This document shows positions 1 through 64,000 of a DNA stretch of 64,000 nucleotides, piece by piece. This stretch comes from Paenibacillus mangrovi (GTDB lineage Bacteria; Bacillota; Bacilli; Paenibacillales; Paenibacillaceae). The DNA lies in contig NZ_JALIRP010000001.1 of the NCBI RefSeq assembly GCF_022898935.1, forward strand, positions 124,001-188,000, written 5' to 3'. Each line of letters begins with the position of its first letter. The stretch's first letter is position 1. A model generated the notes under the pieces. It worked only from the letters and a program-made list of their open reading frames with translations. It ran no database searches and was not told the origin of the DNA. The position numbers were made by a program, and so were the translations under genes.

Positions 1-2
1 TG

Positions 3-983
3 GTTAGCACGGTGAAATCACTTTACTTGGATTGGCATTTGGTGGATATCGTACCGCTCGATCAGATTTTGGGACCGATATCATTCAGCCGCAATATGTT
101 TTATCTGACGATGGTGCTGCTGTTCGCCGTGGGCATTTCAGCATCCGTCCTGCTGTACCGGAATGTGCAGCGTCCGATTCGCCAGCTGATCCGAGGGATT
201 CAGAGCGTTCAAAAAGGCGATTTTTCGGTCCGGATCGACTCCAAAGTGAATAATGAATTTTCATTTCTGTTTTACCGGTTTAATGATATGTCCAGTCAAA
301 TTCAACACCTGATTGAAAACGTGCTGCACGAGAAGCTGAGGGCGCGTGAAGCCACATTAAAGCAGCTGCAGGCGCAGATCAACCCTCATTTTTTATATAA
401 CTGTATCGGTTACATGATCAATATGGCGGAGCTGAAGGAGGAAGAGGCCGTCGTTTCCATGGGGCATAACCTGAGTGCTTACTATCGTTATATAACCCGT
501 ATGGAAAAGCCGCTCGCGTCGCTCCGGGATGAGATTCAGCTCATCATTAACTATCTCGACATTCAGAAGCTCCGCAACGGCAGAATTCATTATCATATCG
601 ACATTCCAGAGGAGATGCTGACGCAGGAGGTGCCGCGCCTAATGCTGCAGCCGATTGTGGAAAATGCCGTTATCCACGGGGTTGGAAAAACCTACAGCTC
701 CGGGGAAATCCGGATCAGAGGCGAGATGTCGGACGATTTTTGCAGGCTGTATGTGGATGATGACGGTCCAGGAATGTCTGAAGCGCAGCTGGAGAGCTTG
801 AACCTCAAAATGCAGGGGCCGATGCAGGAAGACATGGGCTACGGCTTTTGGAATACATATCAACGCATCGTTCAGCAATTCGGGGAACAGTCGTTTATGA
901 GCTTCCGAACATCAGAGCTTGGCGGATTCCGTACGGAAATCGTATGGGTCCCTCCTTCGGATGAAGAGTTTCGCACGGCCTAA
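3..983 (+). CDS. YesM-type sensor histidine kinase, C-terminal part (5' end outside window)
   Basis: The reading frame is open to the left edge, so the annotated start is not the true one; a GTG at position 12 is merely the first possible codon. Counting from that GTG, a membrane segment lies at residues 29-49, a HAMP linker at about 50-103, and the His_kinase domain carries the motif NPHFLYN with the phospho-accepting His at 126. An HATPase domain follows, with an N-box (QPIVENAVIHG) and a G-box (DDDGPGM). This is the membrane kinase of a two-component system of the YesM/LytS class, which in Paenibacillus usually senses extracellular sugars. The response regulator starts 24 bp downstream. 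The missing N-terminal part should be a large extracellular sensor domain. Ligand unknown. Confidence 0.92.
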   Translation, partial: VSTVKSLYLDWHLVDIVPLDQILGPISFSRNMFYLTMVLLFAVGISASVLLYRNVQRPIRQLIRGIQSVQKGDFSVRIDSKVNNEFSFLFYRFNDMSSQIQHLIENVLHEKLRAREATLKQLQAQINPHFLYNCIGYMINMAELKEEEAVVSMGHNLSAYYRYITRMEKPLASLRDEIQLIINYLDIQKLRNGRIHYHIDIPEEMLTQEVPRLMLQPIVENAVIHGVGKTYSSGEIRIRGEMSDDFCRLYVDDDGPGMSEAQLESLNLKMQGPMQEDMGYGFWNTYQRIVQQFGEQSFMSFRTSELGGFRTEIVWVPPSDEEFRTA

Positions 984-1006
984 TATAGATAAAGGGGACA
1001 AATTAC

Positions 1007-2614
1007 ATGCAAATGATCATTGTTGACGATGAAGCCCATTGGGTGGATAACTTATCTGCTACGAAACCATGGCACACGCTTGGGATTGAACAGGTTCATA
1101 AGGCATATTCCGCTAGGCAAGCGCTGCAAATTCTGGAAACGCACCCGATTGATCTAATTATCTCCGATGTTATTATGCCGGAAATGACAGGCATTGAACT
1201 GATTGGGAAGATTCGTGAACGTGATCATAAAATCAAATGCATCATCCTGTCCGGTCACTCTGATTTTGAATATACCAAGGAAGCGCTGCGGCACCATGCC
1301 GTGGATTATCTCCTAAAACCGCCGACAGATGCGGAACTGCTGGGAGCGGTCAAGTCGGCTATAGACCAGCTGAAAGAGGAGTGGGAAAACGTTAGCTCCT
1401 ATGAGAGTACTGAATTCACACTCCGGGAGAATCTTCCTCTCCTGCGCGGCCAGCTGCTACTTGATGGGTTGCGGGGTGAGCGTCTGATGGGGGAGGAATG
1501 GAAAAGGAAGCTCGAAAACTATCATCTTCCTTTTGAGTTCGGGGAATGTTCGCTACTCCTCGTTCGCATGGAGGATGAATTCGGGCGATACCGCAACAAC
1601 GGCCTACATCTGCTGGAATACGCCATCATTAATATGGCAGAGGAAATACTCGGGGAATTCGCTAACGTCTGGGGCGTAAAGGAGGATCATGGATACCTTG
1701 CCTTTCTGCTTCAGTTCAAGCCGGAATATGTTGACCATGGCAGAGAATCCTTGCTTGAGCGGTCTGCAATGCAGCTGCAAGCCAAAGTGAAGCAGTTTCT
1801 GGATGGATCATTATCCATCGTCATGACGGAATTTTTCCGGTTTCCCGATCTGCTCGCAGACCGGTACAGCCACGCCTTGGCTTATTTCCGGCAGATCGTC
1901 GGAGACGAGCGTGAATTTGTGATTCGGGCAGGTGATCTGCATCAACAGGCATCGCAGGGACCTCTTGACGTGATTCATGCGCCGCCAGGCCTCAAAAATT
2001 TGCTAGAGGCGGGTCGATGGGACGCGGCGGAACAGAAGCTGAATGCGGTATTCATGGAGCTTGACGAGAAGTGGTACGACTCCTGGGAGCATTGCCTGGA
2101 AGCGGGGTACATGATCGCGGCTTCTTTCACCCATTTTGCCCACCGAAACGGTCATACGCTTGCCGGTTTGCTGGGAGAGGATATCGCCATGCTGCAAAGC
2201 TCTGAAGCTTTCGCTTCCATCAGCAAGCTGCGGAACTGGTCGCTCAGAAGTCTGCACAAGCTGAGAGACGGTACATCGAGTGAAGTAAAGGACATGCGTT
2301 CGGTTTATGTGAAGAAGATTCAAGCTTATATCGAGGATCACCTGCATCTCGATGTTTCGCTGCGCGCACTGGCGGATCATGTTAATCTGCATCCAACGCA
2401 TCTGTCGAAGCTGTACAAGATTGAGACGGGAGAAGGGGTTAGCGACTATGTGTTCCGCCTTCGCATGGAAACGGCCTGCGACATGCTGAAGAAGACTGAA
2501 AAAAAGGTGTACGCGATTAGCTCGGAGATCGGCTATTTGGATCCGGCCTATTTTATTAAGGTGTTCAAACGGCAGTTCGGGGTGACTCCGCAGGAATACC
2601 GGGAAGGAAATTAA
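1007..2614 (+). CDS. YesN-type response regulator, AraC-family DNA-binding
   Basis: A 535-residue cytoplasmic response regulator. The N-terminal receiver domain (about 1-120) has the acidic pair D7/D8, phospho-acceptor Asp54 in ISDVIMPEMTG and the conserved Lys in LLKPP. A long middle region follows, and the C-terminal 100 residues (about 435-533) form two AraC-type helix-turn-helix motifs ending in the typical IGYLDPAYFIKVFKRQFGVTP signature. It is preceded by an AAAGGGG ribosome site and lies just downstream of the sensor kinase, so the two are co-transcribed. By analogy with YesN-like proteins it should activate a sugar transporter; the binding-protein gene beginning 107 bp downstream is the obvious target. 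Confidence 0.95.
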   Translation: MQMIIVDDEAHWVDNLSATKPWHTLGIEQVHKAYSARQALQILETHPIDLIISDVIMPEMTGIELIGKIRERDHKIKCIILSGHSDFEYTKEALRHHAVDYLLKPPTDAELLGAVKSAIDQLKEEWENVSSYESTEFTLRENLPLLRGQLLLDGLRGERLMGEEWKRKLENYHLPFEFGECSLLLVRMEDEFGRYRNNGLHLLEYAIINMAEEILGEFANVWGVKEDHGYLAFLLQFKPEYVDHGRESLLERSAMQLQAKVKQFLDGSLSIVMTEFFRFPDLLADRYSHALAYFRQIVGDEREFVIRAGDLHQQASQGPLDVIHAPPGLKNLLEAGRWDAAEQKLNAVFMELDEKWYDSWEHCLEAGYMIAASFTHFAHRNGHTLAGLLGEDIAMLQSSEAFASISKLRNWSLRSLHKLRDGTSSEVKDMRSVYVKKIQAYIEDHLHLDVSLRALADHVNLHPTHLSKLYKIETGEGVSDYVFRLRMETACDMLKKTEKKVYAISSEIGYLDPAYFIKVFKRQFGVTPQEYREGN

Positions 2615-2721
2615 CAACATGACAGAGTCCTATGGAAACTAACAAATTCATATAGATGACTCCCAGGCCCGTTGGTAAAGTAACTCTTGTAACGATCATA
2701 CAACGTAGGGGGTAAATCAAT

Positions 2722-4416
2722 ATGGGGAAAATGAAGAAGCTGTGGATGCCGATCGTGGCCATGACGCTGTTCCTGTCCGCCTGCGGCAGCAGCTCCGGCG
2801 GCAGCGGCACGACTGCCGAAAGCGATACATCCAATAAGGCTACGAAAACGAAAACTGAGACGATGTCCGAAGCCGATCTGGCCTTCAAAAACGGCAAATA
2901 CGATCCGCCGATCGAGATCAGCACGGTGATCATGCCGCGGGACTATACGAAGGGCGAAACGAAAGAGAACAACGTACATGACCGCTGGATGCTGGAGACG
3001 CTGGGCATGAAGCACAAGGATACCTGGTATCCTGCAGGCAGCGACCAGTATAAGCAGCAGCTCCAGCTCGCGCTGACATCCGGCGAGAAACTGCCCGATT
3101 TCGTCATGGTACCAACCAATGCGGTACTGACTAATCAGCTCATTGACTCTGGCCAGTTCATACCGATCGACGATCTGTTTGAGAAATACGCGAACAAAAC
3201 ATGGAAGGACCATGCAGCGCAGCACCCTGAACTGTGGTATCCGTTCACGAAGGACGGCAAGAAGTGGAATCTTCCGATCATGGAATATACCGATAACGAT
3301 GATACCGTATTGTGGCTGCGCGAAGACTGGATGGAGAAGCTGCATCTTGAGGCGCCGAAAACGATCGCGGATCTCGAAAACATCATGGATAAATTCAAAA
3401 ACCAGAATCCGGACGGACTGGCTCCAAAAGATGTATATCCACTAGCCATCTCCTTGAAAAACAACACCAACACCTGGATGGGCGGATTGGATTGGCTGTT
3501 CGGGGCTTTTGGATCTGTAGAGGAGCAGTGGAACAAGGACGAGAACGGCAACCTTGAATACGGCTCCGTCAACCCGGGGGCCAAGCAGGCGCTGGCGAAG
3601 CTCCAGGAATGGATGGAAAAGGGGTATATCCATCCGGACTCTGCGCTTTGGGATGAAGGGAAATCGGCTGAAATCTGGACCAAAGGCAATGCCGGTGTAC
3701 TGCCTGGCGCCAACTGGGTTCCAGACTGGCCTGCTCCAGATTTGCTGAAAAACGTGCCTGGATCGAAGTACAAAGCCTATCCGGTTCCTGCAGGTCCAGA
3801 CGGAAAGATCGGCACGAAATGGCAGAATTCCGGTGTTAACAGCAGCTTCATGATCAACAAGGATGCCAAGCATCCGGAAGCCATCATTTTGTACTACAAC
3901 TACCTGCTTGACAACCTGGCGGATCCGAAAGTCGGCAGCCCGTACGAATACGGATTTGCCAAAGGTTACGACTGGGATGTGGTTGACGGACAACCGACAA
4001 GCGACAAAGACAAGATCAAAGATTTCTTCGACAAGTTCCCATTCATTACAGGCCCAGCGCGTATTCCGGATCTGTATATGAAGACGCTCGTGAAACTGGC
4101 GGACGGCGCGAAGCCGGAAACGCCATACGAGAAGCAGTTGGCTACATTCCGTAAACCGGAAAACTGGTATGCAGCCAAAGTCGTCATGTCGCAAATTGAT
4201 ATCCGTAAGCAAAACTACTTTACGGGTGCAGCGACACCAACGATGATTACGAAGTGGAACCTGCTTCGTCAGTCGGAGCTTGAGACCTTCAATAAGATTA
4301 TTTACGGTAAACTGCCTGTAGACGCATTTGACGATTTCGTCGCAAGCTGGAAGGCAAACGGCGGCGATCAAGTGACGAAGGAAGTTAACGAATGGTTTAA
4401 ATCTGTTTCGCAGTAA
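2722..4416 (+). CDS. Solute-binding lipoprotein of a CUT1-type ABC importer (LipO-like)
   Basis: A 564-residue exported lipoprotein: a basic N-terminus, hydrophobic core and lipobox LSAC with the lipidated Cys at 21, then a Ser/Gly/Thr-rich linker and a periplasmic-binding-protein fold. Its size and motifs such as LWLREDWMEKLHLEAPKT match the large LipO/YtcQ class that captures oligosaccharides or their derivatives outside the cell. No permease follows; the partner permeases may lie left of the kinase, outside the window, because a terminator and a convergent gene come next. Regulation by the preceding YesM/YesN pair is inferred from position. Ligand unknown. Confidence 0.93.
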   Translation: MGKMKKLWMPIVAMTLFLSACGSSSGGSGTTAESDTSNKATKTKTETMSEADLAFKNGKYDPPIEISTVIMPRDYTKGETKENNVHDRWMLETLGMKHKDTWYPAGSDQYKQQLQLALTSGEKLPDFVMVPTNAVLTNQLIDSGQFIPIDDLFEKYANKTWKDHAAQHPELWYPFTKDGKKWNLPIMEYTDNDDTVLWLREDWMEKLHLEAPKTIADLENIMDKFKNQNPDGLAPKDVYPLAISLKNNTNTWMGGLDWLFGAFGSVEEQWNKDENGNLEYGSVNPGAKQALAKLQEWMEKGYIHPDSALWDEGKSAEIWTKGNAGVLPGANWVPDWPAPDLLKNVPGSKYKAYPVPAGPDGKIGTKWQNSGVNSSFMINKDAKHPEAIILYYNYLLDNLADPKVGSPYEYGFAKGYDWDVVDGQPTSDKDKIKDFFDKFPFITGPARIPDLYMKTLVKLADGAKPETPYEKQLATFRKPENWYAAKVVMSQIDIRKQNYFTGAATPTMITKWNLLRQSELETFNKIIYGKLPVDAFDDFVASWKANGGDQVTKEVNEWFKSVSQ

Positions 4417-4477
4417 AAACGCATTCGGAGAAGTGGATTTTTTGAAGTAGACGGATACGAATACAGCTAAAAAAATT

Positions 4478-4523
4478 AAAGGAACTGCTTGTCGTCTAAA
4501 TTTTACGACAAGCAGTTCCTTTA
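4478..4523. terminator. Bidirectional hairpin terminator
   Basis: Arms GGAACTGCTTGTCGT and ACGACAAGCAGTTCC form a 15-bp perfect stem flanked by A-rich and T-rich tracts, so it can stop transcription from both the binding-protein gene and the convergent small gene, whose TAA stop (4521-4523) sits inside the T tract. Confidence 0.92.
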
Positions 4524-4955
4524 TATTGTCTGGGCTAAATTAATCATCTCATCTTTTGTTAATTTATGACTGTCCATATCGAAATAAACCCCATCATCTA
4601 TCCAATAAAGTGCACCGCCTTTTGCTTCACCAACATAAGGATAATAATGATATGTAATGCTATTTAAAGTGTAAGTACTTGCGGTTGGACTCTTAGAACT
4701 ATCAATTTTTTTGTTATCACTATTCTGTTCAACAAGGCCTAAGATAAAATCATCGTCTGAAGAAAAATAACTAATAATATATTGAGTTTTATAAGTTTTT
4801 GTGACAACCTTCCAAGTTTTGGGGACTTCAAGATATATGGGCTTAAATTTCACTTGAGTTTCGTGCAAGATTTTTTCTGTAACCTGTGGTGAAGCACTGC
4901 ATGTATTTCCAGAAGCAGCAAATACCAGAAGGATTAACAGTATATATTTTTTCAC
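4521..4955 (-). CDS. Small exported protein, possibly DUF4367-like
   Basis: A 144-residue protein starting at GTG (4955) behind a GAGGTGATG ribosome site. The N-terminus (MKKYILLILLVFAASGNTCSAS) is a signal peptide; the Cys is in a poor lipobox (GNTC), so lipidation is uncertain. The C-terminus, GGALYWIDDGVYFDMDSHKLTKDEMINLAQTI in outline, has the Trp-[..]-Gly-x-x-[Tyr]-then-LTKDE pattern typical of DUF4367-type domains that end anti-sigma or outer-membrane-like lipoproteins. The gene is clearly more AT-rich than its neighbours, suggesting acquisition from elsewhere. It is transcribed alone and converges on the binding-protein gene. No function can be assigned. Confidence 0.75.
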   Translation of the reverse strand: MKKYILLILLVFAASGNTCSASPQVTEKILHETQVKFKPIYLEVPKTWKVVTKTYKTQYIISYFSSDDDFILGLVEQNSDNKKIDSSKSPTASTYTLNSITYHYYPYVGEAKGGALYWIDDGVYFDMDSHKLTKDEMINLAQTI

Positions 4956-5115
4956 TTTTACATCACCTCATCGATTTTTATAATGTTGAAATTATTGGAT
5001 AAATGATTATTATTTATTCATTGCGACATATGTAGAAAAGAAAGTTATGCTAAGGTATGCAGCGAAACTTCATAGGGTGATGTGCGTACATATCAGGTGA
5101 AGATCATCCAAAGAA

Positions 5116-5562
5116 ATGAGGAAGAAACGTTTGAAAGCCATTAAGTCTGTATTGTTTGTATTGTTAAGCTGTTTATTGCTTTTGACCGGCTGCGGATTGA
5201 GTGAAAACCAAAACCAATCCCAATCCCAATCCGAAGGTTTAACCACCTTTGAAGGTGTCGCAAGTTACATCGAGGCCCATCATGAATTGCCGGATAATTT
5301 CATTACAAAAGCCGAAGCGAAAAAGCTTGGCTGGGATCCGCAAGGTGGAAATCTGCAGGAAGTTGCACCCGGAAAAAGCATCGGCGGCGATGTCTTCCAG
5401 AATCGCGAAAAAAAATTACCCGTTAAAAAGGGAAGGATATGGTACGAAGCTGATATTAACTACAAATCCGGCCATCGGGGAAAAGACCGAATCTTATTTT
5501 CGAACGATGGGCTAATCTACAAGACGGAAGACCATTACCAGACGTTTGAACCAATAAAGTAA
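5116..5562 (+). CDS. Barnase-family ribonuclease, lipoprotein form
   Basis: A 148-residue guanyl-specific ribonuclease. After a signal peptide with lipobox LTGC (Cys26) and a short Gln/Ser linker, residues 43-148 align along their whole length with barnase: LPDNFITKAEA, LGW, VAPGKSIGGDVF, EADINY, DRILFSNDGLIYKT and DHYQTF. The catalytic set is intact: Glu111 (barnase Glu73), Arg121 (Arg83), Arg125 (Arg87) and His140 (His102). Classical barnase is freely secreted; the Cys26 lipobox suggests this one is anchored to the outer membrane face. The ATG at 5116 has a weak ribosome site; TTG at 5131, preceded by GAGGAAG, is a plausible alternative. The inhibitor gene follows 18 bp later. Confidence 0.95.
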   Translation: MRKKRLKAIKSVLFVLLSCLLLLTGCGLSENQNQSQSQSEGLTTFEGVASYIEAHHELPDNFITKAEAKKLGWDPQGGNLQEVAPGKSIGGDVFQNREKKLPVKKGRIWYEADINYKSGHRGKDRILFSNDGLIYKTEDHYQTFEPIK

Positions 5563-5580
5563 ATCTTGGGGGGCCAGAAA

Positions 5581-5856
5581 TTGCGTGAGATCATATTGGA
5601 TGGCAGGAAAATGGAAAACAGGGATCAGCTGCATGCCGTATTAAAAGAAGCTTTGGAGCTGCCCGACTATTATGGTAACAATTTGGACGCCTTATGGGAT
5701 TGTCTGACGGGATGGGTTGAAATGCCGCTTACGATTCGTTGGCTGCATTTTCAAAAAAGTGAAGAGAAGCTGGGGGAAGACAGCCGGCTTGTACTGCAGC
5801 TTTTCCAAGATGCGGAAAATGAACTCGAAGGCTTTTACTTACTACTCGAGTCTTAA
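5581..5856 (+). CDS. Barstar-family ribonuclease inhibitor
   Basis: A 91-residue intracellular inhibitor of the barnase encoded just upstream. The central stretch LPDYYGNNLDALWDCLTGW matches the barnase-binding helix of barstar, with Asp36 and Asp40 equivalent to the key contacts Asp35 and Asp39. A TTG at 5581 is chosen as start because it stands 10 bp after a GGGGGG ribosome site and gives a length (91) equal to barstar (90); an earlier in-frame TTG at 5566 would lie before that site. Co-transcription with the toxin gene is likely, protecting the producer from any RNase retained in the cytoplasm. Confidence 0.93.
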   Translation: MREIILDGRKMENRDQLHAVLKEALELPDYYGNNLDALWDCLTGWVEMPLTIRWLHFQKSEEKLGEDSRLVLQLFQDAENELEGFYLLLES

Positions 5857-5972
5857 TAAAACATATTAAAGAATTTTACACTCCGTAAATCCTCTGATGA
5901 CAACAGTGAACATAAGCTAAGTTATTACTGCTTATTTATCAAATCGGATTTATGAACTGATGATTATGCGAT

Positions 5973-6016
5973 AGCCTAGATGCCAAGGAACAGCTTGGTT
6001 TCTAGGCTTATTTTAT
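5973..6016 (+). terminator. Hairpin terminator after barnase/barstar
   Basis: AGCCTAGATGCCAAGG pairs imperfectly with GCTTGGTTTCTAGGCT across a 4-nt loop and is followed by TATTTTATTT. It closes the toxin/inhibitor unit. The rest of the 5857-6160 gap holds only the promoter region and operator of the next gene. Confidence 0.8.
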
Positions 6017-6117
6017 TTATTCAGACCTTAGAGAAAATGATATTCCAGGGATAATTTTCTTTGCGCAAAATATTACATTTCAATCATACACCAATAACAA
6101 AGCGGCAGTATTCTTGA

Positions 6118-6139
6118 GATGTGGGAACGGTCTCACATC
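6118..6139. promoter_or_regulatory. Near-palindromic LacI-type operator
   Basis: A 22-bp near-palindrome centred on CG (half-sites GATGTGGGAAC and GATGTGAGACC read inward; 9 of 11 positions match) ends 21 bp before the TTG start of the LacI-family gene. Position and symmetry suggest autorepression, and control of the operon if transcription begins here. Confidence 0.55.
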
Positions 6140-6160
6140 CGGAAAAGAGGGCGGAGTACA

Positions 6161-7165
6161 TTGGATTATACAATTAAGGAAATTGCATTACGTGCAGGGG
6201 TGTCCAAATCAACGGTTTCACGAGTGATTTCGGGCAAGGGATACATAAGCCCTGCAACGAGGGAAAAGGTGGAACAAATCATTCGCGAGCTGCAGTATAA
6301 GCCTAATGCATTGGCCAGAGCTATGGTGTCACAGCGAACGCACAATATCGGTGTGATCATCTACCGCCAGGAATATCCCATTGCTTCCCATCCGTTCTAC
6401 GGCAAGATTCTGGATTCCATTTTAACAGCAGCAGAAAAGATGAACTATTCTGTTTTTGTATCGACAGATCGTGAAATGACACATCATTCCGCTGATTTTA
6501 TGCTTGAAAAAAGAGTGGATGGGCTCATCCTGATCAGTCGTCTAAAGCAGCAGCTGATTGATTATATTCAAAACTTTAAGGTTCCTTACCTGATGGTTAA
6601 TGGCTCGACTGATGTTGAAGGTGTCTTCCATCTCGTCAATCGGGATGATATGGGCGGCCGCATGGCGGCTGATTATTTAATCGGAATCGGACACCGGAAT
6701 GTCTTCGTACTTGCCGGACCACAAACCCACCGAAGCCACAATTTGAGGCTGAAAGGATTCCGGGAAGGTATGGAAAAGCACATGAATCCTGTTTCTGAAT
6801 CATCGATCGCCTATCTCGCTGCTTCTACGTTCGAAGAAGGATATAAAACGATGAAGCAGGAATGGACCCGTTTTCAAAGCGGCCTATGCACAGCCATTTT
6901 CGCAACTAACGACATGATCGCCCTTGGCGCAATGAGCTTCCTTCAGGAGCAATCCGTACGTATTCCTGAGCAAGTTGGGGTAATGGGGTTTGACGGTATC
7001 GATTATGCAGCCATGTATTTTCCGTCGTTAACGACGATTCGGGTCAATATAGAGGAGATGGGTAGACAAGCGTTAACACTGCTGGACAAGCAGATCCGGC
7101 AGGAACCTGTTAAGGCAAAAACCATAGAGTATGAGCCTGAGTTGATCATCCGCCAGTCGACCTAG
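6161..7165 (+). CDS. LacI-family transcriptional regulator of the phosphodiester-uptake operon
   Basis: A 334-residue repressor. The N-terminal helix-turn-helix and hinge (residues 1-60: TIKEIALRAGVSKSTVSRVISG... and YKPNALARAM) are classical LacI/GalR, followed by a periplasmic-binding-like effector domain with motifs such as VDGLILISR and GVMGFDGIDYA. The TTG at 6161 is chosen because a GAGGGCGGAG ribosome site precedes it and the protein then begins directly with the HTH, as in the family; the upstream ATG at 6119 would translate the operator. It heads the 7.2-13.4 kb gene run and probably controls it. Effector unknown; an organophosphate or its breakdown product would fit. Confidence 0.92.
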   Translation: MDYTIKEIALRAGVSKSTVSRVISGKGYISPATREKVEQIIRELQYKPNALARAMVSQRTHNIGVIIYRQEYPIASHPFYGKILDSILTAAEKMNYSVFVSTDREMTHHSADFMLEKRVDGLILISRLKQQLIDYIQNFKVPYLMVNGSTDVEGVFHLVNRDDMGGRMAADYLIGIGHRNVFVLAGPQTHRSHNLRLKGFREGMEKHMNPVSESSIAYLAASTFEEGYKTMKQEWTRFQSGLCTAIFATNDMIALGAMSFLQEQSVRIPEQVGVMGFDGIDYAAMYFPSLTTIRVNIEEMGRQALTLLDKQIRQEPVKAKTIEYEPELIIRQST

Positions 7166-7223
7166 ATAGAATGAATTAAATTTATTAATCTATATTTTCC
7201 TGAAAGGAGTGTTTATCGTTCGT

Positions 7224-8048
7224 ATGCGTTGGTATTGGAAAGCGATAGGTCCCAAGAAGATTATCGAGTTTCTTGTTCTTGTTGTGTTTGTCATCTTCTT
7301 CCTAGGTCCGCTGCTGAACTTGGCCATCTTGGCTTTCACAGGAAATTGGAAATATCCAGAGGCATTCCCGCACGAATGGTCATTGAAATGGTGGAGGTTT
7401 GTGCTTCAGCAAGAGGATATTGCGAAGTCCATCGGCTTGTCGTTTTTGATCGCTACGATCGTAACTGCAATTTCCATTTTGATCTGTGTTCCTGCAGCCT
7501 ACGCGTTCGCACGGATTCGTTTTCCGCTTAGCCGCTTCTTTTTATTCTCATTTCTACTGACGAACGCCTTTCCAAAAATGGGGCTGTACGTGTCCATCGC
7601 TGTCCTCTTCTACAAACTAGGATTAATGAACACCCTGGCAGGGGTTGTGCTGATTCATATTGTTAATGTGCTGATGTACATGACATGGATTCCAACAGCT
7701 TCTTTCCGTAATGTACACACCGCTCAGGAAGAATCAGCGCGGGATGTGGGAGCGAGCCCTTTTCGTGTGTTCCGCAGCATTACGCTGCCACTCGCCATGC
7801 CGGGTATTCTGGTCGCCTCTATTTTTACGTTTCTGAATTCACTGGATGAGGCTCAAGGTACATTCCTGGTCGGTATTCCGAATTTCAAAACGATGCCGGT
7901 GATTATGTATTCGATTATAAGCGATTATCCGGCCTATGCAGGTGCTGTCTTCTCTATCATCCTAACGCTGCCGACGATTATTCTGCTGCTCGCAGCGAAA
8001 CGTTTTGTTAGCGCTGATGTGCTATCCAGTGGCTTTCAATTTAAATAA
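7224..8048 (+). CDS. ABC importer permease, PotC/FbpB-like
   Basis: A 274-residue inner-membrane protein with about six hydrophobic segments and the BPD_transp_1 EAA loop (EESARDVGASPFRVFRSITLPLAMPG) that docks the ATPase. The family includes transporters for polyamines, iron, thiamine and phosphonates as well as sugar phosphates. The start is placed at ATG 7224, 14 bp after AAAGGAG; a GTG at 7209 overlaps that ribosome site and is unlikely. Second gene of the LacI-led operon; its partner permease lies four genes later, after the ATPase and the binding protein. Confidence 0.9.
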   Translation: MRWYWKAIGPKKIIEFLVLVVFVIFFLGPLLNLAILAFTGNWKYPEAFPHEWSLKWWRFVLQQEDIAKSIGLSFLIATIVTAISILICVPAAYAFARIRFPLSRFFLFSFLLTNAFPKMGLYVSIAVLFYKLGLMNTLAGVVLIHIVNVLMYMTWIPTASFRNVHTAQEESARDVGASPFRVFRSITLPLAMPGILVASIFTFLNSLDEAQGTFLVGIPNFKTMPVIMYSIISDYPAYAGAVFSIILTLPTIILLLAAKRFVSADVLSSGFQFK

Positions 8049-8083
8049 CACGGAAAACAGATAACTCGAAAGGAGCCTCCCTT

Positions 8084-9115
8084 ATGGATATACAACTGTC
8101 GATTCAGAAACTCACGAAACGTTATAAAACAGGAGATGGCGTATCTGATATTTCACTCGATGTTCAAAAAGGCGAGTTGATTACGCTGTTAGGTCCGTCC
8201 GGATGCGGTAAAACAACGGTGCTTCGCAGCATCGGCGGTTTCCTCGAGCCTGATTCTGGAGATATTCTCATTGAAAATAAAAGCGTTCTGAAGGCTCCAC
8301 CAGAGAAACGGCCGACGGCAATGGTCTTCCAAAGCTATAATTTATGGCCGCATATGACGGTATTCGATAATCTGGCATTCGGTCTGAAGATACGCAAAAT
8401 GAAAAAAAGCGAGATTGACCAAGCCATTTCTGAGGTGCTGAAATTGATTCGCTTATCGGGTTCGGAGCAGAAGTTCCCGGGTCAACTCTCTGGCGGTCAA
8501 CAGCAGCGGGTCGCAGTTGCCAGAGCACTGCTTCTTAAACCAGCCGTTCTGCTGCTCGATGAACCATTCTCTGCGCTTGATGCCAAGCTCCGGCATGAGA
8601 TGAGAGAAGAATTGCGGGAGATCCAATCGAATACCGGGCTAACCATGGTTTTTGTCACACATGATCAGGAAGAGGCTTTGTCGATCTCCGATCGAATCGT
8701 TGTCATGAACAAGGGTCACATTGAACAGGTTGCCTCTCCGCAGGAAATATACGATGAACCTAAGACACTATTTGCTGCGCAATTTATTGGCAAAATGAAC
8801 TTTTTAAAGGGGGTGGTAACAAACGGTCGGGTAATGATCGCTCAGCTTGCTTTTCCAAATTCGAAAAATCTTTCTGGGAATGTAACTCTCGCGATCCGGC
8901 CAGAAGATGTGCAGCTGTTTGATGGAGAAGAAGCGGGTCTACCAGGGACGATCAAACACATCATGGTACTAGGTCATTATGCAGAAGTATCCATCGATTT
9001 GCAGGGGCACGGAATCATTCGGTCTTTCCGGCCGCGAGATCAGGTCAATGACCTTCGAACAGGTCAGCATGTGAAAGTAAACTTCGCAAAGACATTGGTA
9101 TTTCCTACAGTTTAA
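8084..9115 (+). CDS. ABC importer ATPase, PotA/FbpC/UgpC-like with TOBE domain
   Basis: A 343-residue ATP-binding subunit energising the importer. Walker A GPSGCGKTT is at 37-45, the signature LSGGQQQR at 135-142, Walker B VLLLDEP at 155-161 and the switch His at 193. The C-terminal third (about 235-343, with LAIRPEDVQLF) is a TOBE domain. GAAAGGAGCC precedes the ATG. This operon carries its own ATPase, unlike the other importers in the window, which have binding protein and permeases only and probably share a housekeeping ATPase of the MsmX type encoded elsewhere. Confidence 0.94.
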   Translation: MDIQLSIQKLTKRYKTGDGVSDISLDVQKGELITLLGPSGCGKTTVLRSIGGFLEPDSGDILIENKSVLKAPPEKRPTAMVFQSYNLWPHMTVFDNLAFGLKIRKMKKSEIDQAISEVLKLIRLSGSEQKFPGQLSGGQQQRVAVARALLLKPAVLLLDEPFSALDAKLRHEMREELREIQSNTGLTMVFVTHDQEEALSISDRIVVMNKGHIEQVASPQEIYDEPKTLFAAQFIGKMNFLKGVVTNGRVMIAQLAFPNSKNLSGNVTLAIRPEDVQLFDGEEAGLPGTIKHIMVLGHYAEVSIDLQGHGIIRSFRPRDQVNDLRTGQHVKVNFAKTLVFPTV

Positions 9116-9215
9116 ATTGATATAAAACAACTTAGCGATGGCTTCCGAAGTGAGTTTTGTTACGAAGCCGTTCAATGCAGTTCATGCTCTCACAAAACTT
9201 TTAGGAGGAATTTAC

Positions 9216-10400
9216 ATGTTTCGTAAGAAATCTGTCCTTTCACTGCTATCTGTATTCGCCATTACATCTACAATCTTGGCAGGCTGCGGCAGCTCGAGCA
9301 AGGACTCAAGTTCCACTGACGCAGGCTCTGCTTCTGCAAATAATACTGCAACTTCTGCAGCTGTAAAGCCAGTTGAATTTTCCTTTTATTTCTCCGGTTC
9401 GCAGAACGTAAAGGACTTGTGGGATACGCTCATCCCGATGTTCGAGAAGCAAAATCCCGATATAAAAGTAAAACCGGTATTTATTCCATCTGGTACGGGT
9501 GCGCAGTCAACCTATGACCGTATTCTGGCAGCCAAGCAGGCAGGCAAAGGATCCGGGGATATCGACTTATATGAAGACGGACTTTCCACCATTACAAAGG
9601 GACAAAAAGATGACCTGTGGGATACGCTTAGTTCAGGCAGCATACCGAACCTTAGCAATGTGGATCAGCAAACAATGACAGATGTCTCCAACCTGGCTGT
9701 TCCTTATCGTTCGTCCGCAGTCATTCTGGCTTACAATAGTGAAAAAGTAACCGAAGTTCCTAATACCTTGGACGAGCTGTATGACTGGATTCGTAAACAT
9801 CCCGGAAAATTTGCTTATAACGATCCTTCGACGGGCGGCTCCGGTAATTCATTCGTAATGACAGCCCTGTATAAAGATTTGCCGGAAGAAGCCATTCATA
9901 ACTCCGATCCGAGCATTGAGTCTCAGTGGGACAAAGGATTTGCTCTGCTGAAGGATTTGGGGAAATATGTTTACGGCGAAGGAATTTATCCGAAGAAAAA
10001 TCAAGGTACACTTGACCTGCTGGCAAATGGCGAGGTAGATATGATCCCGGCTTGGTCGGATATGGTGCTGGAACAAGTTGCGAACGGTCAGCTCCCGGCT
10101 TCGACAAAAATCAAACAGCTGACACCTGGCTTTAACGGCGGTCCGACTTACTTGATGGTACCAAAACTGTCGGAGAAGAAAGACGCTGTATATAAATTCC
10201 TGGATTTTGTTCTTTCTCCTGAAGCACAGACGGTTGTCGTTAACAAAATGCACGGCTTCCCAGGCATCCAGCTTTCGAATATGCCACAGGAGGTTCAAGA
10301 CTCATTCAAAGGCGCATCAGAAGGCTTCCGTTCATTCAATATCGGCGACTTGGACAAAGATATGTCCATGCGTTGGCAAAGTGAAGTTGCTGCACAATGA
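9216..10400 (+). CDS. Solute-binding lipoprotein of the phosphodiester-operon importer
   Basis: A 394-residue lipoprotein with signal peptide and lipobox LAGC (Cys24), then a Ser/Ala-rich linker and an extracellular binding-protein fold (family 1 type, e.g. TYDRILAAKQAG and NSFVMTALYKDL). The ATG at 9216 follows a strong AGGAGG (9203-9208); the frame extends upstream to 9138 but that would bury the signal peptide. It is separated by 100 bp from the ATPase gene and overlaps the next permease gene by 4 bp. Ligand not readable; the neighbouring phosphoesterases point to an organophosphate such as a glycerophosphodiester. Confidence 0.92.
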   Translation: MFRKKSVLSLLSVFAITSTILAGCGSSSKDSSSTDAGSASANNTATSAAVKPVEFSFYFSGSQNVKDLWDTLIPMFEKQNPDIKVKPVFIPSGTGAQSTYDRILAAKQAGKGSGDIDLYEDGLSTITKGQKDDLWDTLSSGSIPNLSNVDQQTMTDVSNLAVPYRSSAVILAYNSEKVTEVPNTLDELYDWIRKHPGKFAYNDPSTGGSGNSFVMTALYKDLPEEAIHNSDPSIESQWDKGFALLKDLGKYVYGEGIYPKKNQGTLDLLANGEVDMIPAWSDMVLEQVANGQLPASTKIKQLTPGFNGGPTYLMVPKLSEKKDAVYKFLDFVLSPEAQTVVVNKMHGFPGIQLSNMPQEVQDSFKGASEGFRSFNIGDLDKDMSMRWQSEVAAQ

Positions 10401-11239
10401 GTAAACAAACAAAAATGGGGATACTGGGCCTGCTTCTGGTACTCCCCTCTTTTCTTGTACTGTTTGTCATCGTCGTTCTTCCGATCGCTCTTTCATTTAA
10501 AGAAAGCTTAACCAATGCATCCGGTGGCTATGATTTATCCAACTACATCTACTTGTTTACGAATAAGCTGATGCGATCCAATATCATTTTCACGCTCGAA
10601 GTCACCATCATATCTGTTCTTCTTATATTGGCGATCAGCTATGCCTTAGCGGTATACATGAGGTTCAATAATGGGGCTGTAGTGCAGTGGATTCGAAGAT
10701 TGTATATGATTCCGATGTTTATTCCCGGTGTCATCGCTACGTATGGCTTGATACAGTTGCTCGGCAACCATGGATGGGCAGCACGGATTTTATATCAGTT
10801 TGGCATCGAATCGTTTCCACGGATCATTTTTGATATGAAGGGAATCATTATCGCTAATTTATGGTTTAATATTCCGTTCACCACCATGCTGCTTGGTTCT
10901 GCGCTGTCAGCTGTTCCTAACTCAGTTATCGAAAGCGCAAAGGACGTTGGCGCCGGCACTATACAAATCTTCTTTAAATTTATCCTGCCGCTGACCTATA
11001 AAACATTGCTTGTCGGGGCTACCTTTGCCTTTATGGGCGTCATCGGCTCGTTCACGGCTCCATTCTTACTCGGGCCCAATGCGCCGCAAATGCTTGGTGT
11101 GTCGATGGAACAGGTATTCGGAGTCTTCCAGCAGAAACAGCTTGCTGCAGCACTTGCCTTCTTCACGTTCTTGCTTTGCTCCATTATGGGATTCTTCTAT
11201 ATTCGCGAGATGATTAAAGATGAGGGAGTGAAAGCATGA
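10397..11239 (+). CDS. ABC importer permease, PotB/FbpB-like
   Basis: A 280-residue membrane protein, about six transmembrane segments, with an EAA loop (ESAKDVGAGTIQIFFKFILPLTYK). It forms the transmembrane channel with the permease at 7224-8048. The start codon overlaps the binding-protein stop (ATGA), and its own stop overlaps the next start in the same way, so translation is coupled across three genes. Confidence 0.9.
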   Translation: MSKQTKMGILGLLLVLPSFLVLFVIVVLPIALSFKESLTNASGGYDLSNYIYLFTNKLMRSNIIFTLEVTIISVLLILAISYALAVYMRFNNGAVVQWIRRLYMIPMFIPGVIATYGLIQLLGNHGWAARILYQFGIESFPRIIFDMKGIIIANLWFNIPFTTMLLGSALSAVPNSVIESAKDVGAGTIQIFFKFILPLTYKTLLVGATFAFMGVIGSFTAPFLLGPNAPQMLGVSMEQVFGVFQQKQLAAALAFFTFLLCSIMGFFYIREMIKDEGVKA

Positions 11240-11703
11240 TGAGACGAATCCTTCTCGAAACGCAGGGGGAAGTGTCTCCCGTTTGTTCCAAGAGCCACAT
11301 TACGTATAAATTTCATATTAGTGAGCCGGGAGGCAAGCTGTGCATTCATTTCGCTTACGGGCCGAAGAACTTGGAAGACCGGGAGCTGTCCAAGACGCTT
11401 GTTTATGAAAGCATTGAAAAATATATTGAACCAAGCCGGCGGGAGCTCGTTCAAGCGAAATGGGAATCTTACCTGCCGCTCAAAAATTTGATCACTGTCT
11501 CTGTAGATGATCCTGACAGTCATCGTGGTGCCGGCCATCGGCATGATCCTGAACAGCTTTTGCATCTATCCATGAAAGATGCTTCTCCTGGCTTGATTAG
11601 CGGTCCGATTCATAGTGGCATGTGGGAAGTCACGCTCAGTTTGCATGCTGTTGTCACGGATCAGTGCAAGTTTTCCCTAAACATCTGGCAGGAGGAGGAA
11701 TAG
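11236..11703 (+). CDS. Stand-alone N-terminal beta domain of a CehA/McbA-type hydrolase
   Basis: A 155-residue protein without signal peptide or membrane segment. Its C-terminal part (ISGPIHSGMWEVTLSLHA..., then alternating strands) resembles the corresponding region just before the PHP domain in the fused protein at 47115-48413 (LPGSLASGEWAVLHNAYKV...). The PHP domain here is the next gene, 4 bp downstream. I infer that this is the beta-sandwich companion domain of the metallohydrolase, encoded separately and probably forming a complex with it. It overlaps the permease stop by 4 bp. No catalytic residues are recognisable by themselves. Confidence 0.7.
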   Translation: MMRRILLETQGEVSPVCSKSHITYKFHISEPGGKLCIHFAYGPKNLEDRELSKTLVYESIEKYIEPSRRELVQAKWESYLPLKNLITVSVDDPDSHRGAGHRHDPEQLLHLSMKDASPGLISGPIHSGMWEVTLSLHAVVTDQCKFSLNIWQEEE

Positions 11704-11707
11704 CGTC

Positions 11708-12697
11708 ATGAAGTGGATCGCTTGCGAACTGCACTCGCATACCTTTCACAGCGATGGGCGGCAAACGCTGCATGAGCTAGCTGCTGGTGCAAAGGCACTT
11801 GGTTTCGACTGTATCGCTCTGACTGATCATAATACCATGACCGGGTTAATGGACAAGGAGACAGTCCAGGACGAAACGGGTATTACCATCATCTCAGGTA
11901 TGGAATGGACCACCTTCTATGGGCATATGGCCACGATCGGAGTCAAGGAATTCGTGGATTGGCGTCCGGTCGGCCCCGGCGATATTCATGCCGGACTGAA
12001 ACGCGTTCATGCAAGCGGCGGTATAGCTGGGATGGCACATCCTTTTCGGATGGGAAGCCCAATCTGTACCGGCTGCTTCTGGGAATTTAAGATCGAAGAC
12101 TGGAACGATCTCGATTATATCGAGGTGTGGTCCGGGACATTTCCTTCAATTAAAAGTGACAATGCCCGTGCTTTTCAGTTATGGACAGATAAACTAAACG
12201 AAGGCTATCGAATTGCAGCTACTTCAGGTCGTGACTGGCATGTGCAGAGTACCACGGATGAACCGGTATCCGTAACCTATCTCAGTCTCGAAGAGGGAGA
12301 TGCGCAAGCGACGGAGAAGGCGGTCCGTGCGGTGGCAGCAGGTAGGGCTTCAGTAACGATAGGTCCCCTTCTAACGATGGACATTGTATGTGGAGGTTCG
12401 GCTTACGGGATCGGCAGTATTATTTCTAGAGAGGCTCTAGAGTTCGGCTGTAGTGTGAACTTGTTTGCGGATTTTTCCGTTAGACAAGGTCTCTGGGAGC
12501 TAACGGATCAGACCTATTCTCTTCGCGTGGTTGGAAATACAGGAATTATACATGAATGCTCTATTACAAGAGAAAATTCTTACTGCCAATTTGAAATGAA
12601 TGGCATCGAGGCGATCTGGGCGCGAGCAGAGCTTTGGGGCATCGTTCGCGGGGTTCACGTGTTGATTGCCTTTACGAATGCCGTTTATTTTGACTAA
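11708..12697 (+). CDS. PHP-domain phosphoesterase, CehA/McbA family
   Basis: A 329-residue metal-dependent hydrolase. PHP motifs are in order: ELHSHTFHSDG near the N-terminus (His-x-His plus Asp), ALTDHNT, a Glu in ISGMEWTT, AHPFR, and SGRDWH. These bind the metals that hydrolyse phosphoesters in PHP enzymes. Unlike the paralogue at 47115 it begins directly with the PHP domain; the missing N-terminal domain is the preceding gene. The first codon follows AGGAGGAA by a few bases. With the phosphodiesterase downstream it should act on imported phosphoesters in the cytoplasm. Confidence 0.88.
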   Translation: MKWIACELHSHTFHSDGRQTLHELAAGAKALGFDCIALTDHNTMTGLMDKETVQDETGITIISGMEWTTFYGHMATIGVKEFVDWRPVGPGDIHAGLKRVHASGGIAGMAHPFRMGSPICTGCFWEFKIEDWNDLDYIEVWSGTFPSIKSDNARAFQLWTDKLNEGYRIAATSGRDWHVQSTTDEPVSVTYLSLEEGDAQATEKAVRAVAAGRASVTIGPLLTMDIVCGGSAYGIGSIISREALEFGCSVNLFADFSVRQGLWELTDQTYSLRVVGNTGIIHECSITRENSYCQFEMNGIEAIWARAELWGIVRGVHVLIAFTNAVYFD

Positions 12698-12711
12698 GGA
12701 GAGAGCTGGTT

Positions 12712-13431
12712 ATGGCAAAATATTTTCCGATTATTACGGCCCACAGCGGATCTATGGGCACACAGGATCATACGCTGCATTCGATCGATACCGGTATTCA
12801 GCTTGGTGCTGATGTGATCGAAGAGGATATTCGAGTGACTCAAGATGGGGTCGCAGTTCTGGCTCATGATGATGAGTTTCGGACAGCTGAAGGACGTGAT
12901 TGCCAGATTTCACAAATGACTTTCGAGAAAATCCGTGAGCTAACGTCCATTGTGACGCTAGAGGACATGCTGATTCTGGTTCGGGAATCGGGCGTGACAG
13001 CCAATTTGGATCTGAAGGTGGATGAGTGCATTGAACCTGTAGCTGATTTGGTGAAAAAGCATGGCATGCAGGAGCAAGTATTTTTGTCCGGATGCGGGGC
13101 GCAGCGGGCTCTAAAGGTTCAACTGACACACCCCGAGCTGCGAAAACTGCTCAATGCCGACGATGAGTTATTCCTAATGAAAACATACAGTGAGGCAGTC
13201 GCACAGACTTGTCATGATGCACTCGCTGCTTCCTGTTTCGGTATCAACATACATTATCAGCTTGTTCGCCAGGAGCTTATGGATGCCGCTGCGGTTGCAG
13301 GATTGCCAGTTTACGTATGGACCGTTAATGAGGAAACGGAGATGAAGCAGTGCATCGATCTGGGAGTGGCTTCCATTACGGCAAGGAATGTCCTCGCGCT
13401 CGTGAATTTAAAAGAAGGCATGGCGAAATGA
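12712..13431 (+). CDS. Glycerophosphodiester phosphodiesterase (GDPD)
   Basis: A 239-residue cytoplasmic GDPD-type TIM barrel. The N-terminal catalytic motif reads TAHSGS in place of the usual AHRG, so the first His is kept but the Arg is replaced by Ser; EEDIRVTQDGVAVLAHDD supplies the metal-binding Glu/Asp and the second catalytic His; LDLKVDE and VYVWTVN are the later family motifs. It should split glycerophosphodiesters to glycerol 3-phosphate and an alcohol. The Arg-to-Ser change suggests an altered substrate. Last gene of the operon, 14 bp after the PHP gene. Confidence 0.88.
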   Translation: MAKYFPIITAHSGSMGTQDHTLHSIDTGIQLGADVIEEDIRVTQDGVAVLAHDDEFRTAEGRDCQISQMTFEKIRELTSIVTLEDMLILVRESGVTANLDLKVDECIEPVADLVKKHGMQEQVFLSGCGAQRALKVQLTHPELRKLLNADDELFLMKTYSEAVAQTCHDALAASCFGINIHYQLVRQELMDAAAVAGLPVYVWTVNEETEMKQCIDLGVASITARNVLALVNLKEGMAK

Positions 13432-13473
13432 ATAATATGATACAATACAGCTGTAACGCGTTGAATTAAGAAC

Positions 13474-13503
13474 TTGCTTCTCGTTTGCCGATTGTACTAC
13501 AAT
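13474..13503 (+). promoter_or_regulatory. Sigma-A-type promoter of the T-box leader
   Basis: TTGCTT (13474-13479) and TACAAT (13498-13503) separated by 18 bp, just upstream of the T-box RNA. Confidence 0.55.
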
Positions 13504-13529
13504 GCATTTAATTTATAACTACATCGAAA

Positions 13530-13804
13530 TTATGAAGAAGCAATGAAGGAAAGAGTAAGCGGAGAAAGGTCTTAACAGGGACGGCATGCCGATCGACTGA
13601 AAGCATCCGAGGAACACTGTCCGCCGAAGTTCATTCCGGAGCCGGTATCTGACAGCCTGCATGCAACATGCTGGCCGTAGGCATACCCGTACCCTTGCGT
13701 TAAAAGGTCTTAAGTGAGATATGCTGCAGGTTACGGGCATGTCTAATAAGGGTGGTACCACGACTCCTCGTCCCTTGGCGGATGGGAGTCTTTTTGTTTT
13801 TCTT
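13530..13804 (+). promoter_or_regulatory. T-box leader RNA, probably tRNA-Phe-responsive
   Basis: The diagnostic T-box sequence AAGGGTGGTACCACG is at 13748-13762, followed by a terminator hairpin (GACTCCTCGTCC paired with GGATGGGAGTC, 13762-13790) and TTTTTGTTTTT. Stem I begins near GAAGGAAAGAGTA. In its descending arm the candidate specifier codon is TTC (Phe) at 13630-13632, followed by A as usual. Uncharged tRNA would pair with the specifier and T-box and allow read-through into the DAHP synthase gene. This leader fills the 13432-13831 gap. The class is secure; the amino acid is inferred from one codon. Confidence 0.93.
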
Positions 13805-13831
13805 AATAGACCATAGAAGGAGAGATTCGAG

Positions 13832-14902
13832 ATGAGTCAGGGAAGATTGGAAGAGCTGCGTACGAAATTGGATGAGGTAAATCTCCAGCTGCTGGGTCTG
13901 CTGTCGGAGCGGGCCAAAATTGCGCAGGAACTCAGAGTAGAGAAAGAAAAGCAGGGCGTTCCGAAATTTGATCCGGTGCGTGAGAAAGAGATGCTGGAGA
14001 GATTGGTGGCCAGCAACGAAGGTCCTTTTGATCATGAAACGGTGCGGCATTTATTCAAGCAAATTTTTCAAGCCACATTGTCGCTACAGCAGGTGGATCA
14101 CAAGAAGCATCTGCTGGTCAGCCGCAAAGAGAAACAGGAGGATACAATCATTCAACTTGGCGACGTGACGGTCGGCGGCGGCAAGCCGATCATGATCGCA
14201 GGACCTTGCTCGGTTGAGAGCTACAAACAGGTGCGTACTGTTGCGGCGGCGCTGAAGGAAGCGGGCATCACCGTCATGCGCGGTGGCGCGTTCAAGCCGA
14301 GAACCTCTCCTTATGATTTCCAGGGGCTGGGCATTGAAGGGCTGAAAATTTTGAAGGAAGTTGCATCGGAATTCGGTCTGAAAACGATCAGCGAAATCGT
14401 GGATCCGGCCCATATCGAGCTGGCTTGCGATTACATTGACGTGATACAGATCGGTGCGAGAAACATGCAAAACTTTGAGCTCCTGAAGGCGGCAGGGGAT
14501 GTTAAAACGCCGATTCTCTTGAAACGCGGCCTGGCTGCTACATTGGATGAATTCGTGCATGCGGCGGAATACATTGTATCCCGGGGGAATACACAGGTCA
14601 TGCTGATCGAACGCGGGATCCGGACCTATGAAAAAGCAACGCGTAACACCCTGGATATCTCGGCCGTTCCGATCCTCAAGCAGGAAACGCATCTGCCGGT
14701 ACTGGTAGACGTTACGCATTCCACGGGACGCAAAGACATTCTGGCGCCATGCGCCAAAGCAGCCTTGGCAGCAGGTGCGGACGGCGTGATGGTAGAGGTG
14801 CATCCGGATCCTGCAACAGCATTATCCGATGCGGCGCAGCAGCTGAACATTCCGCAGTTCCACGATTTCTATGCAGAGGTTAAAAAGTCCGGATTAATGT
14901 AA
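13832..14902 (+). CDS. aroA: Bifunctional chorismate mutase / DAHP synthase
   Basis: A 356-residue fusion. Residues 1-90 are an AroQ-type chorismate mutase ([21 protein letters not shown]... and [10 protein letters not shown]), converting chorismate to prephenate and in this architecture usually serving as the feedback sensor. Residues about 105-356 are a type I-beta/KDOPS-like DAHP synthase with [40 protein letters not shown] and [16 protein letters not shown], condensing phosphoenolpyruvate with erythrose 4-phosphate as the first shikimate step. The arrangement equals Bacillus subtilis AroA. Expression is controlled by the T-box leader, so it rises when an aromatic amino acid runs short. 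Confidence 0.96.
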
Positions 14903-15011
14903 CAGCTGTACCCGCGGATCATCCCCTTTGAAAATCCTCTAGTCATGAATATATCGGCCTTTTCGGTTCATATATTACTGCTGGTGGAAATTTTCTTGGG
15001 AGGGGATTTAC

Positions 15012-15803
15012 ATGGAAGAAGCGCTGTTTGAGCATCGGTTTTGGCTGCAGATTCTAGGAGATCACGCCCGATTTATTTATAACGCTCTATCGTCCACAGA
15101 AGCTGAGGATGTCCGGACTGCTGAGCAGTTCATTGTATGGTTCGACCAGCTGCTGGATCAGGCGCGTACGATACAACAGGCCGGGGCGCTGAATGAATTG
15201 AATGAACAAGCATATCAGGCGGTACTGAAATTGCACGCGTTCAAGCTCCGTCTTCTTGATCGGCTGCTTCTAGGCAAAGTCGTCATCGCGATGTCTCCCA
15301 CGTTTATTAACCATATGCTCAACGAGCTCGAAGAGTATGAAAGAATATTGACTGAACTGCGAAGTGGGAAGCCGGTTCCCTACTACCATCCGCTTCATCA
15401 TGATTTGCTGTGGCTGCCGGATGCCGTATTTCACTCCGCGGCCATCGCATCTGATCTCGATGGGGTGGAGCGGAGGCTGATTTACAAAAGCAAGGAATTT
15501 GAACAGCATTTCAATGAATTTTATTTAAAAGCGCTTGAATTGGTCGGGTATTTACGGACTCTGAAGACGACGTATCCCTCGATAAAAAAATTTCATCAGG
15601 ATGTAGATTTGGAGATGGCGGCTTTTATGGCATTTCTGCTGGAGGTGGAAGAGCTGGATATCAGCGCGGAGCTGCTGAGTCGTCTGAACCGGCTTGTACC
15701 GGATCATATGTATAGGGAAGAATGCTACTATTTGCAAAAACTTTCACAGTTTGGCGAGGTGCCGAAGCCGGATTGCGATCCGACCAAGCCAAGAGTACAG
15801 TAA
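15012..15803 (+). CDS. DUF2935-family protein
   Basis: A 263-residue, mostly helical cytoplasmic protein starting behind GGGAGGGG. The N-terminal EHRFWLQILGDHARFI and the later VFHSAAIASDLDGVERRL are typical of the two DUF2935 halves, each a four-helix bundle with conserved His/Glu residues that bind metal in structurally known members. Physiological function is unknown. It stands alone, 109 bp after the DAHP synthase gene and before a terminator; the 14903-15011 gap shows no clear terminator, so some read-through from the aro gene is possible. Confidence 0.85.
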   Translation: MEEALFEHRFWLQILGDHARFIYNALSSTEAEDVRTAEQFIVWFDQLLDQARTIQQAGALNELNEQAYQAVLKLHAFKLRLLDRLLLGKVVIAMSPTFINHMLNELEEYERILTELRSGKPVPYYHPLHHDLLWLPDAVFHSAAIASDLDGVERRLIYKSKEFEQHFNEFYLKALELVGYLRTLKTTYPSIKKFHQDVDLEMAAFMAFLLEVEELDISAELLSRLNRLVPDHMYREECYYLQKLSQFGEVPKPDCDPTKPRVQ

Positions 15804-15830
15804 AAAAACGTGTATCATAGAGTTTCATTA

Positions 15831-15888
15831 AAAGCACCATGAGCTGCTGCTGATTGAATGTCGGCGGCAGGTTGTGGTGCTTTTTTTT
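15831..15888 (+). terminator. Hairpin terminator after the DUF2935 gene
   Basis: AAAGCACCA pairs with TGGTGCTTT around an inner G/C-rich stem (GCTGCTGCTGA with a partly complementary GTCGGCGGCAG), followed by eight T. Confidence 0.85.
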
Positions 15889-15917
15889 GCCATTTTTGCC
15901 GTAATATCAAGGGCGCG

Positions 15918-15979
15918 AAAATATTGCTCAGCCGATCAAAAAATGTTGCTTGCCTTGAATATTAGGCGCCTTTTATGAT
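15918..15979 (+). promoter_or_regulatory. Promoter with 22-bp-spaced activator direct repeats
   Basis: Direct repeats AAAATATTGCT (15918-15928) and AAAATGTTGCT (15940-15950) differ at one base and start 22 bp apart. The second abuts a -35 element TTGCCT (15950-15955), 18 bp before -10 TATGAT (15974-15979). This layout is typical of an AraC-type activator bound next to RNA polymerase; the membrane AraC regulator of this operon is the candidate. Confidence 0.6.
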
Positions 15980-16038
15980 GAATCCATGCGGAAAGGGGCC
16001 CACAATGACCGCGAGCGCTTAAGTGAAAGGGGAAGATC

Positions 16039-16974
16039 ATGAGAGCTAACATTCAACCGCGAAAGAGATCATCTTATCGCTTACGTGAAAATATGCAGCT
16101 GTATTTGATCATGCTTCCTGTTTTGATCCATATTTTCATTTTCAGCTATATCCCGATGTACGGAATCATTATTGCATTTCAGGATTATTACCCGGGAAAA
16201 CCTTTTTTCTCGTTTCATGAAAGCGTTCACTGGGTTGGATTCCAGCACTTCATTGATTTTTTCAATGGCCCGTATTTCGGAAGACTGATGCGCAATACGT
16301 TTTTGCTCAGTTTTTATTTCCTGGTGTTCGGGTTCTGGATACCGATTCTGTTTGCACTTCTGCTGAACGAGCTAAAAAGCGGCATCTTCAAAAAATATGT
16401 GCAGACGGCAAGCTATTTGCCTCACTTTATTTCGAATGTCGTCGTTGCGGGCATGGTACTGTCCTTTATCAATACGGACGGCATCGTGAATGCGATCGTC
16501 AAGCTGTTTGGCGGAACACCGGTCGCATTAAACACGGAGCCGGGATATTTTCCGGCGATCTATACCATTACGAGCATATGGAAGTCATTCGGCTGGAGCA
16601 GCATTCTGTACTTGGCAGCCATGTCATCCGTCGATCCGCATCTGTATGAAGCTGCCAAGATGGACGGAGCCAACCGGTTCAAGCAAATGCTCCATATTAC
16701 GCTGCCATCCATTCGTCCGACCATCTTCATTTTGCTTATCTTCGCGATCGGCAATCTGCTGTCGGCGAACAGCGAGTTTATTTTATTGATTTATAACCCG
16801 ATGGTGTATGAAACGGCGGACGTCATTGGCACCTATTTGTACCGCGACGGCCTGCTTGGCGGGAATTTTAGCATGGGAACGGCAGTTGGACTGTTTATAT
16901 CGGTCATCAATTTCACGCTGCTGTATATCGCAAATTCGCTAAGCCGTAAATATTCAGATTATGCCTTGTGGTAA
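16039..16974 (+). CDS. CUT1 ABC permease, LplB-like
   Basis: A 311-residue inner-membrane permease with about six transmembrane segments; the MYGIIIAFQDYYPGKPFF opening and the EAA loop (EAAKMDGANRFKQMLHITLPSIRP) are characteristic of the LplB/YtcP-type sugar permeases. GAAAGGGGAAG precedes the ATG. It pairs with the next permease and the lipoprotein downstream; no ATPase gene is present. Substrate unknown, probably an oligosaccharide. Confidence 0.93.
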   Translation: MRANIQPRKRSSYRLRENMQLYLIMLPVLIHIFIFSYIPMYGIIIAFQDYYPGKPFFSFHESVHWVGFQHFIDFFNGPYFGRLMRNTFLLSFYFLVFGFWIPILFALLLNELKSGIFKKYVQTASYLPHFISNVVVAGMVLSFINTDGIVNAIVKLFGGTPVALNTEPGYFPAIYTITSIWKSFGWSSILYLAAMSSVDPHLYEAAKMDGANRFKQMLHITLPSIRPTIFILLIFAIGNLLSANSEFILLIYNPMVYETADVIGTYLYRDGLLGGNFSMGTAVGLFISVINFTLLYIANSLSRKYSDYALW

Positions 16975-16985
16975 GGGGGAGTACG

Positions 16986-17894
16986 ATGGCCACGGTCAGG
17001 AGAAATCCAAACAGGATCAAGCAGGGCTCGGTCGCGGTCGACATTATCCTTTATGCAATTGCGCTCGTTATATGCTTGATTACACTTTATCCTTTTTATT
17101 TCGTCATCATCATGTCGATCAGCTCGCCTTCGGAAGTGGCGGCCATGAACGTCTTTTGGTTTCCGAAAGGTTTTTTCCTCGGTTCCTATGAATTGATTGT
17201 CAGGGACACGAAAATGTGGTGGGCGTACTCCAATACGTTGATTTACGTGGGGGCCGGTACGCTGCTAAACTGCCTTACGGCTGTACTCGGGGCTTACCCG
17301 CTTACCGTACGCAATCTAAAGGGGCGAAAATGGGTGGTCACATTCTTGCTGATCCCCATGTACTTCGGGGGCGGATTAATCCCCTCCTATCTGCTGATCA
17401 ATAAGCTTGGGATGTACAACACGATGTTTGCGGTCATTATCCCCGGGATGGTCAGCATCTGGAACATCATCCTTGTCCGGACGTTTTTCACGACCATTCC
17501 TGAAGGGCTCAAGGAGTCTGCATTTATCGACGGCGCTTCCCATTTGCAGCTGCTGTTCAGAGTCATCCTGCCCATTTCCAAGCCGATCCTTGCGGTCATA
17601 GCCATCTATTCGATTGTCGGCATCTGGAACAGCTGGTTCGACGCGCTTGTATATTTGCCCAACGAGAAGCTTCATCCACTGCAAATGTATTTATACCGTG
17701 TCGTCGTCCAGCAATCGGTGGATCTGAAAATGCTATCGCTTGAAGATACCAAGAATGCGGTGGCGAACATGCTGTCAAACATCCAACTGAAATATGCGAT
17801 CATCGTATTTACGACGCTGCCCGTGATCTTTACGTATCCATTCTTCCAAAAGTATTTCATCAAGGGAGCACTTCTCGGTTCGTTAAAAGAATAA
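16986..17894 (+). CDS. CUT1 ABC permease, LplC-like
   Basis: A 302-residue permease with the LplC/YtcP motifs YPFYFVIIMSIS, FGGGLIPSYLL and an EAA loop (ESAFIDGASHLQLLFRVILPISKP). The ATG at 16986 is preferred, 5 bp after AAGGGGGA; a GTG at 16968 would overlap the end of the preceding gene and lacks a ribosome site. The C-terminus FFQKYFIKGALLGSLKE is the usual family ending. Confidence 0.93.
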   Translation: MATVRRNPNRIKQGSVAVDIILYAIALVICLITLYPFYFVIIMSISSPSEVAAMNVFWFPKGFFLGSYELIVRDTKMWWAYSNTLIYVGAGTLLNCLTAVLGAYPLTVRNLKGRKWVVTFLLIPMYFGGGLIPSYLLINKLGMYNTMFAVIIPGMVSIWNIILVRTFFTTIPEGLKESAFIDGASHLQLLFRVILPISKPILAVIAIYSIVGIWNSWFDALVYLPNEKLHPLQMYLYRVVVQQSVDLKMLSLEDTKNAVANMLSNIQLKYAIIVFTTLPVIFTYPFFQKYFIKGALLGSLKE

Positions 17895-17929
17895 CGATTT
17901 TGATATCATTCGAGGGGGAATCTAATCAT

Positions 17930-19594
17930 ATGAAATTGTGGAAAAGATCCATCGTATCGGCTATGGCGGCAGTTCTCGTGCTTGGGGCTGTCACCGCATG
18001 CAATAGCAGCAGCAATAATGGAAGCAGCAGCGCTAGCAGCGACAGCCCAAAAAAAGAAGCCGGAGGTTCTGACTCGGCCGGGCAGCAGACAGCCAAACTC
18101 CGGCTGCTCGGTCCTATGACGAGCAATAAATACATCAAATTTGACGAAAGAGATAAGTATCCGGTATGGAAAGAAGTCGATAAGTTGCTCACCGATGCCG
18201 GTTTGCAGCTGGATTACGAGATGGTTCCGAGCGAGCAATACAAAGTCGTCATCCAAACCAGAATGGCGTCTGGCTCTGACCTTCCGGACATCGTCAACAT
18301 ATCGGCGCTGGATAACACGACGGTACTGAATCTTGCGAAGCAGGGCGTCCTGCTTGACCTCAATCCATTGATTGAAAAGTACAGCAATGGCAACATTAAA
18401 AAAATGTACGATACGGAATTCCCTTATGCCAGAAAGTCGACAACGTCTCCTGACGGCAAAATGTACTGGTTCAGCGACCTTCACAAAAAAACATACCAAG
18501 GAAAAGATCCAGCTCCCGTTTCTTTAACCATGCTGCTCCGTAAAGACTGGCTGGAGAAGCTGAATCTTCAGGTTCCTACCTCGGCAGAGGAGTATATGCA
18601 AACGTTAAAAGCAATGCGGGATAAGGATGCCAACGGCAACGGAAAGAAAGACGAAGTGCTCGTGTATGATCCAAGCAATTTCTATGGCGCTATTGCCCAA
18701 TGGTTCGGGCTAGGCACCGAGATTACATCTGTTGACGTGGAAAATAAAAAAGTGGTGTCCCCATGGTATCAGGACGGAATCAAGGATTACTTCCGGTACC
18801 TGCAGCAGCTGGCGAAAGAAGGACTCCTCGATACAAGCCTCATCGGGGCGACAGGCGAGCAAAAACAGCAAAAAATGACCGAAAATCAAGTTGCATCGCT
18901 CTCTGATTACAATCTGGAAACGTATCAGGAACCGACCATCAATGGCGGCGGCGAATTCCTTCCGCTCATGCCGCTCAAAGCGGTCGACGGTATTACTCCG
19001 GCAGCGCAGCTGGAACCGCCGTTCCTCGTATGGCAGAAGTATGCCATCACCAAAGACTGCAAGAATCCAGAGGCGGCCATCAAGTTTTTTGATACCATCT
19101 ATTCGGATAAATACGCCGAACTTTTATACTGGGGGATTGAAGGCAAAACCTACAAGAAAGACAGCAGTGGTGCGAATGTGTACATCGACAACGGATCGGA
19201 CGAAGAATTGGCCAAATCGGGCCTGGTGCCTGGGATCAAGCTGTTTGGGGATACCGTGTTCCCACGCGTCCAATTTGCCAACCTGGAGTTCGAGCTGTCC
19301 AGAGTTCCTAAATACAAAGCGGATAACGAACTGAATGTTTTGAATTACAAGCCTTATTTCGTCAACATGAACGGCAACTATTTGGCCATCCCCGATGATA
19401 AGCAGCTGGAGACGAAAACCAAAATTTTGACCAACCTGTCCACATATTCTTCGGAACTTGCCACCAAGCTGGCTCTCGGTCAGAAATCTCTCGACAACTG
19501 GGATCAGTATATCGCTGATCTGAAAAAGCTCGGACTGGATCAGCTGATCGAAATTGACCAGCAATTGCTTGACAGATACAACAGCATTAAGTAA
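17930..19594 (+). CDS. Solute-binding lipoprotein (LipO-like)
   Basis: A 554-residue lipoprotein with signal peptide and lipobox VTAC, a Ser/Asn-rich linker and a large binding domain containing LRKDWLEKLNLQVPTSAEEY and DANGNGKKDE, a calcium-loop-like motif common in this class. ATG 17930 follows GAGGGGG. Third and last gene of the transporter operon, 35 bp after the second permease and followed by a terminator. Ligand unknown. Confidence 0.93.
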   Translation: MKLWKRSIVSAMAAVLVLGAVTACNSSSNNGSSSASSDSPKKEAGGSDSAGQQTAKLRLLGPMTSNKYIKFDERDKYPVWKEVDKLLTDAGLQLDYEMVPSEQYKVVIQTRMASGSDLPDIVNISALDNTTVLNLAKQGVLLDLNPLIEKYSNGNIKKMYDTEFPYARKSTTSPDGKMYWFSDLHKKTYQGKDPAPVSLTMLLRKDWLEKLNLQVPTSAEEYMQTLKAMRDKDANGNGKKDEVLVYDPSNFYGAIAQWFGLGTEITSVDVENKKVVSPWYQDGIKDYFRYLQQLAKEGLLDTSLIGATGEQKQQKMTENQVASLSDYNLETYQEPTINGGGEFLPLMPLKAVDGITPAAQLEPPFLVWQKYAITKDCKNPEAAIKFFDTIYSDKYAELLYWGIEGKTYKKDSSGANVYIDNGSDEELAKSGLVPGIKLFGDTVFPRVQFANLEFELSRVPKYKADNELNVLNYKPYFVNMNGNYLAIPDDKQLETKTKILTNLSTYSSELATKLALGQKSLDNWDQYIADLKKLGLDQLIEIDQQLLDRYNSIK

Positions 19595-19625
19595 CGTTAT
19601 CCCAAAGAAAATTGAACAGGAAGAT

Positions 19626-19666
19626 GGCAGGTCTATTCGAATAACGGAGGGGCCTGCCGTTTTTCT
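19626..19666 (+). terminator. Hairpin terminator between transporter and regulator
   Basis: GGCAGG and CCTGCC pair around a 21-nt loop, followed by GTTTTTCTCCTTTT. The short stem suggests partial termination, which could let a small share of transcripts reach the regulator gene. Confidence 0.6.
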
Positions 19667-19713
19667 CCTTTTGCTTCACGATGTACCGATTCCAAACCGA
19701 GGGAGGGGTGGCT

Positions 19714-21954
19714 GTGCGCAATAGGGGCTTCAGAAGCGGCACGTTTCGCAACATTTTTTGGTCCTATACCGCGATACTGATTATTCCCATCATCGTGTTC
19801 AGCGTCTTGAACGGACAGCGCAGCATCCAGGAAGAAAAACAGAGGCTGCACGAAAAGCATGCTTCGGATGCGAAACGTATCGCAGACATTGTGGATGTCA
19901 AATTAAACGAGCTCAAAAATTTAGGTAAAGTGCTGAGCGGCGAATCATGGGTTAAGAAGCTGATGCAAAATACGAATGTGTACGATGATGAGTTCGATCT
20001 ACTCAAGATGCTTGAGATCAGAAATAGTCTGGAGAATGATGTGAATTCGCTGGGCATTCTCTCCTTCGGTACGGTTATTTTTCCGGAGAAACAGCAGGTC
20101 TTGTCTTCATGGGGCAGCCACAATGAAAACGAATTTTTCTCAAGCATTGCCGTCTTTGACGAGGATATGAAGCGAATGATACAAAGCTCTTTTTCCGAAC
20201 AGCAATATTTCAAAATCATGCCGCCTGCAACCGTGAAGCTGTGGGGAAGCAATAAACGGGTAATCCCCGTATTGCAAAGCCTGGAGGTCGTCAACCATCC
20301 GCGCGCTGTACTGGTACTCTTTGTTGATAGCGCTTACTTTTCTGACTACATGCGCCGTTTTGGCAGTGTAGAACCCAAGGATATTTTAATTTCGACCAAC
20401 GGTTCACCGATTTACAAACAGACCCAAAAGTTGCGAGACGGTCAGCATGAGGATGGGCGGAGCTACAAGCTGGTTTTGCATTCCCAGGCCAGTGATCTAG
20501 AATTTAAGATCTCTTATGATGAAAAGAGCTTGATCGGGATCAGCAATTTATTCACCTCACTGCTGGCCATTCTGATTTCAATCGCGGTAGGCACATGCTC
20601 GGCTTTCCTGCTGGCCAAGGTCAGCTATCGCCCTCTTGGCGCCTTGCTGAAGAAGCTTTACGGTGCCGAAAGGTACGGGGAGAATAAAAGCAGCCTAACC
20701 AAAGGCTCTGAATATCACTATATTGAAAAGTCGTTCGACCGCTTGCTCCATGAAAACCGGAACCTTCAACAATCCATGAGGGACTATGAAAGCGCTGCCA
20801 AATCCAATCAGTTTCTCCGCCTGCTCAAAGGTTATTTTACGGATGATCAGCAGATGAACGGTTTGAAAAAATTCGGAATCGGCTATACCGAGGAGATGTA
20901 TTATTGCACGATGCTGATCAGCTTAAACGCCATACGAGACTTCTCCGATTTCGAGACGATCCGGAAAATCGAAATGATGACGATCGTGATCGCCGAAAAA
21001 GTAATAAGCCGTTATCGTCTAGACTATGAGCTGTTCGAGGTGACCAATGCGGATAAAGCGATGATCATGTCTTCTGACATCCCGTTTGGAAACGATGGTT
21101 TGCTGGAACAGATCGCCTCCGGAATTGCGGAAGAAATCGAACGCACCTGCGGATTTCACCCTGACGTCTTTTGCGGACCGGTCGAAAAGGGCCTTGTCGG
21201 CATCAGTAAATCGTATTATGCGGCGAATGAAAGCCTGCAGTATACTTTGTTTGCACGCGAGCATCTCCAGATTGTCCATGTGCGTGAGGAATCGAGCTAC
21301 GCAGGTGTCGATTATTATTACCCCACTGATTGGGAAGTTCAGCTGATCAACAACCTGAAGATCGGTAATCTTGATACGTCAATGCAGATCCTTCATGAAA
21401 TCAGTGCGGAAAACGGGAAGCGCCAGCTGCCTGAAGCCAGTAGTGTTAAGCTGGTGACGTTATTGATGGAGACGATGCTCAGGGTGCTGCATGAGTTGAA
21501 TCACGATACAAGCCTCTATGCCAAGCAATTCGAAGCCAGATCAGGAGCGGGAAGTACAGAAGAAATGTGGAGCTACGTCTTTGAAGTGGGGACGCTCATC
21601 TGTGAACGGAGCCGTTATTCCAACACGTCATCGGCGGTTGCCATTGGCGGACAATTGCTGGTATACGTGAATGAAAACTATACAAGCGCGGATATATCGT
21701 TAAAACAGCTGGCTGAATTGTTCAAGATGTCTATGTCGAGCGTTTCTAAAATATTTAAGGAAGTGTCAGGCATTAACTTTTACGATTATGTATGCCGGCT
21801 GCGCATGGAAATGGCCAAGGAACTGCTAAGGGAGAAAAAATGCGGTATGGATGATATTGCCCGCCAGGTGGGCTATCACAATCTTTACTCTTTCAAACGC
21901 GCCTTTACCCGGTATGAAGGAATTAAGCCTGACAAATATGTCGATCTGGCTTAA
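19714..21954 (+). CDS. Membrane-bound AraC-family regulator
   Basis: A 746-residue one-component regulator: a first membrane segment at about 15-35 (IFWSYTAILIIPIIVFSVL), an extracellular sensor region of roughly 230 residues, a second membrane segment near 270-295 (LLAILISIAVGTCSAFLLA), a cytoplasmic linker and a C-terminal AraC double helix-turn-helix ending YHNLYSFKRAFTRYEGIKPDKY. GTG 19714 is preferred because GGGAGGGG stands just before it; ATG 19681 has no ribosome site. Such proteins sense an extracellular sugar and activate adjacent lplB-lplC-lipO operons. The likely target site is the repeat pair at 15918-15950. Confidence 0.9.
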   Translation: MRNRGFRSGTFRNIFWSYTAILIIPIIVFSVLNGQRSIQEEKQRLHEKHASDAKRIADIVDVKLNELKNLGKVLSGESWVKKLMQNTNVYDDEFDLLKMLEIRNSLENDVNSLGILSFGTVIFPEKQQVLSSWGSHNENEFFSSIAVFDEDMKRMIQSSFSEQQYFKIMPPATVKLWGSNKRVIPVLQSLEVVNHPRAVLVLFVDSAYFSDYMRRFGSVEPKDILISTNGSPIYKQTQKLRDGQHEDGRSYKLVLHSQASDLEFKISYDEKSLIGISNLFTSLLAILISIAVGTCSAFLLAKVSYRPLGALLKKLYGAERYGENKSSLTKGSEYHYIEKSFDRLLHENRNLQQSMRDYESAAKSNQFLRLLKGYFTDDQQMNGLKKFGIGYTEEMYYCTMLISLNAIRDFSDFETIRKIEMMTIVIAEKVISRYRLDYELFEVTNADKAMIMSSDIPFGNDGLLEQIASGIAEEIERTCGFHPDVFCGPVEKGLVGISKSYYAANESLQYTLFAREHLQIVHVREESSYAGVDYYYPTDWEVQLINNLKIGNLDTSMQILHEISAENGKRQLPEASSVKLVTLLMETMLRVLHELNHDTSLYAKQFEARSGAGSTEEMWSYVFEVGTLICERSRYSNTSSAVAIGGQLLVYVNENYTSADISLKQLAELFKMSMSSVSKIFKEVSGINFYDYVCRLRMEMAKELLREKKCGMDDIARQVGYHNLYSFKRAFTRYEGIKPDKYVDLA

Positions 21955-22040
21955 TGATCCCGGGGGGTGATAGATTATTTTTGTACAATCTGATAGCTTA
22001 GAATAAAAACAGCATGAAAGAATAGAGAGGATCAGGAATC

Positions 22041-22952
22041 GTGACACTACAGCAGCTGAAATACGTCATCGAGGTCGCCAACCGGGGATCTATGAATGAA
22101 GCGGCCAAACGGTTGTTTATATCCCAGCCCAGCCTTTCCAATGCAATCAAGGATCTGGAGGAAGAAATACAGATTACGATTTTTGAGCGCACGAATAAAG
22201 GTATATCCCTGTCCAAGGAAGGGGCGGAATTTCTGGGTTATGCCCGGCAAGTGATCGAACAGGCGGAACTATTGGAAAGCCGTTATTTGAACGCCAAGCC
22301 TTCGCCGCAGCATTTTTCAGTATCGACCCAGCATTACGCTTTCGCCGTCAATGCTTTTGTGAATCTGGTCCGGGAGTATGGCCACGATGAGTATGAGCTC
22401 GCTCTGCGCGAGACCAAAACCCATGAAATTATTCAGGATGTAAAAAACCAGCGCAGCGAAATCGGCATCTTGTATTTGAACGAGTTCAACAGCAAGGTGA
22501 TCAACAGGCTTCTGAAGGATGCGAATTTGAAGTTTACGAGCCTGTTTACCGCGAAACCGCATATTTTCATTAGCATACATAACCCCCTTGCCAAGCAGTC
22601 TGTCGTTACGATTGACCAGCTTCAGGACTATCCTTATCTGTCCTTTGAGCAAGGGGAGTTTAATTCTTTTCATTTTTCCGAGGAGATCCTAAGTACCCTG
22701 TCACATCCGAAAAGCATCCGCGTGAATGACCGGGCGACGCTCTTCAATCTGTTGATTGGACTGAACGGTTATACGATTTCAACGGGGGTGCTGAGCGCGG
22801 ATTTAAATGGCAATGAGATTATCCCTGTCCCTCTGGATATTCAAGAAACCATTAATGTCGGCTGGATTTGTCATCAAAATGCCGCCTTGTCCAAGCTGGC
22901 GCTGGCCTACATCGAGGCGCTGCATGAAGCGATATCCGGGGTAAAACTTTAA
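22041..22952 (+). CDS. LysR-family transcriptional regulator
   Basis: A 303-residue regulator starting at GTG 22041. The N-terminal winged helix-turn-helix (LQQLKYVIEVANRGSMNEAAKRLFISQPSLSNAIKDLEE) is unmistakable; residues about 90-300 are the effector-binding domain. Unusually, no divergent target gene is adjacent: the upstream gene runs in the same direction and the downstream one is under a riboswitch. The target may be elsewhere or be the alpha/beta hydrolase. Effector unknown. Confidence 0.9.
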   Translation: MTLQQLKYVIEVANRGSMNEAAKRLFISQPSLSNAIKDLEEEIQITIFERTNKGISLSKEGAEFLGYARQVIEQAELLESRYLNAKPSPQHFSVSTQHYAFAVNAFVNLVREYGHDEYELALRETKTHEIIQDVKNQRSEIGILYLNEFNSKVINRLLKDANLKFTSLFTAKPHIFISIHNPLAKQSVVTIDQLQDYPYLSFEQGEFNSFHFSEEILSTLSHPKSIRVNDRATLFNLLIGLNGYTISTGVLSADLNGNEIIPVPLDIQETINVGWICHQNAALSKLALAYIEALHEAISGVKL

Positions 22953-23125
22953 ACGCAAGTAAAACGGAGATAAGCGAAGAATTTGAATGGTAAAGATGGA
23001 TTAATGATGGGTAATCCATGAAGGGTATCGAAAAAGCACCGAATTGTGGTTTCCCCATGCTTTACAGTTTTAAGACTCAGGAGTATATTCAGGTCATTGT
23101 ATGCGTCAATTCTATCATTTGTCTA

Positions 23126-23264
23126 TATCGCTGAATTTCCGCCAATCGCGGAAAGCGGGGGAACCAGCCGTGATGATCTTGAATCGTCACATGGGGTGAA
23201 TCTCATGTCACTTGAGTAGGGCTACTCTTAAGTCCGAATCCGTCAGCTAACCTCGCAAGCGTAT
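23126..23264 (+). promoter_or_regulatory. Cyclic di-AMP riboswitch (ydaO/yuaA class)
   Basis: The block contains the conserved ydaO aptamer strings in order: CGCTGAAT, AAAGCGGGGGAACC, GGGGTGAATC, AGTAGGGCTACTCTTAAG, then TCCGTCAGCTAACCTCG and AAGCG closing the structure. A terminator follows at 23323-23363, so ligand binding should switch expression of the downstream gene off. It occupies most of the 22953-23394 gap; the first 170 bp of that gap show nothing else I can assign. Confidence 0.92.
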
Positions 23265-23322
23265 AAAGAGAGGCAACCTGGATATATGCGGTTTTGAACG
23301 AGGCTTTTTTTGCCTTGCCCAA

Positions 23323-23363
23323 AGAAGCATTGAAGAGAGGTCCTCTTTTCGATGCTTCTTTTT
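23323..23363 (+). terminator. Riboswitch expression-platform terminator
   Basis: GAAGCATTGAAGAGAGG pairs with CCTCTTTTCGATGCTTC with a short loop and runs into TTTTTT. It lies between the c-di-AMP aptamer and the alpha/beta hydrolase start. Confidence 0.88.
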
Positions 23364-23394
23364 TGCGTTTTATCAGGTAGAGAGGAGAAGAAAG

Positions 23395-24207
23395 TTGCCC
23401 AACATACAAGTGAACGGAACCACATTATATTATGAGACACATGGCAGCGGCGCGCCGATTGTTTTCATTCATGGACATCTTTCAACCCACCATATGTTCG
23501 AGCCGCAGATCGAATATTTCAGCAAGAGGGCCCAAGTGATTGTGCTGGATTTAAGAGGCTACGGCAATTCCGGAAAATTAAACGTCGAAGTCGAAGATAT
23601 TATAGATACGCAGTGTAAAGATTTGAATGAACTGCTGGAAAAGCTGAATCTGTCCAAAGTCACGCTTGTCGGCTGTTCCAGCGGCAGTCTGCTCGTGCAA
23701 AAATTTGCGGCTTACTGCCCGGACAAAGTAAATGCGCTGGTATTGGTAGACAGCTATTTTTTCGGCCCTTACGGGACAAAAAGCAGTCTTTGGAAAATTT
23801 TCGAGGCATGCAGCTGGCTTTCCTACTACCTTCCCGCAGGATTCTTCCTCAGGTCGCTTCGCGTTACCTATAACCGCTGGGTACCCGCGTACAGCATTCT
23901 GAGGGATGAATTGTTTCACAAGCGGCCGACGGAATCGATCAAGCAGCGGATGGCTTTATTAAAAATTGATATGGACTCTAACTCCTCCAGGCTGCGAATG
24001 CCCATATTATGCGTGGCCGGCAGGCAGAGTGAATGGTTCGTGAAACAAATGAACAGGGCTGCAGAGATGTTCGTTTATGCTCAGAAGGTCGTCATTGAAG
24101 ACGCGATATACCCGAGTCATTTATGCCAGCCCCACGAATTCAACCGCGTCCTGCTGAATTTTATGATCGACCAGCATATTTTTCGCGTGGAGCAGCAGTT
24201 GGTTTGA
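23395..24207 (+). CDS. Alpha/beta hydrolase under c-di-AMP riboswitch control
   Basis: A 270-residue cytoplasmic alpha/beta-hydrolase. The oxyanion motif HGHLSTHH, the strand LVLDLRGYGNSG and the nucleophile elbow GCSSGS (Ser) are present, with the acid expected in the C-terminal half and the catalytic His in a SHLCQP stretch near 242. TTG 23395 is the first start after GAGGAGAAG and gives an N-terminus (PNIQVNGTTLYYETHGSG) typical of the family. Substrate not predictable. What stands out is control by a c-di-AMP riboswitch, which normally governs potassium/osmolyte transport or cell-wall enzymes. Confidence 0.87.
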   Translation: MPNIQVNGTTLYYETHGSGAPIVFIHGHLSTHHMFEPQIEYFSKRAQVIVLDLRGYGNSGKLNVEVEDIIDTQCKDLNELLEKLNLSKVTLVGCSSGSLLVQKFAAYCPDKVNALVLVDSYFFGPYGTKSSLWKIFEACSWLSYYLPAGFFLRSLRVTYNRWVPAYSILRDELFHKRPTESIKQRMALLKIDMDSNSSRLRMPILCVAGRQSEWFVKQMNRAAEMFVYAQKVVIEDAIYPSHLCQPHEFNRVLLNFMIDQHIFRVEQQLV

Positions 24208-24289
24208 GTAGGGCCGCATTTAGAGGTTGTTTTTCTTACGATGTAAGGATGCGATCTCTTTGAATTTAATACTTTCTGATATCTTAGAG

Positions 24290-24328
24290 AGGTGGTTTCC
24301 GACTTGGTCGGAAGCTACCTTTTTTTAA
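24290..24328 (+). terminator. Hairpin terminator after the alpha/beta hydrolase
   Basis: AGGTGGTTTCCGAC pairs with GTCGGAAGCTACCT (one mismatch) around TTG, followed by TTTTTT. It separates the riboswitch unit from the next secreted-protein gene. Confidence 0.85.
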
Positions 24329-24423
24329 TTTTTGATTTGGGAATAGAAGGAAGTGGACGTATTTTGTCGAAATCTACCAGATTGCTTGTAAAATATTCCT
24401 TGATTAAAAGAAAGAGAGAGGTC

Positions 24424-26388
24424 ATGAAGTTGAAAAAGTCATTATTTTTTACCCTCCTCATTGGCATCCTGTGCGGACTTGTTTCAACGCATTGGACAAC
24501 CGGTACAGCTTTTGCAGAGGAAGGCAAACTCCAGATTCAAGACATTGCAGGAAAGAATACCTATTTGATGAGCGACGGGTCGATGTGGACCATGTACAAT
24601 GGGAATCGAATCATCCATACACCTGGAACGATTGCTTCAATCAGCGGGGATCTATACCAAGGTAATGGTGTAACCCGGGACGGCCGCTTGATTTCATGGA
24701 GTATGAATGCTCCGGAGGTTGTTGACGGCGTAACAGGAGTCAAGCAGGTGTCGGGAGGCTACGTGCTGAAGACAGACGGAACAGTTTGGATGGGTAAAAA
24801 GCAGCTGAAAAAACTTAGCAATATTCTGCTTATTGGCTATGGCAGAATGGATTTTGCAGCGCTTGCTTCGAATGGGGATTTGCTTTTTGAGGATGACACC
24901 AAACCGGACGGGTTCAAGAAGCTGGGTACGGTAGAGCAGGCTTCCTCGGTCAAATCCATGGCGGTAACTGAAAGTAGGGTGGCTTTGCTATATGACAGCG
25001 GTAAGGTCGTTGTTTACGAAACTTACAACTTTGATGATAACGGCCGCATTATTCCGGTGACGATCACGCAGGATGCGGTTCATATCGTGTACGATCCTTC
25101 GAGAACTCTCATCGTGACGCTGAAGGACGGGACGGTGTGGACGACCGGAGAATATCAGGACCGCTGGAAACTTAAATATCAGGTGCCAGGTCTAAGCGGA
25201 ATCGTTAAAACTGCCGTTGATAATGGTTCCTCTGATATGTCGGAAGTAATATACGCACAGAAGAGCGACGGTAGCTGGGTCCTGTACAAAGACGATGAGA
25301 TTAAGCCGGTTGAAGTGCCTGTCGTGACGAATTTGTCTGTTTCGATATCCGATACCAAGCCTTTTGTCGGGGACAGCTTGAAGGTAGACATCCAGGAAAC
25401 TTATTCTAACGGAGCAAAGATAAAGGTTCCGACCGCTAACGCCAAAGTGGATGTGGAAAAGCCATATCTGATAAAGCAGCAGCAAAATGGTACGTTAACC
25501 GTAACGGGGGTAGGTAAAACGCAGGTCACCGTGACTTCAAGCGGAATATCCAAATCCGTGACGGTATCGTCGAGCCTCCGCAATAATTTGAAATATGCCA
25601 AGCAGGTAGATGGCAGAGTATTCGTCTCGGCGAAAACGGTGATTCAGGCACTCGGAGGTACATTAACAGAAGGAAATGGCGGCATAAATGCAAAATTCGG
25701 CGAGACGACGATCTTTTTTAAAGCCGGTGATGTTCAGGCGACTCTGAATGGCAATCCAATCCGACTCAAAGCAGCACCCATCACGGAAAAAGGTGAACTG
25801 ATGATCCCGGCTTCATTATTGTCCGATGTTCTAGGCGCCAAGATTAGCTGGGATGCCGATTGGAAGCAAGCGGATATTTCCTTTGGGGATGCCAAGATGA
25901 CCGTTGTGTCCTCCGAAACCGCGGGATTAATCAAAAAAGCGATGCAGGGCAGCTTGGCCAAATTTATTGGCCGTACCTACTGGGTGAATGATTTTGAAGG
26001 CTGGGAACGCTTCTCCAAAGTGACGGTAACCGATGTGCTGCCTGTCGACAATGGGGAATTTTCGATCGTATTCAAATCAGGATCAGGCCAAACATTAAAA
26101 ACCTACCCGATGAACTCATCAGAAGTCATGCAGCTGTTTGCGGACCGGTCTTCGTTATTGAATTATGACCCTTATCAGAAATACAAATGGTCTTCCTCAG
26201 TCTGGAAACAGATCAAAGCGGGGAATGTTACGCTTGGCATGACGAAGGAGCAGGTACAGCTCGCATGGGGAAATCCGATTGCCAAGGATATTACAACAGG
26301 GGGCGGCAAAACCATCGAAACCTGGGGATATGCCAATTACGATGTCGTTGCCTTCGTGGATGGAAAAGTGTATATGGTTATCATGTAA
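24424..26388 (+). CDS. Secreted multidomain protein (RCC1-like, Ig-like, copper amine oxidase N-terminal-type domains)
   Basis: A 654-residue exported protein; signal peptide 1-31 with an AFA-E cleavage site. Residues about 35-290 have repeated short strands with DGT/DGS/DGR-W motifs (DGSMWTM, DGRLISW, DGTVWMG, DGTVWTTGE) like RCC1-type propeller blades. About 300-385 resemble a bacterial Ig-like (BIG2) domain, and 390-490 the copper-amine-oxidase N-terminal/stalk domain common in Paenibacillus surface proteins (RVFVSAKTVIQALGG, LMIPASLLSDVLGA). The last 60 residues (LGMTKEQVQLAWGNP...) resemble the SmpA/BamE-like fold. ATG 24424 follows AAAGAGAGAGG. Probably a cell-surface or envelope-monitoring protein; function unknown. 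Confidence 0.82.
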   Translation: MKLKKSLFFTLLIGILCGLVSTHWTTGTAFAEEGKLQIQDIAGKNTYLMSDGSMWTMYNGNRIIHTPGTIASISGDLYQGNGVTRDGRLISWSMNAPEVVDGVTGVKQVSGGYVLKTDGTVWMGKKQLKKLSNILLIGYGRMDFAALASNGDLLFEDDTKPDGFKKLGTVEQASSVKSMAVTESRVALLYDSGKVVVYETYNFDDNGRIIPVTITQDAVHIVYDPSRTLIVTLKDGTVWTTGEYQDRWKLKYQVPGLSGIVKTAVDNGSSDMSEVIYAQKSDGSWVLYKDDEIKPVEVPVVTNLSVSISDTKPFVGDSLKVDIQETYSNGAKIKVPTANAKVDVEKPYLIKQQQNGTLTVTGVGKTQVTVTSSGISKSVTVSSSLRNNLKYAKQVDGRVFVSAKTVIQALGGTLTEGNGGINAKFGETTIFFKAGDVQATLNGNPIRLKAAPITEKGELMIPASLLSDVLGAKISWDADWKQADISFGDAKMTVVSSETAGLIKKAMQGSLAKFIGRTYWVNDFEGWERFSKVTVTDVLPVDNGEFSIVFKSGSGQTLKTYPMNSSEVMQLFADRSSLLNYDPYQKYKWSSSVWKQIKAGNVTLGMTKEQVQLAWGNPIAKDITTGGGKTIETWGYANYDVVAFVDGKVYMVIM

Positions 26389-26420
26389 CGGATTATTTTC
26401 ATCACTGTGAATATGAAATC

Positions 26421-26477
26421 AAACGCCCTTTTGAGAAAATGGCAGACGCTATGCCTCCATCTCAAAAAGGGCGTTTT
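26421..26477. terminator. Bidirectional terminator between convergent genes
   Basis: AAACGCCCTTTTTGAGA-type arms (26421-26436 and 26459-26476) form a long stem with A and T tracts on opposite sides, serving both the secreted-protein gene and uxaC. Confidence 0.85.
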
Positions 26478-26487
26478 GTTGTTTTAC

Positions 26488-27885
26488 CTAAATCGACTGA
26501 AAGCCAAAATACTTCGCGGCGTTATGATAAGCGATATCCTCCACCATGGATCCAAGGAGCGTCATGTCCTCAGGAGCTTCACCGCGCTGCACCCATTCGC
26601 CGATCAGCTCGCACAGCACCCTGCGGAAGTACTCATGGCGGGTGTACGACAGGAAGCTGCGGGAATCCGTCAGCATGCCGACGAAATGAGCGAGCAGGCT
26701 GTTATCAGCATACAGAGATAACTGCTGGCGCATGCCGTTTCGAGTATCGTTGAACCACCAGCCCGATCCCAGCTGGATTTTGCCTGGCGTGTCTTTTTGG
26801 TAGCAGCCCATGAGTGCCAGCAGGGAAGGATAATCATTGGGATTCAATGAATAGAGAATGGTCTTCGGCAGCCCCTGCGAACTTTCGGCGCGGTCGAGCA
26901 GCTTAGACAACGCTTCGGTCAGCGGCAGATCGTTTAGAGCGTCGTAGCCCGTATCCGGTCCAAGCTGCTTGAACTTCAGCGTATTGTTATTGCGGTAAGC
27001 ATGGATATGCAGCTGCATGGTCCAGTTCTTTTCAGCATAGAAGCCGATCAGCGCTGACAGGAGCTCCGTCCGGTAGATCGTAATTTCTTCTTGGGACAAG
27101 AGTTCGCCCGCCAGCCTTTTCGCAAAAATCTTCTCCACGGCAGCGGAATCACCCGCTTGGTAGCGTAAGGTATCCAGTGCATGGTCGGAAAGTATACAGC
27201 CTTCCTGATGGAAAAAATCCACTCGATCCTTCAAAGCATCTACCAGAGCGGCGTAGGAAGGAACCTGTTTGCCTGCAGCCTGTTCCAGACGCTTAAGCCA
27301 TTCAGTGAAGCCAGGAGCATCGATATTCAGCGCCTTGTCCGGGCGGAATGCAGGCAGCACCTGAAAATCATGCTCCTCAGCTCTTAGAAGCCGATGATAT
27401 TCCAGCGAATCTGCAGGATCATCGGTCGTGCACACGACTTTGACATTGGCATTCTTGATGATATTGCGACGTTGAAACGCAGGAGTGGCGAGCTTCGCAT
27501 TCACTTCCTCCCAAATCCGCGGCGCCGACTCTTCATTTAACAGCTCCTCAATGCCGAAGAACCGGCGCAGCTCCAGGTGCGTCCAGCTATACAGCGGATT
27601 GCCTATCGTCTTAGGGACGGTCACGGCCCATGCGAGGAACTTGTCATAATCGGAAGCATCGCCCGTAATATGGGACTCGGGAATGCCGTTGGCGCGCATC
27701 AGGCGCCACTTGTAATGATCCCCCGAGAGCCAGGCCTCGGTTAGATTGCGGAAATTTTTGTTTTCATATATTTCTTTGGGATCTAGATGGCAGTGATAAT
27801 CGATAATGGGCATGTCTTTGGCATGTTGATGGAAAAGCGTGCGTGCGGTTTCGGTTGATAATAAAAAATCATTGTTTAAGAACAT
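26488..27885 (-). CDS. uxaC: Glucuronate/galacturonate isomerase
   Basis: A 465-residue UxaC. The N-terminal FLNNDFLLSTETARTLFHQHAKDMPIIDYHCHLDPKEIYENK region has the metal-site His-x-His (DYHCHL), and WLSGDHYKWRLMRANG, NPLYSWTHLELRRFFG, MQLHIHAYRNNN and LGSGWWFNDTRNGMRQQL are family hallmarks. It interconverts D-glucuronate/D-fructuronate and D-galacturonate/D-tagaturonate, the first cytoplasmic step of hexuronate breakdown. The second Met (27885) is chosen: AAGGAG lies 8 bp before it but only 2 bp before the first. It follows the LacI gene on the same strand; no other hexuronate gene is in the window. Confidence 0.96.
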   Translation of the reverse strand: MFLNNDFLLSTETARTLFHQHAKDMPIIDYHCHLDPKEIYENKNFRNLTEAWLSGDHYKWRLMRANGIPESHITGDASDYDKFLAWAVTVPKTIGNPLYSWTHLELRRFFGIEELLNEESAPRIWEEVNAKLATPAFQRRNIIKNANVKVVCTTDDPADSLEYHRLLRAEEHDFQVLPAFRPDKALNIDAPGFTEWLKRLEQAAGKQVPSYAALVDALKDRVDFFHQEGCILSDHALDTLRYQAGDSAAVEKIFAKRLAGELLSQEEITIYRTELLSALIGFYAEKNWTMQLHIHAYRNNNTLKFKQLGPDTGYDALNDLPLTEALSKLLDRAESSQGLPKTILYSLNPNDYPSLLALMGCYQKDTPGKIQLGSGWWFNDTRNGMRQQLSLYADNSLLAHFVGMLTDSRSFLSYTRHEYFRRVLCELIGEWVQRGEAPEDMTLLGSMVEDIAYHNAAKYFGFQSI

Positions 27886-27916
27886 ATACATCGCTCCTTT
27901 TTATAAAGTCAAGCAA

Positions 27917-27928
27917 AAATGCACACGT
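27917..27928 (-). promoter_or_regulatory. Putative LacI operator before uxaC
   Basis: AAATGCACACGT, identical over 12 bases to the copy at 29051-29062 upstream of the LacI gene, lies 32 bp before the uxaC start. Two identical copies in front of regulator and enzyme suggest one regulon. Confidence 0.5.
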
Positions 27929-27942
27929 TAACATTTCGATGT

Positions 27943-27967
27943 AAAAAAGAGGAGGCCTCTTTTTTGC
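27943..27967 (-). terminator. Terminator between the LacI gene and uxaC
   Basis: AAAAAAGAGG and CCTCTTTTTT form a symmetric stem with a 3-4-nt loop just after the LacI stop. It implies that uxaC has its own promoter. Confidence 0.7.
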
Positions 27968-27976
27968 CCGAAGGGA

Positions 27977-28972
27977 TCACACGGCAGCTACACTTTGACG
28001 TACCATTAAAGTGGTATTGACAAACAATTGCTGAGGTGGAGTATCCGGGTCTTTCATCAGTTCAATTAGCTTGGTGGTGCCCAGCTTGCTGATATCGGCG
28101 ACGGGTCTGTGAATGGTTGTGAGAGCGGGATTAGTATACCGTGCGAATACAATATCATCAAAACCGATCAGCGACAGCTGCTCTGGAATGGTGATTCCTT
28201 GTGCATAACAGGCATTCATGGCGCCGATCGCCATATCGTCGTTCGCGCAGAACACGATGGAAGGGGGCTCCGGAAGAGCGAGCAGTGAACACATGGCCGT
28301 ATAGCCGCTCTCCACAGCGTAATCACCGGCTGCAAAATATTCCGGAATCAGCGGCAAACGATGTGCAATCAGGCTGTCTATAAAGCCCTGCTTACGTTCT
28401 ATCGACGATTTGAACCCAGCTCTGCCCTCAATGATCGCAAATCGGCTGTGTCCTTGCGAAGCGGCGTAATCGATGGCTTCCATCACGCCTATCCGATCGT
28501 TCGCCACGACATTCATAATGCCGGTATCCTCCAGCTGACGGTTCAATACCACAAGCGGAATGCACATTTTCTTGACGTGATAGATGAAAGCGTTATCCTC
28601 ATCGCTTTGGCTCATGACCAGAATCCCGTCAAAGCGCTGTGGCATGATGGCATCGAAGTGCTGGATGCTGTCAATCCCGTGAACCGTAAGGCTGTAGTTT
28701 TCATCGAGGACATGATGGATCCCTTTAATCGCATCGACGAGAAAACTTGCAGTCGTACCTTGGTCAATACTGGAGAAAAACAATCCGATCGTATACGACT
28801 TTTTCATGACCAGACTTTTGGCGCTGTAATTAGGTATGTAGTTCATTTCTGCCGCAATTTTTTCAATTCGGTCACGGGTTTCCTTTTTGATGAGCGGATT
28901 CCCGTTCAGCGCCCTGGACACCGTAGTGTGGGACACGCCTGCGACGCGTGCAATATCTTTTATTGTAATCAT
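27977..28972 (-). CDS. LacI-family regulator, probable hexuronate repressor
   Basis: A 331-residue LacI/GalR protein beginning MITIKDIARVAGVSHTTVSRALNG (helix-turn-helix) with hinge PNYSAKSLVMKKS and a sugar-binding domain (FDGILVMSQSD, LIGFDDIVFARYTNPALTTI). Start 28972 has GAGG six bases upstream; an ATG 12 bp earlier would overlap that site. It lies upstream of uxaC on the same strand, and both are preceded by the AAATGCACACGT motif, so it likely represses itself and uxaC in the absence of a hexuronate. The effector is inferred. Confidence 0.9.
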   Translation of the reverse strand: MITIKDIARVAGVSHTTVSRALNGNPLIKKETRDRIEKIAAEMNYIPNYSAKSLVMKKSYTIGLFFSSIDQGTTASFLVDAIKGIHHVLDENYSLTVHGIDSIQHFDAIMPQRFDGILVMSQSDEDNAFIYHVKKMCIPLVVLNRQLEDTGIMNVVANDRIGVMEAIDYAASQGHSRFAIIEGRAGFKSSIERKQGFIDSLIAHRLPLIPEYFAAGDYAVESGYTAMCSLLALPEPPSIVFCANDDMAIGAMNACYAQGITIPEQLSLIGFDDIVFARYTNPALTTIHRPVADISKLGTTKLIELMKDPDTPPQQLFVNTTLMVRQSVAAV

Positions 28973-29050
28973 TGTAAACCTCATGTGCGGATGTTGTATG
29001 ACGACTTCAGTTTAAGTTTGTGGTTTTCGGAAGTCAAGGAATTTGATGGA

Positions 29051-29062
29051 AAATGCACACGT
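29051..29062 (-). promoter_or_regulatory. Putative LacI operator before its own gene
   Basis: AAATGCACACGT, second copy of the motif seen before uxaC, 79 bp upstream of the regulator start. The gap 28973-29441 also contains a repeat pair and a cre-like site belonging to the divergent transporter operon. Confidence 0.5.
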
Positions 29063-29236
29063 GAAAAATATTTCAAGACCGGCATGCCGCAAGGTGTGCT
29101 TTTTTTGTGTAAGAATTCCGTCAGGAATGAAATCGCATACATGGCATTTTTGATGTGGGGATGAAATCCAGTGTAAAGGGCCTGTAAAAAAGAATGTGAT
29201 TTTTGTTATTGTCCTTGGAAAGGCCGCAAATTTAAG

Positions 29237-29254
29237 CAAAAATGACATATTTAC
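29237..29254 (+). repeat. Direct repeat copy 1 upstream of the LplB-type operon
   Basis: CAAAAATGACATATTTAC; 17 of 18 bases equal the copy at 29317-29334, exactly 80 bp away. Possibly a regulator-binding site. Confidence 0.5.
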
Positions 29255-29316
29255 AGCCTGACAATTTGGTCTGATATTCATTCCGGCCCAGTCACAGCGC
29301 ACATTCAAGCTCATGC

Positions 29317-29334
29317 CAAAAATGGCATATTTAC
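29317..29334 (+). repeat. Direct repeat copy 2 upstream of the LplB-type operon
   Basis: CAAAAATGGCATATTTAC, second copy; lies about 108 bp before the permease start and 30 bp before the cre-like site. Confidence 0.5.
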
Positions 29335-29364
29335 GTTATTTTCCTGATTAGGATATTTTGTTTG

Positions 29365-29378
29365 TGTAAGCGTTGCCA
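29365..29378 (+). promoter_or_regulatory. cre-like catabolite-repression site
   Basis: TGTAAGCGTTGCCA matches the CcpA consensus TGWAANCGNTNWCA at 13 of 14 positions. It lies 63 bp before the chosen start of the permease gene, suggesting glucose repression of this importer. Confidence 0.6.
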
Positions 29379-29441
29379 AAGGCCATTGACTCTCAAATTT
29401 ATCAGTTAAGGGAATGTCCCTATGAAGAAGGGGTGAATCAT

Positions 29442-30404
29442 GTGGAGGATGCAAAAGCTGCCGTAATAGGCAGTCCGAGGTTGACTCTGGGGAAGAATCG
29501 TAAAGGTATATGGAAAAAAGTCATTCGAAACTGGGAGTTGTATATCTTTATTGCGCCTGCGTTTTTCTATTTTCTGATCTTCTCATACGGGCCGATGTAC
29601 GGCATACAAATCGCCTTTAAAAACTTTATTCCAACGAAAGGAGTTACGGGGAGCCCGTGGGTTGGATTTGACCATTTTCAGCGCTTTTTTGATTCCTACT
29701 ATTTCTGGGATTTAATCTGGAACACGTTGAGTATCAGCTTATATGAACTGGCCGTTGGATTTCCGATTCCGATTATTTTGGCACTCGCCTTCAATGAGGT
29801 CAGAAACGGTTTCTTTAAGAAGCTGGCTCAGACGGTCACTTACGCGCCTCATTTTATTTCCGTCGTTGTCATGGCCGGGATGATCATAACCTTCCTTTCC
29901 CCATCGACAGGGATGATCGTTCACCTCATTGAGGGGCTCGGATTTAATGCACCTGCATTCCTGACCGATCCAAGGTGGTTTAAGACAATGTATGTATTTT
30001 CGGGGGTATGGCAGAGCGCAGGCTGGGGCACGATTATTTACCTGGCGGCGTTATCGGGTGTAGACCCCGGGCTTCACGAAGCTGCGATCATTGACGGTGC
30101 CTCGCGTTTTCAACGTATCCGTCATATCAACATACCAACGATCGTTCCGACGATGACCATTCTGCTCATTCTGAATATGGGAAGCTTGCTCGGCGTCGGA
30201 TTCGAAAAGATTCTACTGCTCCAGAACCCGCTTAACATGGAATCGTCAGATGTCATTTCAACGTTCGTATACCGCTCAGGGCTTGTGGATGCCCAATACA
30301 GCTTTTCGACAGCGATCGGCTTGTTTAACTCCGTGATCAACGCCGCTTTGCTGATTGTCGTGAATCAAATCGTCCGCCGTACAAGCGAAAACAGTTTGTG
30401 GTAG
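29442..30404 (+). CDS. CUT1 ABC permease, LplB-like
   Basis: A 320-residue permease, about six membrane segments, with SYGPMYGIQIAFKNFIPTKG and the EAA loop (EAAIIDGASRFQRIRHINIPTIVP). The frame is open back to a TTG at 29373 that overlaps the cre-like site; GTG 29442, 8 bp after GAAGGGG, is preferred and gives a normal family length. First gene of an lplB-lplC-lipO operon without ATPase, divergent from the uxaC regulator; a hexuronate oligosaccharide is a possible but unproven substrate. Confidence 0.9.
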   Translation: MEDAKAAVIGSPRLTLGKNRKGIWKKVIRNWELYIFIAPAFFYFLIFSYGPMYGIQIAFKNFIPTKGVTGSPWVGFDHFQRFFDSYYFWDLIWNTLSISLYELAVGFPIPIILALAFNEVRNGFFKKLAQTVTYAPHFISVVVMAGMIITFLSPSTGMIVHLIEGLGFNAPAFLTDPRWFKTMYVFSGVWQSAGWGTIIYLAALSGVDPGLHEAAIIDGASRFQRIRHINIPTIVPTMTILLILNMGSLLGVGFEKILLLQNPLNMESSDVISTFVYRSGLVDAQYSFSTAIGLFNSVINAALLIVVNQIVRRTSENSLW

Positions 30405-30419
30405 AAGGGAGTGGGCTAT

Positions 30420-31328
30420 ATGTTATCGGGTGTTAAGGAAACCAGAGGGGATAAGGTATTTCTGATCTGCAATTACATTTACGTATTTCTGGCTTTTCTT
30501 ATTGTGTTCTACCCCTTGGTGTATATTGTCAGCGCATCCATCAGCGATCCGAAGTACGTCGGTTCCGGGGAGATGTGGCTGTGGCCCAAAGGGATTACCT
30601 TTGACGGTTACAAAAGAGTGTTTCAAACCACGAGTATTTGGACCGGTTATGGTAATACGATTGTGTATACCGTGGTAGGAACGGCCATTAATCTGGTCGT
30701 GACACTGCCGGCAGCGTATGCCCTGAGCCGCAGGGATTTTGTAGGACGCACCTTTTTTACTGGCATGTTCATGGTGACTATGTTCTTTGGCGGTGGGCTT
30801 GTACCGACGTATTTGCTCATTAAGAAGCTTGGCATGATCAACACGATGTGGGCGATTGTCATTCCGTCAGCCGCATCGATCTGGAATATTATCGTATCCC
30901 GGACCTTCTTTCAAAGCTCCATTCCGTCGGAGCTGCAGGAAGCGGCTCAAATCGACGGCTGTACCAATATGCGGCTGTTCATCAAAATCATTTTGCCTCT
31001 GTCGATGCCGATTATCGCGGTTATGGCTTTGTTTTACGGGGTCGGCCACTGGAACGGCTACTTCTCGGCGCTTATTTATCTGAATGATGCCGATAAATAT
31101 CCGCTGCAGCTGGTACTGCGCCAGATTTTGGTTCTTCAGGAAATGTCCGCACAGGGTGGAGGAGCAATGAGCGCTGCTACGGCTGAAGCGATGAACAACA
31201 AGGCGGAAATCGCCGCCCTCGTCAGATATGCCGTCATTATTGTCGCAACCATCCCGATCATTGTCATTTATCCGTTCTTTCAGCGTTATTTTGTGCAAGG
31301 TGTCATGATTGGTTCTGTAAAGGGCTGA
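30420..31328 (+). CDS. CUT1 ABC permease, LplC-like
   Basis: A 302-residue permease with VFYPLVYIVSASIS, FFGGGLVPTYLL and EAA loop (EAAQIDGCTNMRLFIKIILPLSMP), ending FFQRYFVQGVMIGSVKG. ATG 30420 is preferred to a GTG at 30411 that directly abuts the AGAAGGGA ribosome site. Sixteen base pairs after the first permease. Confidence 0.93.
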   Translation: MLSGVKETRGDKVFLICNYIYVFLAFLIVFYPLVYIVSASISDPKYVGSGEMWLWPKGITFDGYKRVFQTTSIWTGYGNTIVYTVVGTAINLVVTLPAAYALSRRDFVGRTFFTGMFMVTMFFGGGLVPTYLLIKKLGMINTMWAIVIPSAASIWNIIVSRTFFQSSIPSELQEAAQIDGCTNMRLFIKIILPLSMPIIAVMALFYGVGHWNGYFSALIYLNDADKYPLQLVLRQILVLQEMSAQGGGAMSAATAEAMNNKAEIAALVRYAVIIVATIPIIVIYPFFQRYFVQGVMIGSVKG

Positions 31329-31373
31329 TCTTGCCATAGATCAATAACTTAACTTAAAGAGGGAGTTGTTATC

Positions 31374-32996
31374 ATGAAAAAGATTCGAAAGGCATCATCC
31401 ATTTTACTTTGCCTCACGTTGTCAGCAAGCTTATTAGCGGCCTGCGGTTCGTCCAAAGAAGATGCTGAAGGATCCAAAGGCACAGATTCGGCTTCGGCTT
31501 CAGTAGCAGGGGTTAAAAAAGAAGGTTTTCCGATCGTGGATAAGCCGCTAACGCTCAAGGTCATGTCGCAGGATGCGGGTAAAGCCGATTGGAACAAAAT
31601 GCCTGTATTGCAAGAGATGGAGAAACTATCGGGCATTCATCTGGAGCCGCAGCTTGCGCCGATCGACAGCTTTGCAACGAAGAAAAACCTGGTATTCGCC
31701 AGCGGCGATTTGCCCGATATGTTCTATGCGGCCGACTTGAAGCCAGCGGAACAAGTTACATACGGGACCCAAGGTGTGCTGATTCCACTCGAAAAATATA
31801 TTGATGAGGGGTATGCGCCCAACCTGAAGAAAATCCTTGATGAGCATCCAGATGTGCGCAAGTCGTTTACGACGCCTGACGGCCATATGTATGCGCTCCC
31901 GTTCATCGATACCGGAGCTGTCTGGTACCGCGGTCCGATGTGGTACAACGGCAAGATTCTGAAAGCGCTTAATATTACCGAGCTGCCTAAGACGACGGAA
32001 GAGCTGTACACATTCTTGAAACGTGTTAAAGACGAAGATCCGAACGGGAACGGTAAAAAAGACGAGATTCCTCTGACTTCCGTGAAGCTGGATGATCTGC
32101 GCATGTACTTCTTCGGCTTCTGGGGAATGTACGACGAGAAGATTTATGCTGACAAGGACGGCAAGGTTCACTACTCGCCGCAAGAGGAAGGATATAAGGG
32201 ATATTTGACCTTTATGAACCGTCTCTGGAAGGAGGATCTGCTGGATCACGAAACCTTCTCGCAAACGCCTGAGCAGAAGAAAGCCAAAGGGAATGACAAC
32301 AGGATCGCGTTGTTCAGTGACTATTTCCCTTACTTCACCCTCGGTGGCGAGCCTAGCACGGATAATCCGCTCATGACGCCGGTGGCAAGCGATATTCCGG
32401 GCACTCCGGTTTACGGTAAGCATCCAGGAATGTCTGCCAACGGAACCTTCGCCATTACGAGCAAAAACCCTTCTCCGGAAGCAACGATGCGCTGGATTGA
32501 TTACCTGTACAGCTATGATGGTGCAACACTGTTCAACCAAGGACCTGAAGGCTTGCTGTGGAAATATAAAGACAAGGCAAACCACGTGAAGGAATGGCTG
32601 CCGGTTCCTGGCGGCGGTGACCGGGAGGACTATCGCGGGACGATCACACCGAACTACGGTATCTTGACGCCAGGCGTCAGCGATCCTGAGGTTTCGAAAG
32701 GACTTCGTGAAAGCTTTGCTGATTGGATTGACAAGGAGAACGCGGAAAAGCTTACACCAATCGGCAAAGCACCATTCCCTAACGTTTATTTAACGAACGA
32801 AGAACAAACCGAAGCATCCGCATTGTTTTCCGACCTGGATACTTACGTTCAGCAGATGGAAGCAAAGTTCGTAACGGGTCAAGAGCCTTTGTCTAATTGG
32901 GACAATTACATTGCACAAATCAAAAAGATGGGTGGCGACCGAATCGTTGAGTTGTACCAAGGGGCTTACGATCAATGGAATTCCAGTAAAAAATAA
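31374..32996 (+). CDS. Solute-binding lipoprotein (LipO-like)
   Basis: A 540-residue lipoprotein: signal peptide with lipobox LAAC, acidic/Ser linker and a large binding fold including DPNGNGKKDEIPLTS, the same calcium-loop-like motif as in the 17930-19594 protein. GAGGGAG precedes the ATG. Last gene of the operon; a strong terminator follows. Ligand unknown. Confidence 0.93.
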   Translation: MKKIRKASSILLCLTLSASLLAACGSSKEDAEGSKGTDSASASVAGVKKEGFPIVDKPLTLKVMSQDAGKADWNKMPVLQEMEKLSGIHLEPQLAPIDSFATKKNLVFASGDLPDMFYAADLKPAEQVTYGTQGVLIPLEKYIDEGYAPNLKKILDEHPDVRKSFTTPDGHMYALPFIDTGAVWYRGPMWYNGKILKALNITELPKTTEELYTFLKRVKDEDPNGNGKKDEIPLTSVKLDDLRMYFFGFWGMYDEKIYADKDGKVHYSPQEEGYKGYLTFMNRLWKEDLLDHETFSQTPEQKKAKGNDNRIALFSDYFPYFTLGGEPSTDNPLMTPVASDIPGTPVYGKHPGMSANGTFAITSKNPSPEATMRWIDYLYSYDGATLFNQGPEGLLWKYKDKANHVKEWLPVPGGGDREDYRGTITPNYGILTPGVSDPEVSKGLRESFADWIDKENAEKLTPIGKAPFPNVYLTNEEQTEASALFSDLDTYVQQMEAKFVTGQEPLSNWDNYIAQIKKMGGDRIVELYQGAYDQWNSSKK

Positions 32997-33016
32997 CATT
33001 TGAACGATTTGAACAT

Positions 33017-33063
33017 AGCCAAGCGTAACCCGGTCTTGATCGGGTTACGCTTGGCTTTTTGCA
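33017..33063 (+). terminator. Strong hairpin terminator
   Basis: AGCCAAGCGTAACCCG and its exact complement CGGGTTACGCTTGGCT form a 16-bp perfect stem with an 8-nt loop and a TTTTT tail. Confidence 0.93.
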
Positions 33064-33081
33064 TTATCGTCACAGGAGTGC

Positions 33082-33954
33082 TCATGTCTGCTGAATCAGT
33101 TCCAGGAAATGCTGCGCGGCTGCGGATAAATGATGACCTTTCAGCCAGATCAACCCTGTCGCAGCTGAAAGATGGGCATCCTTTATTTTAAAAGCATGGA
33201 TACCGTTCTCAGGAAGCTGAGCAACCACCGTTTCTGGCACGATGGCTGCGCCAAAACCGGATGATACCAATTGTAGTAATAAGGGGATGTCGGAGCACTC
33301 GGCGATGATGCTCGGTTTGAGATGCTGCGCCGAAAAGGCCATCAGAATGGTATAGTGCACCCCTAAGCCCTCAGTACTTGGGATCATTAGCGGATATTCC
33401 TTCAGATCAGCAAGAGTCACTTCCTCGTCAAATCCAGATGCCGGCTGCGAAGTTATGAAATAAAAGGGCTCGGCCTGCAAAGGGATGACTGAAAAATCGT
33501 CCAGCGCCAAGGGTAATCGAATGATTGCCAGCTCCAGCACACGGTTTTTCACCAATTCACACAGCCGGGAGGATTCGTTCTGCTGGATCTTATATGTAAC
33601 CTGGGGATACCGCGTCTTAAACTGATGGAGCAGTCCTGGCAGCTCTACAGAAGAGAGGGTATTGATCCCTATATTCAGGCTTCCTTTCACGCCATGGCCT
33701 ACCTCTTTTACCTCGGATATTGCTTCATCCATCAGCTGCGTCATTTGTAAAGCATAATGGTATAACGCTTTTCCCGATTCGGTTAATTCCAGAAGCTTCC
33801 CGGTTCTCTCGAGTAAAAGAGTTCCCAGTTCCACTTCCATCGCTTTGAGCTGCTGGCTTAACGGGGGTTGGGACATATGAAGTCTTTGAGCTGCGGCGGA
33901 GATTTTCCGTTCTTCCGCAATAGCAATAAAATAACGAAGTTGCCGGATATCCAT
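33082..33954 (-). CDS. LysR-family regulator of the amidohydrolase pair
   Basis: A 290-residue LysR regulator: helix-turn-helix MDIRQLRYFIAIAEERKISAAAQRLHMSQPPLSQQLKAME, then an effector domain. Divergently transcribed from two tandem amidohydrolase genes across 153 bp that contain an 11-bp-arm inverted repeat, the classical LysR arrangement. It should control those genes; its co-inducer is presumably their substrate or product. Confidence 0.92.
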   Translation of the reverse strand: MDIRQLRYFIAIAEERKISAAAQRLHMSQPPLSQQLKAMEVELGTLLLERTGKLLELTESGKALYHYALQMTQLMDEAISEVKEVGHGVKGSLNIGINTLSSVELPGLLHQFKTRYPQVTYKIQQNESSRLCELVKNRVLELAIIRLPLALDDFSVIPLQAEPFYFITSQPASGFDEEVTLADLKEYPLMIPSTEGLGVHYTILMAFSAQHLKPSIIAECSDIPLLLQLVSSGFGAAIVPETVVAQLPENGIHAFKIKDAHLSAATGLIWLKGHHLSAAAQHFLELIQQT

Positions 33955-33973
33955 GAGTTCGTGTTCCTCCTAG

Positions 33974-34021
33974 TATATGAAAAAGATTATCGAAAGGAAT
34001 ATTTTTAATATTTTTCATATA
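33974..34021. promoter_or_regulatory. Inverted repeat in the LysR/amidohydrolase intergenic region
   Basis: TATATGAAAAA (33974-33984) and TTTTTCATATA (34011-34021) are perfect 11-base inverted arms 26 bp apart, a good candidate for LysR binding. Confidence 0.55.
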
Positions 34022-34107
34022 GACATACCCATGTTAGCATACCTTATACAGAGTTTCAAAAGGCTTACATTTAAGGCGCCCGAAATCGAAAGGAGACAGG
34101 ATGATTT

Positions 34108-35337
34108 ATGCAGGACAACCATTACTGGTTAACCCATGTCCAGTTGGAAACCGGCTATCAGTATGAGAACGGAGTCGTGTCCGGAACAGAAACCGGGATC
34201 TTTCATGTCAGAGTCGAAAACGGAAAATTTTCAGAAATAATATCAGCTGCCACAATCCTTGAGGATTCGCTGCCCAAGTGGAATATGAACGCCAAGCTGA
34301 TGCTTCCGTCTTTTCGGGACATGCATATCCATTTGGACAAAACCTATTATGGAGGGCCATGGAAGGCCCCAACCATTCCGACAAACGGTATTTTTACAAG
34401 ATTTGAAGAAGAGAAAGAGCTGCTTCCCCGGCTGTTGCCGGTGGCAAGAGAACGGGCGGGCAAGCTGATCGAGCTGCTAATCGAAGCTGGTACAACGCGT
34501 ATCCGCAGCCACTGCAATATTGACCCCGTCGTTGGACTCAAAAATTTGGAGGCAACGCTGCAGGCGGTAGAAGACTATCAAGGGAGAGCATCGATTGAAA
34601 TTGTCGCCTTCCCGCAGCATGGATTATTGCGAAGCCAATCTGTTTCACTCATGAGGGAAGCGTTAAAAAACGGTGCTTCGCTAGTTGGAGGAGTCGATCC
34701 GGCTACGGTCGATGGTGATATGGAGAGATCCCTTCAGACCATCATGGAGCTCGCGGTGGAAGCAGATAGCGATATTGATCTGCATCTTCATGATGGCGGG
34801 CATTTAGGCATATTCACGTTCCAGCGGTTGGCTGATTTGGTGGAAGAAGCTGGCTGGCAGGGGCGAGTCACCTTGAGTCATGCGCTTGCACTTGCGGATA
34901 TTTCACCCGAAAAAGCCGCAACTACCGCTGATCGGCTGGCCAGTCTCGGCATATCCATTGCATCTTCCGTTCCGCTTGGCCGGACGATTCCTATTCCGCT
35001 GTTACATGACAGGGGAGTGAAGGTGTCGCTTGGGGATGACAGTATTATGGATCACTGGTCTCCGTTTGGAAAAGGTGACATGCTCGAAAAGGCGGGGATT
35101 TTGGCGGAGCGTTTTAATCTCGCAGATGAACGTGCATTGGGACAAACCCTGGGGGTTATTACCGGAGGAATTACACCGCTGAACCGTGATGGAGAGCAGG
35201 TGTGGCCGCGAATCGGGGATGAAGCAAGTATGGTTTTTGTGGATGCAAGCTGTTCAGCAGAAGCCGTAGCCAGAAGGCCCAAACGTCAGGCGGTCTTTTT
35301 CAAAGGAAATCTCGTCTTTCGGCTCTCTTCGGCCTAA
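34108..35337 (+). CDS. CodA-like amidohydrolase, copy 1
   Basis: A 409-residue metal-dependent amidohydrolase of the cytosine-deaminase-like branch. Motifs in order: HIHLDKTYYGG (metal His-x-His), EIVAFPQHGLLRS, DLHLHDGGH, LSHALALAD (His) and SLGDDSIMDHWSPFGKGDMLE (Asp). They align with CodA, but where CodA has His-Cys-Asp-Glu with catalytic Glu217, this reads His-Leu-His-Asp, so cytosine may not be the substrate. GAAAGGAGACAGG precedes the ATG. First of a tandem pair under LysR control. Confidence 0.85.
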   Translation: MQDNHYWLTHVQLETGYQYENGVVSGTETGIFHVRVENGKFSEIISAATILEDSLPKWNMNAKLMLPSFRDMHIHLDKTYYGGPWKAPTIPTNGIFTRFEEEKELLPRLLPVARERAGKLIELLIEAGTTRIRSHCNIDPVVGLKNLEATLQAVEDYQGRASIEIVAFPQHGLLRSQSVSLMREALKNGASLVGGVDPATVDGDMERSLQTIMELAVEADSDIDLHLHDGGHLGIFTFQRLADLVEEAGWQGRVTLSHALALADISPEKAATTADRLASLGISIASSVPLGRTIPIPLLHDRGVKVSLGDDSIMDHWSPFGKGDMLEKAGILAERFNLADERALGQTLGVITGGITPLNRDGEQVWPRIGDEASMVFVDASCSAEAVARRPKRQAVFFKGNLVFRLSSA

Positions 35338-35363
35338 TCACTAAATCGAAAGGAAGATGAATA

Positions 35364-36587
35364 ATGGAACAACAATTTTGGCTTATGAATGCCCGCCTGG
35401 AAAATGGTTATCAGATACAGGATGATGTCATCACCGGAACGAAAACAGTAGTAAGGCATCTGCTCATAGAGAACGGAAATATCACGAAAATGCTTCCAGC
35501 CGATCAGTCTATTTCGGATCAGCTTCCGCAAGTAGATGCAGGCTTCCGCCTGGTTCTTCCTTCTTTCGTGGAAAAGCACTGCCACCTGGATAAGACGCTG
35601 CTCGGTGGACGCTGGAGAGCTGTTACGCCTGTGAAATCTATTTTTGATCGGTTGGATGAAGAGAAAGAATTGGACTCCACGCGCTCTATTTCTATACGGG
35701 AGAGTGCTGCAAACTATCTGGAGGCTTCATTAAAGTCAGGTGTAACGCATATCAGAACCCATGTCGACATATTCCCTGAGGTGGGGCTTACGCATTTGGA
35801 AGAGGTTCAACATGCGCTGCGTTTGTATGAAAATAAGCTGTCATACGAAATTGTGGCTTTTCCTCAGCAGGGACTGCTTCGCTCCGGGTCGGAAAAGCTG
35901 GTTAGAGAGGCCATCCGAAAGGGAGCTTCCATGGTCGGCGGCGTCGATCCTGCTACCGTGGATGGGGATGTGGAAAAATCCTTGCAGACGATGGTGACCA
36001 TTGCTGCCGAGGAAAACGCAGGCATCGATTTGCATCTCCATGATCCGGACCGTCTTGGGATATATACGATCAAGCGGCTGGCTGAGCTTACAATAGAAGC
36101 TGGGCTTCAAGGAAGAGTGGCCGTCAGCCATGCGTTCAGTCTGGGAGATATCCCTGCCAAACAAGCTGAGGAGGTAGCGGAACTGCTGGCACACGCTGGA
36201 ATCACGATTATTACGAGCGTTCCAATGAATCGAAAGTTCCCTCCTGTGAGACTGCTGCATGACTATGGGGTATCTGTAGCCGTTGGGTGTGATAATGTTT
36301 ATGATATCTGGTCACCTTTCGGAAATGGAGACATCCTGGAGCGGGCAGGGCGGCTGGCTGAAATTTCGCATTGGGTGGATGAACGCTCATTAGCCGAGAC
36401 GCTTGCGTACATTACGGATGGAATAACTCCACTGGATCAGATCGGCAAGCAGGTATGGCCGAAGGTCGGAGATGAGGCAAGCCTGGTACTAGTTGAAGCT
36501 TCCTGCTCGGCTGAGGCGATTGCAAGAAGAGCGAAGAGAATCGCAACGATGTTTAAAGGAAAGATCGTTTCGGGTTCATTGGATTAG
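35364..36587 (+). CDS. CodA-like amidohydrolase, copy 2
   Basis: A 407-residue paralogue of the preceding gene, alike from end to end (HCHLDKTLLGG, EIVAFPQQGLLRS, DLHLHDPDR, VSHAFSLGD, VGCDNVYDIWSPFGNGDILE). The first metal motif is HCH rather than HIH. Twenty-six base pairs separate the genes and each has its own AAAGGA-type ribosome site, so they form an operon produced by tandem duplication and divergence, possibly acting on two related cyclic amides or in sequence on one pathway. Confidence 0.85.
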   Translation: MEQQFWLMNARLENGYQIQDDVITGTKTVVRHLLIENGNITKMLPADQSISDQLPQVDAGFRLVLPSFVEKHCHLDKTLLGGRWRAVTPVKSIFDRLDEEKELDSTRSISIRESAANYLEASLKSGVTHIRTHVDIFPEVGLTHLEEVQHALRLYENKLSYEIVAFPQQGLLRSGSEKLVREAIRKGASMVGGVDPATVDGDVEKSLQTMVTIAAEENAGIDLHLHDPDRLGIYTIKRLAELTIEAGLQGRVAVSHAFSLGDIPAKQAEEVAELLAHAGITIITSVPMNRKFPPVRLLHDYGVSVAVGCDNVYDIWSPFGNGDILERAGRLAEISHWVDERSLAETLAYITDGITPLDQIGKQVWPKVGDEASLVLVEASCSAEAIARRAKRIATMFKGKIVSGSLD

Positions 36588-36589
36588 TA

Positions 36590-36622
36590 AAAAGCCGGCG
36601 TTTTTTTTGCCGGCTTTTTTTC
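36590..36622. terminator. Bidirectional terminator
   Basis: AAAAGCCGGC and GCCGGCTTTTTT pair around a T-rich loop; serves the amidohydrolase operon and the convergent MarR gene. Confidence 0.9.
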
Positions 36623-36626
36623 GCAA

Positions 36627-37058
36627 TCATGCCTCCAATTCAGCTAGACTCAGGCTGATTTTATGCAAAAGCATTAGCAGTTGCTCCTCCTCTTCCGAGC
36701 TTAAATACAAGGCAAGTCTCTTGTTGGCATCATCCAGAATGGACTGCAGCACAGGTTCAAATTCCTTCGCTTTTGGCGTTGGATAGACCAGTAAGGAGCG
36801 TCGATCATCGGGATCTGGAATTCGTTCAATATACCCGGACTGCTCGAGCTGTTTGACGGATCTTGCAGTGGTGGCTTTATCGAACTTAAGTTCTTGCGTA
36901 AGCTGGTCTTGATTAATTCCCGGACTCCGGAGAACGAGCTTCAGAAAGCTATGCTGTCCTCCGCTGCCGATTCCATAAGGAGCCAATTGCTTGGTGAGCA
37001 TCTTTTGGTTTGAACGATGAATATATGAAATGAGCTTGCCAATGGGTTCTTTTTTCAC
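36627..37058 (-). CDS. MarR-family repressor
   Basis: A 143-residue winged-helix regulator (GSGGQHSFLKLVLRSPGINQDQLTQELKFDKATTARSVKQLEQSGYIERIPDPDDRRSLLVYPT is the DNA-binding core). GTG 37058 is preferred, eight bases after GAGAGG; a GTG 9 bp earlier is too close to it. It is divergent from an MFS drug-efflux gene, and the intergenic region has two GTTGC-N4-GCAAC sites, so it most likely represses both genes until a toxic ligand binds. Confidence 0.92.
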   Translation of the reverse strand: MKKEPIGKLISYIHRSNQKMLTKQLAPYGIGSGGQHSFLKLVLRSPGINQDQLTQELKFDKATTARSVKQLEQSGYIERIPDPDDRRSLLVYPTPKAKEFEPVLQSILDDANKRLALYLSSEEEEQLLMLLHKISLSLAELEA

Positions 37059-37156
37059 GAGGCGCACCTCTCAAATCAATCTTCTACATACTATGAGCTT
37101 AGTAATAATAAATCAGGACAATTATATAGATATTATAAATATACTATCGCAATATT

Positions 37157-37170
37157 GTTGCGCACGCAAC
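37157..37170. promoter_or_regulatory. MarR operator 1
   Basis: GTTGCGCACGCAAC: GTTGC-N4-GCAAC inverted repeat, the same symmetry as the site at 37199-37218, 44 bp away start to start within the shared core. Confidence 0.65.
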
Positions 37171-37198
37171 TATTATGAGTTACACTGGTTTCAATCGA

Positions 37199-37218
37199 TT
37201 AGTTGCATCTGCAACTAA
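37199..37218. promoter_or_regulatory. MarR operator 2
   Basis: TTAGTTGCATCTGCAACTAA, 9-bp arms with a 2-bp centre, again GTTGC-N4-GCAAC, ending 28 bp before the efflux gene start, where a bound repressor would block transcription. Confidence 0.7.
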
Positions 37219-37246
37219 TAAGACTTTTGAAGATCAGGAGGTAACT

Positions 37247-38707
37247 ATGAGTGCAGCCTTTGCTACTTATCAAGAAGATGCCGCCATTCAGAAAAAACGC
37301 TGGTTAATTCTTGTTGTGCTTAATTTGTTTACATTTATGTCCACGCTGGATGGCAGCATTGTCAATATTGCACTTCCAGTTCTATCACAAAAGCTGGGAT
37401 TGCCGATTGCCCAGATTGAATGGGTCACTACGGGTTACCTGATGGCGATCTGCTCCGTGATCCTGTTCTTCGGGAAGCTGGGGGATATGCTTGGCAAAAT
37501 CCGTATTTTTAAACTTGGCACATATATTTTTGTCGTCGGTTCATTATTATGCGGATTTAGCAGCTCGCTGCCGTTCCTGATCACCTCACGGATCATACAA
37601 GCGCTTGGAGCCTCGATGACCATGGCCAACAGCCAGGGGATCATTACGGATATTTTTCCGGCGAAGGAACGTGGTAAGGCGCTCGGTTTGATCGGAACGT
37701 TTGTCTCTCTGGGGAGTATTGCCGGACCAAGTCTCGGCGGTATTATCATTTCTTCACTGGGCTGGGAATATATTTTCTGGGTGAATGTGCCGATTGGACT
37801 CATTGCCATTTTTATTGGATGGAAGGTCCTCCCTGCGGATTTGGTCAAAGTGAAATCAAAAATTGATGTCCCAGGCAGCCTGTTGTTCGCTGTATTCATT
37901 ATTGCATTGTTTACTGGTCTTCTGCTGGGGCAGCAAGCCGGATACAACAACATTTGGATTATCTTGTCGCTGATTCTGGCGGCTGTTGCGCTGGTATTGT
38001 TTCTACGTATTGAACTTGTTCGGAGTGAGCCGCTGCTCGAGCTGTCTCTGTTCAAAAATCCATTGTTTTCGGTTAGCATTCTCTGCGGTTTTCTCGTCTT
38101 TGCGGCGAATTTCTGCTTCAATATTATCGCACCGTTCTATGCACAAAATATGTTGAATTTAACTCCGTTTGCTGCAGGCTTTTTGTTGATGCTATTTCCG
38201 ATCTGCATGGTCATTGTTGCGCCAATAAGCGGGGCACTTTCCGATAAAATAGGATCTGAACCCTTGACCTTCGCCGGACTGATCGTGATGGTGATCGCCC
38301 AGTTCGGATTGGCTTCACTTCATGATGGCAGCTCGTTGTTAATCGTTGGAATCTGGATTGCGATGCTCGGCATCGGCAGCGGTCTGTTTCAATCTCCAAA
38401 CAATTCACTCGTGATGTCACAGGTTCCGCGTACCCAGCTTGGTTCGGCTGGAAGTGTTAATTCATTGGTTAGGAATGTGGGGATGGTTGTAGGGATTACG
38501 ATCGCAACAACGACGCTGTTCAATGTGATGAGCAGTAAGGCCGGTCACCGGGTGACTGGACTTATTCCGGGTCGTCCTGATATTTTCCTCAGCGGTATGC
38601 ATACCGTATTTATTGTATCCTCCTGTATTTGCCTAGCGGCGGCGCTGCTTACGGGATGGCGGATGTATTACTCCTATTCTGGAAAGCATGCTGCGTCCAA
38701 GGGATAA
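37247..38707 (+). CDS. MFS drug-efflux transporter, DHA2 (EmrB/QacA) type
   Basis: A 486-residue inner-membrane proton antiporter with about 14 hydrophobic segments. FTFMSTLDGSIVNIALPVL is the DHA2 motif D1-like N-terminal helix; GKLGDMLGKIRIFKLG is the motif A loop and RIIQALGASM motif B. ATG 37247 follows AGGAGG; the frame extends upstream through operator 2, which rules out the earlier start. Substrate likely a hydrophobic drug or toxic metabolite; regulated by the divergent MarR. Confidence 0.93.
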   Translation: MSAAFATYQEDAAIQKKRWLILVVLNLFTFMSTLDGSIVNIALPVLSQKLGLPIAQIEWVTTGYLMAICSVILFFGKLGDMLGKIRIFKLGTYIFVVGSLLCGFSSSLPFLITSRIIQALGASMTMANSQGIITDIFPAKERGKALGLIGTFVSLGSIAGPSLGGIIISSLGWEYIFWVNVPIGLIAIFIGWKVLPADLVKVKSKIDVPGSLLFAVFIIALFTGLLLGQQAGYNNIWIILSLILAAVALVLFLRIELVRSEPLLELSLFKNPLFSVSILCGFLVFAANFCFNIIAPFYAQNMLNLTPFAAGFLLMLFPICMVIVAPISGALSDKIGSEPLTFAGLIVMVIAQFGLASLHDGSSLLIVGIWIAMLGIGSGLFQSPNNSLVMSQVPRTQLGSAGSVNSLVRNVGMVVGITIATTTLFNVMSSKAGHRVTGLIPGRPDIFLSGMHTVFIVSSCICLAAALLTGWRMYYSYSGKHAASKG

Positions 38708-38718
38708 AACGCTGTTGG

Positions 38719-38747
38719 TTTGGACAATTCCGACTATAAAGGTATAC
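38719..38747 (+). promoter_or_regulatory. Sigma-A-type promoter for the acyl-CoA dehydrogenase
   Basis: TTGGAC (38719-38724), 17-bp spacer, TATACA (38742-38747), 45 bp before the start codon. Confidence 0.6.
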
Positions 38748-38791
38748 AATATTAGGAATAAAATAATAGCAGCAGAGAGGAGAATTGCCGT

Positions 38792-39991
38792 ATGAATTCT
38801 ATCCAAGCGGATCCATTTGTCAGAAATGAGCGTGAGGAACAGATTGCATCGAGATCCGACAGGCTTGCTGCGATCTTCGCGAAGCGAGCTTCTTTGCATG
38901 ACCGAGAGGGTTCATTTCCTTTTGGGAATTTTGATGATCTGCGGGAAGCAGGCTATCTGAAACTAACCGTACCGGAAGAGTTCGGAGGCGAGGAAGCATC
39001 TCTGTACGAAATGCTGCTTGCGCAGGAACGGCTTGCGAAGGGAGATGGTTCGACGGCGCTGGCTGTGGGCTGGCATATCAGCCAAATCCTGCAGATGCGG
39101 ATCAAACAATCATGGCCGCGGAAGCTGTACGCCGAATTTTGCAGAGAGGCTGCGGAAAAAGGCGCGATGATCAATCAGTTCGCAAGCGAGCCTTCCACAG
39201 GCAGCCCAAGCCGCGGCGGCCGGCCGCAGACTGCTGCCGTAAAGACGGAAGGTGGTTATCTGTTGACCGGACGCAAAACCTTCAGCTCACTCATTCCTAT
39301 ACTGGATCAGTTTACGGTCACTGCTTTTGTGGAGGATGAGGAACGGGTTGGTACGTTTTTCGTCCGCAAAGGACCTGGTGTAAGCATTGACGAGACCTGG
39401 GATACGCTTGGCATGCGGGGAACCGGAAGCCATGATCTGCTGCTTAAAGATGTGTTTGTACCGGAAGACGAAAGAATCGACAGCTGCGAAGCCGGAGAAG
39501 GGGCCGCGGCAGGAACTGGCATGTCCGACCATGGTGGAGCGCTTCTGCATATTCCGGCTTGCTATCTCGGCATTGCTTGGGCGGCACGCGACTTTGCGGT
39601 GAAGTTCGCTACAGAATATCGTCCCAGCAGCCTTCAGGGACCGATCGCAGAGCTGCCTCATATCCAGCAGAAAATTGGGGAGATGGAATCGGAATGGATT
39701 ACGGCACGAACGCTTCTTTACAGCGTTGCGGATCGCTGGGATCGCATACCGGCAGAGTGGGCATTTATGAGGCCTGAGCTTGGACTCGCCAAGACAGTAG
39801 CGACGAACTCGGCGCTCCGGATCGTTGATCTGGCGATGCGGATCGTGGGAGGATCTAGCATGTCACGCAGCCTGCCGCTGGAGCGAATGTACCGCGACGT
39901 TCGCGCGGGACTTCATAATCCGCCGATGGATGACTCCGTCATCACCATGCTGGCCCAGCGCGCGATTCGTGAGTGCCGAGAATGCAAATGA
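38792..39991 (+). CDS. Acyl-CoA dehydrogenase-family flavoprotein
   Basis: A 399-residue ACAD-fold protein: N-terminal helical domain (LREAGYLKLTVPEEFGGEEASLYEMLLAQERLAKGDGSTALAVGWH), beta domain (LTGRKTFSSLIPILDQF, DTLGMRGTGSHDLLLKDVFVPED) and C-terminal helices (MRIVGGSSMSRSLPLERMYRDVRAG). It should use FAD and may oxidise an acyl-CoA, although related monooxygenases (DszC/SfnC type) share this fold. The catalytic base usual in true acyl-CoA dehydrogenases is not obvious to me, leaving the monooxygenase branch open. Transcribed alone from its own promoter. Confidence 0.85.
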   Translation: MNSIQADPFVRNEREEQIASRSDRLAAIFAKRASLHDREGSFPFGNFDDLREAGYLKLTVPEEFGGEEASLYEMLLAQERLAKGDGSTALAVGWHISQILQMRIKQSWPRKLYAEFCREAAEKGAMINQFASEPSTGSPSRGGRPQTAAVKTEGGYLLTGRKTFSSLIPILDQFTVTAFVEDEERVGTFFVRKGPGVSIDETWDTLGMRGTGSHDLLLKDVFVPEDERIDSCEAGEGAAAGTGMSDHGGALLHIPACYLGIAWAARDFAVKFATEYRPSSLQGPIAELPHIQQKIGEMESEWITARTLLYSVADRWDRIPAEWAFMRPELGLAKTVATNSALRIVDLAMRIVGGSSMSRSLPLERMYRDVRAGLHNPPMDDSVITMLAQRAIRECRECK

Positions 39992-40020
39992 AAAAACATT
40001 GAAGCCGCCGGGCGGAATGA

Positions 40021-40093
40021 AGTGCACCCTTTAGAATAGGCATTGGAAAAACCTCCGGGTGAATCCGATGAAATTCTTGGGGGTGCATTTTTC
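40021..40093 (+). terminator. Possible long-loop terminator
   Basis: TGCACCC and GGGTGCA pair across about 50 nt of partly structured sequence, followed by TTTTTC. Weak but the only candidate after the dehydrogenase gene. Confidence 0.4.
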
Positions 40094-40207
40094 TTGATAT
40101 CCTCAAACTATTTATAACTATTATTTCAAAATAGCATATCTCTCTTAATTTAAATTACTATTATTCATTAAAAATACATAATTAAAATGCCTGTCCATGG
40201 ATTGACC

Positions 40208-40224
40208 TGATAATCATTCTCAAG
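40208..40224. promoter_or_regulatory. Fur box 1
   Basis: TGATAATCATTCTCA matches the 7-1-7 consensus TGATAATNATTATCA at all but one position. It precedes the iron permease gene by 64 bp. Confidence 0.78.
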
Positions 40225-40246
40225 TAAACTAGAGCAGGATTGTTAA

Positions 40247-40263
40247 TGATAATCAATCTCAAT
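40247..40263. promoter_or_regulatory. Fur box 2
   Basis: TGATAATCAATCTCA, a near copy of box 1 located 39 bp downstream and 25 bp before the start codon; a bound Fur dimer would occlude transcription initiation. Confidence 0.72.
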
Positions 40264-40287
40264 TGACTATAGAAAGTGGGCACCCCC

Positions 40288-41757
40288 ATGCACAAATTGC
40301 CAAAAGTAACGCTCTTGATTCCGCTCCTGCTCATCATTCTACTCTTACCTCAATCAGTTATGGCAGCAAGTCAAGGCATTGAGAATATGAAGCAAGCCCA
40401 GAATCAAATCGAGCAGACGATTGATCTGGCTAAACAAGATTTAGTTAAAGCAAAACAAGCCTACGACCAATATCACGACCTTTGGATGAACGTTGAAGAT
40501 AGCGTTAAAACAGATTCCAAAGCTGCGTATAAAGATATCGAAACTCAAATGGGGCAGGTGGAGTACGCCTTTATCGTCAATAAGCAAGATGATGTCCTAA
40601 AAGCACTGGATAGCCTGCAACAGGTGCTCGTGAAGTATACTTCCGGGCAATACGCGAATGTGGCGAGCAGTAAAGATGAAAACATTACACTTGCCGAATT
40701 TGTTACACTTTTGGACCAAACAAAAGATGCAGTACAAAAGCATGATCAAGCAGCATCACTTAGCGCGATCAATAAGGTCAGAGAGAGTTGGTTAAGCGTC
40801 GAAGGCAACGTCGTAGCCCAATCTGCCACGGTGTACAGCAACACGGAGCGCGATATGGTCGTTGTGAACGCGATGATTACAGATCAGAAGTATGATGAAG
40901 CGACAAAATTACTGAGCGACATGATAACATACATTACACCTCTTACACAAAAATCCTCCTATACGATTTGGGACGCTGCCATGATTCCGATTCGTGAGGG
41001 ACTCGAAGCGCTTCTTGTGGTGGGTGCGTTGCTTGCCTTTGTTAAGAAATCCAATAACCAAAAAGGGAAGATTTGGATTTGGGCTGGCGTAACGGTAGGA
41101 ATTCTCGTCAGCGCTGTGCTTGCTCTGGTTGTGCAGTTCATATTCACTTCCGGGGCTTTTGGAAACAACAACTTCCTAATTAGTGGCTGGACTGGTATAT
41201 TCGCAGCTGTGATGCTGTTATACATGAGCTTTTGGCTGCACAGCAAATCAAACGTCAAGCAGTGGAATGCGTATATCAAAGAGAAAACAGAAACAGCTTT
41301 AAGCAAAGGCAATATCATATCTCTTGGTGTTTTGACCTTTCTAGCGGTATTCCGTGAAGGAACCGAAACAGTCTTGTTTATTATCGGTATGGTAAATCAA
41401 ATCAGCGTTCAGGACCTTCTCCTGGGCATTTTAATCGGGGTCGGGGTTCTTGTGGTTCTCGGGTTCATCATGCTCTACATCGGCGCCAAGCTTCCGATAC
41501 GGCCATTTTTCATTGTTTCAAGCTTAATCGTGCTGTACCTCTGTATTAAATTTACGGGTCTTGGCATCAATAGCCTGCAGTTGGCTGGTGTGATTCAAAC
41601 CACGCACAGTTCGGTGTTGCCGAGCATCAGCTTCCTTGCCTTCTTCCCATCGTGGCAAACCGCAATACCGCAAATTCTGATTATGGTCGCCGCAATCGTT
41701 GTTTTTGTAAGGGAGAAATTTAAAAGTAAAGCCAAATTATCTGTTACTCAATCTTAA
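40288..41757 (+). CDS. efeU: FTR1/EfeU-type high-affinity iron permease with extracellular repeat domain
   Basis: A 489-residue protein. A signal-like first helix (1-27) is followed by a soluble region of about 200 residues and then roughly seven membrane segments carrying the two iron-channel motifs REGLE (236-240) and REGTE (356-360). The soluble region has two degenerate repeats of the form W-x3-E-x2-V-x8-Y (around W66 and W168), a pattern repeated in the downstream lipoprotein. The start is set at ATG 40288; an upstream GTG (40276) is possible. Two Fur boxes precede it, indicating expression under iron limitation. Confidence 0.92.
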   Translation: MHKLPKVTLLIPLLLIILLLPQSVMAASQGIENMKQAQNQIEQTIDLAKQDLVKAKQAYDQYHDLWMNVEDSVKTDSKAAYKDIETQMGQVEYAFIVNKQDDVLKALDSLQQVLVKYTSGQYANVASSKDENITLAEFVTLLDQTKDAVQKHDQAASLSAINKVRESWLSVEGNVVAQSATVYSNTERDMVVVNAMITDQKYDEATKLLSDMITYITPLTQKSSYTIWDAAMIPIREGLEALLVVGALLAFVKKSNNQKGKIWIWAGVTVGILVSAVLALVVQFIFTSGAFGNNNFLISGWTGIFAAVMLLYMSFWLHSKSNVKQWNAYIKEKTETALSKGNIISLGVLTFLAVFREGTETVLFIIGMVNQISVQDLLLGILIGVGVLVVLGFIMLYIGAKLPIRPFFIVSSLIVLYLCIKFTGLGINSLQLAGVIQTTHSSVLPSISFLAFFPSWQTAIPQILIMVAAIVVFVREKFKSKAKLSVTQS

Positions 41758-41784
41758 TTCTAAAGATCCTCGGAGGAACACAAA

Positions 41785-42516
41785 ATGAAAAAGAAATTCA
41801 TAATGTCCATTCTTGTACTAACACTATCTGCAGCCATGCTCTCCGCATGTGGCGCAAAGCCAGAAGGTGAAGCGGCAGATTCAGCCATGCAGGAACAAAC
41901 AACAACAACGAATGCTTCCGAGCTTTCGGTGAAAGACGGAACTGCAAAACTGCTTTCGAACGCAAAACAGCTAAAAAAAGCTGCGACCGCTGGCGATGAA
42001 ACCAAGATTAGAGAGATAGCTCCGAGTCTTGAAGAAGTTTGGGCTTCATTTGAAGATGGGGTCAAGGAAAAATATCCGGATATTTATGATGAAATCGAGA
42101 AAAGTCTGAATCCAGTTGTCGCAGCGGCTAAAAATACAACAATGGATAAAGATGCGGTTTTAAAAATTGACGATCAGCTTATCCAGGTGCTGTTTGACCT
42201 CTCGGGAAAGCTAATCACAGTTGATCAGGTTAAAGCAGGCGCCAAACAAATGCTTGACATTACAAGTGAAATCAAGAAAGAAATCGCCGCTGGAAATGAT
42301 GCTAAGGTAAGTGAGCTGGCTCCAAAATTAGAAGATGTATGGAAAACATTTGAAGATGGCGTCCCAATGCGCAGTGCTGATTTATATGACAAAATTGAAA
42401 AGAGCCTCAATCCTGAAGTAGCAGGTTCACAAATGAGTCCCATTGATAAACAGGTAATGACTCAACTAAATGATAACTTAACACAAGCTCTAAACGAGCT
42501 TATTCAAGGGATTTAA
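41785..42516 (+). CDS. Iron-regulated lipoprotein with two 100-residue-period repeats
   Basis: A 243-residue lipoprotein, lipobox LSAC (Cys22), with an internal duplication: residues 58-136 and 158-236 match with an offset of exactly 100 (EEVWASFEDGV / EDVWKTFEDGV; YDEIEKSLNP / YDKIEKSLNP; W86/W186, Y101/Y201). The same W-x3-E and Y-x3-E spacing occurs in the soluble region of the FTR1 permease just upstream, so I infer a common ancestral iron-handling repeat. It lies 27 bp after the permease in one operon and may deliver iron to it, in place of EfeO. No EfeB peroxidase is present. Confidence 0.82.
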   Translation: MKKKFIMSILVLTLSAAMLSACGAKPEGEAADSAMQEQTTTTNASELSVKDGTAKLLSNAKQLKKAATAGDETKIREIAPSLEEVWASFEDGVKEKYPDIYDEIEKSLNPVVAAAKNTTMDKDAVLKIDDQLIQVLFDLSGKLITVDQVKAGAKQMLDITSEIKKEIAAGNDAKVSELAPKLEDVWKTFEDGVPMRSADLYDKIEKSLNPEVAGSQMSPIDKQVMTQLNDNLTQALNELIQGI

Positions 42517-42528
42517 TAATCAGTTACC

Positions 42529-42575
42529 AATACGGCTTTCATTCAGATTTACGAATGGAAGTCGTATTTTTTTGT
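42529..42575 (+). terminator. Hairpin terminator of the iron operon
   Basis: AATACGGCTTTCATTC pairs with GAATGGAAGTCGTATT (few wobble/mismatch positions) around CAGATTTAC, followed by TTTTTTTG. Confidence 0.9.
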
Positions 42576-42700
42576 TGAACCGTTCCACTGGAGTAAGATC
42601 TTTTACCCCCGCCTCAAAATGAACCAAAGCTTAATATTACCTTTACAAAATTTGCGATTCTATTAAATAATTCATTTTTATAATAAAAAACGTAAGGGTT

Positions 42701-42716
42701 ATTAAACCGGTTTAAT
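42701..42716. promoter_or_regulatory. Perfect 16-bp palindrome, LacI-type operator
   Basis: ATTAAACCGGTTTAAT reads identically on both strands and has the central CG of LacI/GalR operators. It lies 77 bp before the LacI gene that heads the second phosphoesterase operon; autoregulation is inferred. Confidence 0.65.
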
Positions 42717-42792
42717 GATCGAACGGCGCGCGATAAATCGGCTTAACAACTTACGTATATTCAGAGCATCCAGAAGGAGAATCAACAATCAA

Positions 42793-43812
42793 ATGGCTAC
42801 CATTGATGATGTTGCCAGAAAGGCTGGGGTATCCAAAGGAACGGTATCTAGTGTGTTTAGTAAAAAAAGACCCATCAGTCAGCAGGTAACGGAACGGGTG
42901 CTTGAGGTAGCGAAAGAGCTCGGTTATTTTCCAAACCATATCGCGAGAAGCCTGTCGATCAAGAAAACCATGATTGCCGGTCTGAGAATACCGCTGTCTT
43001 CCGATGGAACAATGTCTGCCTTCGATTCCCAAATGATTAATGGAGTCATAAAGGAATGCTCCAAACAAGGATATCGAGTGCTGCTCGACACCTTGCCGGA
43101 GCAGGATGATCCTACTTTATTTTCTCAGGATCCCGTCGATGGCATCATTATGCTGAACCCGCGGAAGAATGACACCCGAATCGGACGTTACAATCAAATG
43201 GGCATACCACTTGTTCTTGTAGGGCGCCCGGATCCGCTGGATGATTCAATTAGCTATGTTGATAACAACAATACAGAAGCGGCCTATCAGGTGGGTGATT
43301 ATTTGCTCCGAAGCGGTCATAAGTCTGTTCTCTTCTTGAATGCATCATCGGATATGACAGTGGCTTATGATCGGAAGAACGGTTTGATGGAGGCTTTTCG
43401 ACATCACGGACTTCCATTCTCGGAAGAGCATGTTATGCACTATAACCGTAAGCTGCATGTGAGTGGAACAGAATACGGATATATGTCCATCATGGATACT
43501 TTTGAAGCGATGAACTATTCAGCAGTCATAACGGATACGGACCGGGTGGCGCTCGGTGTGCTGAGAGCGGCTAGAGAGCTTGGCATCGAGGTACCGGAGA
43601 GGTTGTCGGTGATCGCGCTCAGCAATGATGCTACTCTGGCTCAAGAGATTAATCCGAAGCTTACATCTGTAGAATTGTCGGCGGATCTGCTCGGCGCGGA
43701 AGCTGCCAAGCTGTTGATCGAGAAGATGAATGACATGAGCATGAACCGGCAAGTGATTATTCATGCCAAACTGGTTGTCAGGGAATCATGTAGTACTCAA
43801 AATTCATCATAA
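42793..43812 (+). CDS. LacI-family regulator of the second phosphoesterase operon
   Basis: A 339-residue LacI protein starting MATIDDVARKAGVSKGTVSSVFSKKRPISQQV (helix-turn-helix), hinge PNHIARSLSIKKT, then an effector domain (VDGIIMLNPRK, VGRPDPLDDS). ATG 42793 is chosen because the helix-turn-helix starts there, with AAGGAG 13 bases upstream. It directly precedes the binding protein and two permeases and likely controls the whole 43.8-52.0 kb run. Confidence 0.92.
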   Translation: MATIDDVARKAGVSKGTVSSVFSKKRPISQQVTERVLEVAKELGYFPNHIARSLSIKKTMIAGLRIPLSSDGTMSAFDSQMINGVIKECSKQGYRVLLDTLPEQDDPTLFSQDPVDGIIMLNPRKNDTRIGRYNQMGIPLVLVGRPDPLDDSISYVDNNNTEAAYQVGDYLLRSGHKSVLFLNASSDMTVAYDRKNGLMEAFRHHGLPFSEEHVMHYNRKLHVSGTEYGYMSIMDTFEAMNYSAVITDTDRVALGVLRAARELGIEVPERLSVIALSNDATLAQEINPKLTSVELSADLLGAEAAKLLIEKMNDMSMNRQVIIHAKLVVRESCSTQNSS

Positions 43813-43835
43813 ATGATAAATGAGGAGCGATAAGA

Positions 43836-45272
43836 GTGGTAAAAAGAAAGAAATTTATCAGTATGATTATGGCTGTATCTCTATTAGGCGGTGTGCTGGC
43901 AGGGTGTTCCTCGAATTCTGGAAACAGCGCGAGCGGGGACAACAAAACAACGCCAACTGCGCAGGCAGATTCCAAGAATGAAGAACGCACGCTGAAAATG
44001 ATGACAGGGGTCATCGGCGGAAAAACTCCCGAAGAGAATGTCAAGTTTGAGAAGGAAATCGAACGTTTAACAGGCATTAAGGTGACGATGGATAAGCCTG
44101 CCTCCGACTATGACCAGAAGCTGCTTGCATCGATTGCTTCTGGAGAGAAATACGATTTGCTGCAGGTCAGCAAAGAAAGAATGAACACTTTGATCGATCA
44201 GGGAGTACTTACACCCCTCACCGATCAAGTGAAAGCCTCCAAGGTGCTTTCGGATCCAAGCGTTATTCCAACGGATGAGTGGGATCAGGTCAAAACGAAG
44301 GATGGCCAGATATACGGTGTTTTCACCAAGTACCAAGGGGGAACGATGCCGATCGTACGTAAGGATTGGCTGGACAAACTGAATCTGCCAGAACCTAAAA
44401 CGCTGGATGATTACTATAACGTGCTCAAGGCTTTCACCGAGCAGGACCCGGATGGAAACGGCAAGAAGGACACCTACGGACTCAGCACGGCCGGAATGTA
44501 CGAATTGCAGGGCTTCTTTAGCGCCGCAGGCCTTAAACAAAGATACGTAGAAACAGCAGACGGCAAGCTGGATGTACCGTATTCTACGGATGCTGCAATT
44601 CCTGTATATGAATGGCTCAACAAGCTGTATAAAGAAGGTATTCTTGATCCGAACTTTGCAACAAATGATACCGGTAAAATGCGTAATATGTTCCTATCCG
44701 ACCGTGTCGGCATGATTACATACTGGGACGCTTGGGTTGGCATGCTGAACAACACCCGCAAGGGGCAGGATCCGCAAACAACATTCGAAGCTAAAGGTCT
44801 TCCAGGCGCTGCTGATGCCAATGGCAATTACATGCTGCGCAGAGGCGATCCGGACGTATGGGTTATTCCGGCTAATGCAGAGCATCCGAAAACGGCCTTT
44901 GAATTTATCGAATGGTGGAACACTCAGGACGGTATTATGCTGGGCAGCTTGGGCATTAAGGATGAAGATTACACGATGGACAATGGCAAGTATGTGCTGA
45001 CCCAGACTGGTAAAGAGCATGCCTCCGACCACGGTGTACCTTTCTGGTACAACAGCAATGTGGAAGCTCCTTTCGGCAAGCTTCCAGGCGTACAAGAAGC
45101 CCAGGATCTCGTCAATAAATACGCTACCTTGGAATTAACGCCTCCGAATTGGTCAGAAGCAGAGAAAATCATCAATGAATATTCCTTCAAAGCAATCATG
45201 GGCGAAATGCCGGCCGCAGATGCAGTGAAGAAAATGCGTGAAGAGTTGAAAGCAAAGAAGCTGATCGATTAA
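43836..45272 (+). CDS. Solute-binding lipoprotein of the second phosphoesterase operon
   Basis: A 478-residue lipoprotein beginning at GTG 43836 behind GAGGAG; lipobox LAGC, then a CUT1-type binding domain with LDQGVLTPLTDQVK-like and DPDGNGKKDTYGLS motifs. Here the binding protein is first in its operon, and a hairpin follows it before the permeases, an arrangement that yields more binding protein than permease. Ligand unknown; the downstream enzymes suggest a phosphorylated glycan or polyol. Confidence 0.92.
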   Translation: MVKRKKFISMIMAVSLLGGVLAGCSSNSGNSASGDNKTTPTAQADSKNEERTLKMMTGVIGGKTPEENVKFEKEIERLTGIKVTMDKPASDYDQKLLASIASGEKYDLLQVSKERMNTLIDQGVLTPLTDQVKASKVLSDPSVIPTDEWDQVKTKDGQIYGVFTKYQGGTMPIVRKDWLDKLNLPEPKTLDDYYNVLKAFTEQDPDGNGKKDTYGLSTAGMYELQGFFSAAGLKQRYVETADGKLDVPYSTDAAIPVYEWLNKLYKEGILDPNFATNDTGKMRNMFLSDRVGMITYWDAWVGMLNNTRKGQDPQTTFEAKGLPGAADANGNYMLRRGDPDVWVIPANAEHPKTAFEFIEWWNTQDGIMLGSLGIKDEDYTMDNGKYVLTQTGKEHASDHGVPFWYNSNVEAPFGKLPGVQEAQDLVNKYATLELTPPNWSEAEKIINEYSFKAIMGEMPAADAVKKMREELKAKKLID

Positions 45273-45278
45273 ATCTTC

Positions 45279-45319
45279 AAGAGGAGGAAGTGGAACAACT
45301 AGCCTCCTCTTTATTTTTC
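45279..45319 (+). terminator. Intercistronic hairpin between binding protein and permease
   Basis: AAGAGGAGG pairs with CCTCCTCTTT around a 15-nt loop, followed by ATTTTTCT. Probably a leaky terminator or mRNA-stabilising structure that lowers permease relative to binding protein. Confidence 0.7.
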
Positions 45320-45340
45320 TAAAATGGTGGTGACTTTCCG

Positions 45341-46213
45341 TTGAAAGCGATATTGAAGTACAAGACGCTGTATTTAATGATGCTTCCAATCCTGGCTTAC
45401 TTCGCGATTTTTTCATTTTATCCGCTTGTCCGCGGACTAATTATCAGCTTTCAAAATTATCGCCTGATCGGTGACCGGCCGTTCGTAGGCTTCGATAACT
45501 ATATGACTGTATTAAAGGATCCGGTTTTCTGGGACGTTTTACAGAATACCATCGTGATCGGTACAGGGATCTTTGTGATCAATTTTATTTTACCGCTGAT
45601 TCTTGCGCTCTCCTTGAATGAAGTAGCCTCCGTCTGGTTCAAGAAGGTTACGCAGATGATTGTTTATTTACCCCATCTGTTCTCCTGGGTTGTCGTGGGC
45701 GGGATGTGGATTCTTATGTTGTCCCCTGACACAGGCATCGTAAATCAGATTATTCAATTGTTCGGTGGGGATCCAATCAGTTTCTTGGCTTCCGACAAGT
45801 ATGCCCGCAGCGTCATGATCTTTACCTCCGGCTGGAAAGAGATGGGATACACTTGTATCTTGTATTTGGCAGCGATTGTAAATATCAATCCGTCGCTCTA
45901 TGAGGCTGCAAGCATTGACGGTGCCAGTCGCTGGCATAAGGTCCGCTTTGTGACGATTCCTCAGCTTTCTTCTACCATGAAAATGGTTGTCATGTTGAAT
46001 GTACTCGGCATCCTTCGCATGTTCGACCAAATATTAGTCATGCGTAATGGTGCCATTGCTGACAAAGTCGATGTGGTTATGATGTATACCTATCAAAAAG
46101 GGATATTGGAATTCAATATCGGACCAGCTACGGCTGCAGGGTTCCTTATCATATTCGCCACATTAGTGATTTCTTTTGTAACGAGAGCGTTAATCCGCTA
46201 TGACGAAGGGTGA
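45341..46213 (+). CDS. CUT1 ABC permease, LplB/UgpA-like
   Basis: A 290-residue permease starting at TTG 45341 (GGTGGTG upstream) with about six membrane segments and EAA loop (EAASIDGASRWHKVRFVTIPQLSS). Pairs with the next permease; no ATPase gene in the operon. Confidence 0.92.
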   Translation: MKAILKYKTLYLMMLPILAYFAIFSFYPLVRGLIISFQNYRLIGDRPFVGFDNYMTVLKDPVFWDVLQNTIVIGTGIFVINFILPLILALSLNEVASVWFKKVTQMIVYLPHLFSWVVVGGMWILMLSPDTGIVNQIIQLFGGDPISFLASDKYARSVMIFTSGWKEMGYTCILYLAAIVNINPSLYEAASIDGASRWHKVRFVTIPQLSSTMKMVVMLNVLGILRMFDQILVMRNGAIADKVDVVMMYTYQKGILEFNIGPATAAGFLIIFATLVISFVTRALIRYDEG

Positions 46214-46221
46214 GTCGGTTT

Positions 46222-47088
46222 ATGAAAATCTTAGAAAAAAAGAGCTGGCAGAGCCGGATCTTCGATTGCATCAATGTTCTGTTCCTGCTTCTGCTCGTAT
46301 TGACGATGATCATCCCATTTTTAAATACACTTGCACTTGCGTTCTCATCCAACCTTGCTTCCATGCAGCCGGACATTGTCCTGTGGCCCAAGGAATTTAG
46401 CACGGAAGGGTTCACCACTGTATGGAACCGCATGAGACTTTATTTACCCTTTATGAACAATGTCATTGTGACCGTAGTCGGTACGGCAGGCCATGTATTT
46501 CTCTGCTCCGTCGCAGGCTATGTGTTGATTCAAAAAGGTCTTCCAGGGAAGAAGTGGATGCTGTCGGCTATTCTTGTGACGATGATGATTCCAAGCGAAG
46601 CCATCATGATTCCACTCTATATTGTGAACAAAGACCTGGGACTGCTGAATTCGTTGTCCGCTCTCATCCTGTCGGGCTTAGTATCGGGCTTCGGCGTTCT
46701 GCTGATGCGGAATTTCTTCCTGAGCGTTCCTTATGAAATGTCGGAATCAGCCCGGATTGACGGTGCCGGAGATTTGCGCATTTTCTTTACGATGTACATG
46801 CCGCTTGCAAAAGCAGGTCTGGCAACCGTTACGCTGTTCGAATTCGTCAGCCGTTGGAACCAGTTTACACCGGCTGTGCTATATATTAATGATCCATCCA
46901 AAAATACGCTGCAGGTCGCGTTAAAATCGCTTATCGTCGATACGGATGTGACATCAAGCAATTTTATGATTACAACAAATGTCCGAATGGCGGGCATTGT
47001 CATCGCATTGCTGCCACTCCTTTTCATTTATCCATTTGTCCAAAAGTATTTTGTAAAAGGAATTTTTCTTGGAGCGAATAAAGAATAA
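46222..47088 (+). CDS. CUT1 ABC permease, LplC/UgpE-like
   Basis: A 288-residue permease with EAA loop (ESARIDGAGDLRIFFTMYMPLAKA) and the family ending VQKYFVKGIFLGANKE. ATG 46222 is preferred; GTG 46210 overlaps the upstream stop but sits on the GAAGGG ribosome site. Confidence 0.92.
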   Translation: MKILEKKSWQSRIFDCINVLFLLLLVLTMIIPFLNTLALAFSSNLASMQPDIVLWPKEFSTEGFTTVWNRMRLYLPFMNNVIVTVVGTAGHVFLCSVAGYVLIQKGLPGKKWMLSAILVTMMIPSEAIMIPLYIVNKDLGLLNSLSALILSGLVSGFGVLLMRNFFLSVPYEMSESARIDGAGDLRIFFTMYMPLAKAGLATVTLFEFVSRWNQFTPAVLYINDPSKNTLQVALKSLIVDTDVTSSNFMITTNVRMAGIVIALLPLLFIYPFVQKYFVKGIFLGANKE

Positions 47089-47114
47089 GCCAGTAAACAG
47101 GAGGAGAGTTTGGC

Positions 47115-48413
47115 ATGTTAAAACAGGCGAATCAGCGGCAGTCTTCAGTCGTTTATAAACGGTATATCGAGCATTCGGAGCAAAGCTCGTACATTGAAGT
47201 TCCATTCGAAATGCCGGAGCATGTTGAGGAAATTCATGTGCGTTTTGAGGTGTTGCCGCATGACGGAGAATCATCTTCCCATGCTGTCATTGATTTGGGC
47301 GTACGAGACAGTGCTAGAGTAAGAGGCTGGAGCGGTGGTGCCCGGAAGGAATTTTATATCGGACAAGAAAAAGCAACCCCTGGGTATTTGCCGGGCTCGC
47401 TGGCTTCGGGTGAATGGGCGGTACTTCACAACGCCTATAAAGTGCCTGAAGAAGGCTGCACCGTCATGATCGAAATCGTGTTTACGTTTAAGACACCACG
47501 CTGGCTGAAGGGAGATCTACACACGCACAGCGTTCACAGCGACGGCTCCTATACGCTTGCAGAGAATGCGGCCATTATGGAAAGTCTGGGATGCGATTTT
47601 ATTGCGATGACGGATCACAATACGAACAGCCAGAACTTGGCCTATCCGCGGGAAACATCTGTGCTTATGATTCCGGGGACGGAGTTTACGACCAACTTCG
47701 GTCACAGCAACTTTCTCGGCGTAACGGATCCTATGGATGATTTCCGTGTCAAGGGAATGGCTGATGTGCATGAAAAGTTCCGAATTGCGCGTGAGCGGGG
47801 CGCTAGAATCGTACTCAACCATCCACACTGCGAATATTGCGCGTGGGAATGGGATTTCGAAGTGGATCACGATTGGGTGGAAATTTGGAACGGGCTGTGG
47901 CATGAGCGCAATAGCCGTGCATTGGCATGGTGGCAAGAGCAATTGGCTGCCGGCAGACGTCTGGTGGCTGTAGGAGGCAGTGACGTGCATCGTCCGGATC
48001 CTCACTTGAAACATGCGATGCCATGTGTCTGGGTCTGGTCGGAAGAGAAAACCGTGCAAGGAGTGCTCGGCGGCATCGACCGCGGCCATGTCGTCATTAC
48101 CTATGCACCGGACGGACCGTTTGCCAATCTGCATTGCGGCGAATACATGATCGGAGATGAAGTGCCTTTCGAACAATCCAATCGCGAGATCGTCATCGAA
48201 TTGGATGATTTGCATGCCGGAGATCTGATTCGCCTTTATAGCGAGCGCGGTCTGGAGCGGGAAATTCCGGCTGAGTCGGAAGGTGGAATGGTGCTGACGT
48301 TTGACGGTAAGGAACGAAGATTTTTGCGGGCAGAAATCTGGCGCTATTTCGAACAGGCTGAAACCACGCTTATGGCCACAGTGACGAACCCGATTTATTT
48401 TGCCTCGAGATGA
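47115..48413 (+). CDS. Fused CehA/McbA-type PHP phosphoesterase
   Basis: A 432-residue metallohydrolase. Residues 1-133 form an N-terminal beta domain; the PHP domain starts at KGDLHTHSVHSDGSYT and continues with MTDHNTN, PGTEFTT, VLNHPHCEY and VGGSDVH, the full set of metal ligands. The N-terminal domain corresponds to the separate gene at 11236-11703 in the other operon, so this is the fused version of the same enzyme. Strong AGGAGGAG ribosome site. Expected to cleave a phosphoester of the imported compound in the cytoplasm. Confidence 0.9.
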   Translation: MLKQANQRQSSVVYKRYIEHSEQSSYIEVPFEMPEHVEEIHVRFEVLPHDGESSSHAVIDLGVRDSARVRGWSGGARKEFYIGQEKATPGYLPGSLASGEWAVLHNAYKVPEEGCTVMIEIVFTFKTPRWLKGDLHTHSVHSDGSYTLAENAAIMESLGCDFIAMTDHNTNSQNLAYPRETSVLMIPGTEFTTNFGHSNFLGVTDPMDDFRVKGMADVHEKFRIARERGARIVLNHPHCEYCAWEWDFEVDHDWVEIWNGLWHERNSRALAWWQEQLAAGRRLVAVGGSDVHRPDPHLKHAMPCVWVWSEEKTVQGVLGGIDRGHVVITYAPDGPFANLHCGEYMIGDEVPFEQSNREIVIELDDLHAGDLIRLYSERGLEREIPAESEGGMVLTFDGKERRFLRAEIWRYFEQAETTLMATVTNPIYFASR

Positions 48414-48427
48414 GGAGGAAGACCGAA

Positions 48428-49237
48428 ATGGAAATGACCGTCATGAGTTTTAATTTAAGATATAACAACCCCGGGGACGGGGCCAATCAGTGGATGTACC
48501 GCGCAGACCGGGCGGCGCAAATGATCAAGGATCATCATCCGCTTGTGATCGGTACCCAGGAAGGGTACTACGATATGCTGACAGATCTACAGGAACGTCT
48601 CGATGACTATGCTTGGGCAGGAACCGGCCGTATGGGTGGACATGAAAACGAGCACTGCGCGATTTTCTATCGCAAGGAGGTGCTTGCTCTGCTGGAGCAG
48701 GGGACTTTCTGGCTCTCCGAAACGCCGGATGTACCGGGCTCGAAGAGCTGGGACAGCGATCTGCCGCGCATATGTACCTGGGCTCGTTTCGAGCACAGAC
48801 AGATTGGCGAGAAGCTCACTGTATTCAACATTCATTTGGATCATTTAGGGCAAGAGGCTCGCAATCAGGGTACCCGAATGATATGGGAATCTATTGCAAG
48901 CAGCTATGAGAAGCACCCTACACCGACGATTCTGACCGGCGATTTCAACAGCCACCCATCGGAACTGCCGATTGCTCTCCTACGCGGTAATATCGAGCTG
49001 GATGGTCAGAGAAGCTGGCTAAAGGATGCGTATACGGCCATGTCCAGCGAGATCGGTTCAACTAGACACGATTTTAATGGAGGCGAGCAGGGAGAGCCGA
49101 TCGATTATATTTTCGTTTCCCCGGAATGGAATGTTCGAAGCATACAAGTGGACCGGCACTTGATGGATGGAGCATACCCATCGGATCATTATCCGGTTAT
49201 TGCCAAGCTTCATTGTGAAGGAAGCACAAACATTTAG
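48428..49237 (+). CDS. Endonuclease/exonuclease/phosphatase-family hydrolase
   Basis: A 269-residue EEP-fold enzyme with the family motifs MSFNLRYNNPGD (metal Asn), IGTQEG (metal Glu), FNIHLDHLGQEAR, LTGDFNSHP, IDYIFVS and SDHYPV (catalytic Asp/His). It has no signal peptide, so it acts in the cytoplasm. The family hydrolyses phosphodiesters or phosphomonoesters, including inositol phosphates, sphingomyelin and nucleic acids; short bacterial members with this context are usually metabolic rather than nucleases. ATG 48428 is preferred because AGGAGG stands nine bases ahead. Confidence 0.9.
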   Translation: MEMTVMSFNLRYNNPGDGANQWMYRADRAAQMIKDHHPLVIGTQEGYYDMLTDLQERLDDYAWAGTGRMGGHENEHCAIFYRKEVLALLEQGTFWLSETPDVPGSKSWDSDLPRICTWARFEHRQIGEKLTVFNIHLDHLGQEARNQGTRMIWESIASSYEKHPTPTILTGDFNSHPSELPIALLRGNIELDGQRSWLKDAYTAMSSEIGSTRHDFNGGEQGEPIDYIFVSPEWNVRSIQVDRHLMDGAYPSDHYPVIAKLHCEGSTNI

Positions 49238-49280
49238 GGAAGAAAGCAGCCGCATCAGCGCTTCGGGCAGAAGGAGAACA

Positions 49281-52046
49281 ATGATGAACCAGAAAAAGAG
49301 GCTTGAAAAAATATATGTAGTGTTCAAAACTCATTTTGATATTGGCTTTACCGGCCTTGTATCGGATGTTGTGGAGCGTTACCAGACCGAAATGCTGAAG
49401 GATGTCATTTCAATTTGCGGGAAAACAGCGGTAAATCCTGAACATGAAAAGTACGTGTGGACGATGCCGGCTTGGCCGCTGCGGAAGACGCTCGATGGAA
49501 GCTCACAGGAGGACCGTGACGAAGCGATGTCCTTTGTGGACAGCGGCCAATTGATTTGGCATATGCTCCCCTATACGACACACACCGAATTTTGCGGCCT
49601 GGAAGAATGGATTCGCGGAATGTACATATCCCGTGGCTTGTCCGAGCAGTTCGGGTATATCCCGAAGGACGCCAAAATGACCGATGTTCCGGGGCATACC
49701 TGGGTGGTGCCGTCACTGCTGGCGAAGGCGGGCGTGAAGATTTTGCATCTGGGCTGCAATCCGGCTTCTACGCCTCCGGACGTGCCGCCCGTTTTCTTCT
49801 GGGAAGGACCAGACGGGGAGCGGCTGCTCACGTTTTATTCCAAAGGTTCTTACGGCACGGGGATTCTTCCACCAGAGGAATGGGAGCATCCGGTGTGGCT
49901 GGCGATGATTCAGACGAGCGACAATCACGGACCTCATGATCCTTCCTATATACAAGAGATGAAAGACTCGCTGAAAGCGAGCGGGCTTAATACACAGCTG
50001 CACATTGGCAGTTTAACGGATTTTGCCGAGGATTTTCTAGCCCGAAATCCGGAGCTGCCGGTCATTCGCGGCGATCTGGCCGATTCCTGGATACATGGCG
50101 TCGGCACGGCTCCGCGGGAGGTATCACGCGTCAGAGAGCTTAGAGGACGAATTGCGGGTACGGAAAGCGCATTAGCCATGGCAAAGCTGACCGGGGATAC
50201 GGCAGTGGATATCGATCAAGCGAAAACATACATTGACAAGAGCTATGAGCATGCATTGCTGTTCGGTGAACATACATGGGGCATGGACTGCAAGACATTT
50301 CTTTTTCCGAGACGGTATGAAAAAGAACAGTTTCTGCAGGACAAGGAAACCGAGCGCTATAAAAAGATGGAGCATTCCTGGCAGGAGCAGCGTGACTATT
50401 TGAATACAGCTGAGGCTGCGCTTCATTCTGCGCTTGAGCTGGCTGGCGGTGTTTCGGTCGAAGAAGTGGACCTCAAGTCGCGGAACGGGAATGTAAGCGA
50501 TCCTGCCGACAAGGGGAGTAAGCCTGCCGCTTATCGCATTTATAACCACCTGGGGTGGAAGCGGGACGCCCACGTACTGCTGCCATACGGATGGCAGCTT
50601 GAACCGCATGAGCGGCTCATCGATTGCAGCACAGGCGAGCTTGTTCAATTTTACCAAAATGAAGCTGGCGTGTGGGCCGATATGCACGAATTACCGGCGC
50701 TCGGCTATAAGACGCTTGCGATTGCGTCAAACATGTTGGAGAGCGGGAGAAAGGTTGCCTTGACAGAAGCAGCTCCGGCAGCGGAGGTTCCGCTTGCCAG
50801 TGAAGCAGCTGAAGCGGTTAGCTGCGTCCGCGCCGAGATGAATGAACGGGAAGCCGTATTGGAGAACGAATATCTCATCGTCAAAGTATCCAGATGGACC
50901 GGCTTGCTCACAAGCATCTGGGATAAGCGCTTGCAGCAGGAATTTGTTAATGCCGATGCCCAGTACGGCTTTGGTCAATATGAATATAATGTTTATTCTA
51001 GCGAGGACATTACGAGATATATCAAAAAGTATGCCTACCGCTTCTATGACTGGGGGATTCATGATTTCGGCAAAACGGGCTATCCGGATCAGCAGAAGCG
51101 ACTTTCTTTTACAACCGATGCTCCTGAGCTTCAGCTTGTACAGGAGGCAGACGCAGTATGCCTGGTATGCATAACTCATGGAGAGGAAGCCTCCTTAGGA
51201 GAATACGGGAATGCCGAGCGAATCGTTTGGTCTGTTCGCCTAACCGGCGCTTCTCCTGAACTGGATTTCGAACTGCAATTGAAAGGCAAAGAGGAGACGC
51301 CGCTCGCGGAATCGGGCAGCCTGATCTTCCCTCTTAAGCTTGACCAAGCTAAGTATCGGATTAACAAAATGGGCAGCGTCGTGGATCCTATCAAGGATGT
51401 GGTACGTTCCTCCAGTACGCTGCTGAACAGCTGTGAATACTTCGTCGATGTGACAGACGATCAAGGGAATGCGGGTATGGCTTTCGTTCCGCTTGACTCC
51501 CCGCTCTTTTTCATCGGTAAAAACGGTATGTGGGACTTTGAGCACCAATACACACCGGAGCAGCCGGAGCTGCATTTCAACCTGTTCAACAATTGGTGGG
51601 GTACGAATTTTCCGCAGTGGACGGGCGGAGATTTGTGTTACCGCTACAAGCTGATTCCCCATGCCGGCAGCTGGTCGGAGTCGGAGGTCTGGAAGCGGGC
51701 TGAGGAGGCTGTAACGCCGGTAACAGCAGTACCGGTCTGGGACAGAGCAGCTGAAGCTGAGCCAGTAGTGTACGAGCTGTTGCCGCAAGAGCTGGATGGT
51801 GCAGCTGTCACCTGCTTCAAGCCAGCGGAGGATGGCGATGGCTGTATCCTTCGTCTGCGCGAATGGACGGGGACCAGCCGCGAGCTCACTGTGACGCTGC
51901 CTGCAGCTACTCACAGCGTAAGCCGCACAGATTTGCTGGAGCATCATCTGGAGGAACTCACGCTTGTAGATGCGGGCAGCAATGCAAAGCAAATTACGCT
52001 ATTCACCAATCCGTTTGAGGTTCATACGCTGAGGATTCGTGGTTAA
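49281..52046 (+). CDS. GH38-like alpha-mannosidase-related hydrolase (DUF5054-type)
   Basis: A 921-residue cytoplasmic protein. FKTHFDIGFT supplies the GH38 metal pair His18-x-Asp20, and TDVPGHTW (Asp135) aligns with the GH38 nucleophile loop D-x-x-GH-S/T; the C-terminal 500 residues are beta-rich as in GH38. The overall sequence looks like the DUF5054 group, for which activity is not established to my knowledge. Start 49281 follows AAGGAG. Last gene of the LacI operon. Together with PHP and EEP enzymes it suggests breakdown of a phosphate-bearing glycan. Confidence 0.82.
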   Translation: MMNQKKRLEKIYVVFKTHFDIGFTGLVSDVVERYQTEMLKDVISICGKTAVNPEHEKYVWTMPAWPLRKTLDGSSQEDRDEAMSFVDSGQLIWHMLPYTTHTEFCGLEEWIRGMYISRGLSEQFGYIPKDAKMTDVPGHTWVVPSLLAKAGVKILHLGCNPASTPPDVPPVFFWEGPDGERLLTFYSKGSYGTGILPPEEWEHPVWLAMIQTSDNHGPHDPSYIQEMKDSLKASGLNTQLHIGSLTDFAEDFLARNPELPVIRGDLADSWIHGVGTAPREVSRVRELRGRIAGTESALAMAKLTGDTAVDIDQAKTYIDKSYEHALLFGEHTWGMDCKTFLFPRRYEKEQFLQDKETERYKKMEHSWQEQRDYLNTAEAALHSALELAGGVSVEEVDLKSRNGNVSDPADKGSKPAAYRIYNHLGWKRDAHVLLPYGWQLEPHERLIDCSTGELVQFYQNEAGVWADMHELPALGYKTLAIASNMLESGRKVALTEAAPAAEVPLASEAAEAVSCVRAEMNEREAVLENEYLIVKVSRWTGLLTSIWDKRLQQEFVNADAQYGFGQYEYNVYSSEDITRYIKKYAYRFYDWGIHDFGKTGYPDQQKRLSFTTDAPELQLVQEADAVCLVCITHGEEASLGEYGNAERIVWSVRLTGASPELDFELQLKGKEETPLAESGSLIFPLKLDQAKYRINKMGSVVDPIKDVVRSSSTLLNSCEYFVDVTDDQGNAGMAFVPLDSPLFFIGKNGMWDFEHQYTPEQPELHFNLFNNWWGTNFPQWTGGDLCYRYKLIPHAGSWSESEVWKRAEEAVTPVTAVPVWDRAAEAEPVVYELLPQELDGAAVTCFKPAEDGDGCILRLREWTGTSRELTVTLPAATHSVSRTDLLEHHLEELTLVDAGSNAKQITLFTNPFEVHTLRIRG

Positions 52047-52089
52047 ATTAAGCTTGATTTTAAATGGAAAAGGTTGAATCAGATACACA

Positions 52090-52120
52090 CAAAAAAAGCG
52101 CCCACAGCGGGCGCTTTTTT
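52090..52120. terminator. Terminator of the second phosphoesterase operon
   Basis: AAAAAAAGCGCCC and GGGCGCTTTTTTT pair around ACAGC; symmetric A and T tracts. Confidence 0.93.
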
Positions 52121-52153
52121 TGATTCTATCAATCGCATACGTTCATGACCGTA

Positions 52154-52261
52154 CTAGAAAAACATTCGCTCTACCAGCCAAAGTGCTCCCAGACTTGTAA
52201 TAACCCAAGAACCGTAAATAACGGCCGGTTTGAAAAAGTTTTTCCTTTGGATGTACAAAGT
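52154..52261 (-). pseudogene. Possible relic of a HupE/UreJ-like membrane protein C-terminus
   Basis: On the minus strand about 36 residues ending FFKPAVIYGSWVITSLGALWLVERMFF then stop look like the last transmembrane helix of a HupE/UreJ-type protein, with nothing recognisable before it. Nothing else is apparent in the 52121-52400 interval apart from the leader of the UbiD gene. Confidence 0.25.
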
Positions 52262-52400
52262 ACGACATTGTAGAATCTTGAAACGTGACCTAAGTGGTGG
52301 AGAACCCGTTTCTTTTTTGCTAACATATGAAGTATATCGATTGAACTGAGGTTTATTTTTGGATATAGATATATATTTCATAAAGATGGGAGTCACACCA

Positions 52401-54236
52401 TTGTATCGGAATTTAGAAGAATGCATTATAGACCTAGAAAAACACGGGCATTTGGTTCGCATCAAGGAAGAAGTCGATCCCTATCTGGAGATGGCAGCCA
52501 TTCATTTGAATGTTTATGAAGCTGGCGGGCCTGCTTTGTTGTTTGAAAATGTCAAAGGCTCGAAGTTTAAAGCGGTGTCTAATCTTTTCGGTGATATTGA
52601 GCGGAGTAAATTCATCTTCCGGGACACGTGGGACCGCACACAAAGCATTATTGCCTTGCGTGATGATCCGATGAAGGCGGTCAAGCATCCTTTTCAAAAT
52701 ATCGGAAACGGTTTTGGAGCGATCAAAGCTCTGCCAATGAAAAAAATGAGCGGCGTACCTCGCGACTTTGAAGAGATTCAGATTTCAGATCTTCCTCAGA
52801 TTCAGCATTGGCCGATGGATGGGGGCGCATTTATTACCTTGCCGCAGGTGTATTCCGAAGATCCAGACAAGCCGGGGCTCATGAATTCCAATTTGGGGAT
52901 GTACCGGATTCAGCTCAGTGGAAACGAATATGAAAAAAATAAAGAGATTGGCCTGCACTATCAGATCCATCGCGGTATTGGTGTGCATCAGGCGAAGGCA
53001 AGCAAAAAAGGGGAGCCTTTAAAAGTAAGCATCTTTATTGGAGGGCCGCCTGCCCATACCCTGTCAGCGATCATGCCTTTGCCAGAAGGGCTCAGCGAGA
53101 TGCTCTTTGCTGGTTTGCTCTCTGGACGCCGTTTTCGGTACAGCTATGTAGACGGATATTGCATCAGCCATGATGCCGATTTTGTGATCACCGGCGAAAT
53201 TCATCCTGATGATACCAAGCCTGAGGGACCGTTTGGCGATCATTTGGGCTATTACAGTCTGACGCACCCTTTTCCGGTTATGAAAGTTCATAAAGTGTAC
53301 GCCAAGCGGAACGCGATCTGGCCTTTTACCGTTGTCGGGCGTCCGCCGCAGGAGGATACCTCATTCGGAGAGCTTATCCATGAGCTGACGGGCGATGCCA
53401 TTAAGCAAGAGATTCCAGGCGTTAAGGAAGTTCATGCGGTGGATGCTGCCGGGGTGCACCCATTGCTGTTTGCGATCGGTAGTGAACGTTACACGCCCTA
53501 TCAACGGGTAAAACAGCCAACGGAGCTTCTGACATTGGCCAACCGGATCTTGGGGACAGGTCAGCTGAGTCTGGCCAAATATCTGTTTATTACGGCGGAG
53601 GAGCATCGAAAGCTGGATTCCCATGATATTGTCGACTTTATGACCTATATTCTGGAGCGTATGGATTTGCGCCGGGATATTCATTACTATACGAATACGA
53701 CGATCGATACGCTGGATTATTCCGGGACGGGACTCAATAGCGGCAGTAAAGTGGTTTTTGCGGCTTACGGGGACAAGAAGCGGGATTTATGCCATGAGGT
53801 GCCGGAGGAGTTAAAGGAGCTCCCGGGTATTGAAAATGTGCACATGATCATGCCGGGTGTTGCAGCGATTCAGGGCTCCGCATTCACGAACTACAGAGAG
53901 GCGCAGCAGGAGCTGAATAGCTTATGTGAAGCATTGGCTGAAAAAGGGCCGGTGAACTCCTGTCCAATGATGATCCTGTGCGATGACAGCAAATTCCTGA
54001 GTGAAACATTAAATAATTTTTTGTGGGTCACCTTCACACGGAGCAATCCATCGCATGATATTTACGGCGTGAACAGCGGTTACGAGAACAAGCATTGGGC
54101 TTGCGACAATATGATCATCGATGCCCGCACCAAACCGCATCAAGCTCCGCCTCTCATACCTGATCCACAGGTAGAGAAAAATATCGAACGTTTTTTTGCG
54201 AAAGGCGCCATCTTGGGCGGTATAAAGTTGAAGTGA
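52401..54236 (+). CDS. UbiD-family prenylated-FMN-dependent decarboxylase
   Basis: A 611-residue UbiD-type (de)carboxylase. YRNLEECIIDLEKHGHLVRI at the N-terminus and EGPFGDHLGYYS in the middle are diagnostic; VGRPPQEDTSFGELIHELTGDAIKQEIPGV is also typical. TTG 52401 is preferred: GGGAG lies eight bases upstream and the protein then starts exactly like other family members. It is longer than Bacillus YclC or E. coli UbiD (about 470-500 residues). No UbiX-type prenyltransferase is nearby, so prFMN must come from elsewhere. Substrate unknown, probably an unsaturated or aromatic acid. Confidence 0.93.
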   Translation: MYRNLEECIIDLEKHGHLVRIKEEVDPYLEMAAIHLNVYEAGGPALLFENVKGSKFKAVSNLFGDIERSKFIFRDTWDRTQSIIALRDDPMKAVKHPFQNIGNGFGAIKALPMKKMSGVPRDFEEIQISDLPQIQHWPMDGGAFITLPQVYSEDPDKPGLMNSNLGMYRIQLSGNEYEKNKEIGLHYQIHRGIGVHQAKASKKGEPLKVSIFIGGPPAHTLSAIMPLPEGLSEMLFAGLLSGRRFRYSYVDGYCISHDADFVITGEIHPDDTKPEGPFGDHLGYYSLTHPFPVMKVHKVYAKRNAIWPFTVVGRPPQEDTSFGELIHELTGDAIKQEIPGVKEVHAVDAAGVHPLLFAIGSERYTPYQRVKQPTELLTLANRILGTGQLSLAKYLFITAEEHRKLDSHDIVDFMTYILERMDLRRDIHYYTNTTIDTLDYSGTGLNSGSKVVFAAYGDKKRDLCHEVPEELKELPGIENVHMIMPGVAAIQGSAFTNYREAQQELNSLCEALAEKGPVNSCPMMILCDDSKFLSETLNNFLWVTFTRSNPSHDIYGVNSGYENKHWACDNMIIDARTKPHQAPPLIPDPQVEKNIERFFAKGAILGGIKLK

Positions 54237-54247
54237 TTGTGTATATC

Positions 54248-54304
54248 AAAAAAGAGTTGCTCTTGCGGGTTGATGAAGACCGGCAGGGACAGCTCTTTTT
54301 TTTT
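54248..54304 (+). terminator. Hairpin terminator after the UbiD gene
   Basis: AAAAAAGAGTTG and CAGCTCTTTTTTTTT enclose an inner imperfect stem. Convergent with the cupin gene. Confidence 0.75.
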
Positions 54305-54356
54305 GCATCGTGCCATGTTTATTCGAAAAAGAAACATTAGAACGAAGCCGTTTGGC

Positions 54357-55544
54357 TTAAGGAGTTTCATCAGGATATTTAACAACAGGCCATTTCTCCT
54401 TACGTAATGCTTGAAGCAGCTGCGGGCTGGCATGTAGATTATCCCGGACAAGGTCTTTTGGAGTGAGTGCCATCCATTGATTCAATGAGACATCGGCAAA
54501 GCGGTCGCTTTTGAACATTTCCAGAAACCAGAGAGTTTCGGTCCCGGTATTTTGAATGTAGTGGCCGTTGGCAAATGGTACGTAGCCCACATCGCCAGCT
54601 CTGTAATTGAAGGTTCTTGCAGTCCCGCCACTGGCAAAAACAGTCATTCGCCCCTGTCCGGTCAAATAGTACTGCCATTCATCCTGATTGGGATGCCAGT
54701 GCATCTCCCTCATGGCACCTGGTTTGATCTCAACCAAGGCTGCGGCGATGGTTTTGGAAATCGGAAAGTTCGTGGAGTCGACAATCCGCACACTACCCCC
54801 GGGCGTAACGATCGGCGTTTGTGCAAGCAGCCTGTGCTTGAAGTTGAGCGGTACCGTTCCATAAGGGGACTCTACCTGCTGGCTTTCCAGGGAACCCGGG
54901 ACCGGTGCCTGAAATATGTACACCTGCTCATGAGGCCGATGAGCAAAAGCTTCCTCAGGGACGCCGAAGTTCGCGGAAAGCACGTCCTCGGGCGTATGGG
55001 CAAACCAGTCTGAGATAGAGAGTGTATTCAATTCAGAAAAGCTTCCGTCATCGAAAACAAGCAGAAATTCGCAGCCTTCCGCGAGCCCTTGGATGGAATG
55101 CGGAAGGCCGGCTGGGAAATACCACAGATCTCCCGGACCGATATCGGCTATGAAATTTCGGCCGTTCTGATCTACGGCGGTGACCCTGGCTTCCCCGCGG
55201 ATCATATACGCCCACTCTGCCTGTTGATGCCAATGCATTTCACGGACACCGCCGGGGGTCAGGTACATATTAACGCCTGCGAGCGTTTTTGCGACAGGTA
55301 GCTCCAGCACGGTAATCTCCCGTGACCATCCACCATGGTTGAGCTTCATATGAGTATCGGAGAAGGAAAATTTAAGGTTCGGCAGCAGCCCGGCATCGGT
55401 AGCGGGTGGGACGAACATATCTGGGTTTTCCAAGTCCCTTAACACATCGCGAGGCCCCCAGTCAGGGCCGCCTGCACCGTCGCTGCGAATGGGCTGGGGG
55501 ATGTTCAACGGCTTGTCGTTAGGGTTACGGGGATTATCTATCAT
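54357..55544 (-). CDS. oxdC: Bicupin oxalate decarboxylase
   Basis: A 395-residue duplicated cupin of the OxdC/OxdD type. Manganese site 1: His104, His106, Glu110, His149; site 2: His282, His284, Glu289, His328. The lid that carries the catalytic Glu in OxdC (SENST) reads SELNT here, keeping Glu171 but changing two neighbours. No signal peptide, so the enzyme is cytoplasmic and would turn oxalate into formate and CO2 using a proton, aiding acid tolerance. Start 55544 has GGAGG ten bases before it; an ATG nine bases earlier is too close to that site. Confidence 0.92.
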
Positions 55545-55703
55545 CGAATCCATTCCTCCAAACTTCACAAGCTTCATTCGGAAACCATATCCAAAGATGT
55601 GTATGAACACAGGCTTGGTTATTATGAGAAAAATGATGATGGCTGTGGTAATTTCCTTTGCAAAATCTGGAATCGGGTGGCATCATTACGATATGTATCG
55701 ACT

Positions 55704-55715
55704 GCGCTTAAGCGC
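55704..55715. repeat. Perfect 12-bp palindrome
   Basis: GCGCTTAAGCGC in the 55545-55782 gap between the divergent oxalate decarboxylase and acetyltransferase genes; no regulator is known for it. Confidence 0.35.
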
Positions 55716-55782
55716 TAACCGGATAAACCAGCTCAAATTTTGAACTGATGAACTTAATTTTGATAAAAGGATGTGCTGCGCC

Positions 55783-56322
55783 ATGTTGTTTCCGGAACTT
55801 ACGACGGAGAGATTGCGTTTAAGAGAAATTACGCCTCAAGATGAAGAACGCATTTTTGACTGCTTCTCGAATTATGAAGCTATGCGCTATTATGGTCAGG
55901 ATCCGTTTCATCATCTTGAGGAGGCTGGCAAGCTTATCACATTTTTTGCGGACAGTTACCGTGACAAACGCGGTATCCGCTGGGGGATGGAACGGAAAGA
56001 AGAGCCGGGACTGATCGGAACGATTGGCTTCAATGCATGGTCACCCAAGCATCGGCGGGCGGACATCGGCTACGAAATTCATCCGGATTATTGGCGTAAG
56101 GGCTATGCTTCGGAAGCCGCGGAGGCCATTATCGCCTATGGATGGGGTGTGATGAATCTTGCGCGGATTGGCGCCGTCGTATATACCGATAATGCCGCGT
56201 CGAATGCCATGTTGGTCAAGCTCGGCTTCCAGCAGGAGGGGATACTGCGCAGCTATATGGTGCAGGATGGATTATCCCATGATACGAATGTTTACTCCAT
56301 TCTGAATGCGCGGGGCAGGTAA
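55783..56322 (+). CDS. GNAT-family N-acetyltransferase, RimJ/RimL-like
   Basis: A 179-residue acetyltransferase: LTTERLRLREITPQDEERIFDCFSN is the typical RimJ-like start, WRKGYASEAAEAIIAYG the acetyl-CoA-binding R/Q-x-x-G-x-G/A motif, and NAASNAMLVKLGFQQEG the closing motif. ATG 55783 is used; an ATG at 55771 is adjacent to the AAAAGG ribosome site. It could acetylate a protein N-terminus or a small amine; target unknown. Confidence 0.88.
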   Translation: MLFPELTTERLRLREITPQDEERIFDCFSNYEAMRYYGQDPFHHLEEAGKLITFFADSYRDKRGIRWGMERKEEPGLIGTIGFNAWSPKHRRADIGYEIHPDYWRKGYASEAAEAIIAYGWGVMNLARIGAVVYTDNAASNAMLVKLGFQQEGILRSYMVQDGLSHDTNVYSILNARGR

Positions 56323-56376
56323 AAGACCTTGCTTGGCATTCGGCGATGATCTTACCGATGCCCTTGGGTTTTCATC

Positions 56377-57270
56377 TTATGTATAGGGATTCTGCCGGAT
56401 CAGCTCGACGAGGTTACGGGCGGCAGCGCCTAGCGGTTCCCCCTTGCGCGTACAGATGGCAATCAAGTTCCGTAGCTCGATGCCTTCGATATGAACGCGG
56501 CATAACTCGCCGCGGAGAACGTATTCGCGGACGACAAGGGACGATACAAAGTTGGCGCCGTATCCTGCGATGACGGCCGATATGGCTTCATGCAGCCCAT
56601 TAAATTGCAGGGCAATCTTCGGAGCAGGCGTGCTGTAGGTCCGGCAAAGGGCGAGCAGCCTTTCTCTAGTTGAACTGCCTTCCTCGCGCATAACAAAAGG
56701 CTCTTTCATCATTTCTGCAAGCGAGACATGCTGGCCCGCAAGCTTGTGATTCGGGGCCACGACAAACCATAGCTCATCCTGAAACAATTCCTCGGTCTGC
56801 ACCGTCTCCGGATATTCCTCCGGCAGCCCGCCGTAAATGGCCATATCCACATCCACGTTTTGAAGCTGCTTCAAAGCACCGCTCGAATTGGTCGTCGTAA
56901 TCGTCATCTCCACCTGTTCATACTGCTGCTTGAATTTGGCCAGCCAGGCAGGCAGCAGAAAATGAGAGGGGAGATAGGTCGCTGCGAGCCGGATGTGCCC
57001 ATAGGTTCCGCGGCCATAATCCGCTGCAAACTGCTCAATCTGCTGTTCAACCGCAAACAACCGCTTGGCCAGAACGGCGATCTGCTCGCCTGCATCGGTC
57101 AGTGCAATCCCTCGGCCCTGCGGTATGAGCAGCGTCAGAGCGATTTCCTTCTCGAATTTCTTGATCTGGGACGTGATCGCCGGCTGACTGATATTCAAAA
57201 GCTCCGAAGCACGTGTAACACTGCCGGTTGAAGCAATAACGTGAAAAAGCCGCAGGGCATGTAAATTCAT
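56377..57270 (-). CDS. LysR-family regulator
   Basis: A 297-residue LysR regulator (MNLHALRLFHVIASTGSVTRASELLNISQPAITSQIKKFE, then effector domain). Divergent from an O-methyltransferase gene across 132 AT-rich bp that contain a 19-bp palindrome with T and A in the LysR-box positions, so the methyltransferase gene is the likely target. Convergent with the acetyltransferase gene. Confidence 0.92.
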   Translation of the reverse strand: MNLHALRLFHVIASTGSVTRASELLNISQPAITSQIKKFEKEIALTLLIPQGRGIALTDAGEQIAVLAKRLFAVEQQIEQFAADYGRGTYGHIRLAATYLPSHFLLPAWLAKFKQQYEQVEMTITTTNSSGALKQLQNVDVDMAIYGGLPEEYPETVQTEELFQDELWFVVAPNHKLAGQHVSLAEMMKEPFVMREEGSSTRERLLALCRTYSTPAPKIALQFNGLHEAISAVIAGYGANFVSSLVVREYVLRGELCRVHIEGIELRNLIAICTRKGEPLGAAARNLVELIRQNPYT

Positions 57271-57295
57271 GATCGTTACTTCTCCTTGGTTCCAA

Positions 57296-57314
57296 TCATA
57301 TATTTTATATATGA
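57296..57314. promoter_or_regulatory. LysR-box-like 19-bp palindrome
   Basis: TCATATATTTTATATATGA: perfect 8-bp arms around TTT, 25 bp upstream of the LysR start and 88 bp from the methyltransferase start. Confidence 0.6.
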
Positions 57315-57402
57315 TTCTGAAATAAAGATATATTATTCATATCATTATAATCCAACTACAATAAAACCAGAAGCTGTTTAATTGAAAAAGGAGTGATGAT
57401 CA

Positions 57403-58068
57403 ATGAAACAAACCTGGGAACAAGTCGACAACTATATTACGGATCTGCTTTGCCCGAGCGACCCGGTTCTGGATGAAGTGCTGGCTGCGAATCGGAGGGC
57501 GGATTTGCCGGAAATCGATGTGAGTCCTTCCCAAGGCAAGCTGCTGCAGCTGCTGGTCCGAATGAAAGGAGCGAAGCGGATTCTAGAAATCGGGACGCTT
57601 GGCGCGTACAGTTCGATTTGGATGGCAAGGGGACTGCCTGAGGATGGAAAAATCATCACGTTGGAGCTTGAACCTCATCATGCTGAGGTTGCCCGGGGCA
57701 ATATTACGCATGCCGGCTTGGAGCACCGGATTGAGGTTCGGACCGGCAATGCGCTTGCGCTGCTAGCTGAATTAGCCGAGGAGAAGACGGAGCCCTTTGA
57801 TCTAATTTTTATCGATGCTGATAAACCCAATAATCCTGAGTACCTGAACTGGGCTTTGTATTTTTCCCGGCTGGGCACGGTAATCATCGGCGATAATGTC
57901 ATCCGCGAAGGTGAGGTCGTGAATAAACACAGTACGGACCCCCGCGTTCAGGGCGTTAGAAAATTTTATGATATGATCGCTTCAAATCCACGAATTTCTG
58001 CTACAGCGATACAAACGGTTGGAAGCAAGGGTTATGATGGCTTTATGATTGGAATCGTAAACGAATAA
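57403..58068 (+). CDS. SAM-dependent O-methyltransferase, class I (CCoAOMT-like)
   Basis: A 221-residue methyltransferase: ILEIGTLGAYSSIWMARGLP is SAM motif I, FDLIFIDADKPNNPEYLNWAL the metal-binding Asp region and VIIGDNVIREGEVVN a later metal/substrate motif. This family methylates catechols, caffeoyl-CoA or related phenols using a divalent metal. AAAAAGGAG precedes the ATG. Probably controlled by the divergent LysR regulator. Confidence 0.93.
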   Translation: MKQTWEQVDNYITDLLCPSDPVLDEVLAANRRADLPEIDVSPSQGKLLQLLVRMKGAKRILEIGTLGAYSSIWMARGLPEDGKIITLELEPHHAEVARGNITHAGLEHRIEVRTGNALALLAELAEEKTEPFDLIFIDADKPNNPEYLNWALYFSRLGTVIIGDNVIREGEVVNKHSTDPRVQGVRKFYDMIASNPRISATAIQTVGSKGYDGFMIGIVNE

Positions 58069-58235
58069 TTATGCAGTCTTTTATGCAATGAATTTGCAAA
58101 TGGTGCAACATTCCATATCTTTATCCCGTCAGAAACTATGAAAAGGTAAGATGATCCATCAACAATATGGCATCATGCAGCATTCTCGAAAAATGCTGGA
58201 ATGGAACTACACACTTACAAATGGAGGTAGCACAA

Positions 58236-59429
58236 ATGAAAAAAATGTACAAAGTTCTGGCAACGGCATCTCTTATGGCCATGGCAGCTGTTCCGGTAGG
58301 AGCCAGCGCGCAAGATATTCAGCCAGTAGCTATGCCGGTAGCAACACAAAATGTGAATCAGGTTAAAGTAGTGCCTGGCACCATGGGGCAAATTACAAAT
58401 TTCGTAAACGATAAATCAGGTAAATTTATTACGGTAACTGGCCGTGGTCTTGCTCCGACGGATCAGAGCGAAATCATTCTGGAGATTACCAAAAATACAA
58501 AAATCGTAGATGCCAGAGGTAAAACAGTACCTTTGAAAACTATCATGGACGAGCATAAGACGGTCAAAGCCTTTTACGGACCAAATATCACGAAAAGCAT
58601 TCCGGCACACGGAACCGCTCTTACACTTGTTGTACAGGATCAATCCTTATCCGGGATAAATGGCACCGTTACCGAAATGATGGATGACGGAATACTTGTT
58701 ACAGGTAAAAATATGTATTCTGGATATGATGATTCCGTTGTTCTACATTTTGCTGACAAAGCTCAAATACTGGATCAAAATGGAAAATCTATTGAAGCCG
58801 GAGCGATTCAAAAGGGTATGAGCATTAAAGCGTTCTATGGTCCTGCCGTTACCATGAGCTTGCCTCCACAATCGACTACCAATTATGTTGTCGTGAATAC
58901 AGAGGACGTAGAACAGGCTCCCGGCACGGCAGGTATCATTACGAATGCAGCAGATAACAAAATCACGGTCATCGGTCAGCCTACGGAGAAGGGCGGAGTA
59001 AATTACGTCATCCTGTCGATCGACGATAAAACGCAAATCGTGGATGAAAACGGCCAAGCATTGACCAAGGATGCACTGAAGGAAGCTGCTCATGTGGACG
59101 CCTACTATCCTCAAGTCATGACCGCGATCTACCCTCCGCAAACACATGCTGATAAGCTGGTTGTCAAAAAAGCTGAGAGCGTAAAAATCGAAGGCACCGT
59201 TGCCGCTTCTGACCGTGATTCGAAAGATCAGGTATATGTGAATGTGGGCTCCGACCAATCCAAGGACAATGATGTGATCTTGAACATCTCCAAAGACACC
59301 ACCGTGATTTCGCTTCAAGGCGGAGATGCAACTCTAAAAGAAGGTACCAAAATCGTTGCTTATCATTCTCCAATCATGACAGCTTCGCTGCCTGGCATCA
59401 CCAAGGCTGAAGTTATTATCGTTCAGTAA
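58236..59429 (+). CDS. Secreted protein made of four tandem domain repeats
   Basis: A 397-residue exported protein; signal peptide ends at ASA (about 25). Four repeats of about 80-89 residues follow, at 48-136, 140-222, 229-313 and 318-397. Each begins G-T-[MAV]-x, contains I/L-L-x-I-x-[KD]-x-T-x-I-[VL]-D and ends near [FY]-[YH]-x-P-x-[IV]-[TM]-x-[SA]-[IL]-P. The beta-rich pattern suggests a row of identical sandwich domains at the cell surface. ATG 58236 follows GGAGGT. No family name is known to me; not an enzyme as far as can be seen. Confidence 0.82.
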   Translation: MKKMYKVLATASLMAMAAVPVGASAQDIQPVAMPVATQNVNQVKVVPGTMGQITNFVNDKSGKFITVTGRGLAPTDQSEIILEITKNTKIVDARGKTVPLKTIMDEHKTVKAFYGPNITKSIPAHGTALTLVVQDQSLSGINGTVTEMMDDGILVTGKNMYSGYDDSVVLHFADKAQILDQNGKSIEAGAIQKGMSIKAFYGPAVTMSLPPQSTTNYVVVNTEDVEQAPGTAGIITNAADNKITVIGQPTEKGGVNYVILSIDDKTQIVDENGQALTKDALKEAAHVDAYYPQVMTAIYPPQTHADKLVVKKAESVKIEGTVAASDRDSKDQVYVNVGSDQSKDNDVILNISKDTTVISLQGGDATLKEGTKIVAYHSPIMTASLPGITKAEVIIVQ

Positions 59430-59477
59430 AGCCTAAACAATAGCTGATGTGCGGAAAGCACCATCATAAATACATGT

Positions 59478-59524
59478 TAAAGGGCAGTACCCAAGTCGTT
59501 TCGACTGAGGTACTGTCCTTTTTC
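59478..59524 (+). terminator. Hairpin terminator
   Basis: AAAGGGCAGTACC and GGTACTGTCCTTT pair with an inner stem AGTCG/CGACT, followed by TTCTTTG. Confidence 0.88.
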
Positions 59525-59639
59525 TTTGTCCATTGCCTAAATTTCAAGAAAAAATTGAAAATCAATTGACATTTAATCCCTTATCGCATATATTGATGTT
59601 AGTTAGTTGAGTAATTAACCGGTTAGGTGGTGGAGACAT

Positions 59640-60008
59640 ATGGGGCCTATAACAGATGACGGCCGACCAATATTTATACAAATCGCGGAAAAGATCGAAG
59701 ACGACATCATCGGAGGTGGGCTGCCAGAAGAGTCGCAGGTCCCTTCGACAAACCAGTTTGCATCCTTTTATCAGATTAATCCTGCGACCGCTGCGAAGGG
59801 AGTCAATCTTTTGGTGGATCAAGGCATTCTGTACAAGAAAAGAGGGATCGGCATGTTTGTAACGTCGGGGGCAAGAGAAACATTGATCGAGAAGCGTAAG
59901 GAACTTTTTTATGAGCAGTATGTCATCACGATGATCCACGAGGCGAAGAAGCTTGGTATTACAATAGATCAATTAACCAACATGGTTAAGAGAGGGGATG
60001 ATCTGTAA
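59640..60008 (+). CDS. GntR-family regulator, YtrA type
   Basis: A 122-residue regulator with a winged helix-turn-helix (PIFIQIAEKIEDDIIGGGLPEESQVPSTNQFASFYQINPATAAKGVNLLVDQGILYKKRGIGMFV) and only a short C-terminal dimerisation helix, the YtrA subgroup. These normally repress an adjacent ABC transporter operon; here the ATPase start overlaps the stop (TAATG). A partly symmetric AT-rich stretch, GTTAGTTGAGTAATTAAC (about 59599-59616), in front of it is a candidate operator. Confidence 0.93.
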   Translation: MGPITDDGRPIFIQIAEKIEDDIIGGGLPEESQVPSTNQFASFYQINPATAAKGVNLLVDQGILYKKRGIGMFVTSGARETLIEKRKELFYEQYVITMIHEAKKLGITIDQLTNMVKRGDDL

Positions 60009-60904
60009 TGAACACTGTAATCGAAGTGCACCGGCTGAATAAAACATATGGCAAGGATACAGTTGTGAATGATGTCAGTTTCGTTGTTGAGCAGGATAAG
60101 ATCTATGGTTTGCTTGGAAGAAACGGTGCTGGCAAAACAACCATCATGCATATGATTACAGCCCAGCTCTTTCCCACCAGCGGTGAGCTGAAGGTTTTCG
60201 GAGAGAATCCTTACGAAAATAACCGGGTGCTGAGACGTATGTGTTTTATCAAAGAAAGTCAAAAGTATCCGGAAAGCTTTAGAATCATCGATGTTATGGA
60301 AGTGGCTGCATCCATTTATCCGAATTGGGATAAGGATTTTGCCGAGCAGCTGATCCAGGAATTCCGGCTTCCTGTGAAAAGAAGAATGAAAAAGCTGTCC
60401 AGAGGGATGCTTTCATCTGTTGGAGTGGTCATTGGCCTGGCCAGCCGTGCACCGCTCACGATTTTTGATGAGCCTTATTTGGGGCTGGACGCGGTTGCGA
60501 GAAACCTGTTCTATGAAAGACTGATTGAAGATTACGCGGAGCATCCGCGGACGGTCATTCTATCCACGCATTTGATCGACGAGGTAAGCAATATACTGGA
60601 GCATGTATTTGTTATTGATAACGGAAAGATCCTGATCGACGAAGAAGCCGATGACCTCAGGGGAAAAGCCTACACGGCTGTAGGTTCGTCAGCGAATGTC
60701 AGCGCCTTTGCGGCAGACAAAAAGATCATTCAGCAGGAGTCGGTTGGTGGTCTCATGTCTGCGACGGTTCTTGGGCATTTGGAAAACTCGGCAAGAAGGC
60801 AGGCGGAAGCACAGGGCATAGAGCTTGCACCCGTGTCCCTGCAACAGCTGATTATTCATTTAACAAATGGCAAAACGAATGGAAAGGTGGCTGAAATCGG
60901 ATGA
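60008..60904 (+). CDS. ABC transporter ATPase (YtrB/BcrA-like)
   Basis: A 298-residue ATPase: Walker A GRNGAGKTT (37-45), signature region KLSRGMLSS (degenerate relative to LSGGQ), Walker B LTIFDEPYLGLD, and switch His in STHLIDE. The C-terminal 70 residues are specific to this group. Overlaps the regulator by 1 bp and the permease by 4 bp. With the YtrA regulator this resembles cell-wall-stress or antimicrobial-peptide-responsive ABC modules; substrate unknown. Confidence 0.93.
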   Translation: MNTVIEVHRLNKTYGKDTVVNDVSFVVEQDKIYGLLGRNGAGKTTIMHMITAQLFPTSGELKVFGENPYENNRVLRRMCFIKESQKYPESFRIIDVMEVAASIYPNWDKDFAEQLIQEFRLPVKRRMKKLSRGMLSSVGVVIGLASRAPLTIFDEPYLGLDAVARNLFYERLIEDYAEHPRTVILSTHLIDEVSNILEHVFVIDNGKILIDEEADDLRGKAYTAVGSSANVSAFAADKKIIQQESVGGLMSATVLGHLENSARRQAEAQGIELAPVSLQQLIIHLTNGKTNGKVAEIG

Positions 60905-61587
60905 ACCGGACAGCAAGCATTATGAAAATGCATTGGCGTGACAGGTGGATCTGGATCTATACGCCATGGATGATTTTACTGTTCAGCTTTGCAGTGAACC
61001 TGATTATAGGTTTTTTGGCGGGTGGTCAAGAAAATATCTATACAGGGGGGATTCTCTCCATTTTTGTTTGGATATTTGTTTGCACCTTGATCATCCAGGG
61101 GCAAACCTTTCCGTTTGCGCTCGGGATGAACATACGGAGAACGGATTACTTCGTTGGTACAATTGTGATGGGGCTGCTTGTCAGCGCGGGGTCAGCGGTT
61201 ATTTTATTCCTGCTATCAATTATGGAAAAAATGACTGATTCTTGGGGTGTTAATCTGTATTTTTTCAACATTCCGTTCATGAATCATATTTCACCGCTTG
61301 CGCGCTTTGGAATCTACTTTGTCGTGATGGTACACGTGTTTTTTCTGGGATTCATCATTTCGAGCATTTACCGCCGGTATAGAAAAACAGGAATGACCGT
61401 GTTTTTTCTCGCTTTATTCTTAATATCCAGCATTGTATCGATGGCATTAACGTACTACAGCCTCTGGGGAGACCTGTTTAGCTGGATTGCCCATCACTAC
61501 ATGGAGCTGTTCATCTGGTTGGCGCCCCTGAGCATCATTTATGCGCTGCTATCCTACGTCCTGCTTCGTAGAGCGACGGTATCTTAA
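60901..61587 (+). CDS. ABC transporter membrane subunit
   Basis: A 228-residue protein with six hydrophobic segments and no soluble domain, the membrane partner of the preceding ATPase. Sequence is not typical of importers; GntR-ATPase-permease triplets of this shape are usually exporters. The operon's original terminator, immediately downstream, is interrupted by the mobile element. Confidence 0.88.
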   Translation: MNRTASIMKMHWRDRWIWIYTPWMILLFSFAVNLIIGFLAGGQENIYTGGILSIFVWIFVCTLIIQGQTFPFALGMNIRRTDYFVGTIVMGLLVSAGSAVILFLLSIMEKMTDSWGVNLYFFNIPFMNHISPLARFGIYFVVMVHVFFLGFIISSIYRRYRKTGMTVFFLALFLISSIVSMALTYYSLWGDLFSWIAHHYMELFIWLAPLSIIYALLSYVLLRRATVS

Positions 61588-61604
61588 TCAGCTTAGTATA
61601 CCTG

Positions 61605-61613
61605 AAAGCCCCC
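61605..61613 (+). terminator. Left half of a terminator split by the mobile element
   Basis: AAAGCCCC, 17 bp after the permease stop, complements GGGGCTTT at 63776-63783. With the element and one repeat copy removed, AAAGCCCC-loop-GGGGCTTTTTT is an ordinary rho-independent terminator with an 8-bp stem. Confidence 0.85.
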
Positions 61614-61623
61614 GTTAGTTAGG
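61614..61623 (+). repeat. Target-site duplication, left copy
   Basis: GTTAGTTAGG directly abuts the left terminal inverted repeat and is identical to 63768-63777 in the same orientation. Confidence 0.88.
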
Positions 61624-61641
61624 CAATGTCATTAAGTTAAG
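61624..61641 (+). repeat. Left terminal inverted repeat
   Basis: CAATGTCATTAAGTTAAG; similarity to the other end continues loosely inward (GCCCAGAG versus GCACAGGG). Confidence 0.88.
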
Positions 61642-61675
61642 CCCAGAGACACCACAGGGAATAAAATGGAATCCA

Positions 61676-61714
61676 AAACGGCATGGGAAAAAGCCCTGTG
61701 CCGTTTGTTTTTTT
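61676..61714 (+). terminator. Terminator inside the left end of the element
   Basis: AAACGGCATGGG pairs with CCCTGTGCCGTTT around AAAAAG and is followed by GTTTTTTT. It could stop read-through from the interrupted ABC operon, so the insertion brings a replacement terminator. The rest of 61715-61971 shows only the sigma-gene leader. Confidence 0.82.
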
Positions 61715-61971
61715 GTGCAAGTAAGGAAAAAGCGTACAGCAAACAAAGCGGATGGAATATCCGCTTAAAAAATGTTCATGGGAACCGAATTATGCTACTC
61801 TGTAGACGAAGCTACCGTTATATTCAGAGATGCGTGAGGAAGTTTCCCCCCCCATTATTCAGGTAGTGCTTTCTCATTTTATTAAAGACGAATAAGTGGC
61901 TTATAAAATGGAGACGATCGGTTCTGTGGCGTGTGTGAAAAGGGTGTTTCGCCCGTCAAAAGGAGGCCAAG

Positions 61972-62736
61972 ATGAACGAAACAGCATTAGAGCTTCAGTT
62001 ATTTGAGAACTTAAAGCCTGAGTTAACATCGTTCTGTTACAGAATGCTAGGATCCATCGATGACGCAGACGATGCTGTTCAGGAAACCTTTATTCGTGTT
62101 TGGCAAAGTTGGCATTCATTCAGGCAGGATTCCTCATTCAAAACATGGGTTTATCGTATTGCATCAAACTTATGCCTGGACAAGCTAAGACAAGCCAAAC
62201 GCCGCACGCGTCCCGTTGACCTATCCGACCCAGCAGTACTCATCGTCGAACTCCGCGAAAAGTTTCCTGACTCAGCTTGGATTTGGCCTGCCCCTGATTT
62301 CTCGGGGAGTCCGGAAGATATTTTCATTCGCAAAGATACCCTTAAACTCTGTTTTATTACACTCTTACAGATCTTCCCCCCCGTCAACGTGCGGTTCTTA
62401 TTTTGAAGGATGTATTCGAATGGTCCTCCAAAATTTCATGAGGAAGGCCGTCTGTCAATGCCGCCTTTCGCAATGTGGGTACGCGGCAAAGACGATTTGT
62501 TCAAGTTTTTTGCGCTTACACGCTGGCATTGTGAGGGCTCCCGGTTTTTGCCGATTACGGCAAATGGGGGTTATCCTGCTTTCGCACAGTATGTGCCAAG
62601 CGGTGAAGACTCCTACTTGGTACCCTGGGGTATTCACATTATTGAAATAAAGGACAAGCAAATATACCACGTCCAAAATTTCATTAATACAAAATTATTT
62701 TCCCGATTTGGGCTTCCTGCACAAATACACCGATGA
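61972..62736 (+). pseudogene. Broken ECF-type sigma factor with SnoaL-like C-terminal domain
   Basis: Residues 1-130 (ELTSFCYRMLGSIDDADDAVQETFIRVWQSWHSF..., FKTWVYRIASNLCLDKLR) are sigma region 2. Near 62360 the frame shifts by one base: the family sequence continues in another frame as TDLPPRQRAVLILKDVFEWSSK (region 4 start) and hits a stop at about 62430. A third frame (62431-62736) resumes with FHEEGRLSMPPFAMWVRGKDD... and ends NTKLFSRFGLPAQIHR, the NTF2/SnoaL-like tail seen in sigma factors of the TIGR02960 type. About 100 residues between are missing. So one frameshift plus one internal deletion inactivated it. It is cargo of the mobile element. Confidence 0.85.
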
Positions 62737-62811
62737 ATATCGTAATCTAATTTCGTCTAAATAAATGAGAAACAAAATTACGATTATCAAAGATAGAAAG
62801 GACGATAGTTC

Positions 62812-63420
62812 ATGCGTAAAATCATTCTATTCATTCACAGTACTTTTAATGGAGTTGTCACTGGCGACCCAAGCGAGGACAAAACCAACTGGGGGGTCTG
62901 GAGAAATAGCGCTGGCATTGAGGAAGGTTCTCAGTATCTATTAAATATTTTCGAGACAGCTGATACCATTTTGCTTGGCCGCGGAACCTACGAAGACCTC
63001 TCTAGAAAGTGGCCGACTATTCGAGGGTCTAAACGGGACGATGGAGGTTCAAGCCTGGGTGATAAGATAAACAACGCCCACAAACTAGTTGTAACAAGCG
63101 CCCGCCCGCTCGACAAGCTACAATGGGGAGAATTTGAAGCTCCAAAACAATTGACCGGCAGTAATATAGAAGAGCAAATTAAGGACCTAAAAAATAGTGA
63201 CGGTGGCGACATTGTTATTTTCGGTAGTCCAACACTCGTGCGATCACTTGCAAACGCAAATCTTATTGACGAATATCAGATAGTCATGCACCCGGTTGTG
63301 GTCAACGTAGGTGAGCATTTGTTTGACAATCTTAAGGAGCAGAAGGAATTCCATCTCGTGGACGTCAAAACACTTAAGGTTGGTTCCCTCTTGGTAACCT
63401 ACAGACCCGCTAAAGCTTAG
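62812..63420 (+). CDS. DHFR/RibD-type reductase (YwjB/YyaP-like)
   Basis: A 202-residue protein of the RibD C-terminal/dihydrofolate-reductase-like fold: MRKIILFIHSTFNGVVTG, ADTILLGRGTYEDLSRKWP, HKLVVTSARPLD, DIVIFGSPTLVRSLANANLIDEYQIVMHPVVVNVGEHLF. These small proteins probably reduce a substrate with NADPH, but no reaction is established for most. GAAAGGACG precedes the ATG. It is the only intact gene in the mobile element and sits just after the broken sigma factor, a pairing that is common for this type of sigma factor and its target. Confidence 0.9.
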   Translation: MRKIILFIHSTFNGVVTGDPSEDKTNWGVWRNSAGIEEGSQYLLNIFETADTILLGRGTYEDLSRKWPTIRGSKRDDGGSSLGDKINNAHKLVVTSARPLDKLQWGEFEAPKQLTGSNIEEQIKDLKNSDGGDIVIFGSPTLVRSLANANLIDEYQIVMHPVVVNVGEHLFDNLKEQKEFHLVDVKTLKVGSLLVTYRPAKA

Positions 63421-63749
63421 CTCAACCGGGCATATCATTACTGTCAACACAAGCAGCTACCCAGTTGATAAAGTGCAATGGACCGTCTGTTAAAACAGCA
63501 CGCCGACAGGCAGCTCACCTTGACTACCTACGAAGGAACCCTTGATCAAAAACACGAACATACGCCCAGTGAGTGATCGCGCATGCTATGAAAAAGATTG
63601 ATGTTATGTTGTCGCAAGCTTTAGCCTTTAGGCATAGTCGTATCCAAAATGGCCAGGAAGCACATATAGTTAACCCTTCAACGTGTTCAACTAATGATTC
63701 GGGGATGGTTTTGGCACTATATAGTTTTCTTTATTTTTTGGCCCTGTGC
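63421..63749 (+). other. Right part of the mobile element without an intact gene
   Basis: A short frame (63481-63573, MDRLLKQHADRQLTLTTYEG...) may be the remnant of a coding sequence but I cannot assign it. No transposase motif was found. The other frames are short and lack ribosome sites. Confidence 0.4.
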
Positions 63750-63767
63750 CTTAACTTAATGACATTT
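63750..63767 (-). repeat. Right terminal inverted repeat
   Basis: Reverse complement reads AAATGTCATTAAGTTAAG, 17/18 identical to the left end. Confidence 0.88.
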
Positions 63768-63777
63768 GTTAGTTAGG
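63768..63777 (+). repeat. Target-site duplication, right copy
   Basis: GTTAGTTAGG immediately after the right inverted repeat, identical to 61614-61623. Confidence 0.88.
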
Positions 63778-63786
63778 GGCTTTTTT
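63776..63786 (+). terminator. Right half of the split terminator
   Basis: GGGGCTTTTTT completes the hairpin whose other arm is at 61605-61612. On its own it has no partner. Confidence 0.85.
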
Positions 63787-63906
63787 ATGTTTTTAAAATG
63801 AACTAAATCAAATTCATAATTCCCTACCTTTGCATGAAGTGATGAATTCATATACTATATGCAAAGGCCGCAGATTAATTTAACAAAAAAAGATGGGAGA
63901 AATACC

Positions 63907-64000
63907 ATGAGTCAACGCTATCGAATTACAAGAGCATTTCAGGAAGAAGACAACTCGCCGCAAACGATATCCTTGGAAGAGTGCAAACTGTATTTTGCGT
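63907..64000 (+). CDS. Start of an unidentified gene (3' end outside window)
   Basis: An ATG behind GATGGGAGAAATACC opens a frame that runs off the window (MSQRYRITRAFQEEDNSPQT...). Only 31 residues are visible: hydrophilic, no signal peptide, family not recognisable. Confidence 0.6.
   Translation, partial: MSQRYRITRAFQEEDNSPQTISLEECKLYFA

Follow-up and report, generated by a model that had tools for sequence, protein, structure and literature searches.

What does a riboswitch for c-di-AMP control when the gene behind it encodes a lone alpha/beta hydrolase? c-di-AMP is essential in many bacteria, largely through setting potassium levels. The targets of its riboswitches, in the accessible portions of two papers, are potassium and amino-acid transporters together with wall-remodelling and osmotic-shock genes (PMC7266159, PMC9337991). 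For a locus of Paenibacillus mangrovi, a first-pass annotation had placed a ydaO-class aptamer and a terminator directly before such a hydrolase gene and had suggested that the pairing may reveal a new c-di-AMP-linked function.

We analysed the 64,000-nt stretch of DNA that holds this locus (the window). A cmscan search of all of it against Rfam 15 returned a single match above gathering, to RF00379 (gathering score 38 bits), at 23119-23277 on the + strand, with 101.9 bits and an E value of 4.4e-23. The match is full-length (model positions 1-134). The aptamer thus lies where it had been placed, before the alpha/beta-hydrolase gene, and only its start differs, the model match beginning at 23119 and not at 23126. 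A search without any hit, the outcome named in advance as counting against the riboswitch, is thereby excluded. Folding of 23119-23375 beats 198 of 200 shuffles (z -3.46). The score, together with conservation of the aptamer before the genes of relatives described below, rules out a chance or artefactual match; the riboswitch ahead of the window gene is genuine. The features of the locus are as follows.

23061..23089, + strand: candidate sigma-A promoter, TTTACA-17-TATATT (consensus scan only; 10/12 matches)
23119..23277, + strand: ydaO/yuaA-class c-di-AMP riboswitch aptamer (RF00379, 101.9 bits; top-scoring of 8 in the genome)
23258..23273, + strand: putative antiterminator 5' strand, composed of the P1 3' strand AGCGU (23258-23262) and the purine stretch AAGAGAGG (23266-23273)
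23321..23361, + strand: intrinsic terminator of the riboswitch (19 pairs, 3-nt loop, T-run; the minimum-energy fold agrees)
23381..23387, + strand: ribosome-binding site AGAGGAG (by eye; 7 nt before TTG)
23395..24207, + strand: alpha/beta-hydrolase-fold protein of 270 aa with a degenerate catalytic triad and a TTG start (ORF, Pfam, predicted fold)
24286..24324, + strand: terminator-like hairpin after the gene (18 pairs, T-run)
24424-26388, + strand: stalk-domain protein gene with a Cu_amine_oxidN1 domain, the next gene after the hairpin

The terminator claimed between aptamer and gene is borne out by the 19-pair hairpin and T-run at 23321-23361. The hairpin scan is weak alone (2 terminator-like sites in 22800-24500 versus 1.5 expected in shuffles), and the minimum-energy fold of 23258-23364 yields the same hairpin. 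When the 5' arm of the terminator was barred from pairing, AGCGU paired with AUGCU (23352-23356) and AAGAGAGG with CCUCUUUU (23342-23349), both partners lying within the terminator 3' arm. The energy of this duplex, -13.0 kcal/mol, was equalled by 45 of 2000 shuffles. Comparable two-part pairings can be drawn in 11 other close relatives and, less convincingly, in 5 that are more remote; across the 17 leaders the shuffle fractions range from 0.009 to 0.65, and several relatives are individually weak. For a possible antiterminator, then, single cases argue weakly and recurrence among relatives is the better argument. The helix would exclude both P1 and the terminator, which is the layout of a c-di-AMP OFF switch.

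Under such a layout, at high potassium and c-di-AMP the ligand would hold the P1 stem, its 3' strand would be unavailable for the antiterminator, the terminator would fold and the window gene would be off. When potassium and c-di-AMP fall, the antiterminator would form and the protein would be made, alongside Kdp, Trk/Ktr and other riboswitch-controlled uptake systems. Ligand binding, termination and the resulting expression are all predicted here from sequence. As in RF00379 riboswitches that switch off by termination, there is a full-length aptamer, a downstream terminator and a putative antiterminator that uses the P1 3' strand; the locus differs from RF00379 riboswitches in general in its target, a hydrolase-fold protein.

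We then asked how widely the pairing is kept. The gene family occurs in 41 of 100 genus genomes searched, with 42 genes, and a same-strand c-di-AMP aptamer lies within 441 nt upstream of 35 of them, as two tandem aptamers in 11 of the 35. These counts include G119 and G130, which match only part of the family model (the distance in G130 is to the matched part). No aptamer was found before the other seven genes (G009, both of G141, G022, G129, G019 and G119). Our aptamer model R1 was built from 20 aptamers; at least 13 of the 42 genus genes contributed their upstream sites to it and so match it by construction. Because R1 was partly built from the sites under test, each of the 35 was rechecked with Rfam's own RF00379, which recovers them all (13, a further 6 identified via equal contig coordinates, and 16 out of 16). 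Neither model found an aptamer at any of 28 other alpha/beta-hydrolase loci. These controls are not a random draw: 13 came from relatives, 5 from the host's own genome and 10 from the named collection, with flanks of 1.5 kb per side for 18 loci and up to 4 kb for 10, and L016 and L019 represent opposite ends of a single site. In the search of named genomes, which gave at least 80 loci (L065-L098 taken as family, ten as controls), RF00379 lies just upstream on the same strand at 11 of the 17 loci L065-L081 and at 2 of the 17 loci L082-L098, among the matches listed. The suggestion that orthologues elsewhere might also be preceded by the riboswitch is thus upheld for 35 of 42 genus genes, and the association of aptamer and gene is conserved and very probably under selection.

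Some single loci deserve mention. Upstream of position 1501 in L029, a member without a detected riboswitch, a short stretch immediately ahead of the start, noticed by eye, resembles the first conserved boxes of the aptamer and is possibly a remnant. In a metagenome bin (L095:3903-4345), a 43.6-bit aptamer match runs straight into the hydrolase-fold frame, as after a joining deletion; the junction looks like a pseudogene or an assembly error. Beside one control hydrolase locus there is a run of 13 tRNA genes (L047:2521-3714).

The leaders are not all built alike. The gap between the nearest aptamer and the gene is at least 105 nt in 20 of the 35 genus cases, 11 of which have a second aptamer upstream, and terminators are present in those longer leaders that were folded. 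In the other 15, Mrp-linked ones among them, only 4-10 nt separate the end of the aptamer model from the start codon. No terminator fits ahead of the gene in such a gap, which suggests translational control; the purine-rich sequence on the 3' side of the aptamer would act as the ribosome-binding site. We placed 51 proteins, chosen to avoid duplicates (48 family members and 3 outgroup sequences), on a tree. A starred clade unites the window protein with six others; all seven genes are lone, and those six have tandem aptamers. Over the 48 family members, presence of the riboswitch changes at least 9 times and genomic context at least 12 times, counts that do not tell gains from losses. The placement of several long branches is unsure (L084, L078, L093, L094 and others), and L179 was scored as lone before its KimA neighbour was recognised.

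These observations bear on whether the hydrolase-fold gene is the true target at all. The hairpin at 24286-24324 suggests that the window gene is probably transcribed alone. The riboswitch might instead mainly serve read-through into the stalk-domain gene (24424-26388), which lies immediately next on the same strand and has the Cu_amine_oxidN1 domain, with the hydrolase-fold gene as a passenger. The same hairpin, however, separates the two genes, and relatives keep the aptamer before the hydrolase-fold gene although they differ in what lies downstream; on these two grounds we dismiss the stalk-domain gene as the true target, a very improbable one. A promoter past the terminator that drives most transcription of the window gene, leaving the riboswitch little say, is barely credible. 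Unusual promoters do escape consensus scans, but no promoter-like site was found on the + strand between 23363 and 23395, some 30 nt that also house the ribosome-binding site, and retention of the aptamer before 35 of 42 genus genes argues against it as well. The same consensus scan, run on both strands of 22800-24500, returned 7 sites versus 2.8 expected; those on the + strand are at 23061-23089, 5' of the aptamer, and at 24367-24394, 3' of the gene. A promoter after 23363, which had been named as grounds for giving up riboswitch control, was therefore looked for by consensus scan only and not seen on the + strand. Finally, one ancestral rearrangement could have placed the aptamer before the gene, to be merely copied since as inherited baggage. 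The tree does contain clades with one common arrangement, yet the 9 or more riboswitch changes and 12 or more context changes argue against such a history and dispose of a single-clade coincidence. The aptamer is kept with three outputs (single with a terminator, tandem, or ending just before the start codon), which points to selection on the link. Full-length genes behind it are open at 42 to 85 percent identity. We consider inherited baggage highly improbable, and take the hydrolase-fold gene to be the target.

The surroundings of the relatives suggest what that target may be for. Neighbourhoods of the 42 genus genes were read for about 4 kb or more per side in 39 cases, unless the contig ended sooner, and for 1.5 kb per side in G102, G113 and G114. 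In 12 of the 42 cases the gene comes directly after a complete Mrp Na+/H+ antiporter operon, mnhE (MnhE) alone precedes it in 3 more, TrkH follows within about 500 nt in 2 more, and KimA follows in L179 (870 bits to the solved KimA 6s3k). A cation-transport neighbour is therefore present for 18 of 42 genes, the Mrp cases being partly in one clade and so not all independent. Counting riboswitch, transport neighbour or both, 41 of the 42 genes are accounted for, with G019 alone having neither. In G107, G136 and G121, trkH lies 48 to 92 nt after the gene, so that the riboswitch may control both. An ORF of 92-104 aa directly follows the hydrolase-fold gene in L053/L070:4809-5123, L058, L064/L095 and L175, sometimes before trkH; the L070 copy matches nothing in Pfam or NCBIfam.

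In at least 12 named loci the gene is part of a kdp operon. The order is kdpABC, gene, kdpD in L077, L079, L080, L082, L086, L087, L088, L096 and L098, and kdpABC, kdpD, gene in L083-L085; for L088 the linkage is inferred, as gene and kdpA are on different contigs. In L082 and L086 the reading frames of the gene and of kdpD share 4 nt. Among the matches listed, a same-strand riboswitch stands 395-812 nt before kdpA in 9 of the 12 kdp-embedded genomes, and none was found close to kdpA on that strand in L077 (where the contig is short), L079 or L080. The one kdpD product of these operons that was scanned (L077:4823-7156) has 777 aa, two KdpD domains and no histidine kinase part, and it matches the NCBIfam model of a KdpD-like non-kinase sensor twice. 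In L087, gene and KdpD form a single 874-aa frame; its KdpD part departs from relatives near the end, so the fusion may be a sequence error. With a TrkA_C protein and a Na/H exchanger preceding the gene in L078, five kinds of cation transport adjoin the family: Kdp, Mrp, Trk/Ktr, KimA and Kht-like. The lone position of the hydrolase gene had been read as a possible sign of a new function. A function apart from the known ones is not supported: the kdp, mrp, trk, kimA and kht-like loci of relatives place the family in potassium and sodium homeostasis, the central field of c-di-AMP action.

The host genome (5.94 Mb, 32 contigs) has its own c-di-AMP and Kdp systems. It holds eight RF00379 matches, the window's scoring highest, and two diadenylate cyclase domains. 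The other seven aptamers precede TrkH, the kdp locus (two, in tandem), a LysM/3D protein, a G5/3D protein and two NlpC/P60 proteins. Its kdp locus (contig C29) has kdpABC, with neither a window-family gene nor a kdpD beside it; the window gene stands alone, outside any kdp operon. There the tandem aptamers (L219:1773-2165) are followed by a 130-aa ORF before kdpA, for which Pfam gave no match. A doubled KdpD frame lies elsewhere in the genome, away from kdp (C27:268923-270725). KdpD is missing from 4 of 20 gene-bearing genomes (G007, G019, G172 and G178), so it cannot be the family's sole partner, and we rule it out as an obligate one. The view that best fits the window gene is that it belongs to the c-di-AMP/potassium regulon, is transcribed separately and would be expressed at low c-di-AMP.

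An order-wide search found the family in 31 of 296 genomes and 9 of 48 genera. Among the 12 genomes outside the genus, the gene has its own riboswitch in three (G180, G211 and G178), and in four (G283, G187, G165 and G315) it lies in a kdp operon whose kdpA has a riboswitch upstream. Four others are in kdp loci where no riboswitch was found (G157, G235, G303 and G262, the last on a short contig), and G172 has neither riboswitch nor kdp locus. Judged by equal or near-equal contig coordinates, G180, G283, G187 and G172 are L081, L086, L083 and L072, respectively. In G235 and G303 the gene heads a locus that continues with KdpD and then kdpABC plus a doubled KdpD-Usp. Among the matches listed, the distant or divergent members L089-L094 (Mesobacillus, Lysinibacillus, JCM 10914, Cytobacillus, a Propionibacteriales bin and Heliorestis) have no riboswitch or recognised transporter within, at most, about 4 kb on each side, and L072 (P. 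polymyxa) has neither within the stretch read. The kdp loci of L083 and L085 (Paenibacillus sp. 32O-W and a record named Siminovitchia terrae) are nearly identical, through recent transfer, misnaming or contamination.

We next considered the protein itself. It scores 83.7 bits against Pfam Abhydrolase_1 (cut-off 25.8), and its predicted structure is a complete standard alpha/beta hydrolase (pLDDT 89.5, pTM 0.89); both place it in the superfamily. Foldseek, with VIA-align as a second look at the Foldseek matches only, gave esterases as the closest solved structures, with Z of about 28 to 30 and rmsd of 2.5 to 2.8 over about 250 residues. It is not a known named hydrolase: none of the 25 NCBIfam families matched (PcaD, MenH, BioH, prolyl aminopeptidase and others) reaches its cut-off, the best being PcaD at 74.8 bits against 255.85. 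To assess catalysis we aligned 32 proteins, namely the window protein, L065-L094 and L097, excluding L095, L096 and L098 as partial or frameshifted. The position of the catalytic acid (212) is Asp in none of the 32, that of the catalytic His (239) is His in one, and that of the nucleophile (95) is Ser in 26, Ala in 3 and Asp in 3, while three canonical hydrolases aligned alongside retain Ser, Asp and His. A classical triad of nucleophile, acid after strand 7 and C-terminal His at the usual positions is thus absent, and the label 'hydrolase' that the gene had been given is put in doubt across the 32 members. Five other residues are invariant in all 32 (Asp119, Tyr159, Trp162, Arg177 and Cys244), and position 242 is His in 13, the window protein included. 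The three proteins with Asp at the nucleophile position are L076, L087 and L088, L076 being also the sole member with His at 239; an Asp nucleophile is a feature of epoxide hydrolases and dehalogenases.

With Asp119 invariant and His242 in 13 of 32 members, a rearranged active site is possible. The protein could then be an active hydrolase with a triad such as Ser95, Asp119 after strand 6 and His242, acting on an osmolyte, lipid or cell-envelope ester needed at low potassium. The frequency of Ser95 (26 of 32) fits this, as do the esterase fold and nearest structures, at Z of about 30, and an LtaS-like gene nearby in L054-L057, L064, L071 and L178 (327 bits, below the cut-off of 970). However, 19 of 32 members have Asn or Ser at position 242, and Ser95 is replaced by Ala or Asp in 6 whose genes are still in kdp loci or with a riboswitch, so that no single catalytic set spans the family. 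We regard an active hydrolase of this kind, the chief alternative, as unlikely. The esterases 5egn, 4uhc-4uhh and 1va4 and the D14-type receptors (4ih9) share the fold with the window protein over the whole chain, but its family does not keep the catalytic acid and His and holds other residues invariant. The family protein is, judging from these alignments, a probable pseudoenzyme, and a gene annotated as a generic hydrolase may not encode an enzyme.

On the computed aptamer, terminator, conserved gene association and transporter neighbourhoods of relatives, we consider it likely that a standard c-di-AMP OFF riboswitch controls an undescribed, conserved alpha/beta-hydrolase-fold branch of the potassium/sodium homeostasis regulon. 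The proposal of a new c-di-AMP-linked function holds insofar as the family looks new to the regulon; its context points to cation homeostasis, and it is probably no isolated new function but an undescribed component of a central one. A family that keeps its riboswitch through changed neighbourhoods and output designs would be a missing component of c-di-AMP potassium control. We are less sure of the role of its protein: since the family does not retain the acid and His positions and adjoins five kinds of transport, the protein may assist or sense cation transport instead of being a classical esterase. In kdp operons it is tightly coupled to a KdpD-Usp-type regulator. A fuller version of this idea, which we offer tentatively as a possibility, is that a soluble alpha/beta-hydrolase-fold pseudoenzyme serves as a shared accessory or ligand sensor for unrelated transporters (Kdp, Mrp, Trk/Ktr, KimA and Kht-like), turned on at falling c-di-AMP, and is co-made in kdp operons with a doubled KdpD-Usp, where it may counteract or modulate the inhibition of the pump by that regulator.

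Known systems offer partial parallels. In Bacillus thuringiensis, according to the accessible portions of the paper, c-di-AMP promotes termination before kdpFABC, with a truncated KdpD-type protein downstream (PMC6488665). Relatives of the window gene sit in such operons, and the window gene is instead apart from kdp with its own riboswitch. The word 'hydrolase' is absent from the main text of that paper, and the hydrolase-fold family is unnamed among c-di-AMP targets in the accessible portions of PMC6488665, PMC7266159 and PMC9337991; the original ydaO surveys may mention it. In the open-access literature by listing, we found no paper visibly on the family with kdp, Paenibacillus or c-di-AMP. 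A short KdpD-Usp is described, in the part of the report available, as a c-di-AMP-activated serine kinase that inhibits the Kdp pump (PMC11018627). Kdp-embedded relatives adjoin a KdpD-Usp protein, with the 4-nt overlap in L082 and L086, and that of L077 is doubled, although the four gene-bearing genomes noted above have no KdpD. An RNA-seq table of P. riograndensis, as far as the accessible text extends, holds one ydaO-yuaA leader, before a 'cell wall-associated hydrolase (invasion-associated protein)' (PMC5670726), a name that suggests a wall enzyme and not a window-family gene. The tandem aptamers of the window's relatives correspond to a described arrangement of c-di-AMP riboswitches, for which the available portion of one paper gives 77 doublets (PMC9481103).
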